In this document: one piece after another, positions 1 through 64,000 of the stretch
Layout of the letters: every line of letters begins with the position of its first letter
How positions within the stretch are numbered: position 1 is the stretch's first letter
Source of the DNA: Hyphomicrobium nitrativorans NL23
GTDB lineage: Bacteria; Pseudomonadota; Alphaproteobacteria; Rhizobiales; Hyphomicrobiaceae
DNA length: 64,000 nucleotides
Assembly: GCF_000503895.1 (NCBI RefSeq)
Contig: NC_022997.1
Location: forward strand, 1,074,501 to 1,138,500
Direction: 5' to 3'
Notes under the pieces: model-generated
Seen by the model: only the letters and a program-made list of their open reading frames with translations
Told to the model about the DNA's origin: nothing
Databases searched by the model: none
Translations under genes and position numbers: made by a program

Positions 1-2095
1 CGACACGCTCGCCGCCTTCGATGCCGATCTCGGCCAGGTCGTCAGGATTGACGAATACGACGCGGCGCTCGCCGTAGATGCCGCGATAGCGGTCGTCGAG
101 GCCGTAGACGGTGGTATTGTACTGGTCGTGCGAGCGGAAGGTCTGCAGCACGAACAGGCCGGTTTCGCCCAATGCGCGCTGATGTTCCGTCTCGCCGGGG
201 AGGCGGTCGGACGAGAAGTTGGCGCGCTCTGTCGGCGTGTTCCAAACGCGATGATCGACGGCATTGTAGAGGCGGAAGCCGCGCGGCTTGCGGACGCGGG
301 TGTTGTAATCCTGGAAGCCTGGGATCGTGCGTGCGATCAGGTCGCGGATGCCATCGTAGTCATGCGCGAGCGCGCCCCAGTTTACGACGTCCGAACCGAC
401 GGTCGCGGCTGCGATGCCGGCAATGATGCCGACTTCCGAGCGCAGCTCCGGTGAAGCCGGTTTGTTGATGCCGCCGGAGCCGTGCACCATGCACATCGAA
501 TCTTCCACCGTAACGATCTGGGCTGCGCCCTTCGCGTTGCGGTCGATCTCGGTGCGGCCGAGGCAGGGCAGCACGTAGCTCACCTCTCCCGGCAGCAGGT
601 GCGAGTGGTTGAGCTTGGTCGCGATGTTGACGGTGAGCTTCTGATTGCGCAACGCCTTTTCGATCAGGCTGCTGTCGGGCGTTGCGCGCGCGAAGTTGCC
701 GCCGAGCCCGATGAACGCCTGGGCCGATCCGTCGAGCATGGCGCCGATGGCGGCGAGGACGTTGTGGCCGTTTCGGCGCGGCATCGAGACGCCCAATTCC
801 CTTTCGAGCGCGTCGAGGAATGCGGCCGGCGGCTTCTCGTTGATGCCGACCGTGCGGTCGCCCTGGACGTTCGAATGGCCGCGAACCGGACAGAGGCCCG
901 TGCCGGGGCGGCCGACGTTGCCGCGCAGGAACATCAGGTTCGAGATCTCGCGGATCGTCGCGACGGAGTGGCGGTGCTGCGTCACGCCCATGGCCCAGGT
1001 GCAGATCGTGCGGTCGGATTCGACGTAGATCTGCGCGAGGTGTTCGAGCGCGACGCGTGCGAGGCCCGATTGATGCTCGATCTCGTCCCAGCTCGTTGCA
1101 TCCACGGTGGCGCGATAGGCGGAGAAGGCGGACGTGTGCTGACGCAGGAAGCCGTGATCGAGGACGGAGGGCCGACCTTCGGCAAGAGCGGTGTCGTCGG
1201 CTGCGAAGACGGCTTTGGCGATGCCGCGCACGGCCGCCATGTCTCCGCCGACCCGCACCTGATAATACTCGTTTGCGATCGGCTTCGAGCCGCCGGTCAG
1301 CATTTCGAGCTTGTCCTGCGGATCGGAGAAGCGTTCGAGACCCTTCTCGCGGACCGGATTGAAGACGGCCACGCGGGCGCCTCGCATCGCCGCGCGGCGC
1401 AGGTCGCCCAGCATGCGCGGATGGTTCGTGCCAGGGTTCTGGCCGATGACGAAGATCGCGTCGGCCTTCTCGAAGTCTTCGAGCGTGACGGTGCCTTTGC
1501 CGATGCCGACGGCCTGTTCGAGGGCAATGCCGCTCGCCTCATGGCACATGTTCGAGCAGTCGGGAAAATTGTTGGTTCCGTAGAGCCTGACAAAGAGCTG
1601 GTAGAGATAGGCGGCCTCGTTCGACGCGCGGCCGGAGGTGTAGAACTCGGCGCGGTGCGGGCTGTCGAGGCCCTTCAGAATGCCGCCGATCTCCGTGAAG
1701 GCGTGCTCCCAGCTCACCGGGAGATAGGTGTCGCTCGCCGCGTCATAGCGCAGGGGATGCGTGAGGCGGCCTTGGCGCTCAAGCTCGTAGTCGGTCCATG
1801 TGCGCAATTCGCTTACAGTATGGCGCGCGAAGAAGCTCGGCCCGACGCGCTTGTCGGTGGCTTCCCAGGCGACGGCCTTGACGCCGTTTTCGCAGAATTC
1901 GAACGACGAGCCGTGCTCGGGGTCGCCCCATGCACAGCCTGGGCAATCGAAGCCATCCGGCTGGTTGGCCTTCAGCATCGTCGCCGCGCCCGACAGCGGC
2001 GCGCCGCTGGCCAGCAGCTTCTTTCCGCAGCTTTTCAGTGCGCCCCAGCCGCCAGCCGCCTTCGACTTCTTTCCAATGAATTCGGGCTTACCCAT
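1..2095 (-). CDS. FdhF/YdeP-family molybdopterin oxidoreductase (C-terminus cut by window edge)
   Basis: The gene reads from an ATG at 2095 down to base 1 without a stop, so about 698 codons are visible and the C-terminus is missing. The family is usually somewhat over 750 residues, so perhaps 60-70 residues lie outside. The N-terminus has the family's cysteine motif CPGCAW (C51, C54) followed by FEFCENG (C68), expected to bind an iron-sulfur cluster. Further in come typical molybdopterin-oxidoreductase stretches such as CNMCHEASG, FVIGQNPGTNHPR and FLRGNVGRPGTGLCPVRGHSN. The family resembles formate dehydrogenase H. E. coli YdeP is linked to acid resistance, but the substrate is not established, so I do not claim formate dehydrogenase activity. 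It lies downstream of the cyo/SURF1 genes in the same direction after a 130-base gap that holds a small hairpin (2135-2156), so co-transcription is possible but not shown. Confidence 0.9.
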   Translation of the reverse strand, partial: MGKPEFIGKKSKAAGGWGALKSCGKKLLASGAPLSGAATMLKANQPDGFDCPGCAWGDPEHGSSFEFCENGVKAVAWEATDKRVGPSFFARHTVSELRTWTDYELERQGRLTHPLRYDAASDTYLPVSWEHAFTEIGGILKGLDSPHRAEFYTSGRASNEAAYLYQLFVRLYGTNNFPDCSNMCHEASGIALEQAVGIGKGTVTLEDFEKADAIFVIGQNPGTNHPRMLGDLRRAAMRGARVAVFNPVREKGLERFSDPQDKLEMLTGGSKPIANEYYQVRVGGDMAAVRGIAKAVFAADDTALAEGRPSVLDHGFLRQHTSAFSAYRATVDATSWDEIEHQSGLARVALEHLAQIYVESDRTICTWAMGVTQHRHSVATIREISNLMFLRGNVGRPGTGLCPVRGHSNVQGDRTVGINEKPPAAFLDALERELGVSMPRRNGHNVLAAIGAMLDGSAQAFIGLGGNFARATPDSSLIEKALRNQKLTVNIATKLNHSHLLPGEVSYVLPCLGRTEIDRNAKGAAQIVTVEDSMCMVHGSGGINKPASPELRSEVGIIAGIAAATVGSDVVNWGALAHDYDGIRDLIARTIPGFQDYNTRVRKPRGFRLYNAVDHRVWNTPTERANFSSDRLPGETEHQRALGETGLFVLQTFRSHDQYNTTVYGLDDRYRGIYGERRVVFVNPDDLAEIGIEGGERV

Positions 2096-2225
2096 GCGTC
2101 GCGCTCACTCCGATGCCGAGACGCAATGTGCATCTGCGAAATCGGGTTTTTTCGCAACGCACGCAGGGCGATGGCTGTCATGCGAAAACAGCAGATCTCG
2201 CGGAAGGGCGAGGGAGGCTCGTGCC

Positions 2226-3011
2226 CTATTGGGCGGAGGCGAGGGGATAGGTGTGTGCACCTGCCGAGACGCGGCGTTTGTGGCGGCGCCAGTCGTGGAC
2301 GACGTATCCGCCGCCCGCGAGGGCCATCAGCGCCAAGGTGAACCAAGTCACCGCGTAGACGAGGTGGTTGTTCGAGAAGGCGACCTTGGTGAGCCCGCCG
2401 ACGGGCCAGCCGCCCGGATTGGGCGTCGCGTCCGCATCGACGAAGTACGGCGCCGCCTCGGTGAGCCCGCGGGCGGATGCGATGGCGGCTACGTCGCGGG
2501 AATGCCAGCGGTCGGCCGTCGGATCGTTGGCGCGCAGGAAGGCGCCGTCCGGTTCGGTCCTGCGGATGAGGCCGGTTACGGTCGTCTCGCCTGCGATCTG
2601 ACCTTCTCGACGCGTCTCAGGATCGCGACGGTCCGGCGAGACGAACCCGCGGTTGACGAGCACCGTGAAGCCCTGGGCGGTTTGCAGCGGTGTCAGCACC
2701 CAGTGGCCCGCGCCGAGATCGGTGACGGCCTGCACGCGCGTCTCCTTGTCATGCAGGAAGCGGCCGGTGAGGCGGACCTTGAGGTATTCACTCGCGGCAG
2801 GCGTCATGCCGCTCCACGCCTCAGGTCCCGGTGCGGTCACGGCATCCGCGCCGAGCCGTTGCTCCACTCGCTCGATCAGATCCAGCTTCCAGAACAAGCG
2901 CTGGACTTGCCACACGCCGAGAGCCGCCAGGAGCGCGGCACTCAAGGCCGCGGCCAGCGCGATCAGAACGACCGCGGTCGTCGAGCGCGTCTGGCCGGGG
3001 GCACGCGTCAT
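2226..3011 (-). CDS. SURF1 family cytochrome oxidase biogenesis protein
   Basis: A 261-residue protein with one membrane segment near the N-terminus (about residues 12-33) and a second near the C-terminus, the usual two-helix SURF1 layout around a periplasmic loop. The motif LGVWQVQRLFWKLDLI just after the first helix is typical of SURF1. The family helps insert heme into subunit I of heme-copper oxidases. The start is set at the ATG at 3011 because it overlaps the cyoD stop as ATGA; the longer reading frame upstream only shadows cyoD. Its place as last gene of the cyo operon is common in alphaproteobacteria and suggests it serves this quinol oxidase. Confidence 0.9.
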   Translation of the reverse strand: MTRAPGQTRSTTAVVLIALAAALSAALLAALGVWQVQRLFWKLDLIERVEQRLGADAVTAPGPEAWSGMTPAASEYLKVRLTGRFLHDKETRVQAVTDLGAGHWVLTPLQTAQGFTVLVNRGFVSPDRRDPETRREGQIAGETTVTGLIRRTEPDGAFLRANDPTADRWHSRDVAAIASARGLTEAAPYFVDADATPNPGGWPVGGLTKVAFSNNHLVYAVTWFTLALMALAGGGYVVHDWRRHKRRVSAGAHTYPLASAQ

Positions 3012-3409
3012 GGCAGTTGCTGCATCTTCTGCATGTCGTGGAACGGCATGGTGTTCGTGTTGAGGTGGTGCATGACCCACAGCGAACCGGCCAGTGCGAT
3101 CACGATGATGATGAGCGTGAAGATCAGGGCCATGAAGCTCCAACCCTCCTCTGCGCTGGACGTCATGTGCAGGAAGTAGACGATATGCACGACGATCTGC
3201 ACCATGGCGAAGGCCATGATGACGAAGGCCGTGAGCTGCTTGCTCTCAAGCACGTCGCCCATCACCAGCCAGAACGGGATGGCGGTGAGGATCACCGACA
3301 GCACGAACCCGATCAGGTAATCGCGCATGGAGATGTGCAGATGGCTGGTCACGCTATGGTCGCCGTGGCCGGTGTCGGCTGTATGAGCCGGGGACTTTTG
3401 CGCGCTCAT
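3008..3409 (-). CDS. cyoD: Cytochrome bo3 ubiquinol oxidase subunit IV
   Basis: A 133-residue protein with three predicted membrane helices, matching the small subunit IV of bo-type quinol oxidases. Helix 1 follows the segment SMRDYLIGFVLSVILTAIPF and helix 2 contains MVQIVVHIVYFLHM, both typical of CyoD. The N-terminal 35 residues are histidine-rich (TADTGHGDH) and hydrophilic. The subunit is thought to help assemble the CuB/heme centre in subunit I. The ATG at 3409 overlaps the cyoC stop (ATGA) and the stop overlaps the SURF1 start in the same way, so the three genes are very probably translationally coupled. Confidence 0.95.
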   Translation of the reverse strand: MSAQKSPAHTADTGHGDHSVTSHLHISMRDYLIGFVLSVILTAIPFWLVMGDVLESKQLTAFVIMAFAMVQIVVHIVYFLHMTSSAEEGWSFMALIFTLIIIVIALAGSLWVMHHLNTNTMPFHDMQKMQQLP

Positions 3410-4038
3410 CTCAGAACTCCCAGGAGATAGACGAACGTGAACACGCCGATCCAGATCACGTCGAGGAAATGCCAGAACATGCTGAGGCACATCAGGCGGC
3501 GCTTGTTCGCTTCGATCAGGCCGAAGCGGTTCACCTGAACCATCAGCGTGACGAGCCACAGGATGCCGAACGCGACGTGCAGACCGTGCGTTCCGACGAG
3601 CGTGAAGAACGACGAGAGGAACGCGCTGCGCTGGGGCGTCGCGCCCAGATGGATGAGGTGGGCGAACTCGTAAAGCTCGATGGCGAGAAACGCGAGGCCG
3701 AAAAGACCTGTCACGCCAAGCCAGATCAGCGTGCCGCGCACGTTGGCTTTCAGCATGGCCAGCATCGCGAACCCGAAGGTGAGCGAGGAAAAGAGCAGCA
3801 TGGCCGTGTTGACCGCCACGAGCTCAAGGTCGAACAGATCCTTCGGCGCAGGCCCTGCGGCATAGCTGGCGCCGAGAACGCCGTAGATCGCGAAGAGCAC
3901 CGCGAAGATGAGGCAGTCGCTCATCAGGTAGATCCAGAAGCCGAGCATGGTGCTCGACCCCTCGGGATGGGCGTGCTCGTCCTTGAGATAGAAGACGGGG
4001 GCGTCGCCGGTGGCGGCGGTTGCGTTGGCGGTCGTCAT
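3406..4038 (-). CDS. cyoC: Cytochrome bo3 ubiquinol oxidase subunit III
   Basis: A 210-residue, five-helix protein of the cytochrome oxidase subunit III family. The motifs [18 protein letters not shown] at the first helix and [15 protein letters not shown] further on are diagnostic, as is the C-terminal [17 protein letters not shown]. The start at 4038 gives the N-terminus [12 protein letters not shown] and overlaps the cyoB stop as ATGA. It is an integral subunit of the quinol oxidase and contacts subunit I; it carries no redox centre. Gene order cyoA-B-C-D on the minus strand is the canonical one. Confidence 0.96.
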
Positions 4039-6047
4039 GCGCTTGCTCCGTTCGCCGCGAGAAGCTTCGTCCGCTCCGATTCGGTCTCGACGACCTCGTC
4101 CTTCGGAATGTGGAAGCCGTGGTCGTAGCTGAAGGTGTGCGCGATGGCGACGACGATGATGGCCGCGAAGCACACCGCGGCGAGCCACCACATGTACCAG
4201 ATGAGACCGAACGACAGCGCCACGCTGAGGCCCGCGAGGACGACACCCGTGCCGGTGTTGCTCGGCATATGGATCGGCCTAAAGCCTTCGAGCGGGCGGG
4301 TGTAGCCGCGCTTCTTCATGTCCCACCAGGCGTCGTTGTCGTGCACGACGGGCGTGAACGCGAAGTTATAGGCCGGCGGTGGGGAGGACGTGGCCCATTC
4401 CAGCGTGCGCCCGTTCCATGGATCGCCGGTCGTGTCGCGGAGTTCGTCGCGCCGCATGATGCTGACGGCGATCTGGATGATGAAGGCCACGATGCCGACG
4501 AGGATCAGGACCGCGCCGAATGCGGCGATGACGAACCAGATCTGCAGCGACGGATCGTCGAACACGCGTAGACGCCGCGTCACGCCCATCAGGCCCAGCA
4601 CGTAAAGCGGCATGAAGGCGAAGAAGAAGCCGAGCACCCAGCCCCAGAACGAAACCTTGCCCCAGAACGGATCGAGCTTGAAGCCGAACGCCTTCGGGAA
4701 CCAGTAGATCATGCCGGCGAAGAGGCCGTACACGACGCCGCCGATGATGACGTTGTGGAAGTGCGCCACGAGGAACAGCGAGTTGTGGAGCACGAAGTCG
4801 GCCGGCGGGACGGCGAGGAGGACGCCCGTCATGCCGCCGATGACGAAGGTGAGCATGAAGGCGATGGTCCACATCATCGGCAGCTCGAAGCGGATGCGGC
4901 CGCGGTACATCGTGAACAGCCAGTTGAAGACCTTGGCGCCCGTGGGGATCGAGATGATCATCGTCGTGATGCCGAAGAACGAGTTCACGCTCGCGCCCGA
5001 CCCCATCGTGAAGAAGTGATGCAGCCACACGAGATAAGAGAGGATCGTGATCACGACGGTCGCGTAGACCATCGAGGTGTAGCCGAACAGCCGCTTGCCC
5101 GAGAACGTGGCTGCGATCTCCGAGAAGATGCCGAACACGGGCAATATCAGGATGTAGACCTCCGGGTGACCCCAGATCCAGATGAGGTTCACGTACATCA
5201 TCGGATTGCCGCCGAGATCGCTCGTGAAGAAGTTGGTTCCCACGTAGCGGTCGAGCGAGAGCAACACGAGCGTTGCGGTCAGAATCGGGAAGGTCGCGAC
5301 GATCAGCACGTTGGTGCAGAGCGACGTCCAGACGAACACCGGCATCTTCATCATGGTCATGCCGGGCGCACGCATCTTCACGATGGTGCAGATGAGGTTG
5401 ATGCCTGAGAGCGTCGTGCCGACGCCTGCGACTTGCAACGACCATATGTAGTAGTCCACGCCGACGCCTGGACTGTATTCCGCACCCGATAACGGTGGAT
5501 AGGCGAGCCAGCCCGTGCGTGCGAATTCGCCGACGAACAGCGACATCATCATCAGCACGGCGCCACCGGCCGTCATCCAGAAGCTCAAGTTGTTGAGGAA
5601 CGGGAAGGAGACGTCGCGCGCGCCGATCTGTAGCGGCACGATGTAGTTCATGAGGCCTGTGACCAGCGGCATCGCCACGAAAAAGATCATGATCACGCCG
5701 TGAGCGGTGAAGATCTGATCGTAGTGGTGCGCGTTGAGGTAGCCCTCCGATCCGCCGAAGGCCATGGCCTGCTGGATGCGCATCATGATGGCGTCGGCGA
5801 AGCCGCGCAGCAGCATCACGATGCCCAGGATCATGTACATGATGCCGATGCGCTTGTGATCGACGGTGGTGAACCACTCCTTCCAGAGATAGCCCCACAG
5901 GCGATAGCGCGTGACGCCGGCCGCGACCGCGACGCCGACGAGTGCCACCACGCCGAACGTTGCAACGAGGATCGGCTCATGGATCGGGATCGCGTCCCAA
6001 GTGAGCCGCCCGAAGATCAGCTTCGTCAGGTCAATATTGTCGAACAT
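4035..6047 (-). CDS. cyoB: Cytochrome bo3 ubiquinol oxidase subunit I
   Basis: The 670-residue catalytic subunit of a heme-copper quinol oxidase, close to the E. coli length (663). The motif [18 protein letters not shown] holds the CuB-ligating histidine and the tyrosine of the active site. [11 protein letters not shown] gives the two further CuB histidines, and [19 protein letters not shown] the histidines that bind the high-spin and low-spin hemes. It oxidises ubiquinol, reduces oxygen to water and pumps protons across the inner membrane. It starts with an ATG at 6047, nine bases after the cyoA stop. No cyoE (heme O synthase) lies in this cluster, so heme o, if used, must be supplied from another locus. 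Confidence 0.97.
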
Positions 6048-6056
6048 GCGTTGATC

Positions 6057-7229
6057 TCAGGTTCCGGAAAGTGCGCGCGACAGCAGGCTTGCGTCGAGCT
6101 TGGGAGGTGCGAGCGAGACGAGCGGCGGACGCGGCAACCCGGCACCGAGCAGAGGTGTGCGGTCGCGCGGGCGCGCGACGGGTTGCGAGAGCTCAGCCGC
6201 CGCCACGGCTTCCTCGGTGGTGCAGATGCCCGTGACCGTCGTCGACTTGGGCCCGAAGAACGCGCTGCGAGCGGCGGGCCGCTTGCCGTCTGCCGGCTGT
6301 AGCAGGGCGATGCCCGCCAGTCCCAGACCGCCGCGGGCGTCGATGGCCATCATCTCGTCCATGCACATCTTGCCGGGCTCGGCACAGCGGTCGCGGATCA
6401 GGCGGAAAAGTTGCGGTTCGAATGATGCGTAAAAGCGCACCGGCTCGTTTTCGCTGGGTTTGGCGAGTTCGAGATAGGTGGTGCGGTCGAGGGCGCCGCC
6501 CTCCGCTTTGACCTTTTCGACCCAAGTGTCGAAGCCTTCGTCGTCCACGCCGTGAAAAGCAAAACGCATCCCCGAGAAGCCGTCGCCGCTGTAGTTTGCC
6601 GAGAATCCGTCGAACGTGCCTGGCTTGTTGATCACGCCGTGCAGTGTCGTTTCCATGCCGGGCATCGCATAGATCATGCCGGCCAGCGCCGGGACGTAGA
6701 AGGCGTTCATCACGGATGTGGCGGTCAGCCGGAAGCGGATCGGCCGGTCCACGGGGGCGGCCATTTCGTTCACGGTCGCGATGCCGTGCTCAGGATAGAT
6801 GAACAGCCACTTCCAATCGAGAGCCGCCACCTCGACCTCAAGCGGTTTCACCTCGGCCGCCACCGGCCGGTCCGCTGCTACGCGGTCGAGCGGGCGGTAT
6901 GGATCGAGCAGGTGCGTCCACATCCAGGTGATGGCGCCGAGGCAGATGATGATCAGCAGCGGCGCGGCCCAGATGACCAGCTCCAAGTAGGTGGAATGAT
7001 TCCAATCTGGGTCGTAGTCCGCCGGATTGTTCGCTTCGCGATATTTCCACGCGAAGAAGACGGTCAACGCCATCACCGGCACGATGATGAGAAGCATGAG
7101 AATGGTGGAGATCACGACGAGGTCGCGCTGCTGAAGCGCGATATCGCCAGAGGGATTGAGCACAACCAGGTCGCAGCCTCCCAACAGGAGGGCGAACGGT
7201 ATCAAGACGAACAATCTAATGAGGCTCAT
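6057..7229 (-). CDS. cyoA: Cytochrome bo3 ubiquinol oxidase subunit II (lipoprotein)
   Basis: A 390-residue subunit II. It opens with a lipoprotein signal peptide ending in LLLGGC (Cys19), then two membrane helices (about residues 38-65 and 87-108) and a periplasmic cupredoxin-like domain. The domain includes SVMNAFYVPALAGMIYAMPG and GTFDGFSANYSGDGFSGM. The CuA cysteine pair of cytochrome c oxidases is absent, which fits a quinol-oxidising enzyme. The protein is longer than E. coli CyoA (315): roughly 75 extra C-terminal residues, starting about residue 315, are rich in Ala, Pro and Arg and match no domain I know. As first gene of the operon it faces the divergent MFS gene across about 160 bases, where the operon promoter should lie. 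Confidence 0.95.
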   Translation of the reverse strand: MSLIRLFVLIPFALLLGGCDLVVLNPSGDIALQQRDLVVISTILMLLIIVPVMALTVFFAWKYREANNPADYDPDWNHSTYLELVIWAAPLLIIICLGAITWMWTHLLDPYRPLDRVAADRPVAAEVKPLEVEVAALDWKWLFIYPEHGIATVNEMAAPVDRPIRFRLTATSVMNAFYVPALAGMIYAMPGMETTLHGVINKPGTFDGFSANYSGDGFSGMRFAFHGVDDEGFDTWVEKVKAEGGALDRTTYLELAKPSENEPVRFYASFEPQLFRLIRDRCAEPGKMCMDEMMAIDARGGLGLAGIALLQPADGKRPAARSAFFGPKSTTVTGICTTEEAVAAAELSQPVARPRDRTPLLGAGLPRPPLVSLAPPKLDASLLSRALSGT

Positions 7230-7392
7230 GACGTGCGGTCCGGATGTTCACGCGGCTTGGTGTGCAGCGCTACCCCTTGGCGCGCGAACATCACATTGGA
7301 CAATTTGCCCACTCCCGCGATTGGCCGCGCACGCATACGACGGCGGTCATGCGCGTCCGTTGGATCCGAGACGCGAGCGAACCCTCATCTGG

Positions 7393-8730
7393 ATGGCGAT
7401 CATGGCTCAATCTTCGGCGTCGATGGCAGCACATGGCGGGGTCGGGCCCGAGGCGCGTCATAGCGAAGTCGCCCCCGGCGAGATCGCGGTCGGTGTGTTC
7501 ATCGGTCGCACGTCCGAGTACTTCGACTTCTTCGTGTATGCGATCGCGTCGGTCATCGTGTTTCCGAAGCTGCTGTTTCCGCATGTCGATGCACTGACCG
7601 GGACGCTCTACTCGTTTGCCATATTTGCGCTGGCCTTCATCGCCCGCCCGTTCGGCACAGCGATCTTCATGGCGGTGGATCGGGCCTACGGCAAAGGCGT
7701 TAAGATGACGATCTCGCTGTTCATGCTCGGCACGGCGACCGTCGCCATCGCGTTCCTGCCCGGTTACGAGAGCATCGGTGCGATCGCGATCTGGCTTCTG
7801 GCCATTGCGCGGATCAGTCAGGGCATTGCACTCGGCGGCACATGGGACGGGCTCGCGTCTCTCCTGATCCTCAATGCGCCGGAGAAGAAGCAGGGCTGGT
7901 ATGCGATGATCCCTCAGCTCGGCGCGCCTGCCGGTCTCATCGTCGCGAGCGCGCTGTTCGCCTTCTTCGTCGGCAATCTTTCGAGCCAGGATTTCTTCGA
8001 CTGGGGTTGGCGCTATCCGTTCTTCGTCGCGTTCGCCATCAACGTCGTGGCGCTCTTTGCGCGCCTTAGAATCGTTTCAACGTCGGAATACTCGGAGCTG
8101 TTCGAGAACCGCGAGCTTCAGCCCGCTCGCGTGCGCGATACGCTGAGGGCGGAGGGTGGCCACGTGCTCGCGGGAGCGTTCGCGCCGCTCGCAAGCTTCG
8201 CTCTCTTCCATATGGTGACGGTGTTCCCACTGTCGTGGGTGTACCTCTTTACCAGCGAGGCGATTGCGCGCTTTCTGATCATCCAGACCATCGCCGGTTT
8301 CTTCGGCCTGGCCGCAATCTTTGCATCCGGCATGATCGCAGACCGGATCGGCCGTCGCTCGCTGTTGATGGGGACGGCGCTTGCCATTGCCGCATTCAGC
8401 GGGTTCGCGCCGCAGCTGCTCGACGCGGGACCCGTGGGCGAGTCGGCGTTTATGATCCTCGGTTTCATCCTCCTGGGGCTTTCGTTCGGACAGTCCTCGG
8501 GCGTTGTTGCGCACGGCTTCTCGAAAGCCTACCGCTACACCGGCTCTGCGATCACGACCGATCTCGCGTGGCTGTTCGGCGCGGGGTTCGCTCCCCTCGT
8601 GGCGCTTATGCTGTCTTCGAACTTCGGTTTGATGTCGGCTGGCGCCTATCTGCTGTCGGGTGCCGTCTGCACGGTGATCGCGCTTTGGCTCAGCGAGCGG
8701 ATCGGAGCGACGAAGGCTGACGAGACGTAG
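7393..8730 (+). CDS. MFS transporter, metabolite:H+ symporter-like
   Basis: About 445 residues and roughly twelve membrane helices. The first helix region GVFIGRTSEYFDFFVYAIAS resembles the MHS (metabolite:H+ symporter) branch of MFS, where an acidic residue and FDFF(V)Y are typical. A second-half loop holds the repeated MFS motif GMIADRIGRRSLLMG. I cannot tell the substrate. The start is uncertain: ATG 7393 and ATG 7402 are both possible and neither has a strong ribosome site; longer in-frame starts would add about 80 non-membrane residues that look like intergenic sequence. It is divergent from cyoA and convergent with opgD, 24 bases away. Confidence 0.85.
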   Translation: MAIMAQSSASMAAHGGVGPEARHSEVAPGEIAVGVFIGRTSEYFDFFVYAIASVIVFPKLLFPHVDALTGTLYSFAIFALAFIARPFGTAIFMAVDRAYGKGVKMTISLFMLGTATVAIAFLPGYESIGAIAIWLLAIARISQGIALGGTWDGLASLLILNAPEKKQGWYAMIPQLGAPAGLIVASALFAFFVGNLSSQDFFDWGWRYPFFVAFAINVVALFARLRIVSTSEYSELFENRELQPARVRDTLRAEGGHVLAGAFAPLASFALFHMVTVFPLSWVYLFTSEAIARFLIIQTIAGFFGLAAIFASGMIADRIGRRSLLMGTALAIAAFSGFAPQLLDAGPVGESAFMILGFILLGLSFGQSSGVVAHGFSKAYRYTGSAITTDLAWLFGAGFAPLVALMLSSNFGLMSAGAYLLSGAVCTVIALWLSERIGATKADET

Positions 8731-8754
8731 GCCAGAGGGGAAATCTCTCCGGCG

Positions 8755-10353
8755 TCATGTCGGTGTCATGATGCGGCTCTGGAACTGATAGAGCCACGTT
8801 TCCGTCAGCGGCTGTCCGTCGAGTTCCAGATAAAGGCGCATGTCGGCGACGACGTCGGGCTCGATCTCGATGTCGAACACTGCGCGCCAGATGTTGCCGT
8901 CCGGTACGGGCTCGGCGAAGGTTCTCACGATCCTGCCAGCGGAACTCGTCACCACGACGTCCGGGAAGATGCCGTAGGGAATGCGCGTCATCACCTCCGG
9001 ACGATCGAACTCGACGGCGAAACGATACGCATTGGCCGGTCTCGGTTTGCCGGGCTCGCCGCCGCGGCCGACGCGCGTGGCGACGGTTTGCGCGATGTTG
9101 TCGGCGGGATAGGGCTCGTCGTTCGTCCAGTGCAGGCGATAGGCCAGCGCATAACCGTTGCCCGCCTTCGCGGGCTCCGCGGGCACCCAGAACGCACCGA
9201 CGTTGTCGTGGATCTCGTCGTCCGTCGGAATTTCCAGAAGTTGAACTGCGCCTTCGCCGAGCGGCTGCAACGGCTCGACCCACAGGCTCGGCCGCCGGTC
9301 GTATCGCACGCCGTCCTGGTAATTGCTGAAATTGCGATCGCGCTGAAGCAGGCCGAAGCCTTTCGGATTTGCGCCCGTGAATGCTGAGACTGTCGTTGCG
9401 GGCGGGTTGTTGAGCGGGCGCCAGATCCGCTCTTCGTTTTCGGTCCAGATCGCGAGGCCATCGGAATCGTGAACTTCCGGACGCCAGTCGTTCAACTGTT
9501 GTCCGCCGTACTCGCCATACCAGAACATGGAGGTGAGGGGGATGAGTCCCAAACGCTCCACGTCCGTGCGGAGGAAAATCCTGCTCTCGACGTCCATGAC
9601 GACGCCCTTCGTGCGGTCCAGTCCGCGCACCATCGAGAAGCGGAATGCGCCTGTGACGCTTGGGCCATCAAGGAGAGCGTAGACGACGACGGGTGCGCCG
9701 GGTCGATCCGCGCTTTCGATATAGAATTCGGTGAAGGCGGGGAATTCCTCGTCCCGGCCGGGGACGGCCGCGTCGATCGCTATGCCGCGCGCGGAGAGGC
9801 CGTATTGTCCCAGGCCGCCGATTGCGCGGAAATAGGACGCGCCGAGGAATGCGACCCAATCCTGCGTGCGCCAGTCGTCGGAGCGGTTCCATTCCTGGAA
9901 TCGGAAGCCCGCGAACCCGGAGTCGGGCGGTAACGCCTGCGCGGGGCTATCCGGCGGCATGTCGAAAAGCTCGGCGCGATACTCGAATTCGCGGGCCATG
10001 CCGTTCGTCACGAGATGCATCTGGACGGCATTGCCGAAGTAGCGCCCCAAGTGGAAGAACGTCACCGGATACGCGCCGTCGCCGTTTGCGAAGGGTGCCT
10101 CTTCCGCGCGAAACTTGATCTCGCCGTGGGCCTCGTAGTCGATCTGTTCGACAACGGCGGGCATCGGCCTTGGGGCGGCGATATATGCGCGATGAGATCG
10201 TTCGCGTGCACGGCGGATCAACGCGTCGAACGAGAACGGCTTGGCATCGTTCTCACGCGCGGCGAAGGCGTGGCGTGCGTTTGCCGGTATCGCCAGGAGT
10301 GTCGCCGCTGCCATGCCGGTGCGGAAGATTTCGCGCCTGTTCACTCCGCTCAT
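8755..10353 (-). CDS. opgD: Glucan biosynthesis protein, OpgG/OpgD family (Tat-exported)
   Basis: A 532-residue periplasmic protein of the OpgG/MdoG family. It begins with a twin-arginine signal (NRREIFRTGMAAATLLAI), which favours OpgD over OpgG. The body has typical family stretches such as FHLGRYFGNAVQMHLVTNGMARE, GASYFRAIGGLGQYGLSARG and LTSMFWYGEYGGQ. Family members are beta-sandwich proteins that modify periplasmic (osmoregulated) glucans. The ATG at 10353 has a strong AGGAGG six bases upstream. No opgH glucosyltransferase or opgG is present within the window, so it looks like an isolated gene here. Assignment to OpgD rather than OpgG rests mainly on the Tat signal. Confidence 0.88.
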   Translation of the reverse strand: MSGVNRREIFRTGMAAATLLAIPANARHAFAARENDAKPFSFDALIRRARERSHRAYIAAPRPMPAVVEQIDYEAHGEIKFRAEEAPFANGDGAYPVTFFHLGRYFGNAVQMHLVTNGMAREFEYRAELFDMPPDSPAQALPPDSGFAGFRFQEWNRSDDWRTQDWVAFLGASYFRAIGGLGQYGLSARGIAIDAAVPGRDEEFPAFTEFYIESADRPGAPVVVYALLDGPSVTGAFRFSMVRGLDRTKGVVMDVESRIFLRTDVERLGLIPLTSMFWYGEYGGQQLNDWRPEVHDSDGLAIWTENEERIWRPLNNPPATTVSAFTGANPKGFGLLQRDRNFSNYQDGVRYDRRPSLWVEPLQPLGEGAVQLLEIPTDDEIHDNVGAFWVPAEPAKAGNGYALAYRLHWTNDEPYPADNIAQTVATRVGRGGEPGKPRPANAYRFAVEFDRPEVMTRIPYGIFPDVVVTSSAGRIVRTFAEPVPDGNIWRAVFDIEIEPDVVADMRLYLELDGQPLTETWLYQFQSRIMTPT

Positions 10354-10553
10354 CGTGCCTCCTGTCGTTTCGTCTTACTTCATGCGGGTCGCGTTCGATG
10401 CGGTGATGCCGATCGCCGTCGGCTTTTGCCCTTTCGAAGTGTTGCGTTCGAGAATATGTGGGGGGCTGATTGGTCTCATCAGCATTCGGAAAATGGCGAA
10501 GTCCGCGTTAGGTTCCGAAGCGCGCGAGACTGTTTTCCAAGGGTGGCATTATT

Positions 10554-10919
10554 ATGAGCGCTGAAAAGGCCGTCGCGATCTACGGCATCAAGAACTGCGA
10601 CACGATGAAGAAGGCGCGCGCCTGGCTTGCCGAGCATGGCATCGAGGCTGCGTTCCACGACTACAAGGCCGAGGGCATCGATCGGGCGCGCCTCGAACGC
10701 TGGAGCACGGCGGTGGGGTGGGAGACGCTCCTCAACCGTGCCGGTACGACGTTTCGCAAGTTGGACGATACGAAGAAAGAAGGGCTCGATCGGAAGAAGG
10801 CAATTGCGCTCATGCTGGCGCAACCTTCGATGATCAAGCGGCCGGTCGTCGAGTTCGCAAACGGCGATGTGCTGGTGGGCTTCAAGACCGATACTTATGC
10901 GGCGGCCTTCAAGCGTTAG
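10554..10919 (+). CDS. ArsC/Spx-family reductase-like protein (YffB type)
   Basis: A 121-residue thioredoxin-fold protein. YGIKNCDTMKKARAWL near the N-terminus is the signature of the YffB/Spx branch of the ArsC family, with a single cysteine rather than a CXXC pair. Further typical stretches are FHDYKAEGID, LLNRAGTTFRKLDD and PSMIKRPVVE. Biochemical function is not settled; it is often annotated as a putative glutathione-dependent reductase, and I would not call it an arsenate reductase. The ATG at 10554 has a GGGTGG stretch about eight bases upstream. It is divergent from opgD and stands alone. Confidence 0.88.
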   Translation: MSAEKAVAIYGIKNCDTMKKARAWLAEHGIEAAFHDYKAEGIDRARLERWSTAVGWETLLNRAGTTFRKLDDTKKEGLDRKKAIALMLAQPSMIKRPVVEFANGDVLVGFKTDTYAAAFKR

Positions 10920-10962
10920 CCGGCGCGTATGCCTCAGACGTTATGCTCATGAAAACGCAAAA

Positions 10963-10993
10963 GACGGGACAGGTGTGCGGGGCCTGTCCCGTC
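10963..10993 (-). terminator. Hairpin terminator, best oriented for the minus strand
   Basis: A perfect 11-bp stem (GACGGGACAGG / CCTGTCCCGTC) with a nine-base loop. On the minus strand it is followed by TCTTTTGCGTTTTC, a reasonable U-rich tail; on the plus strand no U tract follows. It lies about 200 bases beyond the stop of the transporter gene ending at 11201 and about 45 bases beyond the ArsC-like gene, so it may stop readthrough from both sides. Confidence 0.6.
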
Positions 10994-11200
10994 CATTGAC
11001 GTGCTCATTTCGAGACTAAGTCTCTCAATGAGACCGTAAAAATGCGGATCGACTGCCAACGCGGGGACATGAGCATTCGCTCCACACGGGCAATAACGGA
11101 ATTCCGCGGGGTTTATTCTGCCGCCGAGGCCTCTTCGGCAAAAAAATATTCAGGCTACGTTCCCTAATTCTGACATCATCGGCGGCCGTACGGCCTGCGT

Positions 11201-12529
11201 TCACGGAGCGACGCGCGATGCGTCGGCTCTCTTGTGCTCTCCGTGTGCTTCCTTTTCCCGCTGGCGGCGGCCGAGGAAGGTGCCGGTGCCTGCCCAGAAG
11301 AGCGCAATGCCCGAGCCGATCAGCATCGCGAGCCAGGGCTGCTCGGCGATGACGTCGAGGCCGCGCTTCACCCAGCCGCCGATCGCGTCGCCGCCGCGAT
11401 AGACAACGGTGTCGATGAAGCTCTTGGCCTTGTATTTTTCCTCGGGGGGAACGACCGTGTAGAGCATTTCGCGCCCCGGGCGGACGAGCGCGTACTCGCC
11501 GACGCGGCGCACGACCATGACAACGACAAGCACCGCGAACACGGGCGCAAACGCCAGCCATAAAAATCCGGCCGCCATCACGAGCGGCACGGCGACGAGC
11601 AAGGCCGTGATCCCGAACCGCTCCGCGATGCGTCCCGTGATCAGGATCTGAATCAGGATCGTCAGCGTCTGCACGGTGGTGTCGATCATGCCGAACACCT
11701 GGGTCTGGCGTACGCGATCCGGGAACGTTTCGGCGACGAGCTTCGCCTGCTCGAAGTAGAGGAACGTATTGACGACCGCGAGCAGGACGACGAACAGCGC
11801 GATGCCGACCAGATAGCGCGAGCCGAGCACGGCGGTCGCGCCCGCAAGCGGATGGCCGCCGAGCGGCTTGGCGCGCGGCTCCGCCTCTTCGGCGGGCAGG
11901 GGGCGCTGGTCGCGCCAATGGTGTAGCCAGATCGCGGGTGCGGCACTTGCCGTCAGCAGAACGGCCGAGAGCGCCATCAGGCCGGCGTGGCCGATTGGAG
12001 ATACGAGCAGCGTGCCGAGTATCGGGCCGGTCAAGCCGCCGAGGCTCGCGCCGGCGGCGATCATCGCGAACAGGCGCTTGGCTTGCGAGACGGCGAGGAT
12101 GTCGGCGAGCACGCTCCATGCGAGCGAAATCACGAGCAGGTTGAACACCGAGAGCCAGACATAGAACGTGCGTGCGATCCAGACGTCGTCGGGGTTCTGC
12201 GTGAACGCGGCCGCGAACGCGAACAGGTTGAGCGCGAAGAACGCGTAGGTCCAAGGCAGGATGCGCCGTCGCGGCGCCTTGGAGGCGATCCAGCCGAACA
12301 CGGGGAGTGCGACGAGCGTTGCGACGAAGGTTGCGGTGAAGAGCCATTGCAGGTTCTGCACGCCGCCCGCGATGCCCATCGTCTCGCGCACCGGGCGCAG
12401 CATGAAGTAGCCGGTGAAGAGGAGAAAGAACATGGCCGCGCCCGCAAGGACGGCCGGCACTTCTTCCGAGCGCACGTTAAAAAGCGATCTCACGCGTGCG
12501 CGCTGCGCATCCCAGTAGCCGGTTTCCAT
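11201..12529 (-). CDS. MFS-type transporter resembling NTP/NDP exchangers
   Basis: A 442-residue membrane protein with about twelve predicted helices. The opening LLFTGYFMLRPVRETMGIAG, then QNLQWLFTATF and ASKAPRRRILPW, are features of the bacterial MFS branch often named NTP/NDP exchange transporter-like, related in fold to Tlc ATP/ADP carriers. Its true substrate is unknown and nucleotide exchange would be unexpected in a free-living cell. The start (ATG 12529) lies only four bases after the stop of the aldo/keto reductase gene, so the two are very likely one operon. The C-terminus is a short charged tail (RRQREKEAHGEHKRAD). Confidence 0.82.
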   Translation of the reverse strand: METGYWDAQRARVRSLFNVRSEEVPAVLAGAAMFFLLFTGYFMLRPVRETMGIAGGVQNLQWLFTATFVATLVALPVFGWIASKAPRRRILPWTYAFFALNLFAFAAAFTQNPDDVWIARTFYVWLSVFNLLVISLAWSVLADILAVSQAKRLFAMIAAGASLGGLTGPILGTLLVSPIGHAGLMALSAVLLTASAAPAIWLHHWRDQRPLPAEEAEPRAKPLGGHPLAGATAVLGSRYLVGIALFVVLLAVVNTFLYFEQAKLVAETFPDRVRQTQVFGMIDTTVQTLTILIQILITGRIAERFGITALLVAVPLVMAAGFLWLAFAPVFAVLVVVMVVRRVGEYALVRPGREMLYTVVPPEEKYKAKSFIDTVVYRGGDAIGGWVKRGLDVIAEQPWLAMLIGSGIALFWAGTGTFLGRRQREKEAHGEHKRADASRVAP

Positions 12530-12533
12530 GTGG

Positions 12534-13472
12534 CTAGGCCAACGCGGCGATGAGATCGTTGCGCTGGTCTTCCGTCAATGCGGGGCCGAACCCGGCCTTC
12601 AGGTTGTCGGCTTGGCGGTGAGGCTTGCCCGTTGCGGGGATCACGACCGTCACCGCGGGATGGCTAAGCGCAAACCGCAGGAACGCCTGCGCCCACGATG
12701 TAATGCCGACTTCGGCGGCCCAGGGCGGAAGCTCCTTGTCCGCGACCTTCGCAAACAGCTTTCCATCCTCGAACGAGCGGTTGATCATGACCGCGACGCC
12801 GAGGTCCTGCGCGAGCGGCAGAACGCGCTTTTCCGCGCCGCGCGTGACGGCGGAATAGTTGATTTGAAGGAAGTCCGGCTTTTCGGCCTGGACGATGTCG
12901 GCGAGGCGGTCCTGCGCCTGCTCCAGATAATGTGTCACGCCGACGTAGCGGGTCTTGCCCTGATCCTTGAGTTCGCGACAGAGCGTGAGCTGCGTTTCGA
13001 GATCGCCCAGGTTGTGGACCTGAAGCAGCTCGACCTTGTCCGTTTTCAGACGCTTCAGCGTGTCGTTGAACTGTGCGAGCCCCTGGTCGCGGCCTGTAAC
13101 GCCAGAGATCTTGGTTGCGAGCCATGCCTTCGGCGTCAGCCCGGCGTCGGCAAGGAGCGCACCCATCACATCTTCGGCGTTGCTGTAGGTCGGTGCGGTG
13201 TCGATGACCTTGCCGCCTCCCTCGAAGAAGATTTTCAGGACTTCGCGGAGGTCTTCATACTCCGGCGTGCCAGGGGTGACTTCGAAGCTGCCGGACGTGC
13301 CCATGCCGACGACGGGGATTTGCTCACCCGTGGAGGGGATGGCGCGGGTTGCCATCGCGTTTTTTGCCGCGCTCTCGGCGCGTGCGCCGCCGACGCCTCC
13401 CACCAGCGGGCTTAGCGCCAACGCTGCGGCCATTGACGAGGTCGAGGCGAGGAAGCTCCGGCGGGTCGGCAT
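12534..13472 (-). CDS. Aldo/keto reductase with Tat signal
   Basis: A 312-residue protein of the aldo/keto reductase superfamily behind a twin-arginine signal (TRRSFLASTSSMAAALALSP), so it should act in the periplasm. The barrel shows VIDTAPTYSNAEDVMGALL (the region with catalytic Asp and Tyr), WLATKISG (lysine) and LLQVHNLGD (histidine). The C-terminal cofactor region holds TVVIPATGKPHRQADN. Periplasmic members of this superfamily are unusual, because NADPH is not normally available there; the electron donor is unknown. The ATG at 13472 has GGAG eight bases upstream. It forms an operon with the transporter that follows four bases later. Confidence 0.88.
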   Translation of the reverse strand: MPTRRSFLASTSSMAAALALSPLVGGVGGARAESAAKNAMATRAIPSTGEQIPVVGMGTSGSFEVTPGTPEYEDLREVLKIFFEGGGKVIDTAPTYSNAEDVMGALLADAGLTPKAWLATKISGVTGRDQGLAQFNDTLKRLKTDKVELLQVHNLGDLETQLTLCRELKDQGKTRYVGVTHYLEQAQDRLADIVQAEKPDFLQINYSAVTRGAEKRVLPLAQDLGVAVMINRSFEDGKLFAKVADKELPPWAAEVGITSWAQAFLRFALSHPAVTVVIPATGKPHRQADNLKAGFGPALTEDQRNDLIAALA

Positions 13473-13514
13473 GTCTCGTTCTCCTTCGGGCGACGGGAGT
13501 GGTTAACCCATCGC

Positions 13515-13542
13515 AATATAGGGCCCGATCCCCGATGTGCCA
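13515..13542 (-). promoter_or_regulatory. Candidate promoter of the aldo/keto reductase operon
   Basis: On the minus strand TGGCAC (13542-13537) and TATATT (13520-13515) are 16 bases apart and end 43 bases before the ATG at 13472. The -10 is good, the -35 only moderate. The call is by eye. Confidence 0.35.
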
Positions 13543-13584
13543 GCCTGCACACCGGGTTGATTTTGTTCGCGGACGATTGGGCGA

Positions 13585-13845
13585 GGTAAAACGGACGGGC
13601 CCCCCAGCGGGGGAACTGGGGGGCCCTCTAAATCGAGCGTCGCCAAGCGTGGGTGGGGGGAGCCCGTGGCGACGCTCCGTCTTACCAGAGGCGGGGGGGA
13701 ACGCTCTGGCAGATCTGGGAAGCCAACACGGGGAGAGCGCTTTGGTTCCCGGAAGAACCATGCAACTTGTGGAGGGCTGATCGCTGTTCCGCGCGGAACA
13801 GGCGCCTGTCACCTCACCGGGTGCGCGGAATTGTCCCGGCAGGCG
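13585..13845. ncRNA. Candidate structured non-coding RNA (multi-hairpin, three-way junction)
   Basis: No credible gene lies between 13473 and 13890, but the stretch is packed with long stems. P1 pairs 13585-13593 with 13678-13686. It encloses P2, a perfect 11-bp stem (13597-13607 / 13616-13626), and P3, a perfect 10-bp stem (13635-13644 / 13668-13677) that abuts P1, giving a three-way junction. Further stems are 13685-13690/13704-13709 or the competing 13702-13707/13734-13739, then 13744-13748/13755-13759, the 18-base palindrome 13784-13801, and nested stems 13803-13808/13840-13845 and 13817-13821/13835-13839. On the plus strand five loops contain GGA. On the minus strand the loops are C-rich and the single P1 mismatch becomes a G-U pair, so the strand is undecided. 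I match no known RNA family. Confidence 0.35.
13784..13801. repeat. Perfect 18-bp palindrome
   Basis: CTGTTCCGCGCGGAACAG reads identically on both strands. It could be a hairpin of the candidate RNA or a dimeric repressor's operator; nothing else distinguishes these. Confidence 0.5.
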
Positions 13846-13854
13846 AGGGCAGGG

Positions 13855-13879
13855 AAAAAAGAGGCGCAATTTGCGCCTC
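13855..13879 (-). terminator. Rho-independent terminator of prfB
   Basis: GAGGCGCAA pairs perfectly with TTGCGCCTC (13861-13869 / 13871-13879). On the minus strand the stem is followed by six U (13860-13855). It starts 12 bases after the prfB stop. Confidence 0.85.
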
Positions 13880-13890
13880 CCCTTCGTCGA

Positions 13891-15022
13891 TCAGTCGAGG
13901 TCCGCGATTTCCGCGGGCCCGCCGCCCCGCATCCGGTGCGCCAGTGTCGCTTCGATGAAGAGATCGATGTCGCCGTCGAGAACCTCGTCCGGGTTCGAGC
14001 TCTGCTCGCCGGTGCGCAGATCCTTCACGAGCTGATACGGCTGAAGCACGTACGAGCGGATCTGGTGTCCCCAGCCGATGTCCGTCTTCGCCGCCTGGTC
14101 TGCGGACGCCTTTTCTTCCCGCTTCTTCAGTTCGAGGTCGTAGAGGCGGGCTTTGAGCCGCTTGTAGGCGATGTCCTTGTTCTGGTGCTGGGAGCGCTGC
14201 TCCTGGGCGAAGATGACGATGCCGCTCGGTCTGTGGACGAGGCGTACGGCGGACTCGGTCCGGTTCACGTGCTGGCCGCCGGCGCCGCTGGAACGTGCGA
14301 ACGAAATGTCGACGTCGGCCGGGTTGATGTCGACGTCGATCGAGTCGTCGATGACGGGATAGACCGTGACGGACGCGAAGCTCGTGTGGCGGCGTGCGTT
14401 GGAATCGAAGGGCGAGATGCGCACCAGCCGGTGCACGCCCGCTTCCGTCTTGAGCCAGCCGTACGCGTTCTCGCCCTGGATTTCGAGGGTCGCCGACTTA
14501 AGGCCCGCTTCTTCGCCGGGGCTCTCGTCCACGATCCTGACCTTGAAGCCGCGCCTCTCCGCCCACCGCAGATACATGCGGGTCAGCATGGCGGCCCAGT
14601 CCTGGCTCTCCGTGCCGCCGGCACCGGCGTGGACTTCGATATACGTATCCATGCCGTCGGCTTCGCCAGACAGCATAGCTTCTATGCTTTTACGCTGAAC
14701 TTCCGCGTCGAGCCGCCTCAGTGCGCCTTCGCCCTCGGTAACGGTCGCTTCGTCGGATTCCGACTCGCCGAGTTCGATCAGCGTGACGTTGTCCTCAAGC
14801 TCGCGTTCGATGCGGCGGAAGTCGGTGAGGGACTTTTCGAGTTGTTGGCGCTGGCGCATGACGCGCTGGGCTTCGCCAGGGTCGTTCCAGAGCGCAGGAT
14901 CTTCCGCGCGCCGGTTGAAGTCGGCTAGACGTGCCTCTGCTTGTTCCGGGTCAAAGATACCTCCTTAAGAGGTCGAGTGCCTCTTCGATGGAGCTGACAG
15001 TTTTCTGCGCTTCGGCGCGCAT
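13891..15022 (-). CDS. prfB: Peptide chain release factor 2 (programmed +1 frameshift)
   Basis: The complete product is 376 residues and spans two frames. Frame one starts with ATG at 15022 and reads 23 codons to an in-frame TGA at 14953-14951. A +1 shift at CTT TGA C continues as LDPEQAEARLADFNRRAED into the main frame, which ends at 13891. The peptide anticodon SPF (RISPFDS) marks RF2 rather than RF1, and the catalytic GGQ is seen in SSGAGGQHVNRTESAV. RF2 releases nascent chains at UGA and UAA codons in the ribosome. The shift makes its own synthesis depend on RF2 level. It is followed by a strong terminator and preceded at some distance by the PBP1A gene. Confidence 0.97.
14951..14965 (-). 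promoter_or_regulatory. RF2 programmed frameshift site
   Basis: Reading 5' to 3' on the minus strand: AGGAGG (14965-14960), three bases TAT, then CTT TGA, followed by C. The internal Shine-Dalgarno at this spacing, the slippery CUU and the poorly terminating UGA-C are the canonical elements of the prfB autoregulatory frameshift. Confidence 0.95.
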
Positions 15023-15105
15023 GGGGGCCTCCCGGTGCCGCTAAACAAAATCGAAATGTGCGTGTTGGGCTGACATATAGTTGCGGTGTCGCGGGATGTA
15101 AACGC

Positions 15106-15129
15106 GGCGCAGCGAAGCGGCGCTGCGCC
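15106..15129 (-). terminator. Weak terminator-like hairpin after the PBP1A gene
   Basis: GGCGCAGC pairs with GCTGCGCC around an eight-base loop, 36 bases past the stop. On the minus strand it is followed by GCGTTTACATC, only a poor U tract. Confidence 0.35.
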
Positions 15130-15164
15130 TCGCCCGCAGGGGTCACACTAAGGCGGGTCTTTTC

Positions 15165-17738
15165 TCACCACATGCCGCCGGGACCGCCGCCGTAGCCCGG
15201 CATTTGCGGGCTCGTCTGCCAGCCCTGCTGTTGCGCGCCGCTGCTCCGCGGAGGGGGAGCGCCGGCCGCGCTCTGGGCATAGGGGTCGGAGAACCCGATC
15301 ACGGAGTAGGCGTCGTCCGGCTCCTCGTCGGGCTTGAAGGCTTCCATGATCGCGGACGGATCGTCGGGGGAGGCGCGCAGCCCCGTCTTCAGGTTGGTGC
15401 GCACGAGCTTGATGCCCGGAGGATTGCGGAACGGGATCGCAGGCTGGTCGGCGAGCGCTTCCTTCATGAAATCGCCGAAGATCGGAACCGCGAGGCGTCC
15501 GCCCGTGCTGGTTCTGCCCATCGGGCGCGGCGAGTCGAAGCCGATGAACACGCCGACCACGAGGTCCGGCGAGTATCCGACGAACCACGCGTCCTTGGCT
15601 TCGTTGGTGGTGCCGGTCTTGCCGGCGAGGGGGCGGTTCAGCGCCTTGAGCGACGTTGCCGTGCCGCGCTGGATGACGCCCTCCATGATCGAGGTCGTCT
15701 GGAATGCGGTGTACGCGTCGATGATCTGGGGCCGGTCGTCGGGGACGTCCGGCTCTGCCTGCCCATTCCAAGCCTCGGCAGAGCAGCCGACGCATTCGCG
15801 TGCGTCGTGGCGCCATACGGATTTGCCCCAGCGGTCCTGAATGCGGTCGATCAGAGTCGGCCGGATCGCCTTGCCGCCGTTGGCGAGCATTCCGTAGGCC
15901 GTCGCAAGGCGCAGCAGCGTCGTCTCGCCCGCGCCTAGCGACATCGAGAGCACGGGCATGAGATCGTCGTAGATGCCGAAGCGGCGCGAGTATTCGGTGA
16001 TGATCGGCATGCCCAGATCCTGCGCGAGGCGCACGGTCATCTGGTTGCGCGATTTCTCGACGCCGACGCGCAGCGTGAGCGGCTCGGCGACGGTGTCGCG
16101 CTCGTAATTCTCGGGCCGCCAGATGTCGAGGCCGGGTCCTTGCTCGATCTCGATGGGCGCGTCGAGGACGATGGATGTCGGCTTGTAGCCGTTGTCGATG
16201 GCGGCCGCGTAGACGAACGGTTTGAAGGCCGAGCCCGGCTGGCGGCGTGCCTGCAGCGCACGGTCGAACTGGCTCATGGAGAACGAGAAGCCGCCAACGA
16301 CGGCGAGCACGCGGCCTGTGTGCGGGTCGAGCGCGATGAGGCCGCCCCCGACTTCGGGGATCTGCATGAGCGACCAGGCGCCCGCGAGATCGTCCTCGTC
16401 TTTGGGGGCGACGTAGATGACGTCTCCGACGGAGAGCGTGTCGGAAATGGTTTTCGGTTCGGCGCCTTTGACTTTCGCCCATTTCATTTCCGCAAGCGTG
16501 AGCTCTACGGCGTGACGCTCGGGCGTCAGCGAGCCGTCCTGCTTGCGCTGCGGACGGAGGCCGACGACGGCTTTCGCCTTTTCCATGGAGAGCACGACGC
16601 CGAGACGCCAGGGTGCGATGTCGCTCGGCATGTCCACGGCGCCGAGCGGAACGCCCCAGTCGCCCTCGACCTCGATCTTCGTCACGGCGCCGCGCCAGCC
16701 GCGGCTGCGGTCGAAATCGACGAGCCCCTTCGTCAGCGCCTTGCGTCCGATCCGTTGCAGGCGCGGCTCCAGCGTCGTGCGGACGGAAAGACCGCCGGCG
16801 TAGAGCTTGGCCTCGCCATAGGCCGAGAGCAGCGACCGGCGCACCTCTTCGGCGAAGTATTCGGCCGCGAAGATGTGCGCGCCGCTGGGGCGGATGTTGA
16901 CGGTCAGCGGCTTTGCGCGCGCTTCCGTTGCTTCTGCGTCGGTGATGTACTTGTTCTCGGCCATCTGGCCGATCACCCAGTTGCGCCGGTCGGTCGCGCG
17001 CTGGGTCTGGCGGAAGGGGTGATAGTTGTTGGGCGCTTTGGGAAGCGCTGCGAGGTAGGCGACTTCCTCGACCGAGAGATCCTTCAGCTCCTTGGAGAAG
17101 TAGGCGAGGCTTGCCGCCGCCACGCCGTAGGCGCCGATGCCCAGATAGATCTCGTTGAGATAGAGTTCGAGGATCTTGTCCTTCGAATAGGCGCGCTCGA
17201 TGCGGATGGCGAGGATCGCCTCCTTGAGCTTGCGCTCCATGGTGCGGTCGGAGGACAGGAGGAAGTTCTTGGCGACCTGCTGGGTGATGGTGGACGCACC
17301 CTCCGCGCGCCGTCCGCCGCCCTGGATCTGCGTTTCGATCAACCGGAACACGGCGCGGCCGATGCTTTGCAGGTCGAGGCCGCCGTGCTCGTAGAAGCGC
17401 TTGTCCTCGGCCGAGAGAAAAGCGGCGATGACGTGCTTCGGGATGGCGTTGATCGGCACGAAGATGCGCCGCTCGCGCGCGTACTCGGCAATCAGCGAGC
17501 CGTCGTGCGCGTGGATGCGCGTCATCACGGGCGGCTCGTACTTGGCGAGGCTTTCGTAGTCGGGCAGGTCTTTCGAGACTTGCCACAGCACGTAGCCCGC
17601 TCCGGCCGAGCCGACGAGGAACAGCACGACGAACGCGCCGAAGCTCCAGCCAAGGAAGCTCAACAGCAGGCTTTTACGCCGCTGAGGCCGCGCGCGAGGT
17701 GCGCGCTGGGGTGGAGGTGGCAGTGTGGGGGCTCGCAT
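15165..17738 (-). CDS. mrcA: Penicillin-binding protein 1A (bifunctional glycosyltransferase/transpeptidase)
   Basis: An 857-residue class A penicillin-binding protein. After a basic, proline-rich cytoplasmic tail (residues 1-22) comes one membrane anchor (about 25-52). The GT51 glycosyltransferase domain follows, with AEDKRFYEHGG (catalytic Glu111) and STITQQVAKN. The transpeptidase domain has the SxxK motif in PGSAFKPF (Ser503, Lys506), SRN as the SxN motif and AGKTGTTNEAKDAWFVGY as the KTG motif. It polymerises and crosslinks peptidoglycan at the inner membrane. The C-terminus is a Pro/Gly/Gln-rich tail ending GGGPGGMW. It lies downstream of the amidase gene in the same direction after a 262-base gap, so it may have its own promoter. 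Confidence 0.95.
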   Translation of the reverse strand: MRAPTLPPPPQRAPRARPQRRKSLLLSFLGWSFGAFVVLFLVGSAGAGYVLWQVSKDLPDYESLAKYEPPVMTRIHAHDGSLIAEYARERRIFVPINAIPKHVIAAFLSAEDKRFYEHGGLDLQSIGRAVFRLIETQIQGGGRRAEGASTITQQVAKNFLLSSDRTMERKLKEAILAIRIERAYSKDKILELYLNEIYLGIGAYGVAAASLAYFSKELKDLSVEEVAYLAALPKAPNNYHPFRQTQRATDRRNWVIGQMAENKYITDAEATEARAKPLTVNIRPSGAHIFAAEYFAEEVRRSLLSAYGEAKLYAGGLSVRTTLEPRLQRIGRKALTKGLVDFDRSRGWRGAVTKIEVEGDWGVPLGAVDMPSDIAPWRLGVVLSMEKAKAVVGLRPQRKQDGSLTPERHAVELTLAEMKWAKVKGAEPKTISDTLSVGDVIYVAPKDEDDLAGAWSLMQIPEVGGGLIALDPHTGRVLAVVGGFSFSMSQFDRALQARRQPGSAFKPFVYAAAIDNGYKPTSIVLDAPIEIEQGPGLDIWRPENYERDTVAEPLTLRVGVEKSRNQMTVRLAQDLGMPIITEYSRRFGIYDDLMPVLSMSLGAGETTLLRLATAYGMLANGGKAIRPTLIDRIQDRWGKSVWRHDARECVGCSAEAWNGQAEPDVPDDRPQIIDAYTAFQTTSIMEGVIQRGTATSLKALNRPLAGKTGTTNEAKDAWFVGYSPDLVVGVFIGFDSPRPMGRTSTGGRLAVPIFGDFMKEALADQPAIPFRNPPGIKLVRTNLKTGLRASPDDPSAIMEAFKPDEEPDDAYSVIGFSDPYAQSAAGAPPPRSSGAQQQGWQTSPQMPGYGGGPGGMW

Positions 17739-18000
17739 TCCGCCTGGGTCCGCTCGACGGGCTCGTCGTTAACTGTTCGCGTCTCGAAACATCTGGCGCT
17801 TTTCGCCTGTGCGTTTCGTAATCGACGTCTCTCTCAAACGCTTATCGCACTGCTATTGCACTGCAGCAGCCCGTGGATCAAGCTGAACCATTACCATGGA
17901 ATGTGGCATGACGTCGTCGGTAAACGCCTGCCATGCTAAACCTCGTTAATTCCCTCATCGAGGTGTGCAAAACTGCCCCATCCCAGCTCCGCATTGCCCC

Positions 18001-19257
18001 TCAGGGTGCTCCCGTCGTTGCCGTCCGTTTCGCGAAATACGCGTCGACGGCCGACGCGATCGAGCTTGCAACTTGTTTGTGCCAGTCGGGCGAGTTCAGA
18101 AGCTTCTCGTCCTCCGGATGGCTCAGATAGCCGAGTTCAATGAGCACCGACGGTGCGTGCGTCTGTTTCAGCACCTTGAATGCGGCAGCCCGCTGCGGCA
18201 CCCGGGACAACGCGACCTTGCGCTTCATCTTGTTCACGAGTGTGTTCGAAAAATCCGCCGAGAAGTTGGCAGTCTCGCGTTTCATAAGGTCGATCAGAAT
18301 GCCCGTCACCTGTTCGTCCTCCTCGATATCCGGTGCCTTCAGACCGGCGACGAGGTCGGACGCATTCTCTTTCTCGGCCATGCGGCGGGCGTGCTCGTCG
18401 GATGCGCGCTCGGACAGGGTGTAGATCGTTGCGCCGCGAATGGCGCGGGCGCCGCGGTCCTCGGCCAAGGAATCGGCGTGTAGAGAAATAAATAGATCAA
18501 CGCCTTGTTCGAGCGAGAGGTTCACGCGCTGGTCGAGCGAGATGAAGACGTCGGATGCCCGCGTCATGCGCACATCGTAGCGGCCGGTCGTTCCGAGCTG
18601 CTTGCCCAATTGTTTGGCAACGGCGAGCACCACATCCTTCTCCAGCACGTTCGATGCGCTCACCGCACCGCCGTCGATGCCGCCGTGGCCGGGGTCAATC
18701 ATGATGACCGCTTTATCGCGCTGGAGGGTTTTTTCCGGTGGCATGGCGGCTGCGTCGGAGGGTGGCGCCTTGCGCTCGGCCTCGGCGCCCTTTCCGGCGC
18801 CGGTTCCCGCTCCGAAGCTCTCGGGGGCGGTGGTCACCATGTCGAACGTGAAGACGATGCCGTCGCTTCGGGGTGCGGCCGTCATCGCGGCCCGCTCGAT
18901 CCGTACGGGGCCCGCGGTATCGATGACGACGCGCGCTTTGCGCTCGGCGAAGAGGCCGTATCGGAACGCTGCCACAAGGCCGTGCCCGGTTTGTCCGGTG
19001 CCGTCGGGGAGGCGGAAGGATACGTCCGGGAGATCCACGATGACGCGGTAGGGATTGGCGAGGGTGAAAATTTCCGCCGTGACACCGGCCGTCAGGTCCA
19101 GCCTGAAGGTCGTGCGCGTTTTGTTGCCGGAAAGGTGGGCTGCGGTCGCTGTGGCCTCGGGTGCGGCGCGGGCTGCGCCATGCAACCAAGCGTGCATCAG
19201 CATCGCAAGGAGGAGGATTGCCCCCTTGAGGATCAACGATCCGATCCTTGTCCCCAT
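18001..19257 (-). CDS. N-acetylmuramoyl-L-alanine amidase (AMIN + Amidase_3)
   Basis: A 418-residue exported amidase. It has a signal peptide (MGTRIGSLILKGAILLLAML onward), an AMIN-type beta domain at about residues 50-150 (YRVIVDLPDVSFRLPDG) that targets such enzymes to the septal envelope, and a linker rich in Ala, Gly and Pro. The zinc amidase domain carries IDPGHGGIDGGA (His191), LEKDVVLAVAKQLG (Glu), LFISLHADS (His) and SVLIELGYLSHPEDEKLL (Glu). It resembles AmiC and cleaves the bond between muramic acid and the stem peptide during cell separation. The ATG at 19257 was chosen because it opens a clean signal peptide; the longer frame upstream has none. Confidence 0.93.
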   Translation of the reverse strand: MGTRIGSLILKGAILLLAMLMHAWLHGAARAAPEATATAAHLSGNKTRTTFRLDLTAGVTAEIFTLANPYRVIVDLPDVSFRLPDGTGQTGHGLVAAFRYGLFAERKARVVIDTAGPVRIERAAMTAAPRSDGIVFTFDMVTTAPESFGAGTGAGKGAEAERKAPPSDAAAMPPEKTLQRDKAVIMIDPGHGGIDGGAVSASNVLEKDVVLAVAKQLGKQLGTTGRYDVRMTRASDVFISLDQRVNLSLEQGVDLFISLHADSLAEDRGARAIRGATIYTLSERASDEHARRMAEKENASDLVAGLKAPDIEEDEQVTGILIDLMKRETANFSADFSNTLVNKMKRKVALSRVPQRAAAFKVLKQTHAPSVLIELGYLSHPEDEKLLNSPDWHKQVASSIASAVDAYFAKRTATTGAP

Positions 19258-20174
19258 CCCCTGCTGCACGCTATCCCGTGGCTTTCGTGCGCAATTTATC
19301 ACGTAGGTTCTACAAGTTAGGTCATATTCGCCCGTTTGGCGCAAGAGTGTGACCGATTGTAAGGGCCGTTGGCTCGCTTTCTCCGTAAACGGGCTTGCCA
19401 CGCTGCCGGTGAACCCGTACAAAATTGACCCGCATCGTGTTGGACAGCGTCTGCTTCGCGCGAAGGTTGTTTTTGCATTTGGTTGCTTGGGCAGGTTGAG
19501 ATCGGCGTAATGCCGGTCGCCGTATTCGCCAGGCAACGGAAGCAGACCATGCGCACGGGTTCGATGACACTTCGGTGCGTTCTTCAGCGTTCGGCGCAAC
19601 GGCCCTCGATTTCGACGGGCCTCGCCGAAATGATCCGCCAGAGCGCACCGTCCTTCTACGTCACGATCCGTGCGCGGTCTCGGCAACGATGCGGCTTGCC
19701 CGGTCAGGCGCCGATGAAAGGGGTGCAAGCGGGCGAGCGAGGACACGGTTCCGGCTCTTGAGGCGGTTCGCCCAAAAATCCCCGGCTGGTTCCTTTCGTC
19801 CTGTCCGTGACGCGGCTCGGACCGCGTGCACGTCGTTCCGCTTTTCGGCCCGGTGTGTGCACGAGTTCGCTTGCCGCTTTCTGTTCCGGACGTTTCGTCC
19901 GGCCATCTTTGAACCCCGACTTAGGGATACCCCAACAGGGACCCATGCAGATCGACCGCTCAATCCCGTCTCATGCCTCCGGACCGATTTCGGCCCGGAG
20001 CGGCGCGCGCCCGGACCATCCGGCCGCCGCGACAGGAAGGGGCGCCCGACCAGATCAACCCATCGCCTTCCATTTCAACACAAAGGCGCGCGCCTCGACT
20101 TGGCCGCTTGACGCCTCCGGCCCCCTGGCCGGTTCCGGTGGTCCGGCCCGCCGGCGCGCAAAGGAAAAAGAAAC
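19258..20174. other. Long divergent intergenic region, probable rne leader
   Basis: About 915 bases without a convincing gene separate the amidase start from the RNase E start. Open frames here are arginine-rich shadows on both strands with no recognisable protein. A tight hairpin CCGGACG-TTT-CGTCCGG sits at 19886-19902. The last bases before the rne ATG contain AAAGGAAAAAGAAAC, an A/G-rich ribosome site. RNase E genes in other proteobacteria have long, structured, autoregulatory 5' leaders, so a long leader here is plausible, but I cannot place the promoter. Confidence 0.45.
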
Positions 20175-23100
20175 ATGGCACCTAACAAGATGCTTATCGA
20201 TGCCACCCACCCGGAAGAAACTCGGGTGGTGGTGTTGCGCAACGGACGTGTAGAGGAATTCGATTACGAGAGCGCGGCGCGCAAGCTCCTTCGCGGCAAT
20301 ATCTATCTGGCCAAGGTTACGCGCGTAGAGCCTTCGCTGCAGGCGGCTTTCGTCGACTACGGCGGAAATCGCCACGGCTTCCTCGCCTTTAACGAAATCC
20401 ATCCCGACTATTACCAGATCCCGATGGCCGACCGGCAGGCGCTCATCGAGGAGGAGGCGCTTGCCGAAGCCGAGGAGGAAGCTGCTGCCGATGCCCGGGC
20501 GGAAAGGCTCGCTCGCCGCCGGCGTTCTGGCGGCAGGGGCCGTTCGGCGTCCGGATCGGACGAGGATGCTGCACAGCGTGACGATGCGGGCGGAGCCGCT
20601 GACGGAGAGGATTCCGACGACGACGAAGAGGGCGCTCGGGTTGTCATGATCGAGGATGTCGGCGACGACGAAGACGACCTCGACGCTGACGACGACGAGC
20701 ACCATGACGACGAACCTCACGACGACGGTGACGAAGACGAGCGCGGGCCGCAGACGATTGCCCAGGCCACGCAGCGCGACGACGTGCTGACGGAGGAGGT
20801 TTCGGACGCCGAGGCGCCGCAGGGCGGCAACGGCGGCGACCAGGACGCTGCAGCGCCTGAAGCCGTTTCCGGCGAAGCGGCTGTTGTCGAGGCGGCAGCG
20901 GAGGCCGATGCGGCCCGAGACACCTCGAATGGCGGCGATCACGACGAGGCCGGCGGGGTGCAAGAGGTTGCCAGCGTGGCCGTGGAGGCCGAGGCGGTCG
21001 AAAGCGTCGGCTCCGAGGACGCTCTCGAAGAACTGCCCTCGCGTCCGCGCCGCAGGCCGCGCAGCTATAAGATCCAGGAAGTCATCAAGCGCCGCCAGGT
21101 GATCCTGGTGCAGGTGGTCAAGGAAGAGCGCGGCAACAAGGGTGCGGCGCTTACCACCTACCTGTCGCTTGCCGGCCGCTACACCGTTTTGATGCCGAAC
21201 ACCGCGCGCGGCGGCGGCATCAGCCGCAAGATCACCCAACCGCAGGATAGGAAGCGCCTCAAGGCCATCGCGCAGGAGCTTGAGGTTCCTGAGGGTATGG
21301 GCCTGATCATCCGCACGGCGGGTGCAGCGCGCACCAAGCAGGAGATCAAGCGCGACTTCGAATATCTGCTGCGTTTGTGGGAGAGCGTGCGCGATCTCAC
21401 GCTGGAATCCACCGCGCCGAGCCTCGTCTACGAGGAAGGCAACCTGATCAAGCGTTCGATCCGCGATCTTTACAACAAGGACGTGGACGAAATCGTCGTT
21501 GCCGGCGACCATGCCCACAAGGACGCCAAGGACTTCATGCGCATGCTCATGCCGAGCCATGCCAAGAACGTTCTGGCTCATCAGGACGCCGAGCCGCTGT
21601 TCACCAAATACGGCATCGAGCGGCAGCTCAACGCCATGTTCAGCCCTTACGTCACGCTGAAGAGCGGGGGCTATCTCGTCATCAACCAGACGGAAGCGCT
21701 CGTCGCCATCGACGTCAACTCCGGCAAGGCGACGCGTGAGTTCTCCATCGAGGAAACCGCGCTCAACACCAACCTCGAAGCGTCCGACGAGATTGCGCGC
21801 CAGCTCAAGCTGCGCGATCTTGCGGGCCTGATCGTGATCGACTTCATCGACATGGAGGAGAAGCGCAACAACCGCGCCGTCGAACGGCGGCTGAAGGATG
21901 CGCTGCGTTTCGATCGCGCCCGGATCCAGCTCGGCCGCATCAGCCATTTCGGCCTTATGGAGATGAGCCGCCAGCGCTTGCGCTCGGGCGTTCTCGAAGG
22001 CTCCACGTCTCAGTGCCCGCACTGTCAGGGCACCGGCATCATTCGCTCGACCGAGAGCGTGGCGCTGGCGGTTCTGCGCGGACTGGAGGATGCGCTGATG
22101 GCGGGTGCGCGCACGTCGCTCGTCGCAACGACGACGTCGGCGGTCGCACTCTATATCCTCAACAACAAGCGTCATTTCATCAACGAGATGGAGACGCGCC
22201 ACGGGATCTTCGTCACGGTGCAGGCCAGCGATAAGCTGCAGGGCGCCAATTTCGTGATCGAAAAGGGACAGACTGCGCCGGTCGCCTCACGCCGTCCGGA
22301 CCGGGCTGCCGTCAATATGGATTGGGGCTTCGAGGGCGAAACGTTCGAGGCCGACGCAGATGCCGGAGACGGCGAAGCCGAACAGCCGCGCGCGGCTCGC
22401 GAAGAAGGTGGACGCGAGGGTGGACGCCGTCGCCGCCGGCGGCGTGGACGCCGGGACGGGGGCCGTTCGGAGATGCGCGGCGGGCGCGACGAGGCCGAGC
22501 TCGGTTATGACGACCAGGACGACGAGCACGTGGGCGGCGAGGATGCCGGGCCGGTAGAGGTCGTCGACGACGACGATGACGGCTACGCGGACGATGCGCC
22601 GGCGCCGCGCGAGGCGCGTAGCGAAGGTTCGGAAGAGGGTGGTAACGGACGCCGCCGGCGCCGCGGACGTCGCGGCGGGCGGAGGGGTCGCGATCGGGCG
22701 CGGGGTGCAAACGGGAGTGCCGACGCGCACGAGGCAACGGACAATGCAGACGCGGCAGACAGTGTCGCGCCGGGGAACGGTTCGGACGCTCAGGCCGGGG
22801 ATCAGGGTGCCGATACCTTTCAGCCCGAAGCTCTCCAGGTTGATGGCGAGGTTGCGGTCGATGACGTCGTGGCTGCTGAGGTCGTGACGGAAGACGCCGC
22901 CGAGCGCAGCGAGCCGCGTCGCTCGTCGCCGCGGCGTCGGTCGTCCGAGGCCAAAGCTGCGGAGGCCGATGCTGCCGATGCGCCCGAGGCTGCGCCAAGC
23001 AGCGAGGCCGAGGCGGCAACGGACGCCGAGGAGGCACCCGCTCCGACAAGATCTCGCCGCTCGGCAGGGGCTGCTCAGGCCGAAAAGGCCGAGAGTGTCG

Positions 23101-23297
23101 CTGCGGTACCCGAGGAGACCGCGCCTCCTGCAGTGGAGGACTCCGTGGTGGCGCGTGTGCGTGCCCGAAGCGAGGCATCGTCCGAGCCGAAGCTCGAACG
23201 CGTCGTCGTTTCGTCCGGCGAAGCCTCTGCTGCGGAGATCAGTGCGGAAGAATCGCCGGTGCGCCGTGGCTGGTGGCAGCGGCGTCTCGGAAGCTGA
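20175..23297 (+). CDS. rne: Ribonuclease E (RNase E/G family, alphaproteobacterial type)
   Basis: A 1040-residue endoribonuclease, the core of the RNA degradosome. The N-terminal S1 domain begins GNIYLAKVTRVEPSLQAAFV. It is interrupted at about residues 90-290 by a roughly 200-residue acidic insert (runs of Asp and Glu), then resumes at SYKIQEVIKRRQVILVQVVKEE. The catalytic DNase I-like domain has AIDVNSGKATRE (Asp513) and IVIDFIDMEEKRNN (Asp556), which bind magnesium. The zinc-link CPHC (Cys614, Cys617) joins subunits. From about residue 730 the tail is disordered, alternating Arg-rich blocks (GRRRRRRRGRRDGG) and acidic Ala-rich blocks, and ends RRGWWQRRLGS; such tails bind RNA and degradosome partners. 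The ATG at 20175 follows an A/G-rich ribosome site. Confidence 0.96.
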   Translation: MAPNKMLIDATHPEETRVVVLRNGRVEEFDYESAARKLLRGNIYLAKVTRVEPSLQAAFVDYGGNRHGFLAFNEIHPDYYQIPMADRQALIEEEALAEAEEEAAADARAERLARRRRSGGRGRSASGSDEDAAQRDDAGGAADGEDSDDDEEGARVVMIEDVGDDEDDLDADDDEHHDDEPHDDGDEDERGPQTIAQATQRDDVLTEEVSDAEAPQGGNGGDQDAAAPEAVSGEAAVVEAAAEADAARDTSNGGDHDEAGGVQEVASVAVEAEAVESVGSEDALEELPSRPRRRPRSYKIQEVIKRRQVILVQVVKEERGNKGAALTTYLSLAGRYTVLMPNTARGGGISRKITQPQDRKRLKAIAQELEVPEGMGLIIRTAGAARTKQEIKRDFEYLLRLWESVRDLTLESTAPSLVYEEGNLIKRSIRDLYNKDVDEIVVAGDHAHKDAKDFMRMLMPSHAKNVLAHQDAEPLFTKYGIERQLNAMFSPYVTLKSGGYLVINQTEALVAIDVNSGKATREFSIEETALNTNLEASDEIARQLKLRDLAGLIVIDFIDMEEKRNNRAVERRLKDALRFDRARIQLGRISHFGLMEMSRQRLRSGVLEGSTSQCPHCQGTGIIRSTESVALAVLRGLEDALMAGARTSLVATTTSAVALYILNNKRHFINEMETRHGIFVTVQASDKLQGANFVIEKGQTAPVASRRPDRAAVNMDWGFEGETFEADADAGDGEAEQPRAAREEGGREGGRRRRRRRGRRDGGRSEMRGGRDEAELGYDDQDDEHVGGEDAGPVEVVDDDDDGYADDAPAPREARSEGSEEGGNGRRRRRGRRGGRRGRDRARGANGSADAHEATDNADAADSVAPGNGSDAQAGDQGADTFQPEALQVDGEVAVDDVVAAEVVTEDAAERSEPRRSSPRRRSSEAKAAEADAADAPEAAPSSEAEAATDAEEAPAPTRSRRSAGAAQAEKAESVAAVPEETAPPAVEDSVVARVRARSEASSEPKLERVVVSSGEASAAEISAEESPVRRGWWQRRLGS

Positions 23298-23344
23298 ACG
23301 CAGACCGGATTCCCGCTGCAATAACAGTGTTTCAGAGTGATTTT

Positions 23345-23371
23345 ACGGGCCAGACAAGTTGTCTGGCCCGT
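23345..23371 (+). terminator. Rho-independent terminator of rne
   Basis: ACGGGCCAGACAA pairs with TTGTCTGGCCCGT almost without loop, followed by TTCGCTTTC. It begins 47 bases after the rne stop. Confidence 0.8.
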
Positions 23372-23731
23372 TTCGCTTTCGTGCGCATCTCATTGAGACG
23401 CGACAATTTTACCCGGTTGAGCTGTCACGCTGCTGGAATTACAGCGGGTTCCGTCAACAGGGGGGAGACCGGGTTTTCGCCGGGTCACATTTTCACCAAA
23501 CGCGATTGGTGATTGCCGCTCCGTTGCGTCCAGTAGTGGGTGGGATCAGGAGCACGACGCAAGTCCTCCAGCTGGATACTCACGACGCTCAAGCGAGCCG
23601 GTCGGACAATCCATTCCGATCGCGTGGTTTCGCTTGGCGCAATCTCAGTGCGTCCTGCGCCTGACCTTGATGGGGACTGATTGTTTCTCAGGGTTTCCAT
23701 GCGGGACGAAGTAAAAACAAGGGAGTTTTAT
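23372..23731. other. Gene-free stretch ahead of the M15 peptidase gene
   Basis: No credible reading frame. It holds a perfect inverted repeat TCACCAA-(6)-TTGGTGA at 23493-23512, which could be an operator. The ribosome site GGGAG of the next gene is at 23721-23725. Confidence 0.5.
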
Positions 23732-24367
23732 ATGAGTGCACGTTATTTTGCTGCCGTCCTGGGGATGGGCGCTGCAGTGTGCCTCGCGGCGCCGGCCGAA
23801 GCCCGGCACGACAACGGTCCGGTCAGCTCGCAGTACGAGCAGAACTCGCCCCGCTACAAATCGAAGGCCGCACAGCGCAATACGAAGCAAGCGCGTCGCG
23901 GCGTGCAATCGCGCCGGGCCGCGCAAACGCGTCGCGCCGGAAGCGGCAAGCAGGCCCGTGGCCGGGCCGCTCAGACACGGACGCAGGCAAAACGCTCGGC
24001 CGGCATGAACAAGGTCGCGTCGCGGGCTGTCACGGCAGGCCGCTCCAGCGGCGGCGGCGCTTCGCGCAGCTGCCTGACGCCGGCAGCGCGCGGTCTTCTC
24101 GGCCGCATCGAGGCGCAGTTCGGCGCCGTGCAGGTGATTTCGACCTGCCGTCCCGGCGCTAAGATCCGCAACACCGGCCGGCCGTCGCGCCACGCGTCGG
24201 GCAATGCTGTCGACTTCAACGCCGGTGGCCGCAAGGCTGCGATCATTGCCTGGCTCCGCGCCAACCACCACAGCGGCGGCACCATGACGTACGCCCGCAT
24301 GAACCACATCCACGTGGACATCGGCCCGCGCTTCGTGTCGCTCAATCACGGCGGTCGTCGCGGCTAA
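23732..24367 (+). CDS. Exported M15-type D,D-carboxypeptidase-like protein
   Basis: A 211-residue exported protein. It has a signal peptide (MSARYFAAVLGMGAAVCLAA, cleavage after PAEA), then a very basic low-complexity linker (about residues 40-100, rich in Arg, Lys, Gln and Ala). The C-terminal domain has STCRPGAK, RHASGNAVDFNAG (zinc-binding His and Asp) and MNHIHVDIG (His), the arrangement of M15 peptidases (VanX / D-Ala-D-Ala carboxypeptidase fold). It probably trims peptidoglycan stem peptides in the periplasm. The ATG at 23732 has GGGAG six bases upstream; an earlier in-frame start would bury the signal peptide. The basic linker could bind the anionic cell wall, which is inference. Confidence 0.88.
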   Translation: MSARYFAAVLGMGAAVCLAAPAEARHDNGPVSSQYEQNSPRYKSKAAQRNTKQARRGVQSRRAAQTRRAGSGKQARGRAAQTRTQAKRSAGMNKVASRAVTAGRSSGGGASRSCLTPAARGLLGRIEAQFGAVQVISTCRPGAKIRNTGRPSRHASGNAVDFNAGGRKAAIIAWLRANHHSGGTMTYARMNHIHVDIGPRFVSLNHGGRRG

Positions 24368-24391
24368 TCGATCTGTTCGATGATCGGAAAA

Positions 24392-24416
24392 GGGAGCGCT
24401 TGCCGCTCCCTTTTTT
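24392..24416 (+). terminator. Rho-independent terminator of the M15 peptidase gene
   Basis: GGGAGCG-CTTGC-CGCTCCC followed by TTTTTT. On the minus strand the same stem is followed by TTTTCC, so it can also act against readthrough from the aminotransferase gene. Confidence 0.88.
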
Positions 24417-24430
24417 GTGTTCGAACACAA
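24415..24430. repeat. Perfect 16-bp palindrome
   Basis: TTGTGTTCGAACACAA overlaps the end of the preceding terminator's T tract. Its form suits a dimeric regulator's operator. Confidence 0.5.
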
Positions 24431-24474
24431 GCTGAGAGAAGCATCGCTCAAAGTGCGTGGTGCTTTGTGGATGG

Positions 24475-24537
24475 CCGGCGCATTTGCGCCGGGTCGCCTT
24501 GCTCCCGGGCGCTTCGCGCCGTCTTCTTTTTGTTTTC
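24475..24537 (+). terminator. Second hairpin pair with U-rich tail
   Basis: CCGGCGCA-TT-TGCGCCGG (24475-24492) and GGCGC-TTC-GCGCC (24508-24520); the latter is followed by GTCTTCTTTTTGTTTTC. This looks like a plus-strand terminator although no gene lies between it and the terminator at 24392-24416. It might end a short RNA or be a backup. Confidence 0.4.
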
Positions 24538-24591
24538 GGAGAAGCTGCGCTCAAAGCGGGGTGCTGTGGCCGAAGGTTTGGGCCGCGCGGC

Positions 24592-25791
24592 TTAGCGTTT
24601 AAGGCGCGGCCAGGCTTTGAGACGGCGGGCGGCTTCGGCCATGTTGCTTTCGGTCCCGGCATAGGAAAACCGCAGGTAACGGTTGCCGCGGCTTTCATCG
24701 AAGTCGAGGCCGGGTGTGACGGCGACGCCGATGTCTTCCAGCATCGCGCTTGCGAAGGCGAGCGCGTCGTCGGTGAAGGCGGAGACGTCGGCGTAGAGAT
24801 AGAAAGCACCATCCGCGGGGGCTAGGGCCGAGAGGCCGGCTTCGGGTAGCGCATCGAGAAGCAGCGCGCGATTGCGTGCGTATGTCTCGCGGTTGCGTTC
24901 GAGTTCGCCCACGCCGTCGAAAGCGCCGAGGGCGGCCACCTGGGAGGCGGCGGGCGCGGAGATGAAGAAATTCTGCTGAAGCCGCTCGACGGTGCGCACG
25001 AGCGCGGGCGGCACCACGAGCCAGCCGACCCGCCAGCCGGTCATTGCGTGATACTTCGAGAAGCTGTTGATGACGATGACCTCGTCGGACACGGAGAGGG
25101 CGGTCGTCGCGGGCGCTTCGTAGGTGAGCCCGTGGTAGATTTCGTCCGAGATGAACCAGAGGCCGTTCGCATCCGCAAAGCCGATGAGCGCGGCGAGGCG
25201 GTCGGGCTCGATCATGGTGCCGGTGGGGTTGGCGGGGCTCGCGATCAGGAGGCCGCCGAGGCTTTCGCGCTTGTGAAGGGCGGCGAGATCGTCGGGCGTG
25301 GGCATCCAGCGTGTTTCGGGACCGGTTTCGATCAGCGGCGTGCGGCAGCCGAGCGCGGACAGGATGTGGCGATAGCAAGGATAGCCGGGCGAGGGCAGGG
25401 CCACGCGTGTACCGGCGTCGAAGACGGCGAGGAACGCGAGAAGGAACGCCGCCGACGATCCAGAGCAGACGACAATGCGGCTTTCGTCGACCTTGACGCC
25501 GTAGCGTTCGCGATAGCTTGCCGCGATGCGGGCGCGGAGCGTATCGTTGCCAAGCGCTGCCGTGTACCCCAGCGTTTCGGTGTCGAGCGCGGCACGGACG
25601 GCGGCGCGGGCCGTTTCCGGTGCGGGCGTTCCGGGCTGACCCACTTCCATGTGAATGATGGAGCGGCCCTGCCGTTCCAACTCGGCCGCGGCCCGCATCA
25701 CGTCCATGACGATGAAGCTTGCGACGTTGCTGCGCTGAGATGGTGAGCGGCCGCTTCCGGATGCTGTTTTCCGGCCGAGATCGTCAGTCAT
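24592..25791 (-). CDS. Class I/II pyridoxal-phosphate aminotransferase
   Basis: A 399-residue fold-type I aminotransferase. Cofactor and substrate motifs seen are MEVGQPGTPAP near the N-terminus, SPANPTGTMIEPD (Asn and Pro loop), SDEIYHGLTYE (Asp and Tyr) and INSFSKYHAMTGWRVGWLV, with the PLP lysine at residue 246. A C-terminal arginine is seen in NRYLRFSYA. It resembles the aspartate/aromatic aminotransferase group that NCBI lists as pyridoxal phosphate-dependent aminotransferase; the amino acid substrate cannot be told. The ATG at 25791 is preferred over a TTG 39 bases upstream, which adds a non-conserved stretch. It is single, transcribed toward the M15 gene. Confidence 0.9.
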   Translation of the reverse strand: MTDDLGRKTASGSGRSPSQRSNVASFIVMDVMRAAAELERQGRSIIHMEVGQPGTPAPETARAAVRAALDTETLGYTAALGNDTLRARIAASYRERYGVKVDESRIVVCSGSSAAFLLAFLAVFDAGTRVALPSPGYPCYRHILSALGCRTPLIETGPETRWMPTPDDLAALHKRESLGGLLIASPANPTGTMIEPDRLAALIGFADANGLWFISDEIYHGLTYEAPATTALSVSDEVIVINSFSKYHAMTGWRVGWLVVPPALVRTVERLQQNFFISAPAASQVAALGAFDGVGELERNRETYARNRALLLDALPEAGLSALAPADGAFYLYADVSAFTDDALAFASAMLEDIGVAVTPGLDFDESRGNRYLRFSYAGTESNMAEAARRLKAWPRLKR

Positions 25792-26107
25792 GGGTCTTTG
25801 TCCGGTCTCGCGAAAAAAATGACGTGTCAAATGCCTGACGGATGTCTCCCTGCGGGATGATCCAGACGCCGAGACTGGCCTTCCTTTGGCCGCATTGACG
25901 CCCGCTCATGCGCGTCGAACCGGGAACGGAACGGTCGTGTCTCGCGGGGAATTCGCTGGGCTTATAGGTGGCGTAAGGTCTTCTGGCCAGCACCCGTGTC
26001 CGTGGCCTTGCGTCCACCGCGTCTCTATGCCCATTTAGCGGTGAGCGAAGCGGTGCGGACGGCGAGGCTGCGATCGGTTCGCGTTCCTTCGAGCGATCCG
26101 GAGAGCC
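25792..26107. other. Divergent intergenic region between aminotransferase and M48 protease
   Basis: About 316 bases. I see no gene and no clear structure. Promoters for both flanking genes should lie here; TTGACA occurs on the minus strand at 25830-25825 without a convincing -10. Confidence 0.4.
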
Positions 26108-27538
26108 ATGGATACGACCATCCGCAGATTGGGGACGACGTGGATGTCCCGCGCGCGCGCCGGTCTTCGCGCGGCCGCCACGCTCGGCTTCATGACGGCA
26201 ACGGCTGCAACGCTTTATCCAACGTCGGAAGCCGAAGCTCAGGGTATCTCGCTCATCCGCGATACCGAGATCGAAGCGCTGCTCAACGATTATTCGCAGC
26301 CGATCTTTCGTGCAGCGGGGCTCGGCACCGGGCGCGTCAAGGTGCGGATCGTCAATAGCGATTCCTTCAACGCGTTCGTCATGGACGGGCGCAACGTGTT
26401 CATGCACACCGGCACGCTGATGCAAGCCGATACGCCGAACGAGGTGATCGGCGTGCTCGCGCACGAGGCGGGGCATATCGCGGGCGGGCACATGGCCTCG
26501 CTTCGCGCGCGCATCGCGAAAGATCAAACGCGTTCGCTGCTCGTGCAACTCCTCGGCATCGGCGCGATGATCGGCGGCGCGATGGCGGGTGGCGATGCGG
26601 GCCGCGAGATCGGAAGCGCCGGCCAGGGCGTGATGATGGGCGGTAACGAGGTTATCATGCGCGGCCTCACGGCGGAGCGCCGGTCGCAGGAATCCGCGGC
26701 CGACCAGGCCGGTCTCGGATACCTCAACGCGACCGGACAATCCGGCCTCGGGATGCTGAAGACATTCGAACGCTTCGCGGGGCAGGAGCTGTTCATGGAT
26801 GCGCATCGCGATGCGTTCGCGCGGACCCACCCCGTGGCCACGGACCGCCTGGCGCGTCTCCGGCAACTCGTCGAGACGTCTCCCAACTACAACGTCAAGG
26901 ATCCGCCGGATCTGCAACTTCGCCACGACATGGTTCGCGCCAAGATTTCGGGATACCTGGAGCCTCCGTCGGTGGTGTTCAATCGCTACCCTCATTCGAA
27001 CACGAGCCAGCCCGCGCGCTATGCCCGCTCCATCGCCTCGTTCAGGCAGGGCGCAGGCGGCGTCGAGCAGGGTCTTGCCGGGGCCGACGCGCTCATCCGG
27101 GATTTTCCCAACAACCCCTACTTCTGGGAGCTCAAGGGCGATATTCTGCACAAGTCGGGCCGGTCGCGCGAAGCGATCGCGCCGCTTCGCCGGGCGCTTC
27201 AGATGCATAAGGGCGGGGCGACGCTGGTGCGCGTGCAGCTTGCGCAATCGATGATCCAGACCAAGGACCCGGCGCTCGCCGACGAAGCCGTCAAGCTTCT
27301 GCGGCAGGCGGTGCAGACGGAGCCGGACAACGCCACCGCCCATAACGCGCTGGGGCAGGCCTATTACGACAAGGGCCAGTTCGCGCAATCCGAGCTGGCG
27401 CGCGCGCAGGGTCTTTTCTATGTTGGCGCCGTCAAGCAGGCGCAGGAATTCGCCAAGCGTGCGCAGGGCGGCCTCAAGGCCGGCTCGCCGGATTGGGTCA
27501 AGGCGGACGATATCATCAACTATAAGCCGCAGACCTGA
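26108..27538 (+). CDS. M48 family metalloprotease with TPR repeats (BepA-like)
   Basis: A 476-residue exported zinc protease. A signal peptide spans about residues 14-45 and is expected to be cleaved after SEAEA. The protease domain has VLAHEAGHIAGGH, with the HExxH zinc motif at His119-His123, and SQESAADQAGLGYL, which supplies the third zinc ligand. From about residue 300 the sequence is helical and TPR-like (FWELKGDILHKSGRSREAI, NATAHNALGQAYYDKGQFA). This is the domain layout of E. coli BepA, which degrades or helps mature outer-membrane beta-barrel proteins such as LptD. The ATG at 26108 has GGAG five bases upstream. The DsbA-family gene follows 69 bases later. Confidence 0.92.
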   Translation: MDTTIRRLGTTWMSRARAGLRAAATLGFMTATAATLYPTSEAEAQGISLIRDTEIEALLNDYSQPIFRAAGLGTGRVKVRIVNSDSFNAFVMDGRNVFMHTGTLMQADTPNEVIGVLAHEAGHIAGGHMASLRARIAKDQTRSLLVQLLGIGAMIGGAMAGGDAGREIGSAGQGVMMGGNEVIMRGLTAERRSQESAADQAGLGYLNATGQSGLGMLKTFERFAGQELFMDAHRDAFARTHPVATDRLARLRQLVETSPNYNVKDPPDLQLRHDMVRAKISGYLEPPSVVFNRYPHSNTSQPARYARSIASFRQGAGGVEQGLAGADALIRDFPNNPYFWELKGDILHKSGRSREAIAPLRRALQMHKGGATLVRVQLAQSMIQTKDPALADEAVKLLRQAVQTEPDNATAHNALGQAYYDKGQFAQSELARAQGLFYVGAVKQAQEFAKRAQGGLKAGSPDWVKADDIINYKPQT

Positions 27539-27607
27539 GGTCGGTTTTCAACCCTTCCAGTTTACGGCGCGACGTAAAACGCCCGCGCCCCGATTTATGG
27601 AGTCCTT

Positions 27608-28459
27608 ATGACGCGACCCAATCCCAACACGACGCAGCCGAAATCCGGCCTCGGCATCGGCGCGATTGCCGGCGCGGCCCTGGTTGCCGGCTTCGGCATC
27701 TGGCTCGCGTTCGGGGATAAATTGTCGGAACATAGTGCGGTGAGCCCGGCGCTTGCGGGGGCTGCGGCGGCCCAGTTCTCGCCCGAACAGCGGAGCGCGA
27801 TCGAAGGCATCGTCAAAGAGTACCTGATCGAGAACCCGGAAATCCTGTTCGAGGTGCAGAGCGCGCTTGAGAGCAAGCTTGCGAAGGAGGAGGCGGAGCG
27901 CACGAAGTCGCTCGTCTCGTCGCATGCCAAAGACATCTATCGCTCGCCGGGCGCGCCGGTTGCGGGCAACCCGGACGGCGACATCACGGTCGTCGAGTTC
28001 TTCGATTACAACTGCGGCTACTGCAAGCGCGGCCTCTCCGATATCGCCAAGCTGATCGAGTCCGACGATCGGGTGCGGGTGGTGTTCAAGGAGTACCCGA
28101 TCCTGCGCGAAGAATCCGAGCAGGCGGCCCGTGTGGCGCTCGCCGCGGGCATCCAGGGCAAATACTGGGAGGTGCATCGGGACATGATGGCCACGCGCGG
28201 GCTGGTTAACGAGGCTGTCGGTCTCAAAATCGCCGAGAAGCACGGGCTCGACCTCGAAAAGCTCAAGGCGGACATGAAGGGCCCAGTCGTCCAGGGCGAG
28301 CTGGACCGGGTGAAGGATCTGACCAAAACCCTTTCGATCAACGGGACGCCGCATTTCCTCATCGGTGACCGGGCCATCGGCGGGGCGCCGGAGAATCTCC
28401 ACGAGATGCTCGCCAAGCACGTGGCGGAACTCCGGAAAGAGGGCTGCAGCTACTGCTAG
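27608..28459 (+). CDS. DsbA-family thiol:disulfide protein (Com1/ScsC-like)
   Basis: A 283-residue protein with an N-terminal membrane segment (about residues 15-34), probably an uncleaved anchor or signal. A helical region follows (about residues 55-105) and then a thioredoxin-like domain. The active site is CGYC (Cys136, Cys139) in FFDYNCGYCKRGLSDI; the cis-proline loop is NGTPHFLIG. The helical stalk before the catalytic domain (KEYLIENPEILFEVQSALES) is typical of Com1/ScsC-type DsbA relatives, which can be oligomeric isomerases or oxidases. It acts in the periplasm and lies behind the BepA-like protease, a pairing that fits outer-membrane protein quality control. A second CxxC-like pair closes the protein (GCSYC). 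Confidence 0.9.
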   Translation: MTRPNPNTTQPKSGLGIGAIAGAALVAGFGIWLAFGDKLSEHSAVSPALAGAAAAQFSPEQRSAIEGIVKEYLIENPEILFEVQSALESKLAKEEAERTKSLVSSHAKDIYRSPGAPVAGNPDGDITVVEFFDYNCGYCKRGLSDIAKLIESDDRVRVVFKEYPILREESEQAARVALAAGIQGKYWEVHRDMMATRGLVNEAVGLKIAEKHGLDLEKLKADMKGPVVQGELDRVKDLTKTLSINGTPHFLIGDRAIGGAPENLHEMLAKHVAELRKEGCSYC

Positions 28460-28500
28460 CACCCGATCCGGCTTCCGCTTTTTAGGCGTGACGTAGACTT

Positions 28501-28531
28501 AACGCCTCGGGCCCGCCAAGCCCGGGGCGTT
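28501..28531 (+). terminator. Terminator-like hairpin after the DsbA-family gene
   Basis: AACGCCTCGGGC pairs with GCCCGGGGCGTT (one T-G pair) around a seven-base loop, 41 bases past the stop. The tail (CGTCATG) lacks a U run. Confidence 0.5.
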
Positions 28532-28705
28532 CGTCATGTGGGCTGCCCTGAATTTGCCCTGCAACCTTGAGCTTGGCGGCCTTTCGCGGCTGCGGTAAAG
28601 CTGCTAGGGACATTCATGCACATCGTCCGTGTGCCGGGCCTTTCCGGCAGGCGGGGAGGATGTGCTTGCCGGTGCGTGCGCCAATCGCACGGCGCCGGCG
28701 TTCAT

Positions 28706-28809
28706 CCTAGAGTCTTTCCGCTTTTCTTCGAATCGCGAAAAGATTCTAATTCTCTATTTTGTCGTGCTTCTTATCGGAAAACCGGTTCCCACTTTTCCGG
28801 AAGCACTCT
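28706..28809. repeat. Dispersed Hyphomicrobiales-type intergenic repeat
   Basis: The stretch contains CGGAAAA-(11)-TTTTCCG at 28775-28799 with the core AAAACCGGTTCCCACTTTTC. From memory this closely resembles a palindromic extragenic repeat found many times in Rhizobiales genomes. It sits just ahead of aroQ. Only one copy is in this window. Confidence 0.55.
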
Positions 28810-28832
28810 GGGACATCTCAAGACCTCGCGAC

Positions 28833-29270
28833 ATGGCAAAACCCGTTTTCGTTCTCAACGGTCCGAACCTGAATATGCTGGGCCAGCGCGAGCCGGAGGT
28901 TTACGGGCGCGAGACACTGGACGACGTGCGCACGCGTGTGGAAGCGCGAGCGGCAAAGCTGGGGCTCACGGTCGATTTCCGTCAGTCGAATACGGAAGGC
29001 GAGATTATCGGGTGGATCCAGGAGGCACGCGGAGCGGCGTCCGGCATCGTCCTCAATGCGGGCTCGCTCACGCATTCCTCGATCGGCATTCTCGACGCGC
29101 TCAACGCTGCGGAGTTGCCGGTCATCGAGGTGCATCTCTCGAACATTTTTCGCCGGGAGGAATTCCGGCATCGGTCTTACGTTTCGCTCGCTGCCAAGGG
29201 CGTGATCTGCGGACTTGGCGCACAGGGCTACGAGCTTGCGCTCGACGCTATGGCCAATCTCACGGCATGA
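28833..29270 (+). CDS. aroQ: 3-dehydroquinate dehydratase, type II
   Basis: A 145-residue type II dehydroquinase. It dehydrates 3-dehydroquinate to 3-dehydroshikimate in the shikimate pathway in the cytosol. The flexible lid region [18 protein letters not shown] has the catalytic Arg and Tyr, and [16 protein letters not shown] and [18 protein letters not shown] carry the Asn, His and Arg of the active site. The ATG at 28833 gives the standard N-terminus; the frame is open further upstream only because it runs through the dispersed repeat. accB follows after 70 bases and accC after that, a grouping common in this order. Confidence 0.96.
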
Positions 29271-29340
29271 GCCTCTCGTGAAACCGAAACACAAAGCGAA
29301 AGACAGCGACAAGAAGCCGAAAGGGAAGGGGCTAGCGCGC

Positions 29341-29838
29341 ATGACGGCGAAAGACGAAGCCGAGAAACCGAGCAGCGAGCAGCGGCTGATCCGCGAGCTT
29401 GCAGAGCTTTTGAACGACACGGGACTCTCGGAAATCGAGATCGAGAAGAGCGGTCTCAAGATCCGGGTTGCGCGCTCGCTCACGGTTGCGGCCGCCGTCG
29501 CGCCCGCTGCACCGCAGTTCCAGGCGCCTGTCGCGCCGCCGCTTCCGGCTGCTGCGGGTGCCGCCGCTCCGGGGGCTCCCGCAGGCAACGATCCCGCGAA
29601 GCATCCGGGCGCCGTAAAGTCGCCGATGGTGGGCACGGCTTACCGCTCATCCGACCCCAAGGCCGCTCCGTTCATCGAAGTGGGCAGCCGCGTGCAGCAG
29701 GGCGACACGCTTCTCATCATCGAAGCGATGAAGACCATGAATCAGATTCCCGCGCCGCGCGCGGGCTCCGTCACGGCCATCCTGTTCGAGAACGGACAGC
29801 CCGTGGAGTTCGGCGAGCCGCTCGTGATCATCGAATAA
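29341..29838 (+). CDS. accB: Acetyl-CoA carboxylase biotin carboxyl carrier protein
   Basis: A 165-residue biotin carrier. The N-terminal part (about residues 15-45) is helical, the middle is a flexible Ala/Pro-rich hinge, and the biotinyl domain at the C-terminus has the attachment site [11 protein letters not shown], the lysine being the biotinylated residue. It carries carboxybiotin between AccC and the carboxyltransferase in fatty acid synthesis. The start ATG at 29341 has GGGAAGGGG nine bases upstream. A GTG at 29279 is in frame and would add a lysine-rich leader ([17 protein letters not shown]), which I think is leader sequence and not protein. Confidence 0.94.
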
Positions 29839-29928
29839 GGGAGACGGGGAACCGGCAGCGGGCATGATGGCGACGGGCTCGTTTCCCAATCGCCTCCGGT
29901 CCGGATGGCCATGGCCTTATGAAAACGA

Positions 29929-31269
29929 ATGTTCGACAAAGTTCTGATTGCCAACCGGGGTGAGATCGCGCTGCGTATCCAGCGTGCGTGCAAGGAACTC
30001 GGTATCGCTACAGTGGCGGTTCATTCGACGGCGGATGCGGATGCCATGCATGTCCGGCTTGCCGACGAGAGCGTGTGCATCGGGTCGCCGCCGGCTTCCG
30101 ACAGCTATCTCAACATTCCGCGCCTGCTCGCCGCCTGCGAGATCACGGGTGCGGATGCGGTGCATCCCGGCTACGGGTTCCTGTCGGAGAACGCCCGTTT
30201 CGCTGAGATCCTGGAAGAGCATTCGATTACGTTTATCGGGCCTACGTCCGAGCACATCCGGATCATGGGCGACAAGATCCAGGCCAAGGAAACGGCGAAG
30301 AAACTCGGCATTCCCGTCGTGCCCGGCTCCGACGGCGCGGTCAGAAGCGAAGCCCAGGCGATGAAGATCGCCAAGGAGATGGGCTTTCCCGTGCTGATCA
30401 AGGCGACGGCGGGCGGCGGCGGGCGTGGCATGAAGGTTGCGCATTCGGCGGCCGATCTCGGCATTGCGCTCGCGACGGCGAAATCAGAGGCGAAGGCCGC
30501 GTTCGGCAACGATTCCGTCTACATCGAAAAGTATCTGCAGAAGCCGCGTCATATCGAGATCCAGGTTTTCGGCGACGGCAAGGGCAATGCGGTGCATCTC
30601 GGCGAGCGCGATTGCTCGCTTCAGCGGCGCCACCAGAAAATCCTTGAGGAGAGTCCGTCTCCGGCTCTCAACGCGGAAGCGCGCGAACGGATCGGGAATG
30701 TCGTCGCCAACGCGATGCGCGAGATCAAGTACCGCGGCGCGGGCACGGTGGAGTTTCTCTACGAGGACGGCGAGTTCTATTTCATCGAGATGAACACGCG
30801 CCTTCAGGTCGAGCATCCGGTGACGGAGCAGATCACGGGCATCGATCTCGTGTTGGAGCAGATCCGCGTGGCATCCGGCGGGCACCTCAGCTTCAAGCAG
30901 GAGGACATCACCTTCTCCGGCCACGCCATCGAATGCCGGATCAATGCCGAGAACCCGCGGACGTTCCGCCCTTCGCCAGGGCAAATTACCTACTGGCATC
31001 CGCCGGGCGGGCTCGGCGTGCGCGTCGATAGTGGCGTCTATCAGGGCTATCGGATCCCGCCGTTCTACGACAGCCTCATCGGCAAGCTTATCGTGCACGG
31101 CAAGAACCGCAACGAATGCCTGATGCGGCTTCGGCGCGCCCTCTCGGAGTTCGTGATCGACGGGATCGAGACCACCATTCCGCTGTTCAACGAGTTGATC
31201 CGCCAGCCCGACATTACGAACGGGCTTTACGACATCCACTGGCTCGAAAAATATCTCGGAAAGTCCTAA
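29929..31269 (+). CDS. accC: Acetyl-CoA carboxylase biotin carboxylase subunit
   Basis: A 446-residue ATP-grasp enzyme that carboxylates the biotin on AccB using ATP and bicarbonate. Family stretches seen are FDKVLIANRGEIALRI at the start, HPGYGFLSENARFAE, the glycine-rich ATP loop KATAGGGGRGMKVA, SLQRRHQKILEESPSP and EMNTRLQVEHPVTEQITG in the catalytic core. The length equals that of E. coli AccC within a few residues. It begins 90 bases after accB and is very likely in the same transcript. Confidence 0.97.
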   Translation: MFDKVLIANRGEIALRIQRACKELGIATVAVHSTADADAMHVRLADESVCIGSPPASDSYLNIPRLLAACEITGADAVHPGYGFLSENARFAEILEEHSITFIGPTSEHIRIMGDKIQAKETAKKLGIPVVPGSDGAVRSEAQAMKIAKEMGFPVLIKATAGGGGRGMKVAHSAADLGIALATAKSEAKAAFGNDSVYIEKYLQKPRHIEIQVFGDGKGNAVHLGERDCSLQRRHQKILEESPSPALNAEARERIGNVVANAMREIKYRGAGTVEFLYEDGEFYFIEMNTRLQVEHPVTEQITGIDLVLEQIRVASGGHLSFKQEDITFSGHAIECRINAENPRTFRPSPGQITYWHPPGGLGVRVDSGVYQGYRIPPFYDSLIGKLIVHGKNRNECLMRLRRALSEFVIDGIETTIPLFNELIRQPDITNGLYDIHWLEKYLGKS

Positions 31270-31359
31270 TATCGGGAATCGCGGACGCCGGTGGGATCGG
31301 CGCCGCGGTTCGCGCGTCGGATCGGCATGGCGTGCTTATCGGATGCCGGGTGCGCTTTG

Positions 31360-31376
31360 ACCGGCTGTGAGCCGGT
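31360..31376 (+). other. Short hairpin between accC and aat
   Basis: ACCGGCT-GTG-AGCCGGT, a perfect 7-bp stem with three-base loop, followed by TTCC. It might attenuate readthrough from accC. Confidence 0.4.
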
Positions 31377-31380
31377 TTCC

Positions 31381-31412
31381 GCATTTGTGAAAGTACGCAT
31401 TTGCGAAAGTAC
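31381..31412 (+). repeat. Tandem 16-bp direct repeat upstream of aat
   Basis: Two adjacent copies, GCATTTGTGAAAGTAC and GCATTTGCGAAAGTAC, differ at one base and end one base before the GTGGGAG ribosome site of aat. Direct repeats at this position suggest a regulator or a duplication in the leader. Confidence 0.7.
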
Positions 31413-31425
31413 TGTGGGAGCTTTG

Positions 31426-32109
31426 ATGGCGTCGCGCGACGACATCATGATCGAGATTACGCCGCAGGTCCTGCTCAAGGCCTATAGCTGCGGAATCTTT
31501 CCCATGGCCGAAAGCGCGGACGATCCGGCGCTTTACTGGATCGAGCCTCAGCATCGGGGCATCCTGCCCCTGGACGATGTGCACGTGCCGCGCCGCCTCG
31601 CCAAGACGGTGCGCGCGGGCGCGATGCGGGTGACCGTCGATACGGACTACGAGGGCGTGATCGAGGGGTGCGCGGCCGAGCGGGTTGGGCGGCGCTCCAC
31701 GTGGATCAACGGGCGGATCCGCGGGCTCTACCGGGATCTCTTCCGGCTCGGGCATTGTCACACTGTCGAAGTGTGGGACGAGGATCGGCTGGTCGGTGGG
31801 CTCTATGGCGTGGCGCTCGGCGGGGCGTTCTTCGGCGAAAGCATGTTCTCCTATGAAAGGGACGCGTCGAAGATCGCGCTGGTGCATCTGGCGGGCCGGC
31901 TGATCGCGGGGGGATTTACGATGCTCGATACGCAGTTCGTCACCGATCATCTGCGCCAGTTCGGAACGATCGAGATCGATCGCGACGCTTTCCATCTTCA
32001 ACTCGACGAAGCGCTCAAGTTGTCCGCGGACTTCATGCGGTTGCCGCTCGATACATCGGGGCAGGATATTCTCGACATTATCGCCGCGACACGGGATGCG
32101 GCGTCTTGA
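31426..32109 (+). CDS. aat: Leucyl/phenylalanyl-tRNA-protein transferase
   Basis: A 227-residue Aat protein. It transfers Leu or Phe from tRNA to N-terminal basic residues of proteins, marking them for ClpS/ClpAP. Motifs are [62 protein letters not shown] and [15 protein letters not shown]. The ATG at 31426 has GTGGGAG five bases upstream; a later ATG at 31447 is possible but lacks it. The stop overlaps the TTG start of the next gene. Confidence 0.94.
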
Positions 32110-32996
32110 GCGGCCTCAACCTTATTCGCACCGAGGGCCCGTCGGGTTATGCGCTGATCGACAGCGGCGCCGGGCGAAAGCTCGAACGGTTCGGCAGCAT
32201 CGTCGTGGACCGGCCCGAGCCGCAGGCGCTGTGGTGCCGCTCGCTCGGCACGGAAGCCTGGGGCGCGGCGCACGGCGTTTTCTCCGCCTCCGGCGACGAC
32301 GAGGAAAAGGGCAAGTGGCGGCTCGACAAGCGTGTGCCGGAAAGCTGGCCGGTTGCCGTGCGGGACGTGACGCTGACCTGCCGTCTCCGCGGGCTTTGGC
32401 ATCTCGGACTGTTTCCGGAGCAGCTTCCGCACTGGGAGTGGATGCTCGGCGAGATCGCGCGCGTGGAGGGCGAGCGGCCGCGCGTCTTGAACCTTTTCGC
32501 CTACACGGGGGCCGCCTCGCTGCTGGCGGCGCGCGCCGGGGCGGAGGTGACGCATGTGGATGCGTCGAAGGCCGCGATCCAGTGGGCTCGGGACAATCAG
32601 GCGGCGTCGGGCCTTGGCGATGCGCCGATCCGCTGGATTTTGGACGACGCGGCAAAGTTCGTGGCGCGCGAAGCCCGGCGCGGGCGCACGTACCATGTGA
32701 TCCTCGTCGATCCGCCGAAGTTCGGGCGCGGGCCGGGCGGAGAGGTGTGGGATCTGTTCCAGAGCTTGCCGGATTTGTTAAAGACGATCGTCTCGCTGCT
32801 CGCGCCGGACCGTTCGGCGATGATCCTCACCGTCTATGCCATTCGCGCGTCCGCGCTTGCGTTCGAGCAACTTGCGGCCGACGTGCTCCGCGGGCGCGGC
32901 GGGCATTTCGATACCGGCGAGCTTGCACTCGCGGTCCGCGGCGAGCCGCAACGGCCCGCGGTTCCGACCTCGCTTTTCGTGCGGTGGACATCATGA
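32106..32996 (+). CDS. Class I SAM-dependent RNA methyltransferase-like protein
   Basis: A 296-residue protein of the RlmI/RlmK-like group. The N-terminal part is a small beta-rich region ([29 protein letters not shown]). The Rossmann domain has [21 protein letters not shown] as the SAM-binding motif, [18 protein letters not shown] as motif II, and [17 protein letters not shown] as the DPPKFG active-site motif. It probably methylates a base in ribosomal RNA, but the position is unknown. The start is TTG at 32106, overlapping the aat stop, and the stop overlaps the next gene (ATGA), so the three genes are coupled. Confidence 0.87.
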
Positions 32997-33859
32997 GCAA
33001 GAATAAGCCGCGCCCATCCCAGGCTCGTGCATCTCAATCTCGCACGTCGCAACCGCGCGCTCCGCGCGTCATTACGAGTTTGACCAACGAGCGGGTGAAG
33101 GCGATCCGCGCGCTGGATATGCGCAAGGAGCGCCGCGAGACGGGGCTGTTCCTGGCGGAGGGCACGTCGATCCTGGAGACGGCGCGGGCTGCCGAATTCG
33201 TTCCGCAAACGCTCGTGTATCAGGCGGGATCGGCGTCGAGCCTCGTTGCGCGCCTGTTGATCTCGTGGGCGCTCGAAGCCGGTGGAGAGGTTCTCGAAGT
33301 TTCGCAAGCCGTGCTTTCGAAGCTGTCGTCGAAGGACAATCCGCAGTCCATGATCGGCGTGTTCCAGCAGAAGTGGGCGACGTTGCCCGAGCGGCCTGCG
33401 CGTGGAGATACGTGGCTCGCGCTCGAAGAGATCCGCGATCCCGGCAATCTCGGCACCATCATTCGCACGGCGGACGCGGTGGGCGCCAAGGGCATCATCC
33501 TGATCGGCAATACCTGCGATCCTTATTCGCGCGAAGCCGTGCGTGCGACGATGGGTTCGGTGTTCGACATGCCGCTTGCGAAAGTTTCGCGTGAGGAATT
33601 CCTCGTATGGCGGGCATCGTGGCCGGGCGATGTGGTGGGTTTGCATCTCGATGCGCGGGACGACTTCCGGCATGCGGCTTACAAGGATCCCGTGCTTCTG
33701 CTCATGGGCAGCGAGGGGCCGGGGTTATCGGAGAGCTTGACGCGCTCATGCTCGCGGCTCGTGAAAATCCCGATGGCGGGGAAGCTCGACAGCCTCAACC
33801 TCGCCGTTGCAACGGCGCTGTCGCTGTATCAGATCCGCGGCGATGCGCTGAGCATTTGA
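32993..33859 (+). CDS. TrmH/SpoU-family RNA 2'-O-methyltransferase
   Basis: A 288-residue SPOUT methyltransferase. A substrate-binding domain (about residues 30-110, VITSLTNERVKAIRALDM, FLAEGTSILETA) precedes the knotted SpoU domain. The three motifs are EEIRDPGNLGTIIRTADAVG, LLMGSEGPGLS and IPMAGKLDSLNLAVATALSL. It should 2'-O-methylate a ribose in rRNA or tRNA; the target cannot be told. The first about 24 residues are Ser/Gln/Arg-rich and probably disordered. The ATG at 32993 overlaps the previous stop. Confidence 0.92.
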   Translation: MSKNKPRPSQARASQSRTSQPRAPRVITSLTNERVKAIRALDMRKERRETGLFLAEGTSILETARAAEFVPQTLVYQAGSASSLVARLLISWALEAGGEVLEVSQAVLSKLSSKDNPQSMIGVFQQKWATLPERPARGDTWLALEEIRDPGNLGTIIRTADAVGAKGIILIGNTCDPYSREAVRATMGSVFDMPLAKVSREEFLVWRASWPGDVVGLHLDARDDFRHAAYKDPVLLLMGSEGPGLSESLTRSCSRLVKIPMAGKLDSLNLAVATALSLYQIRGDALSI

Positions 33860-33901
33860 CGATGGTGGCGGTGCGGAGGTGAGCTCTCGTGCTGCTCTTA
33901 C

Positions 33902-33999
33902 GTATCTTGGCACCGGCCTTCGCCGGTGTGACGTTGGATTTGTGGCGGGCGGTTGCCACACCCCGTCCGTCACCCCGCCGAAGGGCGGGGGCCAGATAC
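33902..33999. repeat. Inverted doublet of REP-like hairpins (REPIN-like)
   Basis: Two 32-base units, 33902-33933 and (inverted) 33968-33999, are 26/32 identical. Each starts GTATCT and ends GTGACG and folds into a stem with a small TTC-type loop, for example CACCGGC against GCCGGTG. Four of the six differences are two compensatory base-pair changes (33912 with 33927; 33916 with 33923), so the hairpin has been kept. The units are separated by 34 bases. The element ends five bases before the stop codon of the GIY-YIG gene. Confidence 0.8.
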
Positions 34000-34004
34000 C
34001 TCGA

Positions 34005-34343
34005 TCATTGTTCGCCAGTCTCTCGTTGCAGATCGGCGGGTCCGAACGCGATTTCGCCTGATGTGGCGTCAAAGAGATCTTGCCATTCCAGGTTCATGGT
34101 CTCGATCAAACGGATTTTCCAAATCCGCTGCCACTCCTTAAGCTGCTTCTCGCGCCGAATGGCCTCCGTTAGGAGATCGTGCATCTCGTAGTAAACGAGA
34201 TGCTTCACGCCATGTTTTTTCGTGAAGCCGGGCACAAGCCCCTGAGTGTGCTCGGCCATGCGCTTATGAAGATCGCTCGTCACCTCGACGTAGAGAGTGC
34301 CGTTTCGCCTGCCGGCGAGAATGTAGACGCAGGGGCGTTTCAT
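34005..34343 (-). CDS. Small GIY-YIG nuclease family protein
   Basis: A 112-residue single-domain protein of the GIY-YIG superfamily (YhbQ/URI-like). The signature reads VYILAG, then GTLYVEVTSDLHKRMAEH, then AIRREKQLKEWQRIWKIRLIE, with the catalytic region Tyr, Arg and Glu in place. The second motif is YVE instead of the usual YIG: Glu20 replaces a glycine that is nearly always present, which may impair or alter cleavage. Its function is unknown for this branch. The REP-like doublet lies directly behind it. Confidence 0.88.
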   Translation of the reverse strand: MKRPCVYILAGRRNGTLYVEVTSDLHKRMAEHTQGLVPGFTKKHGVKHLVYYEMHDLLTEAIRREKQLKEWQRIWKIRLIETMNLEWQDLFDATSGEIAFGPADLQRETGEQ

Positions 34344-34358
34344 GACACATGGAGTGTG

Positions 34359-35108
34359 TCAGATGCACCGTCCGCCGTCGACTTCGATGGCGATGCCGGT
34401 GATGAAGTGCGAGGCGGGGTCGGCGAGGAACAGTGCGGCGTTGGCGATGTCGGAGGGCTTCGACATGCGCCCGAGCGGAATGCCCGCGACGAAGCGTGCG
34501 CGGTTTTCGGCCGTGTCGGCCGTTCCCATGAACTCTTCGAGAAGGCCGGTTTCGCCGATCACGGGATTGATGGCGTTGACGCGGATGTTCTTCGGCGCAA
34601 GCTCGGCTGCCATCGATTTCGTCAGCGTGATCACCGCGCCTTTCGAGCCGTTGTACCAGGTGAGGCCGGGGCGTGGCCTCAGGCCCGCTGTCGACGCCGT
34701 GTTGACGATCGAGCCGCCACCGCGTTTTTCAAGCTCGGGCACGGCCGCGAGCGTCATGAGGTAGATCGACTTTACGTTGACGGCGTAGATGCGGTCGAAT
34801 TCGTCCTCGCTCACCGTCATCAGCGACTGGTTGCGATGCGTTGCGCCCGCGTTGTTGACGACGATGTCGAGGCCACCGAACGCGTTGACCGTCGTTTCGA
34901 CGAGACGCGTCACGTCGTCTTTTTTCGAAACGTCGGCGGCGACGGACAGAGCGCCGTTGCCGATTGCGGCGGCGGTTGCTTCGGCGCGCGCGGCGTCGAT
35001 GTCGGCTACGACGACTTTCGCGCCTTCGGCTGCGAACGCGTCCGCGATGCCGCGTCCGAAGCCGGATGCGGCTCCGGTGACGATGGCGATCTTATCGGTC
35101 AATCTCAT
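34359..35108 (-). CDS. SDR family oxidoreductase
   Basis: A 249-residue classical short-chain dehydrogenase. The NAD(P)-binding motif is TGAASGFGRG, followed by VVADID (Asp suggests NAD preference) and NNAG. The catalytic Ser is in NTASTAG and the YxxxK motif in TWYNGSKGAVI. The C-terminus HFITGIAIEVDGG is typical. It resembles 3-oxoacyl-ACP or glucose dehydrogenase-like SDRs, but the substrate is not evident. The ATG at 35108 lies nine bases after the pheA stop, so it probably belongs to the kdsB-pheA transcript. Confidence 0.9.
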   Translation of the reverse strand: MRLTDKIAIVTGAASGFGRGIADAFAAEGAKVVVADIDAARAEATAAAIGNGALSVAADVSKKDDVTRLVETTVNAFGGLDIVVNNAGATHRNQSLMTVSEDEFDRIYAVNVKSIYLMTLAAVPELEKRGGGSIVNTASTAGLRPRPGLTWYNGSKGAVITLTKSMAAELAPKNIRVNAINPVIGETGLLEEFMGTADTAENRARFVAGIPLGRMSKPSDIANAALFLADPASHFITGIAIEVDGGRCI

Positions 35109-35117
35109 TGCGATCTC

Positions 35118-36023
35118 TCAGCGGACGCTGCCGCCTGGGGCGACGGGAGGAGCCGCAGCTTCGGCCGCCTCGATCCGGTAGGGGCTTGCGAGATAGGTGC
35201 CGAGCAGGCGAACCTCGGTCGAGAAGAACGACAGCTCCTCCAGCGCGAGTTGGACGGAGCGATCGCGCGGGTGTCCTTCGATGTCGGCGTAGAACATGGT
35301 CGCGTTGAACGTGCCTTCGAGCTGATAGCTTTCGAGCTTCGTCATGTTGACGCCGTTGGTGGCAAACCCGCCGAGCGCCTTGTAGAGCGCGGCCGGGACG
35401 TTGCGGACGCGGAACAGGAAGGTGGTCACGACGGGGCCGTCGTCGGGCTCCGCGTCGTCGGGGTCTTTTGCCAGAATGAGGAAGCGCGTCGTGTTGTGCG
35501 CTTCGTCCTCGATGTCGGCGCTCAGGACGTCGAGGCCATAGATTTCGGCTGCGAGACGGGACGCGATGGCGGCGAGGGTGGGCTCGCCCTGTTCCGCCAC
35601 GATCCGGGCCGATCCCGCGGTGTCCGCCTCGGGTACGGGGGTGAGGCCGAGCGTGCGGAGCGCCTTGCGGCACTGGCCGAGCGCCTGGGTGTGGCTCAGC
35701 ACCTTCTTGATGGTGGCGAGGGACGCGCCCTTCACGCCCAGCAGCTGGTGGCGCACGCGCAGGAAGTGCTCGCCCACGATGTAGAGATCCGCACCGGGAA
35801 GCAGGTGATGGATGTCCGCTACGCGGCCGGCCACCGAGTTCTCGATCGGGATCATCGCGAAGCGTACGTCGCCGGACTTCACGGCCGCCAGGGCGTCCTC
35901 GAAGGTCGGATAGGGGATGGCTTCGAGGTCCGGGAACGCCTCCGCGCAGGCGAGGTGAGAATTCGCGCCCGGCTCACCCTGATAGGCGATGCGAGGGGGC
36001 GTGGCGTCGGCGGACTGGGGCAT
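35118..36023 (-). CDS. pheA: Prephenate dehydratase
   Basis: A 301-residue monofunctional enzyme, with no chorismate mutase domain. The catalytic domain has IAYQGEPGANSHLACAE, MIPIENSVAGRVADIHHLL and EDEAHNTTRFLIL (the TRF motif). A C-terminal ACT domain follows (TTFLFRVRNVPAALYKALGG and TKLESYQLEGTFNATMFYAD), which normally binds phenylalanine for feedback control. It converts prephenate to phenylpyruvate in the cytosol. It lies 144 bases downstream of kdsB and just ahead of the SDR gene. Confidence 0.96.
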   Translation of the reverse strand: MPQSADATPPRIAYQGEPGANSHLACAEAFPDLEAIPYPTFEDALAAVKSGDVRFAMIPIENSVAGRVADIHHLLPGADLYIVGEHFLRVRHQLLGVKGASLATIKKVLSHTQALGQCRKALRTLGLTPVPEADTAGSARIVAEQGEPTLAAIASRLAAEIYGLDVLSADIEDEAHNTTRFLILAKDPDDAEPDDGPVVTTFLFRVRNVPAALYKALGGFATNGVNMTKLESYQLEGTFNATMFYADIEGHPRDRSVQLALEELSFFSTEVRLLGTYLASPYRIEAAEAAAPPVAPGGSVR

Positions 36024-36167
36024 GATGAGGACTCGGGCTTTGGGTCAGGAAGGGCGACGAAGGAAGTGCAGGATTGTGCGGACACGCGCAGCGGCGCGCC
36101 CGCCATCAAAATCGAAACGGCCGCGCGAACTTCAAATCTTTTCTCGGATCGCCGCAATGCACGGTGG

Positions 36168-36914
36168 TTATGCCCGCTTCGCCTTCCTGACGAGCTTGCG
36201 TGCCCGTTCGAGGTCGTCGGGAGTATCGACACCGAGGGGAACAGTGTCAACGATGGCCACGTCGATACGCATGCCGTCCTCCAGCGCACGGAGCTGCTCC
36301 AGCTTCTCGCGCGTTTCGAGATACGAGGGCGGCAACGAGACGAACCGCTCGATGGCGGTGCGCCGGTAGGCGTAAAGGCCGATGTGGTGGAACAGCGGTC
36401 CGTCGCCGTGGGGTGCGGTCGCGCGCGTGAAGTAAAGGGCGCGCAGGCGGTTCTTCTCGGGGAGAGGCGTGCCGACGATCTTCACCACGTTGGGGTTCGT
36501 GCGTTCGTCGGGATCGGTGATCTCGGCTGCGAGGGTCGCGATGTCGGGACCTTTGACGTCGAGGGCGGACGCGCATTCGCGGATAAGGGCCGGGTCGATG
36601 GTCGGGAGATCGCCCTGCAGGTTGACGACGATGTCCGCCTCCGATTCCGGATCGATGCGGCTCAAAGCCTCGAAGATGCGGTCGGAGCCCGAGACGTGGT
36701 CGGGCCGGGTGATCATGGCCTCGCCCCCGGCGGAGCGCACGGCGTTCACGATTTCGTCCGAGTCGGCGGCCACGACCACGCGCCCCATGGCCGCGTCGTG
36801 GGCCTTGCGCCAGACGTGGACGATCATCGGCTCGCCTTCGATGTCGGCGAGAGGCTTGTCGGGCAGTCGGGTCGAGGCCATGCGGGCCGGTATGATGATC
36901 AGGGCTCTCGTCAT
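36168..36914 (-). CDS. kdsB: 3-deoxy-manno-octulosonate cytidylyltransferase
   Basis: A 248-residue CMP-KDO synthetase. It activates KDO with CTP for lipid A/LPS inner-core synthesis. Motifs seen are [21 protein letters not shown] at the nucleotide site (the signature R..S.R.P.K), [24 protein letters not shown] and [18 protein letters not shown]. The ATG at 36914 has GGAGAG about six bases upstream. It heads a probable kdsB-pheA-SDR operon and is divergent from cycM. Confidence 0.96.
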
Positions 36915-37277
36915 CGTGGGCTCTCCGTCGCGTTTCCGGCCCCGGGCTGCCCCCAGTTCGGACACTTGGTCCTATGGAAGCGGGGCCCCCATGGAAGCAG
37001 GATGTCGATGGCCTGTCCCGTGCGGGCGGGCAGACGATCCGAGGCCCCTGCGGGGGCATGAGCTGTAGACTGGCAGCCCCAAGGGTTGCAAGGCGTGGTG
37101 CAGGCCCTTTAGATGCGGTCTGCTGGTTCGGTTCGATTTGAGCCGATGGGTCCGTCTGGGGCGGGAGCGGGACGCCTGCGCTCAGACCGGGGAATGACGT
37201 GGCAGCGCTCGGGCTGTCGCATGTCTCGGGTGAGGATTTCGGGGGCGGAAGCGCGTCCCGCGGGCAGGAAGAAAGAG
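36915..37277. other. Divergent region between kdsB and cycM
   Basis: 363 bases without a gene. On the plus strand TTGCAA (37086-37091) and TTTAGA (37108-37113), 16 bases apart, are a possible cycM promoter. A short direct repeat ATGGAAGC occurs near 36975 and 36990. The rest shows nothing I can name. Confidence 0.4.
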
Positions 37278-37910
37278 ATGATGGATTCCTTCGAGCTGAA
37301 CAAGATTGCGGGCGGTGTACTGCTGGCGTTGCTTCTCATCTTCGTGCCTAAGACGTTGATCAACGAGTTGAGCCACCACGGGCCGGTCACCGGCGGTTTC
37401 ACGCTTCCCCAGCCCGATGGTGATGGTGCGGCGCCCGCGGACGGCGGCGCGCCTGTGGCGGGGCCGAAGGCGTTCGATCCCGCGGACGTCGTTGCGCTGG
37501 TGGGCGATGCAAGCCCCGACGACGGGAAAGCGGCTTTCCGGGCGTGCGCGGCGTGCCACTCCGCGGACAAGGGTGCCGCGAGCAAGGCCGGTCCCAATCT
37601 CTACGGCGTTCTGGGCCGCGCGCTGGGGAGCGTCGGCGATTTCGGCGGATATTCGGACGTGATCAAGAGCAAGGGCGGCGAGTGGAGCTATGAAGCGCTG
37701 GCCGAATTCCTGCACGCTCCGCGCGGATATCTGCCGGGTACGCGGATGGTGTTCAACGGCGTCTCGGATAACGCGACGCTTGCCGATCTGATCGCGTATC
37801 TCAGGTCGCTCGCGGATAGCCCGGCGCCTCTGCCGGCGCCCGCGGCTGCCGCACCTGCCGAAGATGCCCCTGCTGCGGTACCGGAAACGCCGGCTGCGCC
37901 TGCACCTTAA
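37278..37910 (+). CDS. cycM: Membrane-anchored c-type cytochrome (CycM-like)
   Basis: A 210-residue cytochrome. An N-terminal helix (about residues 9-25, IAGGVLLALLLIFVPKTL) anchors it in the inner membrane. A Pro/Asp/Gly-rich linker follows and then a class I cytochrome c domain with CAACH (Cys90, Cys93, His94) and the methionine ligand in LPGTRMVFNG. Alphaproteobacterial CycM carries electrons from the bc1 complex to an aa3 oxidase. The C-terminal 30 residues are an Ala/Pro-rich tail. Two adjacent ATGs (37278, 37281) are possible; an AGGAAG stretch precedes both. Confidence 0.92.
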   Translation: MMDSFELNKIAGGVLLALLLIFVPKTLINELSHHGPVTGGFTLPQPDGDGAAPADGGAPVAGPKAFDPADVVALVGDASPDDGKAAFRACAACHSADKGAASKAGPNLYGVLGRALGSVGDFGGYSDVIKSKGGEWSYEALAEFLHAPRGYLPGTRMVFNGVSDNATLADLIAYLRSLADSPAPLPAPAAAAPAEDAPAAVPETPAAPAP

Positions 37911-38009
37911 GATCGTTGCGAGGGGGCGGCGCGATAGGCCGCCCTATCTTGCCGATGTTTAATCCGTATCCCGTGAGAAGGCGTGCTAGGAACTGATTTT
38001 CCCCTGGTC

Positions 38010-38031
38010 CGGCCCTGATTTTCCAGGGCCG
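38010..38031. other. Hairpin between cycM and the first yejA-like gene
   Basis: CGGCCCTG-ATTTTC-CAGGGCCG, a perfect 8-bp stem, about 100 bases past cycM. No U tract follows on either strand, so terminator function is doubtful. Confidence 0.35.
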
Positions 38032-38095
38032 TCGACCTGCGCGGCGGCACGTGCCACAGTTCCGTGTTCGCCCGGTTTTCGACGGAACGGAATGG

Positions 38096-40090
38096 ATGAC
38101 GGCATTGATGGTGCAGCGCCCTACGACCTCCTTTTTCTCGCTCCTCATCGTGGCCTTGGCCACAAGCGCTGCGGCCTTTGGGCAAGGTGCGGAGGCTCCA
38201 GGAGCGGAGGCGGTCGCTGAGCCGCCCGCGCCGCCCGCACAGGTTCGTCATCACGCCTTGTCGCTTGTGGGCGAGCCGAGGTTCGGGCCCGATTTCAAGC
38301 ATTTCGACTGGGTGAACCCCAACGCGCCCAAGGGCGGCGTGGTGCGGTTTGCGACGCAGGGCACGTTCGATTCCCTCAATCCGTTCTCGATCCGCGGCGT
38401 GCCGGCGGGTGGCGTCGGCATGATCTACAACACGCTCATGGCCGGCAGCCCCGACGAGCCGTCGACGGAATACGGCCTGATTGCGGAATGGGTGTCGTTT
38501 CCGGACGATTTCAGCTCGGTCACGTTCGGGCTGCGGCCCGAGGCGCGCTTCCACGACGGGGAGCCGATCAAGCCCGAGGATGTGATCTTCTCGCTCGACG
38601 CCATCAAGGCGGCTAACCCGATGTACGGCCGCTATTACGCCAACGTCGTGCGCGGCGAGAAGACCGGACCGCACGAGGTGACGTTCACGTTCGATCAGAA
38701 GGGCAACCGGGAGCTGCCGCAGATCCTCGGCCAGCTTGCCGTGCTGCCCAAGCACTTCTGGGAAGGCAAGGCGCGCAACGGCGAGCCGCGCGATCTTGCA
38801 AAGAGTACGCTCGAAGTGCCGCTCGGATCGGGCCCCTATCGGATCAAGGAGTTCGACACCGGCAACCGCATCGTGTTCGAGCGTGTGGAGGACTACTGGG
38901 CGAAGGATCTTCCGGTCGCGATCGGGCAATGGAATTTCGGCGAGCTGCGCTTTCAATACTTCCGCGAGCGGGTTGCTGCGTTCGAAGACTTCAAGAGCGG
39001 GCGCGCGGACTTCTGGCGCGAGAACACTGCGAGCGCGTGGGCCACGCAGTTCAACTTCGACGCGCTCAAAAAAGGGTTCGTCAAAAAAGAGGTGATCCCG
39101 ACCGAGGGCGTCGCTCGGATGCAGGGCTTCGCATTCAACATCCGCCGGCCGAAGTTTCAGGATCGGCGCGTGCGGCAGGCGTTCAATCTGGCCTTCGATT
39201 TCGAAGACCTGAACCGCAGCTTGCTGTTCGGTCAGTACAGCCGCGTGCATAGTTATTTCGACAATTCCGAGCTTGCAGCGAAGGGGCTTCCGGAAGGGCG
39301 CGAGCTCGAAATCCTCAAGGCGCACGAGAAGGACCTGCCGCCGGAAGTTTTCACAACCGAGTGGAAGAACCCGACGTTTGCGACGCGCGAGGATGCGCGC
39401 GACAATCTCGCGAAGGCGATGGCGCTGCTGAAGGAAGCCGGATGGGAGATCCGCACCGAGGAAGTCGAGGATGCCGACTGCGGTTTCTTCTGCAAGGCGA
39501 TGCAAACCGTCGGTCTTGGTTCGAAGCGCACGGAGCAGGTTCTGCGCAACGCCAAGGGCGAGCCGTTCACGGTGGAATTCCTGATCGGGTCGGATTCGTT
39601 CGAGCGCCACATCGCGCACTATCGCGCCAACCTCGCCAAGATCGGCATCCGGGCAACGACGCGTGTCGTCGATCCCGCAGGATACGAGCGGCGCGAGATG
39701 AGCCGCGACTACGACATCATCATCGACATGTTCCCGCAGTCCATTTCGCCCGGCAACGAGCAGCGCGACTTCTGGGGCTCGGCGGCGGCGGACCATGACG
39801 GAAGCCGCAATACCATCGGTATCAAGGACCCGGTGATCGATTCCATCATCGAGACGCTGGTGTTCGCCAAGGATCGCGACGAACTGGTGGCCGCGACGCG
39901 GGCGCTGGATCGCGTGCTGCTCTGGGGCCATTACGTGGTTCCGCATTGGTACAATCCCAACGAGTGGATTGCGACGTGGGATATGTTCGGCAGGCCCGAT
40001 AAACTTCCCTCTCAGACTTCGGCGCTGACGCAGGTGTGGTGGGTGGATCAGGACAAGCTGAAGGCCCTTCAGGCCGCACGCAGGAACTGA
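38096..40090 (+). CDS. Extracellular solute-binding protein, YejA-like (copy 1)
   Basis: A 664-residue periplasmic binding protein of family 5 (oligopeptide/microcin C type). A signal peptide (SFFSLLIVALATSAAAFG) is followed by an Ala/Pro/Glu-rich segment. The mature part has typical YejA stretches: FKHFDWVNPNAPKGGVVRF, FDSLNPFSIRGVPAGG, SVTFGLRPEARFHDGEPI, PLGSGPYRIKEFDTG, NIRRPKFQDRRVRQAFNLAF and PHWYNPNEWIATWDMFG. It should bind peptides and deliver them to the YejBEF transporter encoded just downstream. The ATG at 38096 gives a clean signal peptide but its ribosome site is weak, so a start at 38108 is possible. Confidence 0.92.
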   Translation: MTALMVQRPTTSFFSLLIVALATSAAAFGQGAEAPGAEAVAEPPAPPAQVRHHALSLVGEPRFGPDFKHFDWVNPNAPKGGVVRFATQGTFDSLNPFSIRGVPAGGVGMIYNTLMAGSPDEPSTEYGLIAEWVSFPDDFSSVTFGLRPEARFHDGEPIKPEDVIFSLDAIKAANPMYGRYYANVVRGEKTGPHEVTFTFDQKGNRELPQILGQLAVLPKHFWEGKARNGEPRDLAKSTLEVPLGSGPYRIKEFDTGNRIVFERVEDYWAKDLPVAIGQWNFGELRFQYFRERVAAFEDFKSGRADFWRENTASAWATQFNFDALKKGFVKKEVIPTEGVARMQGFAFNIRRPKFQDRRVRQAFNLAFDFEDLNRSLLFGQYSRVHSYFDNSELAAKGLPEGRELEILKAHEKDLPPEVFTTEWKNPTFATREDARDNLAKAMALLKEAGWEIRTEEVEDADCGFFCKAMQTVGLGSKRTEQVLRNAKGEPFTVEFLIGSDSFERHIAHYRANLAKIGIRATTRVVDPAGYERREMSRDYDIIIDMFPQSISPGNEQRDFWGSAAADHDGSRNTIGIKDPVIDSIIETLVFAKDRDELVAATRALDRVLLWGHYVVPHWYNPNEWIATWDMFGRPDKLPSQTSALTQVWWVDQDKLKALQAARRN

Positions 40091-40095
40091 CGACG

Positions 40096-41976
40096 ATGGG
40101 CCTGCGGAGACTGCAAGACGACATGACGGGTGCGGTGACGGTGCGCAAGGTGCCGCGCGAGGCTTTTGCGTTTCTGGCCATGTTGGCGCTCGCTGTCGGG
40201 CTTGCCGCATCGCCAGCCGCGGCCGAGCCCAGGCACGGGCTCTCGATCTTCGGCGATCTCAAGTATCCGGCCGACTTCACGCACTTCGATTACGTGAACC
40301 CGGATGCGCCGAAGGGCGGGCGCGTCTCGCAGATCGGCTCTGGCGGTCTGACCACGTTCGACAGTTTCAATCCGTTCATTCTCCGGGGCGACGCGGCGCA
40401 GGGGCTCGCTCTGTTGTTCGACAGTCTCATGGCGCGGGCCATGGACGAGCCGGATGCGGTCTATGGGCTGGTTGCGGAAACCGCCGATCTTGCAGACGAC
40501 GGCATGTCCGTCACGTTCAAGCTGCGCCCCGAGGCCAAGTTTGCGGATGGCTCTCCGCTGACGGCGGAGGACGTCGTCTTCTCCTTCGACACGATCAAGT
40601 CGAAAGGCCATCCGGCGATTTCGGGCCAGATCCGCGACGTGGAGAAGGCGGAGGCGCTCGATGCGCATACCGTGCGCTATACGTTCAAGGGTACGCTGAC
40701 GCGCGATCTGCCGATTAACGTCGCGACGTTGCCGATACTGTCCAAGGCCTATTATACCGAAAACGCGTTCGACCAGACGACGCTGACGCCGCCGCTCGGA
40801 TCGGGGCCGTACAAGGTCGGGAATTTTCGCGCGGGCACGTATGTCGCCTATACGCGGCGCGAGGATTACTGGGGCCGCGATTTGCCCGTCAACCGGGGCC
40901 AGAACAATTTCGACGAAGTGCGCTACGAGTATTTCCGCGACCGCACGCTCGAACTCGAAAACCTGCTGTCCGGCAACTTCGATTTCCGCGAGGAATTCAC
41001 CGCACGCGACTGGTCGACCAGCTACGACGTCGCGGCGGTGCGCGATGGGCGCATTTTGCGCCAGACGCTCGACGACGAACGCCCCTCCGGTGCACAGGGC
41101 TTTTTCATCAACACGCGCCGGGATAAATTCAAGGACATCCGCGTGCGCGAGGCGCTGGGCTATGCCTTCGACTTCGAGTGGAGCAACCGCAACCTGTTTT
41201 TCGGGCTCTATACGCGGACGGCGAGCTTCTTCGAAAACTCGGACATGAAAGCCGGCGGGCTGCCGACGGCCGACGAACTCAAGCTGCTGGAGCCGCACCG
41301 GGATCGCTTGCCTGAGGCTGTGTTCGGCGAGCCCGTGTCGCCGTCCGTGACCGACGGCAGCGGGAGCAACCGGGAAAATCTGCGCCGCGCGGCGAAGCTT
41401 CTGGCGGAGGCCGGCTGGGAGCAGACGCGTGACGGGTTGCGCAACGCTAAGGGCGAGAAGCTCTCGGTCGAGTTCCTGCTGTTCGAGGTGAATTTCGAGC
41501 GCATCATTGCGCCGTTCATCAAGAACCTGCAGTTGATCGGTGTCGACGCCACCATGCGGCGGGTCGATCCCGCGCAGTATCAGCGCCGTCTCAAGGATTT
41601 CGATTTCGATATCACGACGCAACGCTATTCCTTGCGGTTGTCCCCCGGTATCGAACTCAAGAACTATTGGGGCTCGGATGCCGCTGCCATGAGCGGAAGC
41701 TACAACCTCGCCGGTATTGCGGATCCCGTGCTCGACGACCTGATCGACCGGGTCGTCAAAGCGCAGTCCCGCGAGGAGCTGGTTGCGGCGACGCGGGCGG
41801 CGGATCGCGTGCTGCGGGCGGGTCATTATTGGATTCCGCAGTGGTACAAGGGGTCTCATCAGATCGCGTTCTGGGACAAGTTCGGCTGGCCAGACGTGAA
41901 GCCCAAGTACGCGCGCGGCGCGCTTGAGACGTGGTGGTTCGACGGCGAAAAGGCTAAGTCCGCGGGACGGCGTTAG
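40096..41976 (+). CDS. Extracellular solute-binding protein, YejA-like (copy 2)
   Basis: A 626-residue paralogue of the preceding gene, starting five bases after its stop. The signal peptide lies at about residues 20-43 (FLAMLALAVGLAASPAAAE). Shared blocks include FTHFDYVNPDAPKGGRVSQI, SVTFKLRPEAKFADGSPL, PLGSGPYKVGNFRAGTYVAY, RRDKFKDIRVREALGYAFDF and IPQWYKGSHQIAFWDKFGWP. The sequence is clearly diverged from copy 1, so the two may bind different peptides for the same transporter. An in-frame ATG at 40123 could be the real start. Confidence 0.92.
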   Translation: MGLRRLQDDMTGAVTVRKVPREAFAFLAMLALAVGLAASPAAAEPRHGLSIFGDLKYPADFTHFDYVNPDAPKGGRVSQIGSGGLTTFDSFNPFILRGDAAQGLALLFDSLMARAMDEPDAVYGLVAETADLADDGMSVTFKLRPEAKFADGSPLTAEDVVFSFDTIKSKGHPAISGQIRDVEKAEALDAHTVRYTFKGTLTRDLPINVATLPILSKAYYTENAFDQTTLTPPLGSGPYKVGNFRAGTYVAYTRREDYWGRDLPVNRGQNNFDEVRYEYFRDRTLELENLLSGNFDFREEFTARDWSTSYDVAAVRDGRILRQTLDDERPSGAQGFFINTRRDKFKDIRVREALGYAFDFEWSNRNLFFGLYTRTASFFENSDMKAGGLPTADELKLLEPHRDRLPEAVFGEPVSPSVTDGSGSNRENLRRAAKLLAEAGWEQTRDGLRNAKGEKLSVEFLLFEVNFERIIAPFIKNLQLIGVDATMRRVDPAQYQRRLKDFDFDITTQRYSLRLSPGIELKNYWGSDAAAMSGSYNLAGIADPVLDDLIDRVVKAQSREELVAATRAADRVLRAGHYWIPQWYKGSHQIAFWDKFGWPDVKPKYARGALETWWFDGEKAKSAGRR

Positions 41977-42051
41977 CGGTTTGCCCGGGGCGGACCGACG
42001 CGGTCTTGCTTAAGGGCGAACGGTGCCAGGGTCAGGGGATGTGATCGAACG

Positions 42052-43164
42052 ATGGCTTCTTATCTCCTCAAGCGCGTGCTGCTGATCGTGCCGACGATGC
42101 TCGGCATCATGCTGATCAGTTTCGCCATCATCCAGTTCGCGCCGGGTGGGCCGGTCGAGCAGATGATCGCCAAGCTTTCGGGCACCGATACCTCGATCAC
42201 CGATCGCATCGGCGGCGGGGGTGGCGGCGATACGCTCGGCGGGCAATCGCAGATGGGAGCCGGTGGAGACAGCGTCACGTCCCGTTATCGCGGCGCGCAG
42301 GGCCTCGATCCGGAGTTCATCCTGGAACTCGAACGGCAGTTCGGCTTCGACAAGCCCGCCCACGAACGCTTCTTCCTGATGATGAAGAATTATCTCACGT
42401 TCGATTTCGGCCGCAGCTACTTCCGCGACGTGTCGGTGATCGAGCTGATCAAGGAGAAGTTGCCGGTTTCGATTTCGCTCGGCATTTGGATCACGCTCAT
42501 CACCTATTTCATCTCGATTCCGCTCGGCATCCGCAAGGCGGTGCGGGATGGCGAGCGCTTCGACACCTGGACCAGCACGGCGCTGGTGATCGGTTATGCC
42601 GTGCCGGGCTTCCTCGTTGCGGTGCTGCTGTTGATCCTGTTTGCGGGCTCGTCGTTCCTGCAGATCTTCCCGTCGCGGGGGCTGTTCTCCGACAACTGGG
42701 AAGAGCTTTCTCTCTTCGGCAAGGTCGTCGATTACTTCTGGCACCTGACGCTGCCGATCATCGCCATGGCGCTCGGCTCGTTCACGACAATGACCTTTCT
42801 CACCAAGAACAGCTTCCTGGACGAGATCCGCAAGCAGTACGTGGTCACGGCGCGCTCGAAGGGGCTCGGCGAGCGCGAGGTGCTCTACGGACATATTTTC
42901 CGCAACGCCATGCTGATCATCATCGCGGGCTTCCCCGGCGCGTTCATCAGCGCGTTCTTCACGGGATCGCTTTTGATCGAGACGGTGTTCTCGCTCGACG
43001 GACTCGGGTTGCTCGGGTTCGAATCCGCCATCAAGCGCGATTATGCGGTCGTGTTCGCCACCCTTTACATCTTCGCGCTCTTGGGGCTGGTCGTGAACGT
43101 CGTCACCGATTTCGTCTATACGCTGGTCGATCCCCGGATCGACTTCGACAGCCGGGAGGTCTAG
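42052..43164 (+). CDS. yejB: Microcin C/peptide ABC transporter permease YejB
   Basis: A 370-residue inner-membrane permease of the DppB/OppB family. It has six predicted helices, one at the N-terminus and the rest after a long periplasmic loop. The long loop includes a glycine-rich stretch (GGGGGGDTLGGQSQMGAGGD) characteristic of YejB. The EAA-loop region is VVTARSKGLGEREVLYGHIF, which contacts the ATPase. It pairs with YejE to form the channel. The stop is three bases before yejE. Confidence 0.95.
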   Translation: MASYLLKRVLLIVPTMLGIMLISFAIIQFAPGGPVEQMIAKLSGTDTSITDRIGGGGGGDTLGGQSQMGAGGDSVTSRYRGAQGLDPEFILELERQFGFDKPAHERFFLMMKNYLTFDFGRSYFRDVSVIELIKEKLPVSISLGIWITLITYFISIPLGIRKAVRDGERFDTWTSTALVIGYAVPGFLVAVLLLILFAGSSFLQIFPSRGLFSDNWEELSLFGKVVDYFWHLTLPIIAMALGSFTTMTFLTKNSFLDEIRKQYVVTARSKGLGEREVLYGHIFRNAMLIIIAGFPGAFISAFFTGSLLIETVFSLDGLGLLGFESAIKRDYAVVFATLYIFALLGLVVNVVTDFVYTLVDPRIDFDSREV

Positions 43165-43167
43165 CCC

Positions 43168-44406
43168 GTGGACGCGAAACGCGACGATCCGATCCTGGAG
43201 AAGGAAGTGGTCGACCCGGTGCGGGCGAACTTCTTTTCGCGGTTCCGGCCGCGCTTCGACCTGTCTCCCATCAACCAGCGGCGCTGGGCGAACTTCAAGG
43301 CGAACCGGCGGGGCTATTGGAGCCTCGTGATCTTCCTCGTGCTGTTCGTGCTCACGTTGTTTGCGGAGCTGATCGCCAACGACCGGCCGCTCATTGCGCG
43401 ATATAACGGTCAGACGCTGTTCCCGGTGCTGATCGATTATCCGGAGTCGAAGTTCGGCGGCTTCCTTGCCGTCACCGACTACCGCGATCCGATGATCATC
43501 GAGGAGATCGAGAGCAACGGCTGGATGCTGTGGCCACCGATCCGCTACCGCTACGACACCATCAATAAGGATTATCCAAACCGGGCCGACGCCGAAGGCA
43601 ATTGTTTCGTGCAGCGTGGCGACACGAAGTATCAAGGCGGGCTCGGCTATCCGGCGCCGCCGCAATGGGCCGCCCAGGCGCCGCTTTGTGAAGCCCCGCC
43701 CGACCAGATGGCGCGCTATCTTGCGGTGGGCAACTGGAATTGGCTCGGTCTCGACAACCAGGGACGCGACGTGCTCGCGCGCGTGATCTACGGGTTCCGG
43801 ATCTCGGTGCTGTTCGGGCTCATTCTAACGGTCATGGCCAGCGTCATCGGTGTCGCGGCGGGTGCCGTGCAGGGCTTCTATGGCGGCTGGGTCGATCTCA
43901 TCATGCAGCGGTTCCTCGAAATTTGGGGGAACATCCCGACGCTGTATGTGCTGATCATTATCGCGGCGGTTCTGGTGCCAGGGTTCTGGACACTCTTATT
44001 CGTGCTGCTCGCGTTCCAATGGACGAGCCTTGTCGGCGTGGTGCGGGCGGAATATCTGCGCGCCCGAAACTTCGAGTATGTGAGGGCGGCACGCGCGCTC
44101 GGGCTCTCCGATACGACGATCATGTGGAAGCATCTGCTTCCGAACGCGACGGTTGCGACGCTCACCTTCCTGCCGTTCCAGCTTTCGGGCTCCATCACGA
44201 CGCTGACCGCGCTCGACTTCCTGGGTCTTGGCTTGCCGCCAGGTTCGCCGTCGCTCGGTGAGCTTCTGTTGCAAGGCAAGAGCGATCTCAACGCGCCGTG
44301 GCTCGGTCTCTCCGCGTTCTTCTCCATCGCGATCATGCTGTCGCTTCTGATCTTCATCTTCGAGGGTGTGCGCGATGCGCTCGACCCCCGAAAGACGTTT
44401 GCCTGA
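43168..44406 (+). CDS. yejE: Microcin C/peptide ABC transporter permease YejE
   Basis: A 412-residue permease of the DppC/OppC family with an extended N-terminal domain. LSPINQRRWANFKANRRGYW precedes the first helix and a long periplasmic segment follows (YRDPMIIEEIESNGWMLWPP), typical of YejE. The EAA loop is YVRAARALGLSDTTIMWKHL. It begins with GTG at 43168, three bases after yejB, and the yejF ATG follows 12 bases after its stop. Confidence 0.95.
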   Translation: MDAKRDDPILEKEVVDPVRANFFSRFRPRFDLSPINQRRWANFKANRRGYWSLVIFLVLFVLTLFAELIANDRPLIARYNGQTLFPVLIDYPESKFGGFLAVTDYRDPMIIEEIESNGWMLWPPIRYRYDTINKDYPNRADAEGNCFVQRGDTKYQGGLGYPAPPQWAAQAPLCEAPPDQMARYLAVGNWNWLGLDNQGRDVLARVIYGFRISVLFGLILTVMASVIGVAAGAVQGFYGGWVDLIMQRFLEIWGNIPTLYVLIIIAAVLVPGFWTLLFVLLAFQWTSLVGVVRAEYLRARNFEYVRAARALGLSDTTIMWKHLLPNATVATLTFLPFQLSGSITTLTALDFLGLGLPPGSPSLGELLLQGKSDLNAPWLGLSAFFSIAIMLSLLIFIFEGVRDALDPRKTFA

Positions 44407-44418
44407 GGAGCGCTTCGC

Positions 44419-46050
<1,632 letters not shown>

Positions 46051-46094
46051 CGTCACCCGCTCCACGTTTCGTTTGCTTTCTTCAGGTTTTCGGT

Positions 46095-46613
46095 ATGCAG
46101 CGTATTCGGGATGTCGTTGCCCGCGTTATACGGCTTCCTTGGTCTCTATCCGCCATCACCGCGGAGACGGGCAGCGGCACGGGCGTTCCCTCCTCGCTTC
46201 AGGCGACAATCACGCAACTTCGCTATTGGATGCCGACCATCGCAGACGTCGCCCACATCTGGGAAAGCGAGGGCGGTGGAAGCTGGTGCTTCAGCCTTAA
46301 GCCCCGCGCAAAAGGGGCTTGCCCGGTTTCGCTGATGCTGCGGGAAACGGGGCTTTTCGATCTCACCATTGCGGGAGAGACCTACGAGGATTGCGTGCTC
46401 GAACAGTTCGACGACGTGTTGCCGCTCATCGAGCGGATCACCGAAGGGCATGTGGTGCAACGCCGATGGGCGAGCCGGGCGACGGGCGCGGTATGCGGTG
46501 TCGAGACCATCGTGACGCTGGGACCGGGGCGCTTTTGGCGCGGTGGGCCGATCACACCGGACGGAGATGCGTTCGCGCGCGATCATCATTTCCTGCCGTA
46601 CCGGCGGATCTAG
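46095..46613 (+). CDS. Hypothetical protein downstream of yejF
   Basis: A 172-residue protein I do not recognise. No signal peptide or membrane helix is obvious; the first 25 residues are basic and hydrophobic. The middle holds IADVAHIWESEGGGSWCFSL and MLRETGLFDLTIAGETYEDC. The C-terminus has GPGRFWRGGPITPDGDAFARDHHFLPYRR. Its position, 45 bases after yejF on the same strand, suggests co-transcription, but no functional link is visible. It is convergent with the NlpC/P60 gene, 12 bases away. The codon usage looks like its neighbours, which supports a real gene. Confidence 0.65.
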   Translation: MQRIRDVVARVIRLPWSLSAITAETGSGTGVPSSLQATITQLRYWMPTIADVAHIWESEGGGSWCFSLKPRAKGACPVSLMLRETGLFDLTIAGETYEDCVLEQFDDVLPLIERITEGHVVQRRWASRATGAVCGVETIVTLGPGRFWRGGPITPDGDAFARDHHFLPYRRI

Positions 46614-46625
46614 ATTCCGATCCCT

Positions 46626-47636
46626 TCAGGTTGCGTTCGCGCTCTCCGTTGCCGGCAAGAGGCGGCGGATGGCGGCGATGGGGGTGGATGCATGGCGCAG
46701 GATGCGCTCGGCCGCCTCGGGAAGCGTTTCGGCAACGACGGCCATGTGGTGCGCGTTCGCGTGCAGGAGCATTAGGCCATCGGCCATGATGCCGACGTGG
46801 CCCTTCCAAAATATCAGATCGCCGCGCTGAAGCCCTTCGAGATCGCCGGGGATCGGCAACTCTTCCCCGAGTTCCGCCATTTGCATATCGCTGTCGCGGG
46901 GGCAGGCATGGCCGGCCGCCTCCAGCGCGATCTGCACGAGGCCCGAGCAATCGATGCCGATGCGGGTGCGTCCGCCCCAGAGATAGGGCGTGCCGATGAA
47001 ACGCTCGGCGATGTCCACGAAATCGCGCTCGACGCGTTCCTTTTCGACGAGGTGGCGCGTTATGACGAAGCCGCCCTGCTCCAGCTGGCAGAAGCGCTCC
47101 TCCCATTCCGCCACGCGAACCTCCGCATTGAGTGGGAGGTGCAGTGTGGGCGGCGCTTTGATGTCCGGCGCTGGATAGACGAACGTGCCGAGCGCTTTGA
47201 CGCGATGGGTCGGCACGGTGACCTGCGTGGTCAGCGCGGAGGACGGGACGTATCCGACGTAGCGGTCGCGCGCGAGCTGCGCCCAGGCCCAGCCTTCGTT
47301 CTCGTCGTACACGGTCACGCGCTCGCCGAAGAGTGCTTCCGTGTCGAGGCCGGCCGCGGGGTTGGGTTCGCGCCGCAGTGGGACGGAGGCGCGCACCACC
47401 TGGCGCACGACGCCCGCCGAATAGCGCGGTGAGGCGACCTGGCCTCTCAACGTCACGGCGGCAAGATCGGCCCGCACGGCATGGCGGCGCGGGTCGAGAT
47501 CTGGCGGCGCTGGGGCGTTGGACGTCTCCGGCGACGGGATGGGCGGAGGCGTCGACGTCGCGCCGGCAGGGTCGTTTGCCCGCCGCGCTTCGTCGCTGTC
47601 TTCGCCGCCGGTGCCGCCCTGCTTAGGGTCTGTCAT
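46626..47636 (-). CDS. NlpC/P60 family cell-wall peptidase with SH3-like domains
   Basis: A 336-residue protein. The first about 50 residues are Pro/Asp-rich and disordered. Two SH3-like regions follow (about 75-200: VPLRREPNPAAGLDTEALFG, GWAWAQLARDRYVGYVPSSAL). The C-terminal NlpC/P60 domain has the catalytic cysteine in GIDCSGLVQIAL and the histidine in FWKGHVGIMAD. It resembles YkfC/gamma-D-Glu-diaminopimelate endopeptidases that cut peptidoglycan stem peptides. No signal peptide is seen, so it may act in the cytosol on recycled muropeptides. Its ATG overlaps the stop of the aminopeptidase gene (ATGA). Confidence 0.9.
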   Translation of the reverse strand: MTDPKQGGTGGEDSDEARRANDPAGATSTPPPIPSPETSNAPAPPDLDPRRHAVRADLAAVTLRGQVASPRYSAGVVRQVVRASVPLRREPNPAAGLDTEALFGERVTVYDENEGWAWAQLARDRYVGYVPSSALTTQVTVPTHRVKALGTFVYPAPDIKAPPTLHLPLNAEVRVAEWEERFCQLEQGGFVITRHLVEKERVERDFVDIAERFIGTPYLWGGRTRIGIDCSGLVQIALEAAGHACPRDSDMQMAELGEELPIPGDLEGLQRGDLIFWKGHVGIMADGLMLLHANAHHMAVVAETLPEAAERILRHASTPIAAIRRLLPATESANAT

Positions 47637-49081
47637 ACGGTCAACTCCTTCGCGAGGAGCGAGAGGATGGCGCGCGCGGTCTGCGGCTCGCCGCCTTTGG
47701 GGCCCAGTGGCCGAGCGGTTGGCCGCCAGCCGTAGAGATCGAAATGTGCGAAGCGCCGCGCGTTCGTAACGAAGCGCTTCAGGAACAGCGCAGCCGTGAC
47801 GGCGCCCGCGAAGGGCCCGTCGCTGACGTTGCGAAGGTCGGCGATGTCGCTGTCGAGGTGACGGTCGTAACTAGGCCAAAGAGGGAGACGCCAGACGGGG
47901 TCGCCCACCGCCTCCGATTCCGCGACGAGGGCTGCCGCGAAGGCATCGTCGTTCGTGAAGAAGGCGGGCAGATCGGGGCCAAGCGCGACGCGGGCCGCGC
48001 CCGTCAACGTCGCGAAGACGAGCAGCGTATCGGGGGCTTCCTCGTCCGCCAGCGACAGGGCGTCTGCGAGCACGAGCCGGCCTTCGGCATCGGTGTTGCC
48101 GATCTCGACCGTGTGGCCCGCGCGGCTGGTCAGGATGTCGCCGGGCCGGAACGCGTCGCCCGCGATGCTGTTCTCGGCCGCTGCGATGAGGAGACGCAGA
48201 CGCACGTCGAGGCCGAGGCTCATGATCATTTCGGCCAGCGTGAGGGCTGCTGCCGCGCCGCCCATGTCCTTTTTCATCAAAAGCATGCCGGAGGCGGGCT
48301 TGATGTCGAGGCCGCCGGTGTCGAACGTGATGCCTTTGCCGACGAGCGTGAGACGCGGTGCGTCGGGGCGTCCGCCGGGCTTCTGCCAGCGCATGTCGAT
48401 CAGGCGCGGCGCGCGCGGGTGTGCGCGTCCGACGGCGTGGATCATGCGATGTCCCTGATCGAGCAGGTCGTCTCCCACGACGGTCGAGATGCTGGCGCCG
48501 TGGTCGCGGGCGACGAGGGCAGCGGCTGCTTCCAGCTCCGCGGGGCCGAGATCGGCCGCGGGCGTGTTGATCAGGTCTCGTCCGCTCCACACGGCGCTGA
48601 CCTGGCTGACGACGGATTGGTGATCGACCTCCGCCGGGAGTTTGAGGCGCGGCGGCGCGTCGCCAGCGCCGCTCTTGTAACGGCGGAAGCGATAGGCGCC
48701 GAGGCCCCATGCGACGGCGGCGAGCGCGGCGTTCGGCGTCTCGCTGGCCAGATGATAGAGGCCCGAGGGGAGGCTTGCTGCAAGCTGGCCGATCAGGAGT
48801 TCAGACGGGCCCGAGGGATCGCCTGCGGTGCCGTTGCCGAGGCCGAGGACGACGCCGGCGGGTTTGCCGGTGGGGCCAGGGACGATAGCCTGTTTTCTCG
48901 CGGCTCCCGTGAAGCGGGTCTCTTCGAGCCAGCGGCGGGCCGTCTCGTCGAGATCGGGAATGGCCGAGACCGGCTGGGCATCGGAGACGAGCCAGATCGG
49001 TGTGCTGGCCTCGGCGGTGTCGTGCGGGACCAGCACGTCTGCGGGTGCGTGGGTGCATGCGGGTGCGGGTGTTTCGGTCAT
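47633..49081 (-). CDS. M17 leucyl aminopeptidase family protein
   Basis: A 482-residue cytosolic di-zinc aminopeptidase. The catalytic domain has LVGKGITFDTGGLDIKP (metal-binding Lys and Asp), MLLMKKDMGGAAA and IGNTDAEGRLVLADAL, the M17 hallmark. Its N-terminal domain is of the usual size. It releases N-terminal residues from peptides. The ATG at 49081 opens MTETPAP; the longer frame upstream is opposite the GST gene. Coupling to an NlpC/P60 peptidase suggests a role in degrading peptides, possibly those from peptidoglycan turnover. Confidence 0.92.
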   Translation of the reverse strand: MTETPAPACTHAPADVLVPHDTAEASTPIWLVSDAQPVSAIPDLDETARRWLEETRFTGAARKQAIVPGPTGKPAGVVLGLGNGTAGDPSGPSELLIGQLAASLPSGLYHLASETPNAALAAVAWGLGAYRFRRYKSGAGDAPPRLKLPAEVDHQSVVSQVSAVWSGRDLINTPAADLGPAELEAAAALVARDHGASISTVVGDDLLDQGHRMIHAVGRAHPRAPRLIDMRWQKPGGRPDAPRLTLVGKGITFDTGGLDIKPASGMLLMKKDMGGAAAALTLAEMIMSLGLDVRLRLLIAAAENSIAGDAFRPGDILTSRAGHTVEIGNTDAEGRLVLADALSLADEEAPDTLLVFATLTGAARVALGPDLPAFFTNDDAFAAALVAESEAVGDPVWRLPLWPSYDRHLDSDIADLRNVSDGPFAGAVTAALFLKRFVTNARRFAHFDLYGWRPTARPLGPKGGEPQTARAILSLLAKELTV

Positions 49082-49189
49082 GGATACTCTTTTGGAAGGC
49101 TCGCGAAGTTTGGCCGCTTGGACGGCGCTTCGATGATCGGGCATTATCCTCACCGAGCCACGAAACACAATCGGGAGGGGCAGTCCGGC

Positions 49190-49864
49190 ATGGCGCGCGA
49201 CACCTATCGTCTGGTCATCGGCAGCAAGCATTGGTCGAGTTGGAGCTTGAGGCCGTGGCTTGCGATGAAGCAGGCGAACCTCGATTTCGAGGAGATCCGC
49301 ATCAATCTGCGCGCACCGAACAAGAAAGAGCTGATCCTGCAACATTCTCCGGCCGGAAAAGTGCCGGTGCTGTGGGCTGGAGATCTGATGATCTGGGATA
49401 GTCTTGCAATCATCGAGTATATCGCCGAGCAGCATCCCGACGCTCAGCTTTGGCCGTCAGACACCCGCGCACGCGCGATTGCGCGCTCCGTGAGTGCGGA
49501 GATGCACTCGGGCTTTCAGGCGCTGCGCGAGCATTGCCCCATGAAGTTTCTCTCGCAGGAGCTTCGCGACACGCATATCGAGGCTGTCGAGGCCGACATC
49601 CGGCGCATTGTCGCGCTGTGGGGCGATTGCCGGCAACGCTTCGGCGGCGAAGGTCCGTTCCTGTTCTCACGGTTTTCGGTCGCGGATGCGATGTATGCGC
49701 CCGTCGCGTCGCGCTTGCGCACGTACGTGAAGGATCTCGCGCCGTTCGGGGACGACGGGAGGGCTGCGGCGTATATCGACGCCCTCTTCGCGCTGCCGGC
49801 CATGACGGAGTGGAAACGTGGCGCGGAAGCTGAGCGGGCAGAATACGCGGAGGGTGCGGGTTAA
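49190..49864 (+). CDS. Glutathione S-transferase family protein
   Basis: A 224-residue GST. The N-terminal thioredoxin-like domain has LVIGSKHWSSWSLRPWLAMK (first strand and catalytic-region Ser), SPAGKVPVLWAGD (cis-Pro) and IWDSLAIIEYIAEQHPD (the Glu/Ser glutathione contact is DSLAI). A helical C-terminal domain follows. Substrates unknown. The ATG at 49190 has GGGAGGGG about ten bases upstream. It is divergent from the aminopeptidase gene. Confidence 0.92.
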   Translation: MARDTYRLVIGSKHWSSWSLRPWLAMKQANLDFEEIRINLRAPNKKELILQHSPAGKVPVLWAGDLMIWDSLAIIEYIAEQHPDAQLWPSDTRARAIARSVSAEMHSGFQALREHCPMKFLSQELRDTHIEAVEADIRRIVALWGDCRQRFGGEGPFLFSRFSVADAMYAPVASRLRTYVKDLAPFGDDGRAAAYIDALFALPAMTEWKRGAEAERAEYAEGAG

Positions 49865-49979
49865 CGGGAGGTTGCCTATCGGTTAAGGCTTTATTGACCG
49901 CTGTATCGGAAAGTGACGCAAAGCGAGATGCCGGAGAGGCGTCTCTGCGCCCCGTGACCGACGAGCAGTGGAGATCTCA

Positions 49980-50960
49980 ATGGCCGACCGCGACGTGTCC
50001 CCTCGGATGGCGAAGCCGGCCCGAGCGCATGGGCTGCTTGCCGCGATGGCCGCGAGCTTGATGCTGGGGGCCTGCGCTCAGGTGGGCGGGGGCGAGAGCG
50101 ACGGGCTGTTCTCGTCGCTTGCGCCGGCGGCTCCGCAGCAGGCGGCGGTTTCGGCGCAACCCACCGATCCGCGCAAGGCGACCGAATATTGGGGCGAGCA
50201 GTACTCCAAGGACCCGCGCAATCTCGATGCGGCGCTTGCGTACGCGCAGAACCTTACGGCGACGGGGCAGAAGCGCGAGGCGCTGGCCGTTCTTCAACAA
50301 GCGTCTATCGTCCACGGGCAAGACCGGCGGCTGGCGCGGGATTACGGGCGGCTCGCACTCGATCTCGATCAAATCAGCGTGGCGAAGAAAGTTCTGGCCG
50401 TGGCCGACGATCCGTCCAACCCGGATTGGCGCGTCATTCTCGCCAGAGGCACGGCTCTCGCCAAGGAAGGAAGCTACCGCGAGGCCATCGCATTCTATGA
50501 GCGTGCCCGTGCGCTTCAGCCCAATCACCCGTCGGTGCTGAACAACCTCGCGCTCGCGCACACGATGGCGGGCGATGCGGAGCAGGGCGAGGCGCTGTTG
50601 CGCCAAGCCAAGAGCGATGGGGGCAATGCCCGGGTGCGCCAGAATCTTGCGCTCGTCCTCGGCCTGCAAGGCAAGTACGACGAGGCCACTCAGATCGCGT
50701 CGTCCGATCTCCAGCCGGCGGATGCGAAAGCGAACACCGCGCTGCTCCAGAAGATGGTGCGCCGGGACGCGCAGCCCATGACGCCGTCGATGCCGGCTGA
50801 CGCCTCGTGGGCTACGGCGGTTGCGCAAGCTCCCGCGCCTCGCGCGACGCCGGTTTCTCAGCAGAAGCGCGGGCCTTCGGCGCTCCGCCCGAGCACGATG
50901 GAATCCGGATTGGGCCGGGCTGGTGCACCGAGCGCCACGGCGCTGTTTACTGCCGAGTAA
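49980..50960 (+). CDS. tadD: TadD-type TPR lipoprotein of the Tad pilus
   Basis: A 326-residue lipoprotein. The signal peptide ends in the lipobox LMLGAC. TPR repeats follow (about residues 70-240: YAQNLTATGQKREALAVLQQ, ALAKEGSYREAIAFYERARAL, LNNLALAHTMAGDAEQGEAL). Next to a Tad locus this is expected to be TadD, an outer-membrane pilotin-like protein that helps secretin assembly. The ATG at 49980 has GGAG seven bases upstream; a GTG 12 bases earlier is less likely. It is on the opposite strand from, and convergent with, tadC. The C-terminus is Ala/Pro/Ser-rich. Confidence 0.87.
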   Translation: MADRDVSPRMAKPARAHGLLAAMAASLMLGACAQVGGGESDGLFSSLAPAAPQQAAVSAQPTDPRKATEYWGEQYSKDPRNLDAALAYAQNLTATGQKREALAVLQQASIVHGQDRRLARDYGRLALDLDQISVAKKVLAVADDPSNPDWRVILARGTALAKEGSYREAIAFYERARALQPNHPSVLNNLALAHTMAGDAEQGEALLRQAKSDGGNARVRQNLALVLGLQGKYDEATQIASSDLQPADAKANTALLQKMVRRDAQPMTPSMPADASWATAVAQAPAPRATPVSQQKRGPSALRPSTMESGLGRAGAPSATALFTAE

Positions 50961-51003
50961 CAGAGCAGCTGACTAAGGCCACGCGAACTTGAGCGTAACG
51001 GAG

Positions 51004-51038
51004 CCTTTTCGCGGATCGCCGCGGAAGGGTTCTTTTTT
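51004..51038 (+). terminator. Rho-independent terminator of tadD
   Basis: CCTTTTCGCGG pairs with CCGCGGAAGGG (two G-T pairs), loop ATCG, followed by TTCTTTTTT. It lies about 45 bases past the stop. Confidence 0.8.
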
Positions 51039-51124
51039 GCGCGTTCCTTTTGAGCGCCCAGGGTCGTTCAGAAAATATCTCGCCTATGCCGACGCGGAAG
51101 TGGCATGCGAGCGGCGCGCGTTCT

Positions 51125-52099
51125 CTACGGCATCTTCCAGAAGCTGATTGCAGCCGGGCCGAGGATGACCAGGAAGAGCACGGGAAGAAAGAACACGATC
51201 ATCGGCACGGTGAGTTTCGGCGGCAGGGCGGCCGCCTTCTTTTCCGCTTCCGACATGCGGATGTCGCGGTTTTCCTTGGCCATCACACGTAACGCCTGGC
51301 CGACGGGCGTGCCGTATCGCTCCGCCTGGATGAGCGCGGTCGTCACCGACTTGACGCTGGGGAGCGCGGTGCGGGCGGCGAGGTTTTCGAATGCCATGCG
51401 GCGATCGGGGAGATAAGACAGCTCGGCCGCCGTCAGAGAGAGCTCTTCGCCAAGCTCTATACTTTGCGCGGTAATTTCCTTCGCGACTTTGCCGAACGAG
51501 GCCTCCACGGACATGCCCGACTGGACGCAGATGAGCAGCATGTCGAGTGCTTCCGGAAACGCGACCTTGATCGCCTGCTGCCGCTTTTGGGCGAGGTTCT
51601 CGATGAAGATGTTGGGCAGATAGTAGCCGGCCGCGCCCGCGAGAGCCGCATAGAACAGCTTCATCGCTGCGCTTTGTTCCATGTTGCTCAGAACGAACAG
51701 ATAGAAAAGCGCAACGAGGAAGGCGAGAGGCGGCGCCGCTACACGGAAAAACATGTAGGCGACAAGAGGGGCCTGTCCGCGCAAGCCCGCCATCTTGAGC
51801 TTGTTGCGCAGCTCGGGATTGTCGAACTGAGAGCGCAGATCGAACCGATCCACGATCTGCTGCATAAACCCTTTCGGCGCCTGACGGAGCTTGGGGCCGC
51901 CGCGCTCCTTCGAAAGCTCGCTGATGCGCTGGGAGCGGAGTTTGTCGCGCTCGACCGCCATCACGCGCATGCGCTGATTCATCTGATCGCGCGCGATCAT
52001 CGGCATGACGACGGCGAGGATCGTCGCGAAGACCGAGATCGCAGCCAGCATCGTTGCCAGGAACTGCGGCGATGTCAAAGTGTTGACAAGCTCTTGCAT
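51125..52099 (-). CDS. tadC: Type II secretion F-domain platform protein TadC
   Basis: A 324-residue inner-membrane protein with a T2SF domain. Helices lie at about residues 13-33, 110-135 and 300-320. The T2SF core has FPEALDMLLICVQSGMSVEAS and ALIQAERYGTPVGQALRVMA. With TadB it forms the platform that couples the TadA ATPase to pilin assembly. The ATG at 52099 is 20 bases after the tadB stop. It is the last gene of the minus-strand Tad series in the window. Confidence 0.93.
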   Translation of the reverse strand: MQELVNTLTSPQFLATMLAAISVFATILAVVMPMIARDQMNQRMRVMAVERDKLRSQRISELSKERGGPKLRQAPKGFMQQIVDRFDLRSQFDNPELRNKLKMAGLRGQAPLVAYMFFRVAAPPLAFLVALFYLFVLSNMEQSAAMKLFYAALAGAAGYYLPNIFIENLAQKRQQAIKVAFPEALDMLLICVQSGMSVEASFGKVAKEITAQSIELGEELSLTAAELSYLPDRRMAFENLAARTALPSVKSVTTALIQAERYGTPVGQALRVMAKENRDIRMSEAEKKAAALPPKLTVPMIVFFLPVLFLVILGPAAISFWKMP

Positions 52100-52119
52100 G
52101 GATCGGGTGCGTTCCTTCG

Positions 52120-53130
52120 CTAGAACTTGAAATTGATCATCTTGCGCATGATGAAGATCCCGCAGCTCATCCAGAAGAGACCGATCAGGATGAACAGGTT
52201 GCCGGTGCGCGTCTCGAAGAGCGGGGCGATGTAGTCGGGGGAGGCGCTGTTCACCATGAACATCACACCCGGAGGCAGGGCGGCGAGGATCATGGCCGAC
52301 GCCTTGGCTTCGGCGGCGAGTGCTTTCACCTTCATGGCCATTTTGAAGCGGTCACGCAGCACGCCGGAGAGGTTGGCGAGGGCTTCGGCGAGGTTGCCGC
52401 CCGACTGCTGCTGGATTGCGATGACAATGGCCAGGAATTTGACTTCGGGCACAGGCATGCGCTTCGTCATCCGCTCCAAAGCCTCGAACAGGGGCACGCC
52501 CAGGCGCTGCTGTTCGATCACTTCCTTGAATTCGCCAGCCAGCGGCTCGACGCTTTCCCGCGCGATAACACCGAGACAATCGTTGAGAGGGAGGCCGGAC
52601 TTGATGCCGCGAACGATTACGTCGATGGCATTGGCGAGTTCTGCGGTGAATTTTTTCTGCCGGCGTTCGGTTAGCTTGGAGAGGACGAAGCGTGGCAGTC
52701 CAAGGCCGCCTACAAAGAACGCAGCGATCGTCACCATCGGCGTGATGCCGGCCATCGTTGCGGGCACCATCCCACGCACGACGAACGCCGTGACGAAGGC
52801 CGAGACGATGCTCGCGATCCAATAGGTGCGCGGTTCGATTTCGAGGCCAGCCCGTTCGAGCCTCAGCTTCAGAGAGACCCTCTCTTTGGCCTTCTTCCTG
52901 TTCTCGATATCCTTCAAGCTTTCGGTAATCTGCTTCTTGCGGCTCGCCGCCAGATCCGCGGCCGAGCGCGACGACAGCTTCTTGCTGTGCGACTCGGTCA
53001 CCGTCGCGACCCGCTTTTCTTTGGCCCTGTCGCCGGAGATCAGCGGATACATGACGGCATAAGCCGTCGCCGCAATCGCGATCGCGGCGAGTAGAGCCGT
53101 CATCAATGGCATGAGGCCGGCGTCAACCAA
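52120..53130 (-). CDS. tadB: Type II secretion F-domain platform protein TadB
   Basis: A 336-residue paralogue of TadC. Helices near residues 10-30 and 100-150 precede the T2SF domain (ELANAIDVIVRGIKSGLPLNDC, FLAIVIAIQQQSGGNLAEAL) and a C-terminal helix. A TTG at 53130 overlaps the tadA stop and has GGGAG six bases upstream. The ATG 18 bases further in has no ribosome site, so TTG is preferred. Confidence 0.93.
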   Translation of the reverse strand: MVDAGLMPLMTALLAAIAIAATAYAVMYPLISGDRAKEKRVATVTESHSKKLSSRSAADLAASRKKQITESLKDIENRKKAKERVSLKLRLERAGLEIEPRTYWIASIVSAFVTAFVVRGMVPATMAGITPMVTIAAFFVGGLGLPRFVLSKLTERRQKKFTAELANAIDVIVRGIKSGLPLNDCLGVIARESVEPLAGEFKEVIEQQRLGVPLFEALERMTKRMPVPEVKFLAIVIAIQQQSGGNLAEALANLSGVLRDRFKMAMKVKALAAEAKASAMILAALPPGVMFMVNSASPDYIAPLFETRTGNLFILIGLFWMSCGIFIMRKMINFKF

Positions 53131-54601
53131 GGAGCTCTCCCATCGGGGTTCCGTTTTCGTCGAGCATTTCCGCTGCGGCGAGGGCTGTGGTGAGGCGGCC
53201 TTCTTCCTTGTAGTAGCGGGCGCGTTCGTAGAAGGCTGGACGTGCGATGCCGGTCGATCGATGATGACCGACGAGCTTTCCTGCGGCGTCCTCGCCCGTG
53301 ATCTCGTAGACGATCAGATTCTGCAGCGTGATGACGTCGTCTTCCATGCCGGTCACTTCGGTGATGTGGGTCACCTTGCGTGAGCCGTCGCGCAGACGGG
53401 CGGCCTGGATGATCACGTCGATGGAGCCCACGATCATTTCACGAATGGTTTTGATGGGGAGCGCAAAGCCGCCCATCATGATCATGCTTTCGAGGCGGCT
53501 CAGCGCTTCGCGCGGGCTGTTGGAGTGGAGCGTGCCCATCGATCCGTCATGGCCCGTATTCATGGCCTGGAGGAGGTCGAACGCCTCCGGGCCGCGGACT
53601 TCGCCGACGATGATCCGCTCGGGCCGCATGCGCAGGCAGTTCTTGACGAGATCGCGCATGGTGATCTCGCCTTCTCCTTCGAGGTTGGGCGGGCGCGTTT
53701 CGAGACGCACGACGTGGGGCTGCTGGAGCTGAAGCTCGGCAGAGTCTTCGCAGGTGATGATGCGTTCGTCGTGGTCGATGCAGCCGGTGAGACAGTTCAG
53801 AAGCGTCGTCTTGCCCGAACCTGTGCCGCCGGAAATCAGCACGTTGCAACGTACGCGGCCGATGACTTCGAGAACCGTTTTCGCGTCCGGCGTGATGGCG
53901 CCGAACTTCATGATCTGTTCGAGAGTGAGGCGATCCTTCTTGAACTTGCGGATGGTCAGCGCCGGGCCGTCGATGGCGAGCGGGGGTGCGATGACGTTGA
54001 CACGCGAACCGTCGGGGAGGCGCGCGTCGCAAATCGGGCTCGATTCGTCCACGCGCCGGCCAACCTGACTCACGATGCGCTGGCAAATGTTCATGAGCTG
54101 CTGGTTGTCGGCAAAGCGCACGTTCGTTTTCTGCGACTTGCCGCCGACTTCGATGAACGTCGTCGTGGCGCCGTTGACCATGATGTCCGCGATGTCGTCG
54201 CGTGCGAGCAGCGGTTCCAGGGGGCCGTAACCGAGCACGTCGTTACAGATGTCCTCAAGCAGCTCTTCCTGCTCGGCGATGGACATGACGACGTTTTTGA
54301 CCTGGATGATTTCGGAGACGATGTCGCGAATTTCTTCGCGCGCCGCTGCCGCGTCGAGCTTGGCAAGCTGAGTCAGGTCGATGGTGTCGATGAGCGCGTT
54401 AAAGACCGTAGTCTTGACGTCGTAGTATTCTTCGGAATGCGGACGCTGCTGCTCTTGCGGCTCGGCGCGCGTCGGGATGGCGGCCGCCGGCGCTGCAGCC
54501 TTGGGCGAGGCAGGCTGGTGGGTTGCGGCAGATGCCGTCGGTGCGGGTTCGGCGGGGAGCCGCCGCTGCAATCCAGGATCATTCGTACGCCGGCCGAACA
54601 T
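53123..54601 (-). CDS. cpaF: Tad pilus assembly ATPase TadA/CpaF
   Basis: A 492-residue secretion ATPase of the VirB11/GspE superfamily. The N-terminal 80 residues are disordered and Ala/Pro-rich. The ATPase core has [12 protein letters not shown] (Walker A, Lys264), [18 protein letters not shown] (Asp box), [19 protein letters not shown] (Walker B) and [20 protein letters not shown] (His box). It powers pilus extension and, in the Tad system, probably retraction as well. The ATG at 54601 has GAGGA about six bases upstream. Confidence 0.96.
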
Positions 54602-54611
54602 GTCTTAATCC

Positions 54612-55919
54612 TCAGCGCATGAGCTTGAGTTTTTCGAGAAGAGGCGCGAGAGGCGACTTCTTCTCCGCTTTGATCTCTTTGCGATGGGCAAGCGTCATCG
54701 CGATGTCGCGGAAGCTCTGCACCGCCTTTGCCTTTGCGCTGTACTCTTCGACCATCTGGCCGTTGTTGGCGGCCTGCCCAAAGTTTTCGCAGTCGAAGTC
54801 GATGACTGCGAGGGTCTCGATCCCGAGTGCGCTCTCGAATTCCTTGACGGTGATCTCGGGGCGCTTCTGCATGTTGGCCATGTTGAGCACGAGGCGTGGC
54901 GCGGCGTCGTTCTTACGCGCCTGCTTCATGTGATCGATGATGTTCTTCGCATTGCGCAGATTGGCGAGGTCGGGGACGGCGGTGATGACGATCTCATCGG
55001 CCTGCAGGAGGAGCTGCCTCGTCCAGGGGGTCCAGATGTGCGGAAGATCCACCGCAACGAACGGCACGTTCTGGCGCACGACATCGACGACCGTCTGACA
55101 ATCGTCGGGCGTCAGGTCGTAGTCACGGTCCAGCACGACGGGAGCAGCGAAGATCGACAGGTGCTTCGAGCATGTCGTCAGGAGGCGGTCGAGCAGCACC
55201 TCGTCGAGGCGGTCCGGGTTCTGGAGCGCATCGCCGATGCCTTGCACGGGGTCCTGATTGAAGTCGAGGCCAGCGGTTCCGAAAGCCAGATCCATGTCGC
55301 CGATGACGATGTCGGTCTCCAGGATTTCGGACAGCGTCCAGGCGACGTTGTGGCAGATGGTGGACGAGCCCACGCCGCCCTTTGCGCCCATGAAGGCGAA
55401 CACCTGACCGACGGGGTCGGTTGCCGGGTTGTTGTAAAGCCCGGAGAGGCACTCCATCAGCTCGAACGGTGTGATGGGCATCACGAGATATTCGGAAACG
55501 CCGCGGCGGATGAGGTCGCGATAGAGCATCACGTCGTTGGTCTGGCCGACGATCACGACCTTGGTGCCGGGGTCGCAGCTCTGGGCGAGTTCGTCGAGTT
55601 CCGCGATCAGGGCCGCGTGAGACCGCTGCGACTCCAGAATAATCAGGTTGGGTGTCGGGCTTTCCTGATAATGGGCCACGGCCGCAGCCGCGCCGCCCAT
55701 CTGGATCGTGAGATGTGTTTTGCTGAGGCGACGATCTTCGGAGGCGTCCTGCAGGACTTCGGCGAGAGCCGGTGTCTCGCAGAAGGCCTGGATCGAAATG
55801 CGCGGCAAGGGACGCGCACGGTCGCTCAATGCGGCCGTGGACGCGTCCGATGTGTCTTCCAGCGGTGCGAGCGGGTCCAGTGGATCGGAGCGCGATGAGC
55901 CGTATGCGTGCTGTGTCAT
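54612..55919 (-). CDS. cpaE: Tad pilus localisation ATPase CpaE/TadZ
   Basis: A 435-residue MinD/ParA-like protein. A receiver-like N-terminal domain (PNLIILESQRSHAALIAELDEL, VIVGQTNDVMLYRDLIRRGVSEYLV) is followed by a ParA-like ATPase with the deviant Walker A GAKGGVGSS and IVIGDMDLAFGTAGLDF. CpaE/TadZ places the pilus at the cell pole in Caulobacter and related bacteria. The ATG at 55919 follows the cpaD stop by two bases; the longer frame upstream lies over cpaD and is not real. Confidence 0.94.
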   Translation of the reverse strand: MTQHAYGSSRSDPLDPLAPLEDTSDASTAALSDRARPLPRISIQAFCETPALAEVLQDASEDRRLSKTHLTIQMGGAAAAVAHYQESPTPNLIILESQRSHAALIAELDELAQSCDPGTKVVIVGQTNDVMLYRDLIRRGVSEYLVMPITPFELMECLSGLYNNPATDPVGQVFAFMGAKGGVGSSTICHNVAWTLSEILETDIVIGDMDLAFGTAGLDFNQDPVQGIGDALQNPDRLDEVLLDRLLTTCSKHLSIFAAPVVLDRDYDLTPDDCQTVVDVVRQNVPFVAVDLPHIWTPWTRQLLLQADEIVITAVPDLANLRNAKNIIDHMKQARKNDAAPRLVLNMANMQKRPEITVKEFESALGIETLAVIDFDCENFGQAANNGQMVEEYSAKAKAVQSFRDIAMTLAHRKEIKAEKKSPLAPLLEKLKLMR

Positions 55920-55921
55920 GG

Positions 55922-56677
55922 CTATCTCGTACGTGCGTCTGTTGCGACGTCCGTGCTGTCTCTCGGGTCGGTCGGTCGGTCGGCGCCCGTGTGTTCGCCG
56001 CGGACGTATTTGTCGAATGTCACGTCGCGACGGTCGCCGTAGCGTTCGCCTTCGGTGCGGGGTCCGATCAGATCGGCGGGGTTTGCGATCATGGCGGCCA
56101 GGTTGCGCTGGTTTGCGCAGCCGAAGTTCCAATAGTTGGCGTTGTCGCGCTGGTCGGCCAGGTTGGTCGGCCAGTAGCCGCAGGTCGGCGCTTCGGCGAC
56201 GTAGGTGAGGTAGGAGAGGCGTACCGGCGCGCTGAGCCTGCCGCCTTGGTAGGCTTCTACGGCGATGGACGATTCCGCAAAGCCGTTGTCGCTCACCATC
56301 TGGCGGATCTCGCCAACCGCGTTCATAGCGGCAATCTCGTTGTTGCCTCCGCTGGGCGCCTGGATGACGAGACGGCTGTTGCCGGCATCGCTGGCGCGTG
56401 CGCGATGCACGAAGTCGAGCACGTCCGCCCGCTGGCGCGGGGAGAGGCGGCGGGCCTGAGGCGCGACGTTGACCTCGATCGTCTGCGGCTGTTGCGAGAC
56501 GATGATCGGGTGGCGTTGAGCCGGATCGACAAGCGACCATCCGGCAACCTGCGGGGCGCCGACATCGTGGCGGCAGCCCGCGGCGCCGACGGCGACGAGC
56601 GCCAGCAGTGCACATGCGAGTGTCGCGCGGCGCGGTTCGAAGCGGCCTACTCGGGGCGATTGACGTGTCTGTTGCAT
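55922..56677 (-). CDS. cpaD: Tad pilus lipoprotein CpaD
   Basis: A 251-residue lipoprotein with signal peptide ending VGAAGC. The CpaD family is seen in LSPRQRADVLDFVHRARAS, VRLSYLTYVAEAPTCGYWP and NFGCANQRNLAAMIANPADL. It is a periplasmic, outer-membrane-associated protein needed for secretin stability. ATG 56677 is preferred, GTG 56680 is just ahead of it. The C-terminus is Asp/Thr/Arg-rich and variable. Confidence 0.92.
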   Translation of the reverse strand: MQQTRQSPRVGRFEPRRATLACALLALVAVGAAGCRHDVGAPQVAGWSLVDPAQRHPIIVSQQPQTIEVNVAPQARRLSPRQRADVLDFVHRARASDAGNSRLVIQAPSGGNNEIAAMNAVGEIRQMVSDNGFAESSIAVEAYQGGRLSAPVRLSYLTYVAEAPTCGYWPTNLADQRDNANYWNFGCANQRNLAAMIANPADLIGPRTEGERYGDRRDVTFDKYVRGEHTGADRPTDPRDSTDVATDARTR

Positions 56678-56701
56678 CACAAGCGTCTCCAGCGTCGGCC
56701 G

Positions 56702-58342
56702 TTATTCGATGATGAACCCGTAGTCGCCCTTGAGGTCACCCACCGGGGCGGCCGCGTCGGGTGCGCCATAGATGCGGTTCAGGTGACCCATGAAGTTCGC
56801 CTTGCGGTCGGTGGCTTCGGCGAGGCCGTCGATGGGCTTGGCGAGCTGGCGCGGCGACACCGGCCGTACGAGATAAGGCGTCACGATCACCACGAGCTCG
56901 GTTTCCTCTTTCACGAAGTCGCGGCTGCGGAACAGCGTGCCGAGCACGGGCAGATCCTTGAGGCCCGGGAAGCCGTCGATGTTCTGACGGGTCGAGTCCG
57001 AGATCAGGCCGGCGAGAGCCAGCGCGCCGCCGGACGGCAACTCGACGGTCGAGTTCGCCTTGCGCGTCTTGAGGGCCGGGATCGAGATGTTCTGCACCTG
57101 GATCGCGCCGTTGGTGGTGAGCTCGCTGACCTCGCTCTCGATCTTGAGGCTGATGCGGCCTTCAGACAGAACGGTGGGGGTGAAGGAGATGCCGATGCCG
57201 TAAGGCTTGTACTGCACCGTGGTCTGGCCGATGCCGCTCGGCTCGATGACGGGGAACTCGCCGCCGGCGAGGAACTTGGCGGATTCACCCGAGACGGCCG
57301 TGAGGTTCGGCTCGGCGAGCGTTCTCAGGAGGCCGTCGCGTTCGAGCGCACGCAGCGTATGGGAGACTTGCGAGGTGCCGTTGCTCCAGCCGCCGCTGAC
57401 ACCGCTGTTGCCGAACGTGCCGGTGGCCGGTCCGGTGTTCCAGTTGCAGAGCACGCCAGCCGTCGTACATCCGACGCCCGTCGCGGCGTCGAACGCCGTC
57501 GTGCCGAGGCCTGGCACAGGGATGCCGCCGAGACCCGCCGCTGCCGTCAAGGGAAGCGCATTCTCCGTCAGAATGGCGGTCGAGAAGTTGCCCGAGTTGA
57601 TGGCGGCGCCCAGGTTGACGCCGAACTGCTTCAAGAGTGTGCGCTGAACTTCGGCCACGACGACGCGCAGCATCACCTGCTCTTCCGCCTCGACAGAAAG
57701 GAGATTGATGACCGGCTTTGCCTCGCCGGAGTTCGAGGGGCTTCCCGATTGGGCGTTCGCGCCGCTCGCGGAGCCTGCCGGACCGGACGCGGCGGCGCCA
57801 GGAACGGAGCTCATGAGGCCGGCGCCCTCGGAGGAGACGAAGGCTTTCGCGAGATTGGTTGCCATGTGGGAATCGGCGGGCGCGCGCACGGTGCCGGTCA
57901 GCACAAGCGATCGGCCTGCAAGTTCCACACGGATGTTCGATCCGGGAATGAGACGCGCGAGCAGGCTTTCGAGACCGCTCGAGTCCGCACCGACCGAAAT
58001 GTCGAGCGTCAGGACCTGGTGGCCCGCCGCATCGAAGAAGAAGGCATTCGTCTGTCCGGGGCGCTTGGCGATCAGAAATACGCGGTTGGACGTCTGGACG
58101 ACGGCGTCGACGCCTTGCGGGTCGGACACGAGGACGTCGCGCAACTCGAAGTCGAACTCAACGAGCAGGGATTTTCCGGCTCCGAGAGACACGGAGCGGT
58201 TCTGGGGCAACATGCCGTCGTCGCTGATGCGTAAAACGGACGAGCCGGTGTTCGGTTCAGGACCAGCTTCGGGTGCCGGGCTCCATGCTGCCATCACCAG
58301 CGCGTTCAGTGCGAGGGCACAAAGAAACTTCATCTTTCGCAT
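56702..58342 (-). CDS. cpaC: Tad pilus secretin CpaC/RcpA
   Basis: A 546-residue outer-membrane secretin. After a signal peptide (to about residue 26) come a pilus-formation N-terminal domain (VSLGAGKSLLVEFDFELRDV), a BON-like region (LAGRSLVLTGTVRAPADS), and the secretin domain with VMLRVVVAEVQRTLLKQFGV, SGESAKFLAGGEFPV and VTPYLVRPV. A Gly/Ser/Ala-rich insert (about residues 180-210) separates the domains. It forms the outer-membrane pore for the pilus. Confidence 0.94.
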   Translation of the reverse strand: MRKMKFLCALALNALVMAAWSPAPEAGPEPNTGSSVLRISDDGMLPQNRSVSLGAGKSLLVEFDFELRDVLVSDPQGVDAVVQTSNRVFLIAKRPGQTNAFFFDAAGHQVLTLDISVGADSSGLESLLARLIPGSNIRVELAGRSLVLTGTVRAPADSHMATNLAKAFVSSEGAGLMSSVPGAAASGPAGSASGANAQSGSPSNSGEAKPVINLLSVEAEEQVMLRVVVAEVQRTLLKQFGVNLGAAINSGNFSTAILTENALPLTAAAGLGGIPVPGLGTTAFDAATGVGCTTAGVLCNWNTGPATGTFGNSGVSGGWSNGTSQVSHTLRALERDGLLRTLAEPNLTAVSGESAKFLAGGEFPVIEPSGIGQTTVQYKPYGIGISFTPTVLSEGRISLKIESEVSELTTNGAIQVQNISIPALKTRKANSTVELPSGGALALAGLISDSTRQNIDGFPGLKDLPVLGTLFRSRDFVKEETELVVIVTPYLVRPVSPRQLAKPIDGLAEATDRKANFMGHLNRIYGAPDAAAPVGDLKGDYGFIIE

Positions 58343-58403
58343 CGTTCAACCGGCTTTCTCGCGGACTGGAAACTCGCGTTTTACTCAATGGCACGCTGTT
58401 TAC

Positions 58404-59207
58404 TCAGTTCACGCCGTACGCGCGTGACGGGGTTCCGTAACGCAGCACGCGGACGGCGGTGCTTTCACGCGTACTGGGATCCGTGCCCGCCATGGGGCCG
58501 GCTTCGAGGTCGAGATCCGCAATCGAGCGCAGGGTGAGCGAGATCTCTCCCATCGAGTTGGCAAGCGCCAACAGTTCGGCCTGGCGTGCCGTCAGTTCGA
58601 GCGTTGCCGTCGCGGCGCTTCCGTCGGCGGTCTTGCGGCCCTCCTTGGTCTCGATCTGCTGGCCGATGGCGAGCACGCGGACGTTGCCGAACAGAAGGTC
58701 GCTGACGTAATCCTCGCCGCCCGAGCGTCCGCGCACGCGGCGGATGAGGATGACATCGACCCGGTCGTTGGGGAGGATGAGATTGCCGACGGCGGTCTCC
58801 TCCTTGATCCGGGTCGAGATGGCGCGCATTCCGGCCGGCAGAATGGCCGCAAGCACGCCGCCCTGGCCGGCGCGGACGAGCTTCTGTTCGGTGATCGGTT
58901 CGCCCGCCATCATCGGCGCGCGCGCAATGGAGCCGGAGAGCTGGGTCATCGCGTCGGGGCGGTCTTCGCGCGTGATGAAGCCGGTGGTGACCGTTTCCTT
59001 CGGCCAGGACTGCCAGCGGAACAGGCTATCGTTCGTGATCTGACCAAGACCGATGTCCGTGCGGGCCACGAGCACGTCGTTGCTCTCGACCTTGACTTCG
59101 ACTGTCTTTTCGACGGGCGGTTTGTTGACCATGGCGCTTACCATGAAAAACGCCAGAAGACCGGCGGTGGCCGCTACAGTCACTCCAATGAGTTGTGGCC
59201 GTTTCAT
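58404..59207 (-). CDS. cpaB: Tad pilus assembly protein CpaB/RcpC
   Basis: A 267-residue protein with an N-terminal membrane anchor or signal (about residues 5-27) and a SAF domain (NDVLVARTDIGLGQITNDSL, PMMAGEPITEQKLV) followed by an RcpC/CpaB region (ALLANSMGEISLTLRS-like segment). It is a periplasmic protein that associates with the secretin. The ATG at 59207 opens a good signal, and the longer frame has none. cpaC follows after 61 bases. Confidence 0.92.
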   Translation of the reverse strand: MKRPQLIGVTVAATAGLLAFFMVSAMVNKPPVEKTVEVKVESNDVLVARTDIGLGQITNDSLFRWQSWPKETVTTGFITREDRPDAMTQLSGSIARAPMMAGEPITEQKLVRAGQGGVLAAILPAGMRAISTRIKEETAVGNLILPNDRVDVILIRRVRGRSGGEDYVSDLLFGNVRVLAIGQQIETKEGRKTADGSAATATLELTARQAELLALANSMGEISLTLRSIADLDLEAGPMAGTDPSTRESTAVRVLRYGTPSRAYGVN

Positions 59208-59313
59208 CGCGTGCGTTGTCCCATACGGCCTTATGGCCGAACCTCGTGCCTTAGGCCGAAGATTGCGGGACAAACGTCAATGCGAAGTTAATCGGCGTTC
59301 AAGGATTGGACGG

Positions 59314-59814
59314 TCAGGCCAAGAATGCGCTGAACCATGGGGTTTTAGGATACACCCATAGCGCGCTCGCGGCGATGGCGATGCCGTAGGGAATGCCGGA
59401 CTTCGGCAGGTGGAGGCGATAAGCCCACGCGGGAATAGCGTACGCGTCGAACGGCTGCTTCCTGTAGGCGAGGAGCGCCACGGCCAGGAGGCCACCGAAA
59501 AGGGTGACGCCGACAAGATAGAGTATGAGGCCGTCCATGCCGATCCAGAGCGCGCCCGCCGCCAGCAGCTTGGCGTCTCCGCCGCCGAACCCGCCGACAG
59601 CGAAGAGCACGAATGCGAGCGAGAGAACTAAGAGGCCGGCTGCGACGTGCATCATGATGGTGGAGGCGGGGAGACCCATCAGCGGGGCGAGCAGGAAGAA
59701 GACGGCCACGAGCGCGATCGAGATGCGGTTCGGGATCTTCATGGTCAGCAGGTCGGTCGCGCCTGCGAAGGTCATGATAGTGGGGAACACGAGAAGTGGT
59801 GCGTACTCGTACAT
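59314..59814 (-). CDS. cpaA: Prepilin peptidase CpaA/TadV
   Basis: A 166-residue inner-membrane aspartic protease of the A24 family. The two catalytic aspartates are in FAGATDLLTMKIPN and FGGGDAKLLAAGAL (motif GxGD as GGGD). It lacks the N-methyltransferase domain, as is usual for Tad prepilin peptidases. It processes the Flp pilins encoded just upstream. An ATG at 59814 has AAGG seven bases before it; a GTG three bases earlier is an alternative. Confidence 0.94.
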   Translation of the reverse strand: MYEYAPLLVFPTIMTFAGATDLLTMKIPNRISIALVAVFFLLAPLMGLPASTIMMHVAAGLLVLSLAFVLFAVGGFGGGDAKLLAAGALWIGMDGLILYLVGVTLFGGLLAVALLAYRKQPFDAYAIPAWAYRLHLPKSGIPYGIAIAASALWVYPKTPWFSAFLA

Positions 59815-59860
59815 CACTCGACCTTACTGTCGTTCGACAAGGGCAAATGCGGAGGTGCCG

Positions 59861-60028
59861 TCAACGGTCGAAGCCGTCCTCGACCTTGCCGAACATTGCG
59901 TCGAGGGCGCTCATGACGGCTTGCAGGCTGCCGATGATACCCACGCTCACAATCACTCCAATCAGCGCGTACTCGATGGACGTCGCGCCAGCTTCGTTTT
60001 CGAAGAAGTTTTTCAGCAAACGCTTCAT
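59861..60028 (-). CDS. Flp family type IVb pilin (copy near cpaA)
   Basis: A 55-residue prepilin. The N-terminus MKRLLKNFFENEAG precedes the Flp cleavage region GATSIEYALIGVIVSVGIIG, with the conserved Glu-Tyr pair in the mature helix; cleavage is expected after the glycine. The C-terminal part is SLQAVMSALDAMFGKVEDGFDR. It lies 46 bases ahead of cpaA and probably shares its transcript. It is shorter than the usual cut-off for gene calling and easy to miss. Confidence 0.9.
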   Translation of the reverse strand: MKRLLKNFFENEAGATSIEYALIGVIVSVGIIGSLQAVMSALDAMFGKVEDGFDR

Positions 60029-60154
60029 GTGCTTGAGCTCGCTCGGCGGAATGGACCTGAGGGGCAGCGTCCGTCAGGTTTTTTCTAGCATCGCACCGTT
60101 AAGAAGCAGTGTTTGCGCGGCTAACGTTGGCTGTATCGCTGCCCTAGGCAACAA

Positions 60155-60180
60155 AGCCACCCGAGTTTTCCCGGGTGGCT
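60155..60180 (-). terminator. Terminator between the two Flp pilin genes
   Basis: AGCCACCCG pairs with CGGGTGGCT around an eight-base loop. On the minus strand it is followed by TTTGTTGC. It lies 57 bases past the stop of the first Flp gene, so that gene can be transcribed alone, with partial readthrough into the rest of the cluster. Confidence 0.75.
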
Positions 60181-60236
60181 CCGTTGGAATTGGCTTTATG
60201 CGTGGGCGCTAGACCCGTCTCGCATCGAGCGCTGCA

Positions 60237-60416
60237 TCATTCGGCGCCAGCTTCACCCAGCTTGGTCGAAATGGTGCCGAACGTGGTGTTGAGGGCTTCC
60301 GTGAGCGGCCCAAGGCCGGCGATGATGCCGACGCCCACGATGGCGGCGATGAGGCCGTACTCGATCGCGGTGGCGCCGGACTCGTCCTTCACGAAGCGCG
60401 AGAAGAGGTTCGTCAT
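60237..60416 (-). CDS. flp: Flp family type IVb pilin (major candidate)
   Basis: A 59-residue prepilin. The signal MTNLFSRFVKDESG is cleaved after the glycine to expose ATAIEYGLIAAIVGVGIIAG, the classic Flp helix with Glu-Tyr. The mature tail is GLGPLTEALNTTFGTISTKLG. The ATG has GGGAG nine bases upstream. It has its own terminator behind it, as expected for a strongly expressed major pilin, and an AT-rich upstream region in front. Confidence 0.93.
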   Translation of the reverse strand: MTNLFSRFVKDESGATAIEYGLIAAIVGVGIIAGLGPLTEALNTTFGTISTKLGEAGAE

Positions 60417-60516
60417 GACTGGTAACTCCCTTGTGTGACTTCAAAAGTCTGCCAATAGCTCGGGGCGTGGATCTTCCGTCCCGCGCCGGAACTGGGGCTA
60501 ATCTAGCTCAGACGTG

Positions 60517-60584
60517 TTAACGCGATGTAAAAGCTATGAATGTCCAGACTGGCAATCGTATCTAAATCGTTAATCTCACTAATG
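60517..60584. promoter_or_regulatory. Two candidate CtrA boxes upstream of flp
   Basis: TTAA-N7-TAAA at 60517-60531 matches the CtrA consensus TTAA-N7-TTAA at 7 of 8 positions, about 100 bases ahead of the flp ATG. TTAA-N7-AATG at 60570-60584 matches at 6 of 8. CtrA is known to drive pilA in Caulobacter. Confidence 0.4.
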
Positions 60585-60891
60585 AAATTTGATAATGTCT
60601 AGGTGAGATTGAGTGATTTCGCCAATTGAACGGCGTTTTCATTTTATTATTCTCAGTGTATCTGTGGAATATCGTCGATATATCGTGGTTAATATTTTGT
60701 TTTACTTCTGTATTGCTTGAAGTTCTCAGCTTCTTCGGCTTCTCAAATCTGCCGGTTTGCCGGTCGCGCTCCCCCTATGGGTCTCGGAAACGTCTTCGAT
60801 CCTTCGTCGGACTATGCGCTGTGAGCCGACAGATAGGCGTGAGATCCGCCTATGCTGCGAAATGGAATTCGCAGTTGCGCAAAACGGACGT

Positions 60892-60917
60892 GGCCGCACC
60901 CTCGGAAGGATGCGGCC
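60892..60917 (-). terminator. Terminator of secA
   Basis: GGCCGCA pairs with TGCGGCC, extended by CCT/AGG around CGGA. On the minus strand it is followed by ACGTCCGTTTTGCG. It starts 29 bases past the secA stop. Confidence 0.7.
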
Positions 60918-60945
60918 CCGGAGTTCCGTTCTTCGGCGCTTCTTT

Positions 60946-63909
60946 TTACTCGTAGGTGCCGTGGCAGTGCTTGTACTTCTTGCCGGAGCCGCACGGGCAG
61001 GGCGCGTTGCGTGAAACCTTGCCCCATGTTGCAGGATCTGCGGGGTCGAAAGCGCCAGCGGCCTTGCGCGTTTGAATAGGTGCGCGCTTCTCCGGTGCCG
61101 GGCCTCCGCGGCCCCGGCCGGCGATCGCAGCATCCGCCATCGCAAGCTCGTCCGAGAGTTCATCGAACCCCGTCGAAGCGTCGACGTGATGAGCATGCAT
61201 CTCGGGGAGTTCCGGCATTTCAAGATCGGCAAGCTCTTCTCCGGGAGCTCCAAGCTCGACGTGCATGAGCTGTCCGGTCGTTGCCTCGCGGAGGCGGGAG
61301 AGCATGCTTTCGAACAGGACGAAGGCTTCGCTCTTGTACTCGTTCAGGGGATCGCGCTGGCCGTAAGCGCGGAAGCCGATCACCTGGCGCAGGTGCTCCA
61401 GCGTGATCAGATGCTCGCGCCAGAGGTGGTCCAGCGTCTGGAGGAGGACCATCTTCTCGATTTGCCGATAGGTCTCGGGGCCGATCTCGGCGACCTTGGC
61501 GGCGCTTTTCTCATCCACGGCCTTCTGCAGACGCTCGAAGATCTCGTCGTTGGCGATGCCTTCCTCGTTTGCCCATTCGTCGACCGGCTGGTCGATCCCG
61601 AAGATGGCCTGCACCGCCTCGCGGAGGCCGACCGTGTTCCACTGCTCGGCGTAGGCCTGCTCGGGAATGAAGCGGCTGACGAGGTCATTGAGGACTTGAT
61701 TGCGCAACTCCTGCACGGTTTCCGAGACGTCCTCCTCTGCCATGATGTCCTTGCGCTGGTCGAAGATGACCTTGCGCTGATCGTTCATCACGTCGTCGTA
61801 CTTCAGGATCTGCTTGCGGATGTCGAAGTTGCGGGCTTCCACCTTCTTCTGCGCCATCTCAAGGCTCTTGTTCATCCACGGATGGGTGATCGCCTCGCCC
61901 TCCTGGAGGCCGAGAGACTTCAAGACGCCATCCATGCGGTTGGAGCCGAAGATGCGCATGAGGTCGTCGTCGAGCGCGAGGTAGAACTTCGAGCGGCCCG
62001 GGTCGCCCTGACGGCCGGAGCGGCCGCGGAGCTGGTTGTCGATACGACGGCTCTCGTGGCGCTCGGTGGCGAGCACGTAGAGGCCTCCGGATTCGAGGGC
62101 GATCTTCTTCTTGACGTCCACGTCGGCCTGGATCTCGGCGCGCTTCTTGGCGATGGCTGCGTCGTCGGGTGCGTTGCCCGCCTCCGTCTCAGCCGCGATC
62201 CAGTCGCGGAGCCGGTATTCGACGTTGCCGCCAAGCTGGATGTCGGTGCCGCGGCCGGCCATGTTGGTTGCGATGGTGACGGCGCCCGGTACGCCGGCCT
62301 GCGCGATGATGCTCGCTTCCTGCTCGTGATAGCGCGCGTTCAGGACCTGATGGGGGATCGGCTCGTCCTTAGACTTCGCGCTGCCGAGGTCGACCAGGTG
62401 CTGGCCGATGTCGTTGAAGTAGGCCTTAAGCTCGGACTCGGCCGAGGTCTTGCCTTCCTTCGCGTCTTTGAGGCGTTCGGCCTGAGACAGCAGCGAGCGT
62501 CCGAGCTCTGTCAGGAACTTGCGGTCCTTCAGGAGTTCCGAAAGCTGCTCCGACTTCTCGATCGAGGTGGTGCCGACGAGGATCGGCTGGCCCCGGCGCG
62601 AGCAATCCGCGATCGTCGTCACGATGGCGGCGAGCTTTTCCTTCTGCGTGCGGTAGATCTCGTCGTCGTCGTCGATGCGCGAGATCTTGAGGTTCGTCGG
62701 GATGTCGATGACGTCGAGACCGTAGATGTCCATGAATTCGGACGCTTCGGTCAGAGCCGTGCCGGTCATGCCGGCAAGCTTGTCGTAGAGGCGGAAGTAG
62801 TTCTGGAAGGTGATCGAGGCCAGCGTCTGGTTCTCGGGCTGGATCTCGACGTTCTCTTTCGCTTCAAGGGCTTGGTGCAGGCCTTCGGAATAGCGGCGGC
62901 CCGGCATCATGCGGCCCGTGAACTCGTCGATGATGACGACCTCGCCGCCCTTGACGATGTAATCCTTGTCGCGCTGGAACAGCTTGTGGGCCTTGAGGGC
63001 CTGGTTCACGTGGTGGACGAGGGTGACGTTCTCGATGTCGTAAAGCGAGCCCTTGAGCAGCTCCGCTTCCGCGAGCACCTTTTCCATGAACTCGTTGCCC
63101 TCGTCGTTCAGGGCAACCTGGCGCTGCTTTTCGTCCAGCTCGTAATGCTCGGGCGTCAGCTTCGGGATGTGCTTGTCGACCGCCATATAGAGGTCGGCGC
63201 GGTCTTCGAGGGGGCCGGAGATGATGAGCGGCGTGCGCGCCTCGTCGATCAGGATGCTGTCGACCTCGTCCACGATGGCGAAGAAATGGCCACGCTGGAC
63301 CATGTCGTCCTTCCGGAGCTTCATGTTATCGCGCAGATAATCGAAGCCCAGCTCGTTGTTGGTGGCGTAGGTGACGTCGCAGGCGTAGGCGGCCTTGCGC
63401 TCGTCGTCGTCGAGGCCGTGGACGATGTTGCCGACGGTGAGGCCGAGGAAGCGGTAGACCCGGCCCATCCACTCGGCGTCGCGGCTGGCGAGATAATCGT
63501 TGACGGTCACGACGTGGACGCCTTCGCCCGCGATGGCGTTGAGGTACACGGCAAGGGTGGCCACGAGCGTCTTGCCTTCGCCCGTTTTCATCTCCGCGAT
63601 ATTGCCTTCGTGGAGCACCATGCCGCCGATGAGCTGTACGTCGAAATGGCGCTGGCCGAGGGCGCGCTTGGCGCCTTCGCGGACGGTCGCGAAAGCCGGG
63701 ACCAGGAGCTTGTCGAGCGGGGTGCCCTCCCGATACTGCCTGCGGAAATCTTCCGTCCGGGCGCGCAACTCGTCGTCGGTGAGCTTTGCGACCTCAGGCT
63801 CCATCGCGTTGATGGCCTCGACTCGGGATCGGTAGCCGCGCACGCGCCGCTCGTTGGACGAGCCGAAAATCTTCGACGCAAAGTTTCCGAGAGAGTCGAG
63901 GGAAAGCAT
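60946..63909 (-). CDS. secA: Preprotein translocase subunit SecA
   Basis: The 987-residue export motor. It has Walker [14 protein letters not shown] (Met107 to about Leu119), the [12 protein letters not shown] motif II (Asp214 onward), the preprotein crosslinking region, [14 protein letters not shown] and [11 protein letters not shown] in the second nucleotide-binding domain. The C-terminal zinc motif [14 protein letters not shown] binds SecB or the membrane. It is longer than E. coli SecA (901), mainly through a charged insert in the region about residues 460-530 ([19 protein letters not shown] and SAKSKDEP) just before [18 protein letters not shown]. The ATG at 63909 has AAGGA eight bases upstream. 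Confidence 0.97.
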
Positions 63910-64000
63910 TCAATCGTTCCTTAAATCAGGGACTTGGCAGGGAACGCGGCGTGTTTGCGCCGCGCGCTCATTGATGTTTTTTCCTGTCCCGATCGCGGTT
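63910..64000 (-). promoter_or_regulatory. secA leader with hairpin
   Basis: The ribosome site AAGGA is at 63922-63918. A 7-bp stem CGCGGCG/CGCCGCG (63945-63951 / 63958-63964) lies in the leader. No SecM-like reading frame is visible before the window ends. Confidence 0.4.

Follow-up and report, generated by a model that had tools for sequence, protein, structure and literature searches.

Conservation and covariation give good support for an undescribed small RNA gene encoded by the minus strand of the DNA analysed (the window, 64,000 nt of the single-contig, 3,653,837-base NL23 genome). The gene is ~165–170 nt long (13588–13757, minus strand; matched at 138.8 bits by model R2 in its own genome) and lies in the intergenic region 13473–13890, between prfB, encoding release factor 2 (13891–14859), and an aldo/keto reductase gene (12534–13472), both minus-strand open reading frames in the ORF list. 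Taken as a whole, the reading that we favour, and hold to be rather probable, is a Hyphomicrobium-specific, trans-acting RNA with its own promoter, whose C-rich loops would pair with G-rich stretches of mRNA and whose synthesis would be controlled through a palindrome. Rfam, applied at its gathering threshold, returned no family anywhere in the window. A repeated or mobile element was considered and rejected, the locus being single-copy in its own genome with no copy on plasmids.

Strand and hairpin architecture

An earlier note on this DNA had described a non-coding, highly structured stretch between prfB and the reductase gene, and folding bears this out: the minus strand of 13585–13845 reaches −117.9 kcal/mol (z −3.69), a value equalled by none of 200 shuffles. 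The plus strand of the same interval gives a z of only −1.63, with 14 of 200 shuffles as good. The RNA structure contains 19 G-U pairs when read on the minus strand and 4 on the plus strand, and a terminator scan places an intrinsic terminator at the RNA end on the minus strand. These three lines (terminator, G-U bias and folding energies) assign the RNA to the minus strand, settling a choice that had been left undecided, and it is the alternative with C-rich, anti-Shine-Dalgarno-like loops that proves correct.

The other alternative, a plus-strand CsrB/RsmZ-like RNA that sequesters CsrA, drew on the several GGA motifs found in plus-strand loops. The terminator and G-U bias on the opposite strand speak against it, as does the host: csrA (PF02599) is absent from the complete genome by a search that detects the gene in both Escherichia coli and Bacillus subtilis. 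Nor are GGA loops conserved on the transcribed strand, where the loops are C-rich; the plus-strand GGA of the 13685–13709 loop is lost in several relatives, whose SL1 loops read ...UACCCCC.... We treat the CsrA-binding proposal as refuted, with practically no residual probability.

Read 5′ to 3′, the RNA would be built from four hairpins. SL0 (13717–13750, minus strand), with the sequence GGGAACCAAAGCG-CUCUCCC-CGUGUUGGCUUCCC, folds in all eight species in which the RNA was found. SL1 (13681–13712, minus strand; core 13709–13685) carries a loop with CCCCCCC and shows changes on both sides in 8 of 11 pairs; its core is a stem that had been proposed before and is real, being conserved in the eight species. 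SL2 (13635–13677, minus strand), formerly called P3, presents the loop GGGCUCCCCCCACCC and has both-side changes in 6 of 11 lower-stem pairs. SL3 (13597–13626, minus strand), formerly P2, is the intrinsic terminator found by the scan; it is kept in eight species, has the C-rich loop UUCCCCCG and is followed by a T-containing tail, GTCCGTTTTACC (13585–13596, minus strand). The loops of SL1–SL3 display C runs of 4–7 in every species. The 3′ end is placed at the T-run, and the 5′ end would lie at about 13757–13751, judging from a −10-like box and from where SL0 begins.

Across the eight aligned sequences 95.5% of cells in the four-hairpin structure are paired, falling to 43–52% when the partners are slid by 1–3 columns. 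Covariation comprises 16 pairs and 28 cells with both-side changes, a level reached by 0 of 500 shuffles, which is a strong result of a shuffle test on eight sequences and not a formal R-scape test. In the first alignment, SL1–SL3 alone had 15 pairs changed on both sides. Stems are variable in SL1 and SL2 and conserved in SL0 and SL3; because the latter two vary so little, the covariation support comes mainly from SL1 and SL2. The proposal of an undescribed structured RNA is thus upheld, and that of a three-way junction (P1–P3) survives in part. P2 and P3 are conserved in eight species, with the compensatory pattern residing mainly in SL1 and in SL2 (P3), but P1 (13585–13595 with 13678–13688) is present in NL23 only, with 69% of cells paired and its covariation matched by 161 of 500 shuffles. 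Since relatives do not keep P1, conservation does not extend to the three-way junction. Of the further hairpins suggested within 13720–13845, a conserved one does exist at 13717–13750 (SL0, previously unnamed); the others are of different kinds, with a conserved palindrome at 13784–13801 that resembles a protein-binding site in its behaviour and, beyond this interval, a terminator-like repeat of prfB at 13855–13879.

SL0 aligns as GTGGGAAC...GTTCCCAC, enclosing an AGCG/CGCU inner stem and a CCCUCCC loop. The loop is CUCUCCC in NL23 and CCCUCCC in most relatives, with CCUCCC and UACUCCC also found among the eight species. One compensatory pair is present (a C-G replaces a G-C in genome G066), and insertions match on both arms: in several species the CCAA that follows GGGAA is paired with additional TTGG-type sequence in the 3′ arm. 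The same block, conserved as GGAAC-N16/17-TGTT, was initially favoured as a general-stress promoter. EcfG promoters follow the pattern GGAAC-N16-17-CGTT, which the boxes and spacing resemble, and the block is kept in all eight species; the RNA would then begin after it and consist of three hairpins only. That view was demoted once the block was seen to form a hairpin whose loop is conserved. Its spacer is conserved too, the pairing 3′ arm is present in 8 of 8 species, the second box is TGTT and not CGTT, and the hairpin beats shuffles in which both promoter-like boxes, GGAAC and TGTT, are held fixed (z −2.4 to −3.7). We consider an EcfG promoter here unlikely and retain SL0 as the first hairpin of the RNA.

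Distribution, neighbours and putative control region

A DNA search of 103 family genomes gave matches in eight (NL23 and seven relatives), all of the same genus. The relatives' loci are 70–79% identical to that of NL23 and align over the whole RNA. Model R2 scores 135–164 bits across these eight genomes, with one main copy in each. Outside the genus it finds only look-alikes below 36 bits, in a search covering the remaining family genomes, 397 genomes from the order and 385 from the class, and the prfB neighbourhoods of relatives beyond the eight hold no such RNA. One genus member, G063, has a second and weaker copy (41.4 bits; L127, G063:C393:1852-2023) behind an alanine-dehydrogenase-like gene. 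Elsewhere in the order, family f36 has a related RNA pair (L117 and L118, 29–35 bits) with the C-rich loops UUCCCCUC and UUCCCCCC.

The reductase gene and prfB (62–87% protein identity to the listed relatives) each adjoin the RNA in 7 of the 8 genomes. By release factor 2, the closest relatives that carry a name belong to Hyphomicrobium. On the prfB side, an inverted repeat followed by six T (GAGGCGCAAATTGCGCCTCTTTTTT, 13855–13879, minus strand) is likely to be prfB's own terminator and would set prfB apart from the RNA, although a stricter terminator scan does not call it. The reductase gene begins ~125 bases past SL3 on the same strand, an arrangement that would also fit a cis-acting leader, with SL3 as a regulated terminator (attenuator). 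We found no conserved antiterminator pairing, the one candidate that reaches the tail, P1, not being conserved, and in G069 the full RNA occurs without the reductase gene, guaA and an ArsC-like gene on the opposite strand coming next. In G064 it is prfB that is missing within 1.5 kb upstream, its place being taken by a gene that is transcribed divergently and carries a c-type heme motif (CRTCH). Both genomes retain the RNA and its upstream palindrome. This persistence while flanking genes change argues for a gene of its own and not a leader or 3′ UTR product; we judge attenuation of the reductase gene very improbable.

The palindrome, CTGTTCCGCGCGGAACAG (13784–13801), is a putative operator conserved upstream of the RNA in eight species, with half-sites CTGTYCC and substitutions in two or three of the eight. 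Its right half overlaps a weak −35-like box, GGAACA (13790–13785), and a weak −10-like box, TTGCAT (13760–13765, minus strand), follows at a position conserved in the alignment (TTTATG, TTTAAG, ATTATG, TTTATT or TTTCAT in relatives). A consensus promoter scan calls neither box; the palindrome overlaps what is probably the promoter of the RNA. Exact copies number ~4 per genome in most genus genomes (1 to 8), versus 0–1 for a reversed control, and the two halves vary independently, as a protein-binding site would. It is probably the operator of a regulator, or else a small dispersed palindrome. CTGTYCC-N4-GGRACAG recurs in the same intergenic spots across several species (including L143, L144 and L145), among them before a gene starting MKLTIIGSSDAFGSGGRLQTCFHV and near a gene with a DNA ligase LigA-like product. 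Its sites come back in a few intergenic spots, and the genes beside them form no clear regulon.

Comparison with ar14/cuckoo and other C-loop RNAs

Judged on sequence and predicted structure, the closest known kind is the alphaproteobacterial ar14/cuckoo sRNAs (RF02344; NfeR1/Smr14C2, SmelA075 and SmelA099); the RNA appears to work like them, and the features compared do not show it to be a member of their family. Shared features are several stable, stacked hairpins with variable stems, free-standing genes and the repetition of one C-rich seed in unpaired loops, that of the terminator hairpin included. Cuckoo RNAs have 2–4 hairpins with poorly conserved stems and one conserved loop motif that they share; here all eight species show four hairpins whose loops are C-rich, with a motif that differs from the published one: the loops are C4–C7 or CCCUCCC, not CCUCCUCCC, which has 0 copies in the eight species, whereas three bona fide ar14 loci contain 3 copies apiece. 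There are four hairpins against three in ar14 (terminator included), with SL1 and SL2 the variable stems and SL0 and SL3 the conserved ones. The RNA is single-copy as a rule, whereas many ar14 genomes have several, and the palindrome upstream of it is not like the LsrB and NtrC sites at nfeR1.

The Rfam family that scores best below its threshold is ar14, at 33.4 bits (E 1.6e-4 in a small search), 25 bits under the cut-off of 58.8. The relative G069 gives 32.9 bits, and the other six have no match at E ≤ 0.5. In the reverse direction, the RNA's own model finds bona fide ar14 loci at 17–33 bits. Such scores can be inflated by C-rich loops alone, the actinobacterial 6C family (RF01066) also reaching 28.7 bits (gathering cut-off 47); Rhizobiales-2 (RF01723) gives 29.2 bits (E 0.17; gathering cut-off 40). 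Searching the NL23 genome with ar14 picks out two weak places elsewhere, at 27.2 and 17.9 bits, the former (L009, G000:C1:2612776-2612856) being possibly another C-loop RNA; the locus itself does not appear in that search, probably owing to its first-look filter.

Common descent with ar14 is possible. A strongly diverged but true ar14/cuckoo member, whose CCUCCUCCC loops would have turned into pure C-tracts by drift within Hyphomicrobium, would account for the shared layout, for the rank of ar14 as best sub-threshold Rfam match, for the ar14 loci found by the RNA's own model and for a sister-genus RNA in G079 with a loop that contains CCUCCUCCC. Set against this are the missing motif in all eight species, the sub-threshold score and the distribution of ar14 proper, which exceeds its cut-off in 41 of the 249 order genomes and gives no match at E ≤ 0.001 among the genomes listed for the RNA's own family. 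We regard true membership as a tentative and somewhat doubtful reading. The G079 RNA itself (L125, G079:C2:465065-465191) has C-rich loops, a terminator and CTGTTCC/GGAACAG arms upstream at wider spacing, and is a possible bridge to ar14.

More distant likenesses exist. Actinobacterial 6C/B11 likewise carries stretches of about six C in its hairpins, the terminator loop among them, but it belongs to a different phylum and has fewer hairpins, besides its sub-threshold score. CcsR1–4 (CIN1) of Rhodobacter are cuckoo-type hairpin RNAs of alphaproteobacteria; they lie clustered behind a DUF1127 gene with an RpoHI/RpoHII promoter (PMC10253847), unlike the single RNA behind prfB described here, beside which no DUF1127 gene was noticed.

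Predicted action and meaning

We propose that a free-standing sRNA is made from the minus strand, starting at a promoter of its own shortly after prfB and ending at SL3, and that its synthesis would be controlled by a regulator binding CTGTYCC-N4-GGRACAG. The four stems would serve as rigid supports presenting short unpaired C-rich loops (CCCUCCC-type in SL0, C4–C7 in SL1–SL3). These loops would pair with G-rich stretches of mRNA, most likely at or near translation starts, lowering translation and mRNA stability, possibly with Hfq. That the RNA acts in trans by base pairing, probably turning genes down, is suggested because C-loop precedents exist, hfq is present in the genome and csrA is not. 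Such loops pair with G-tracts near ribosome-binding sites in mycobacterial B11/6C (PMC12395582), staphylococcal IsrR (PMC9410917) and NfeR1/ar14 (PMC7143759, PMC10746234). PmaR of Agrobacterium tumefaciens likewise engages targets through an accessible C-rich loop, but is a single spoon-like hairpin that mainly activates and acts mostly away from ribosome-binding sites (PMC6234868).

Within the window, loop pairing had no clear preference for translation starts over gene interiors (39 crude ORFs), the SL0 loop averaging −6.98 kcal/mol at starts and −6.79 kcal/mol in interiors. The real ar14 motif, put through the same test, prefers starts (−5.96 versus −4.90). This leaves plain Shine-Dalgarno blocking unestablished and makes selective pairing with G-tracts no less likely. 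A further reading would make the RNA a separate, Hyphomicrobium-confined family independent of ar14, whose pure C-tracts read G-tracts generally under an undescribed CTGTYCC-N4-GGRACAG-binding regulator; this is conceivable, if not what we expect. Were it true, G-tracts would be read in coding regions or other RNAs, beyond Shine-Dalgarno sequences, in a genome of 64% G+C.

Hyphomicrobium is a model of methanol-fed denitrification. A literature search found no small RNA described in the genus, and the NL23 genome paper counted a single noncoding RNA (PMC3894282). RNAs with several C-looped hairpins are widespread in alphaproteobacteria, where repeats of one seed let them silence many mRNAs. A version confined to one genus and built on another loop motif would show how seeds of this kind evolve, and the RNA offers a concrete test target in a methylotroph.
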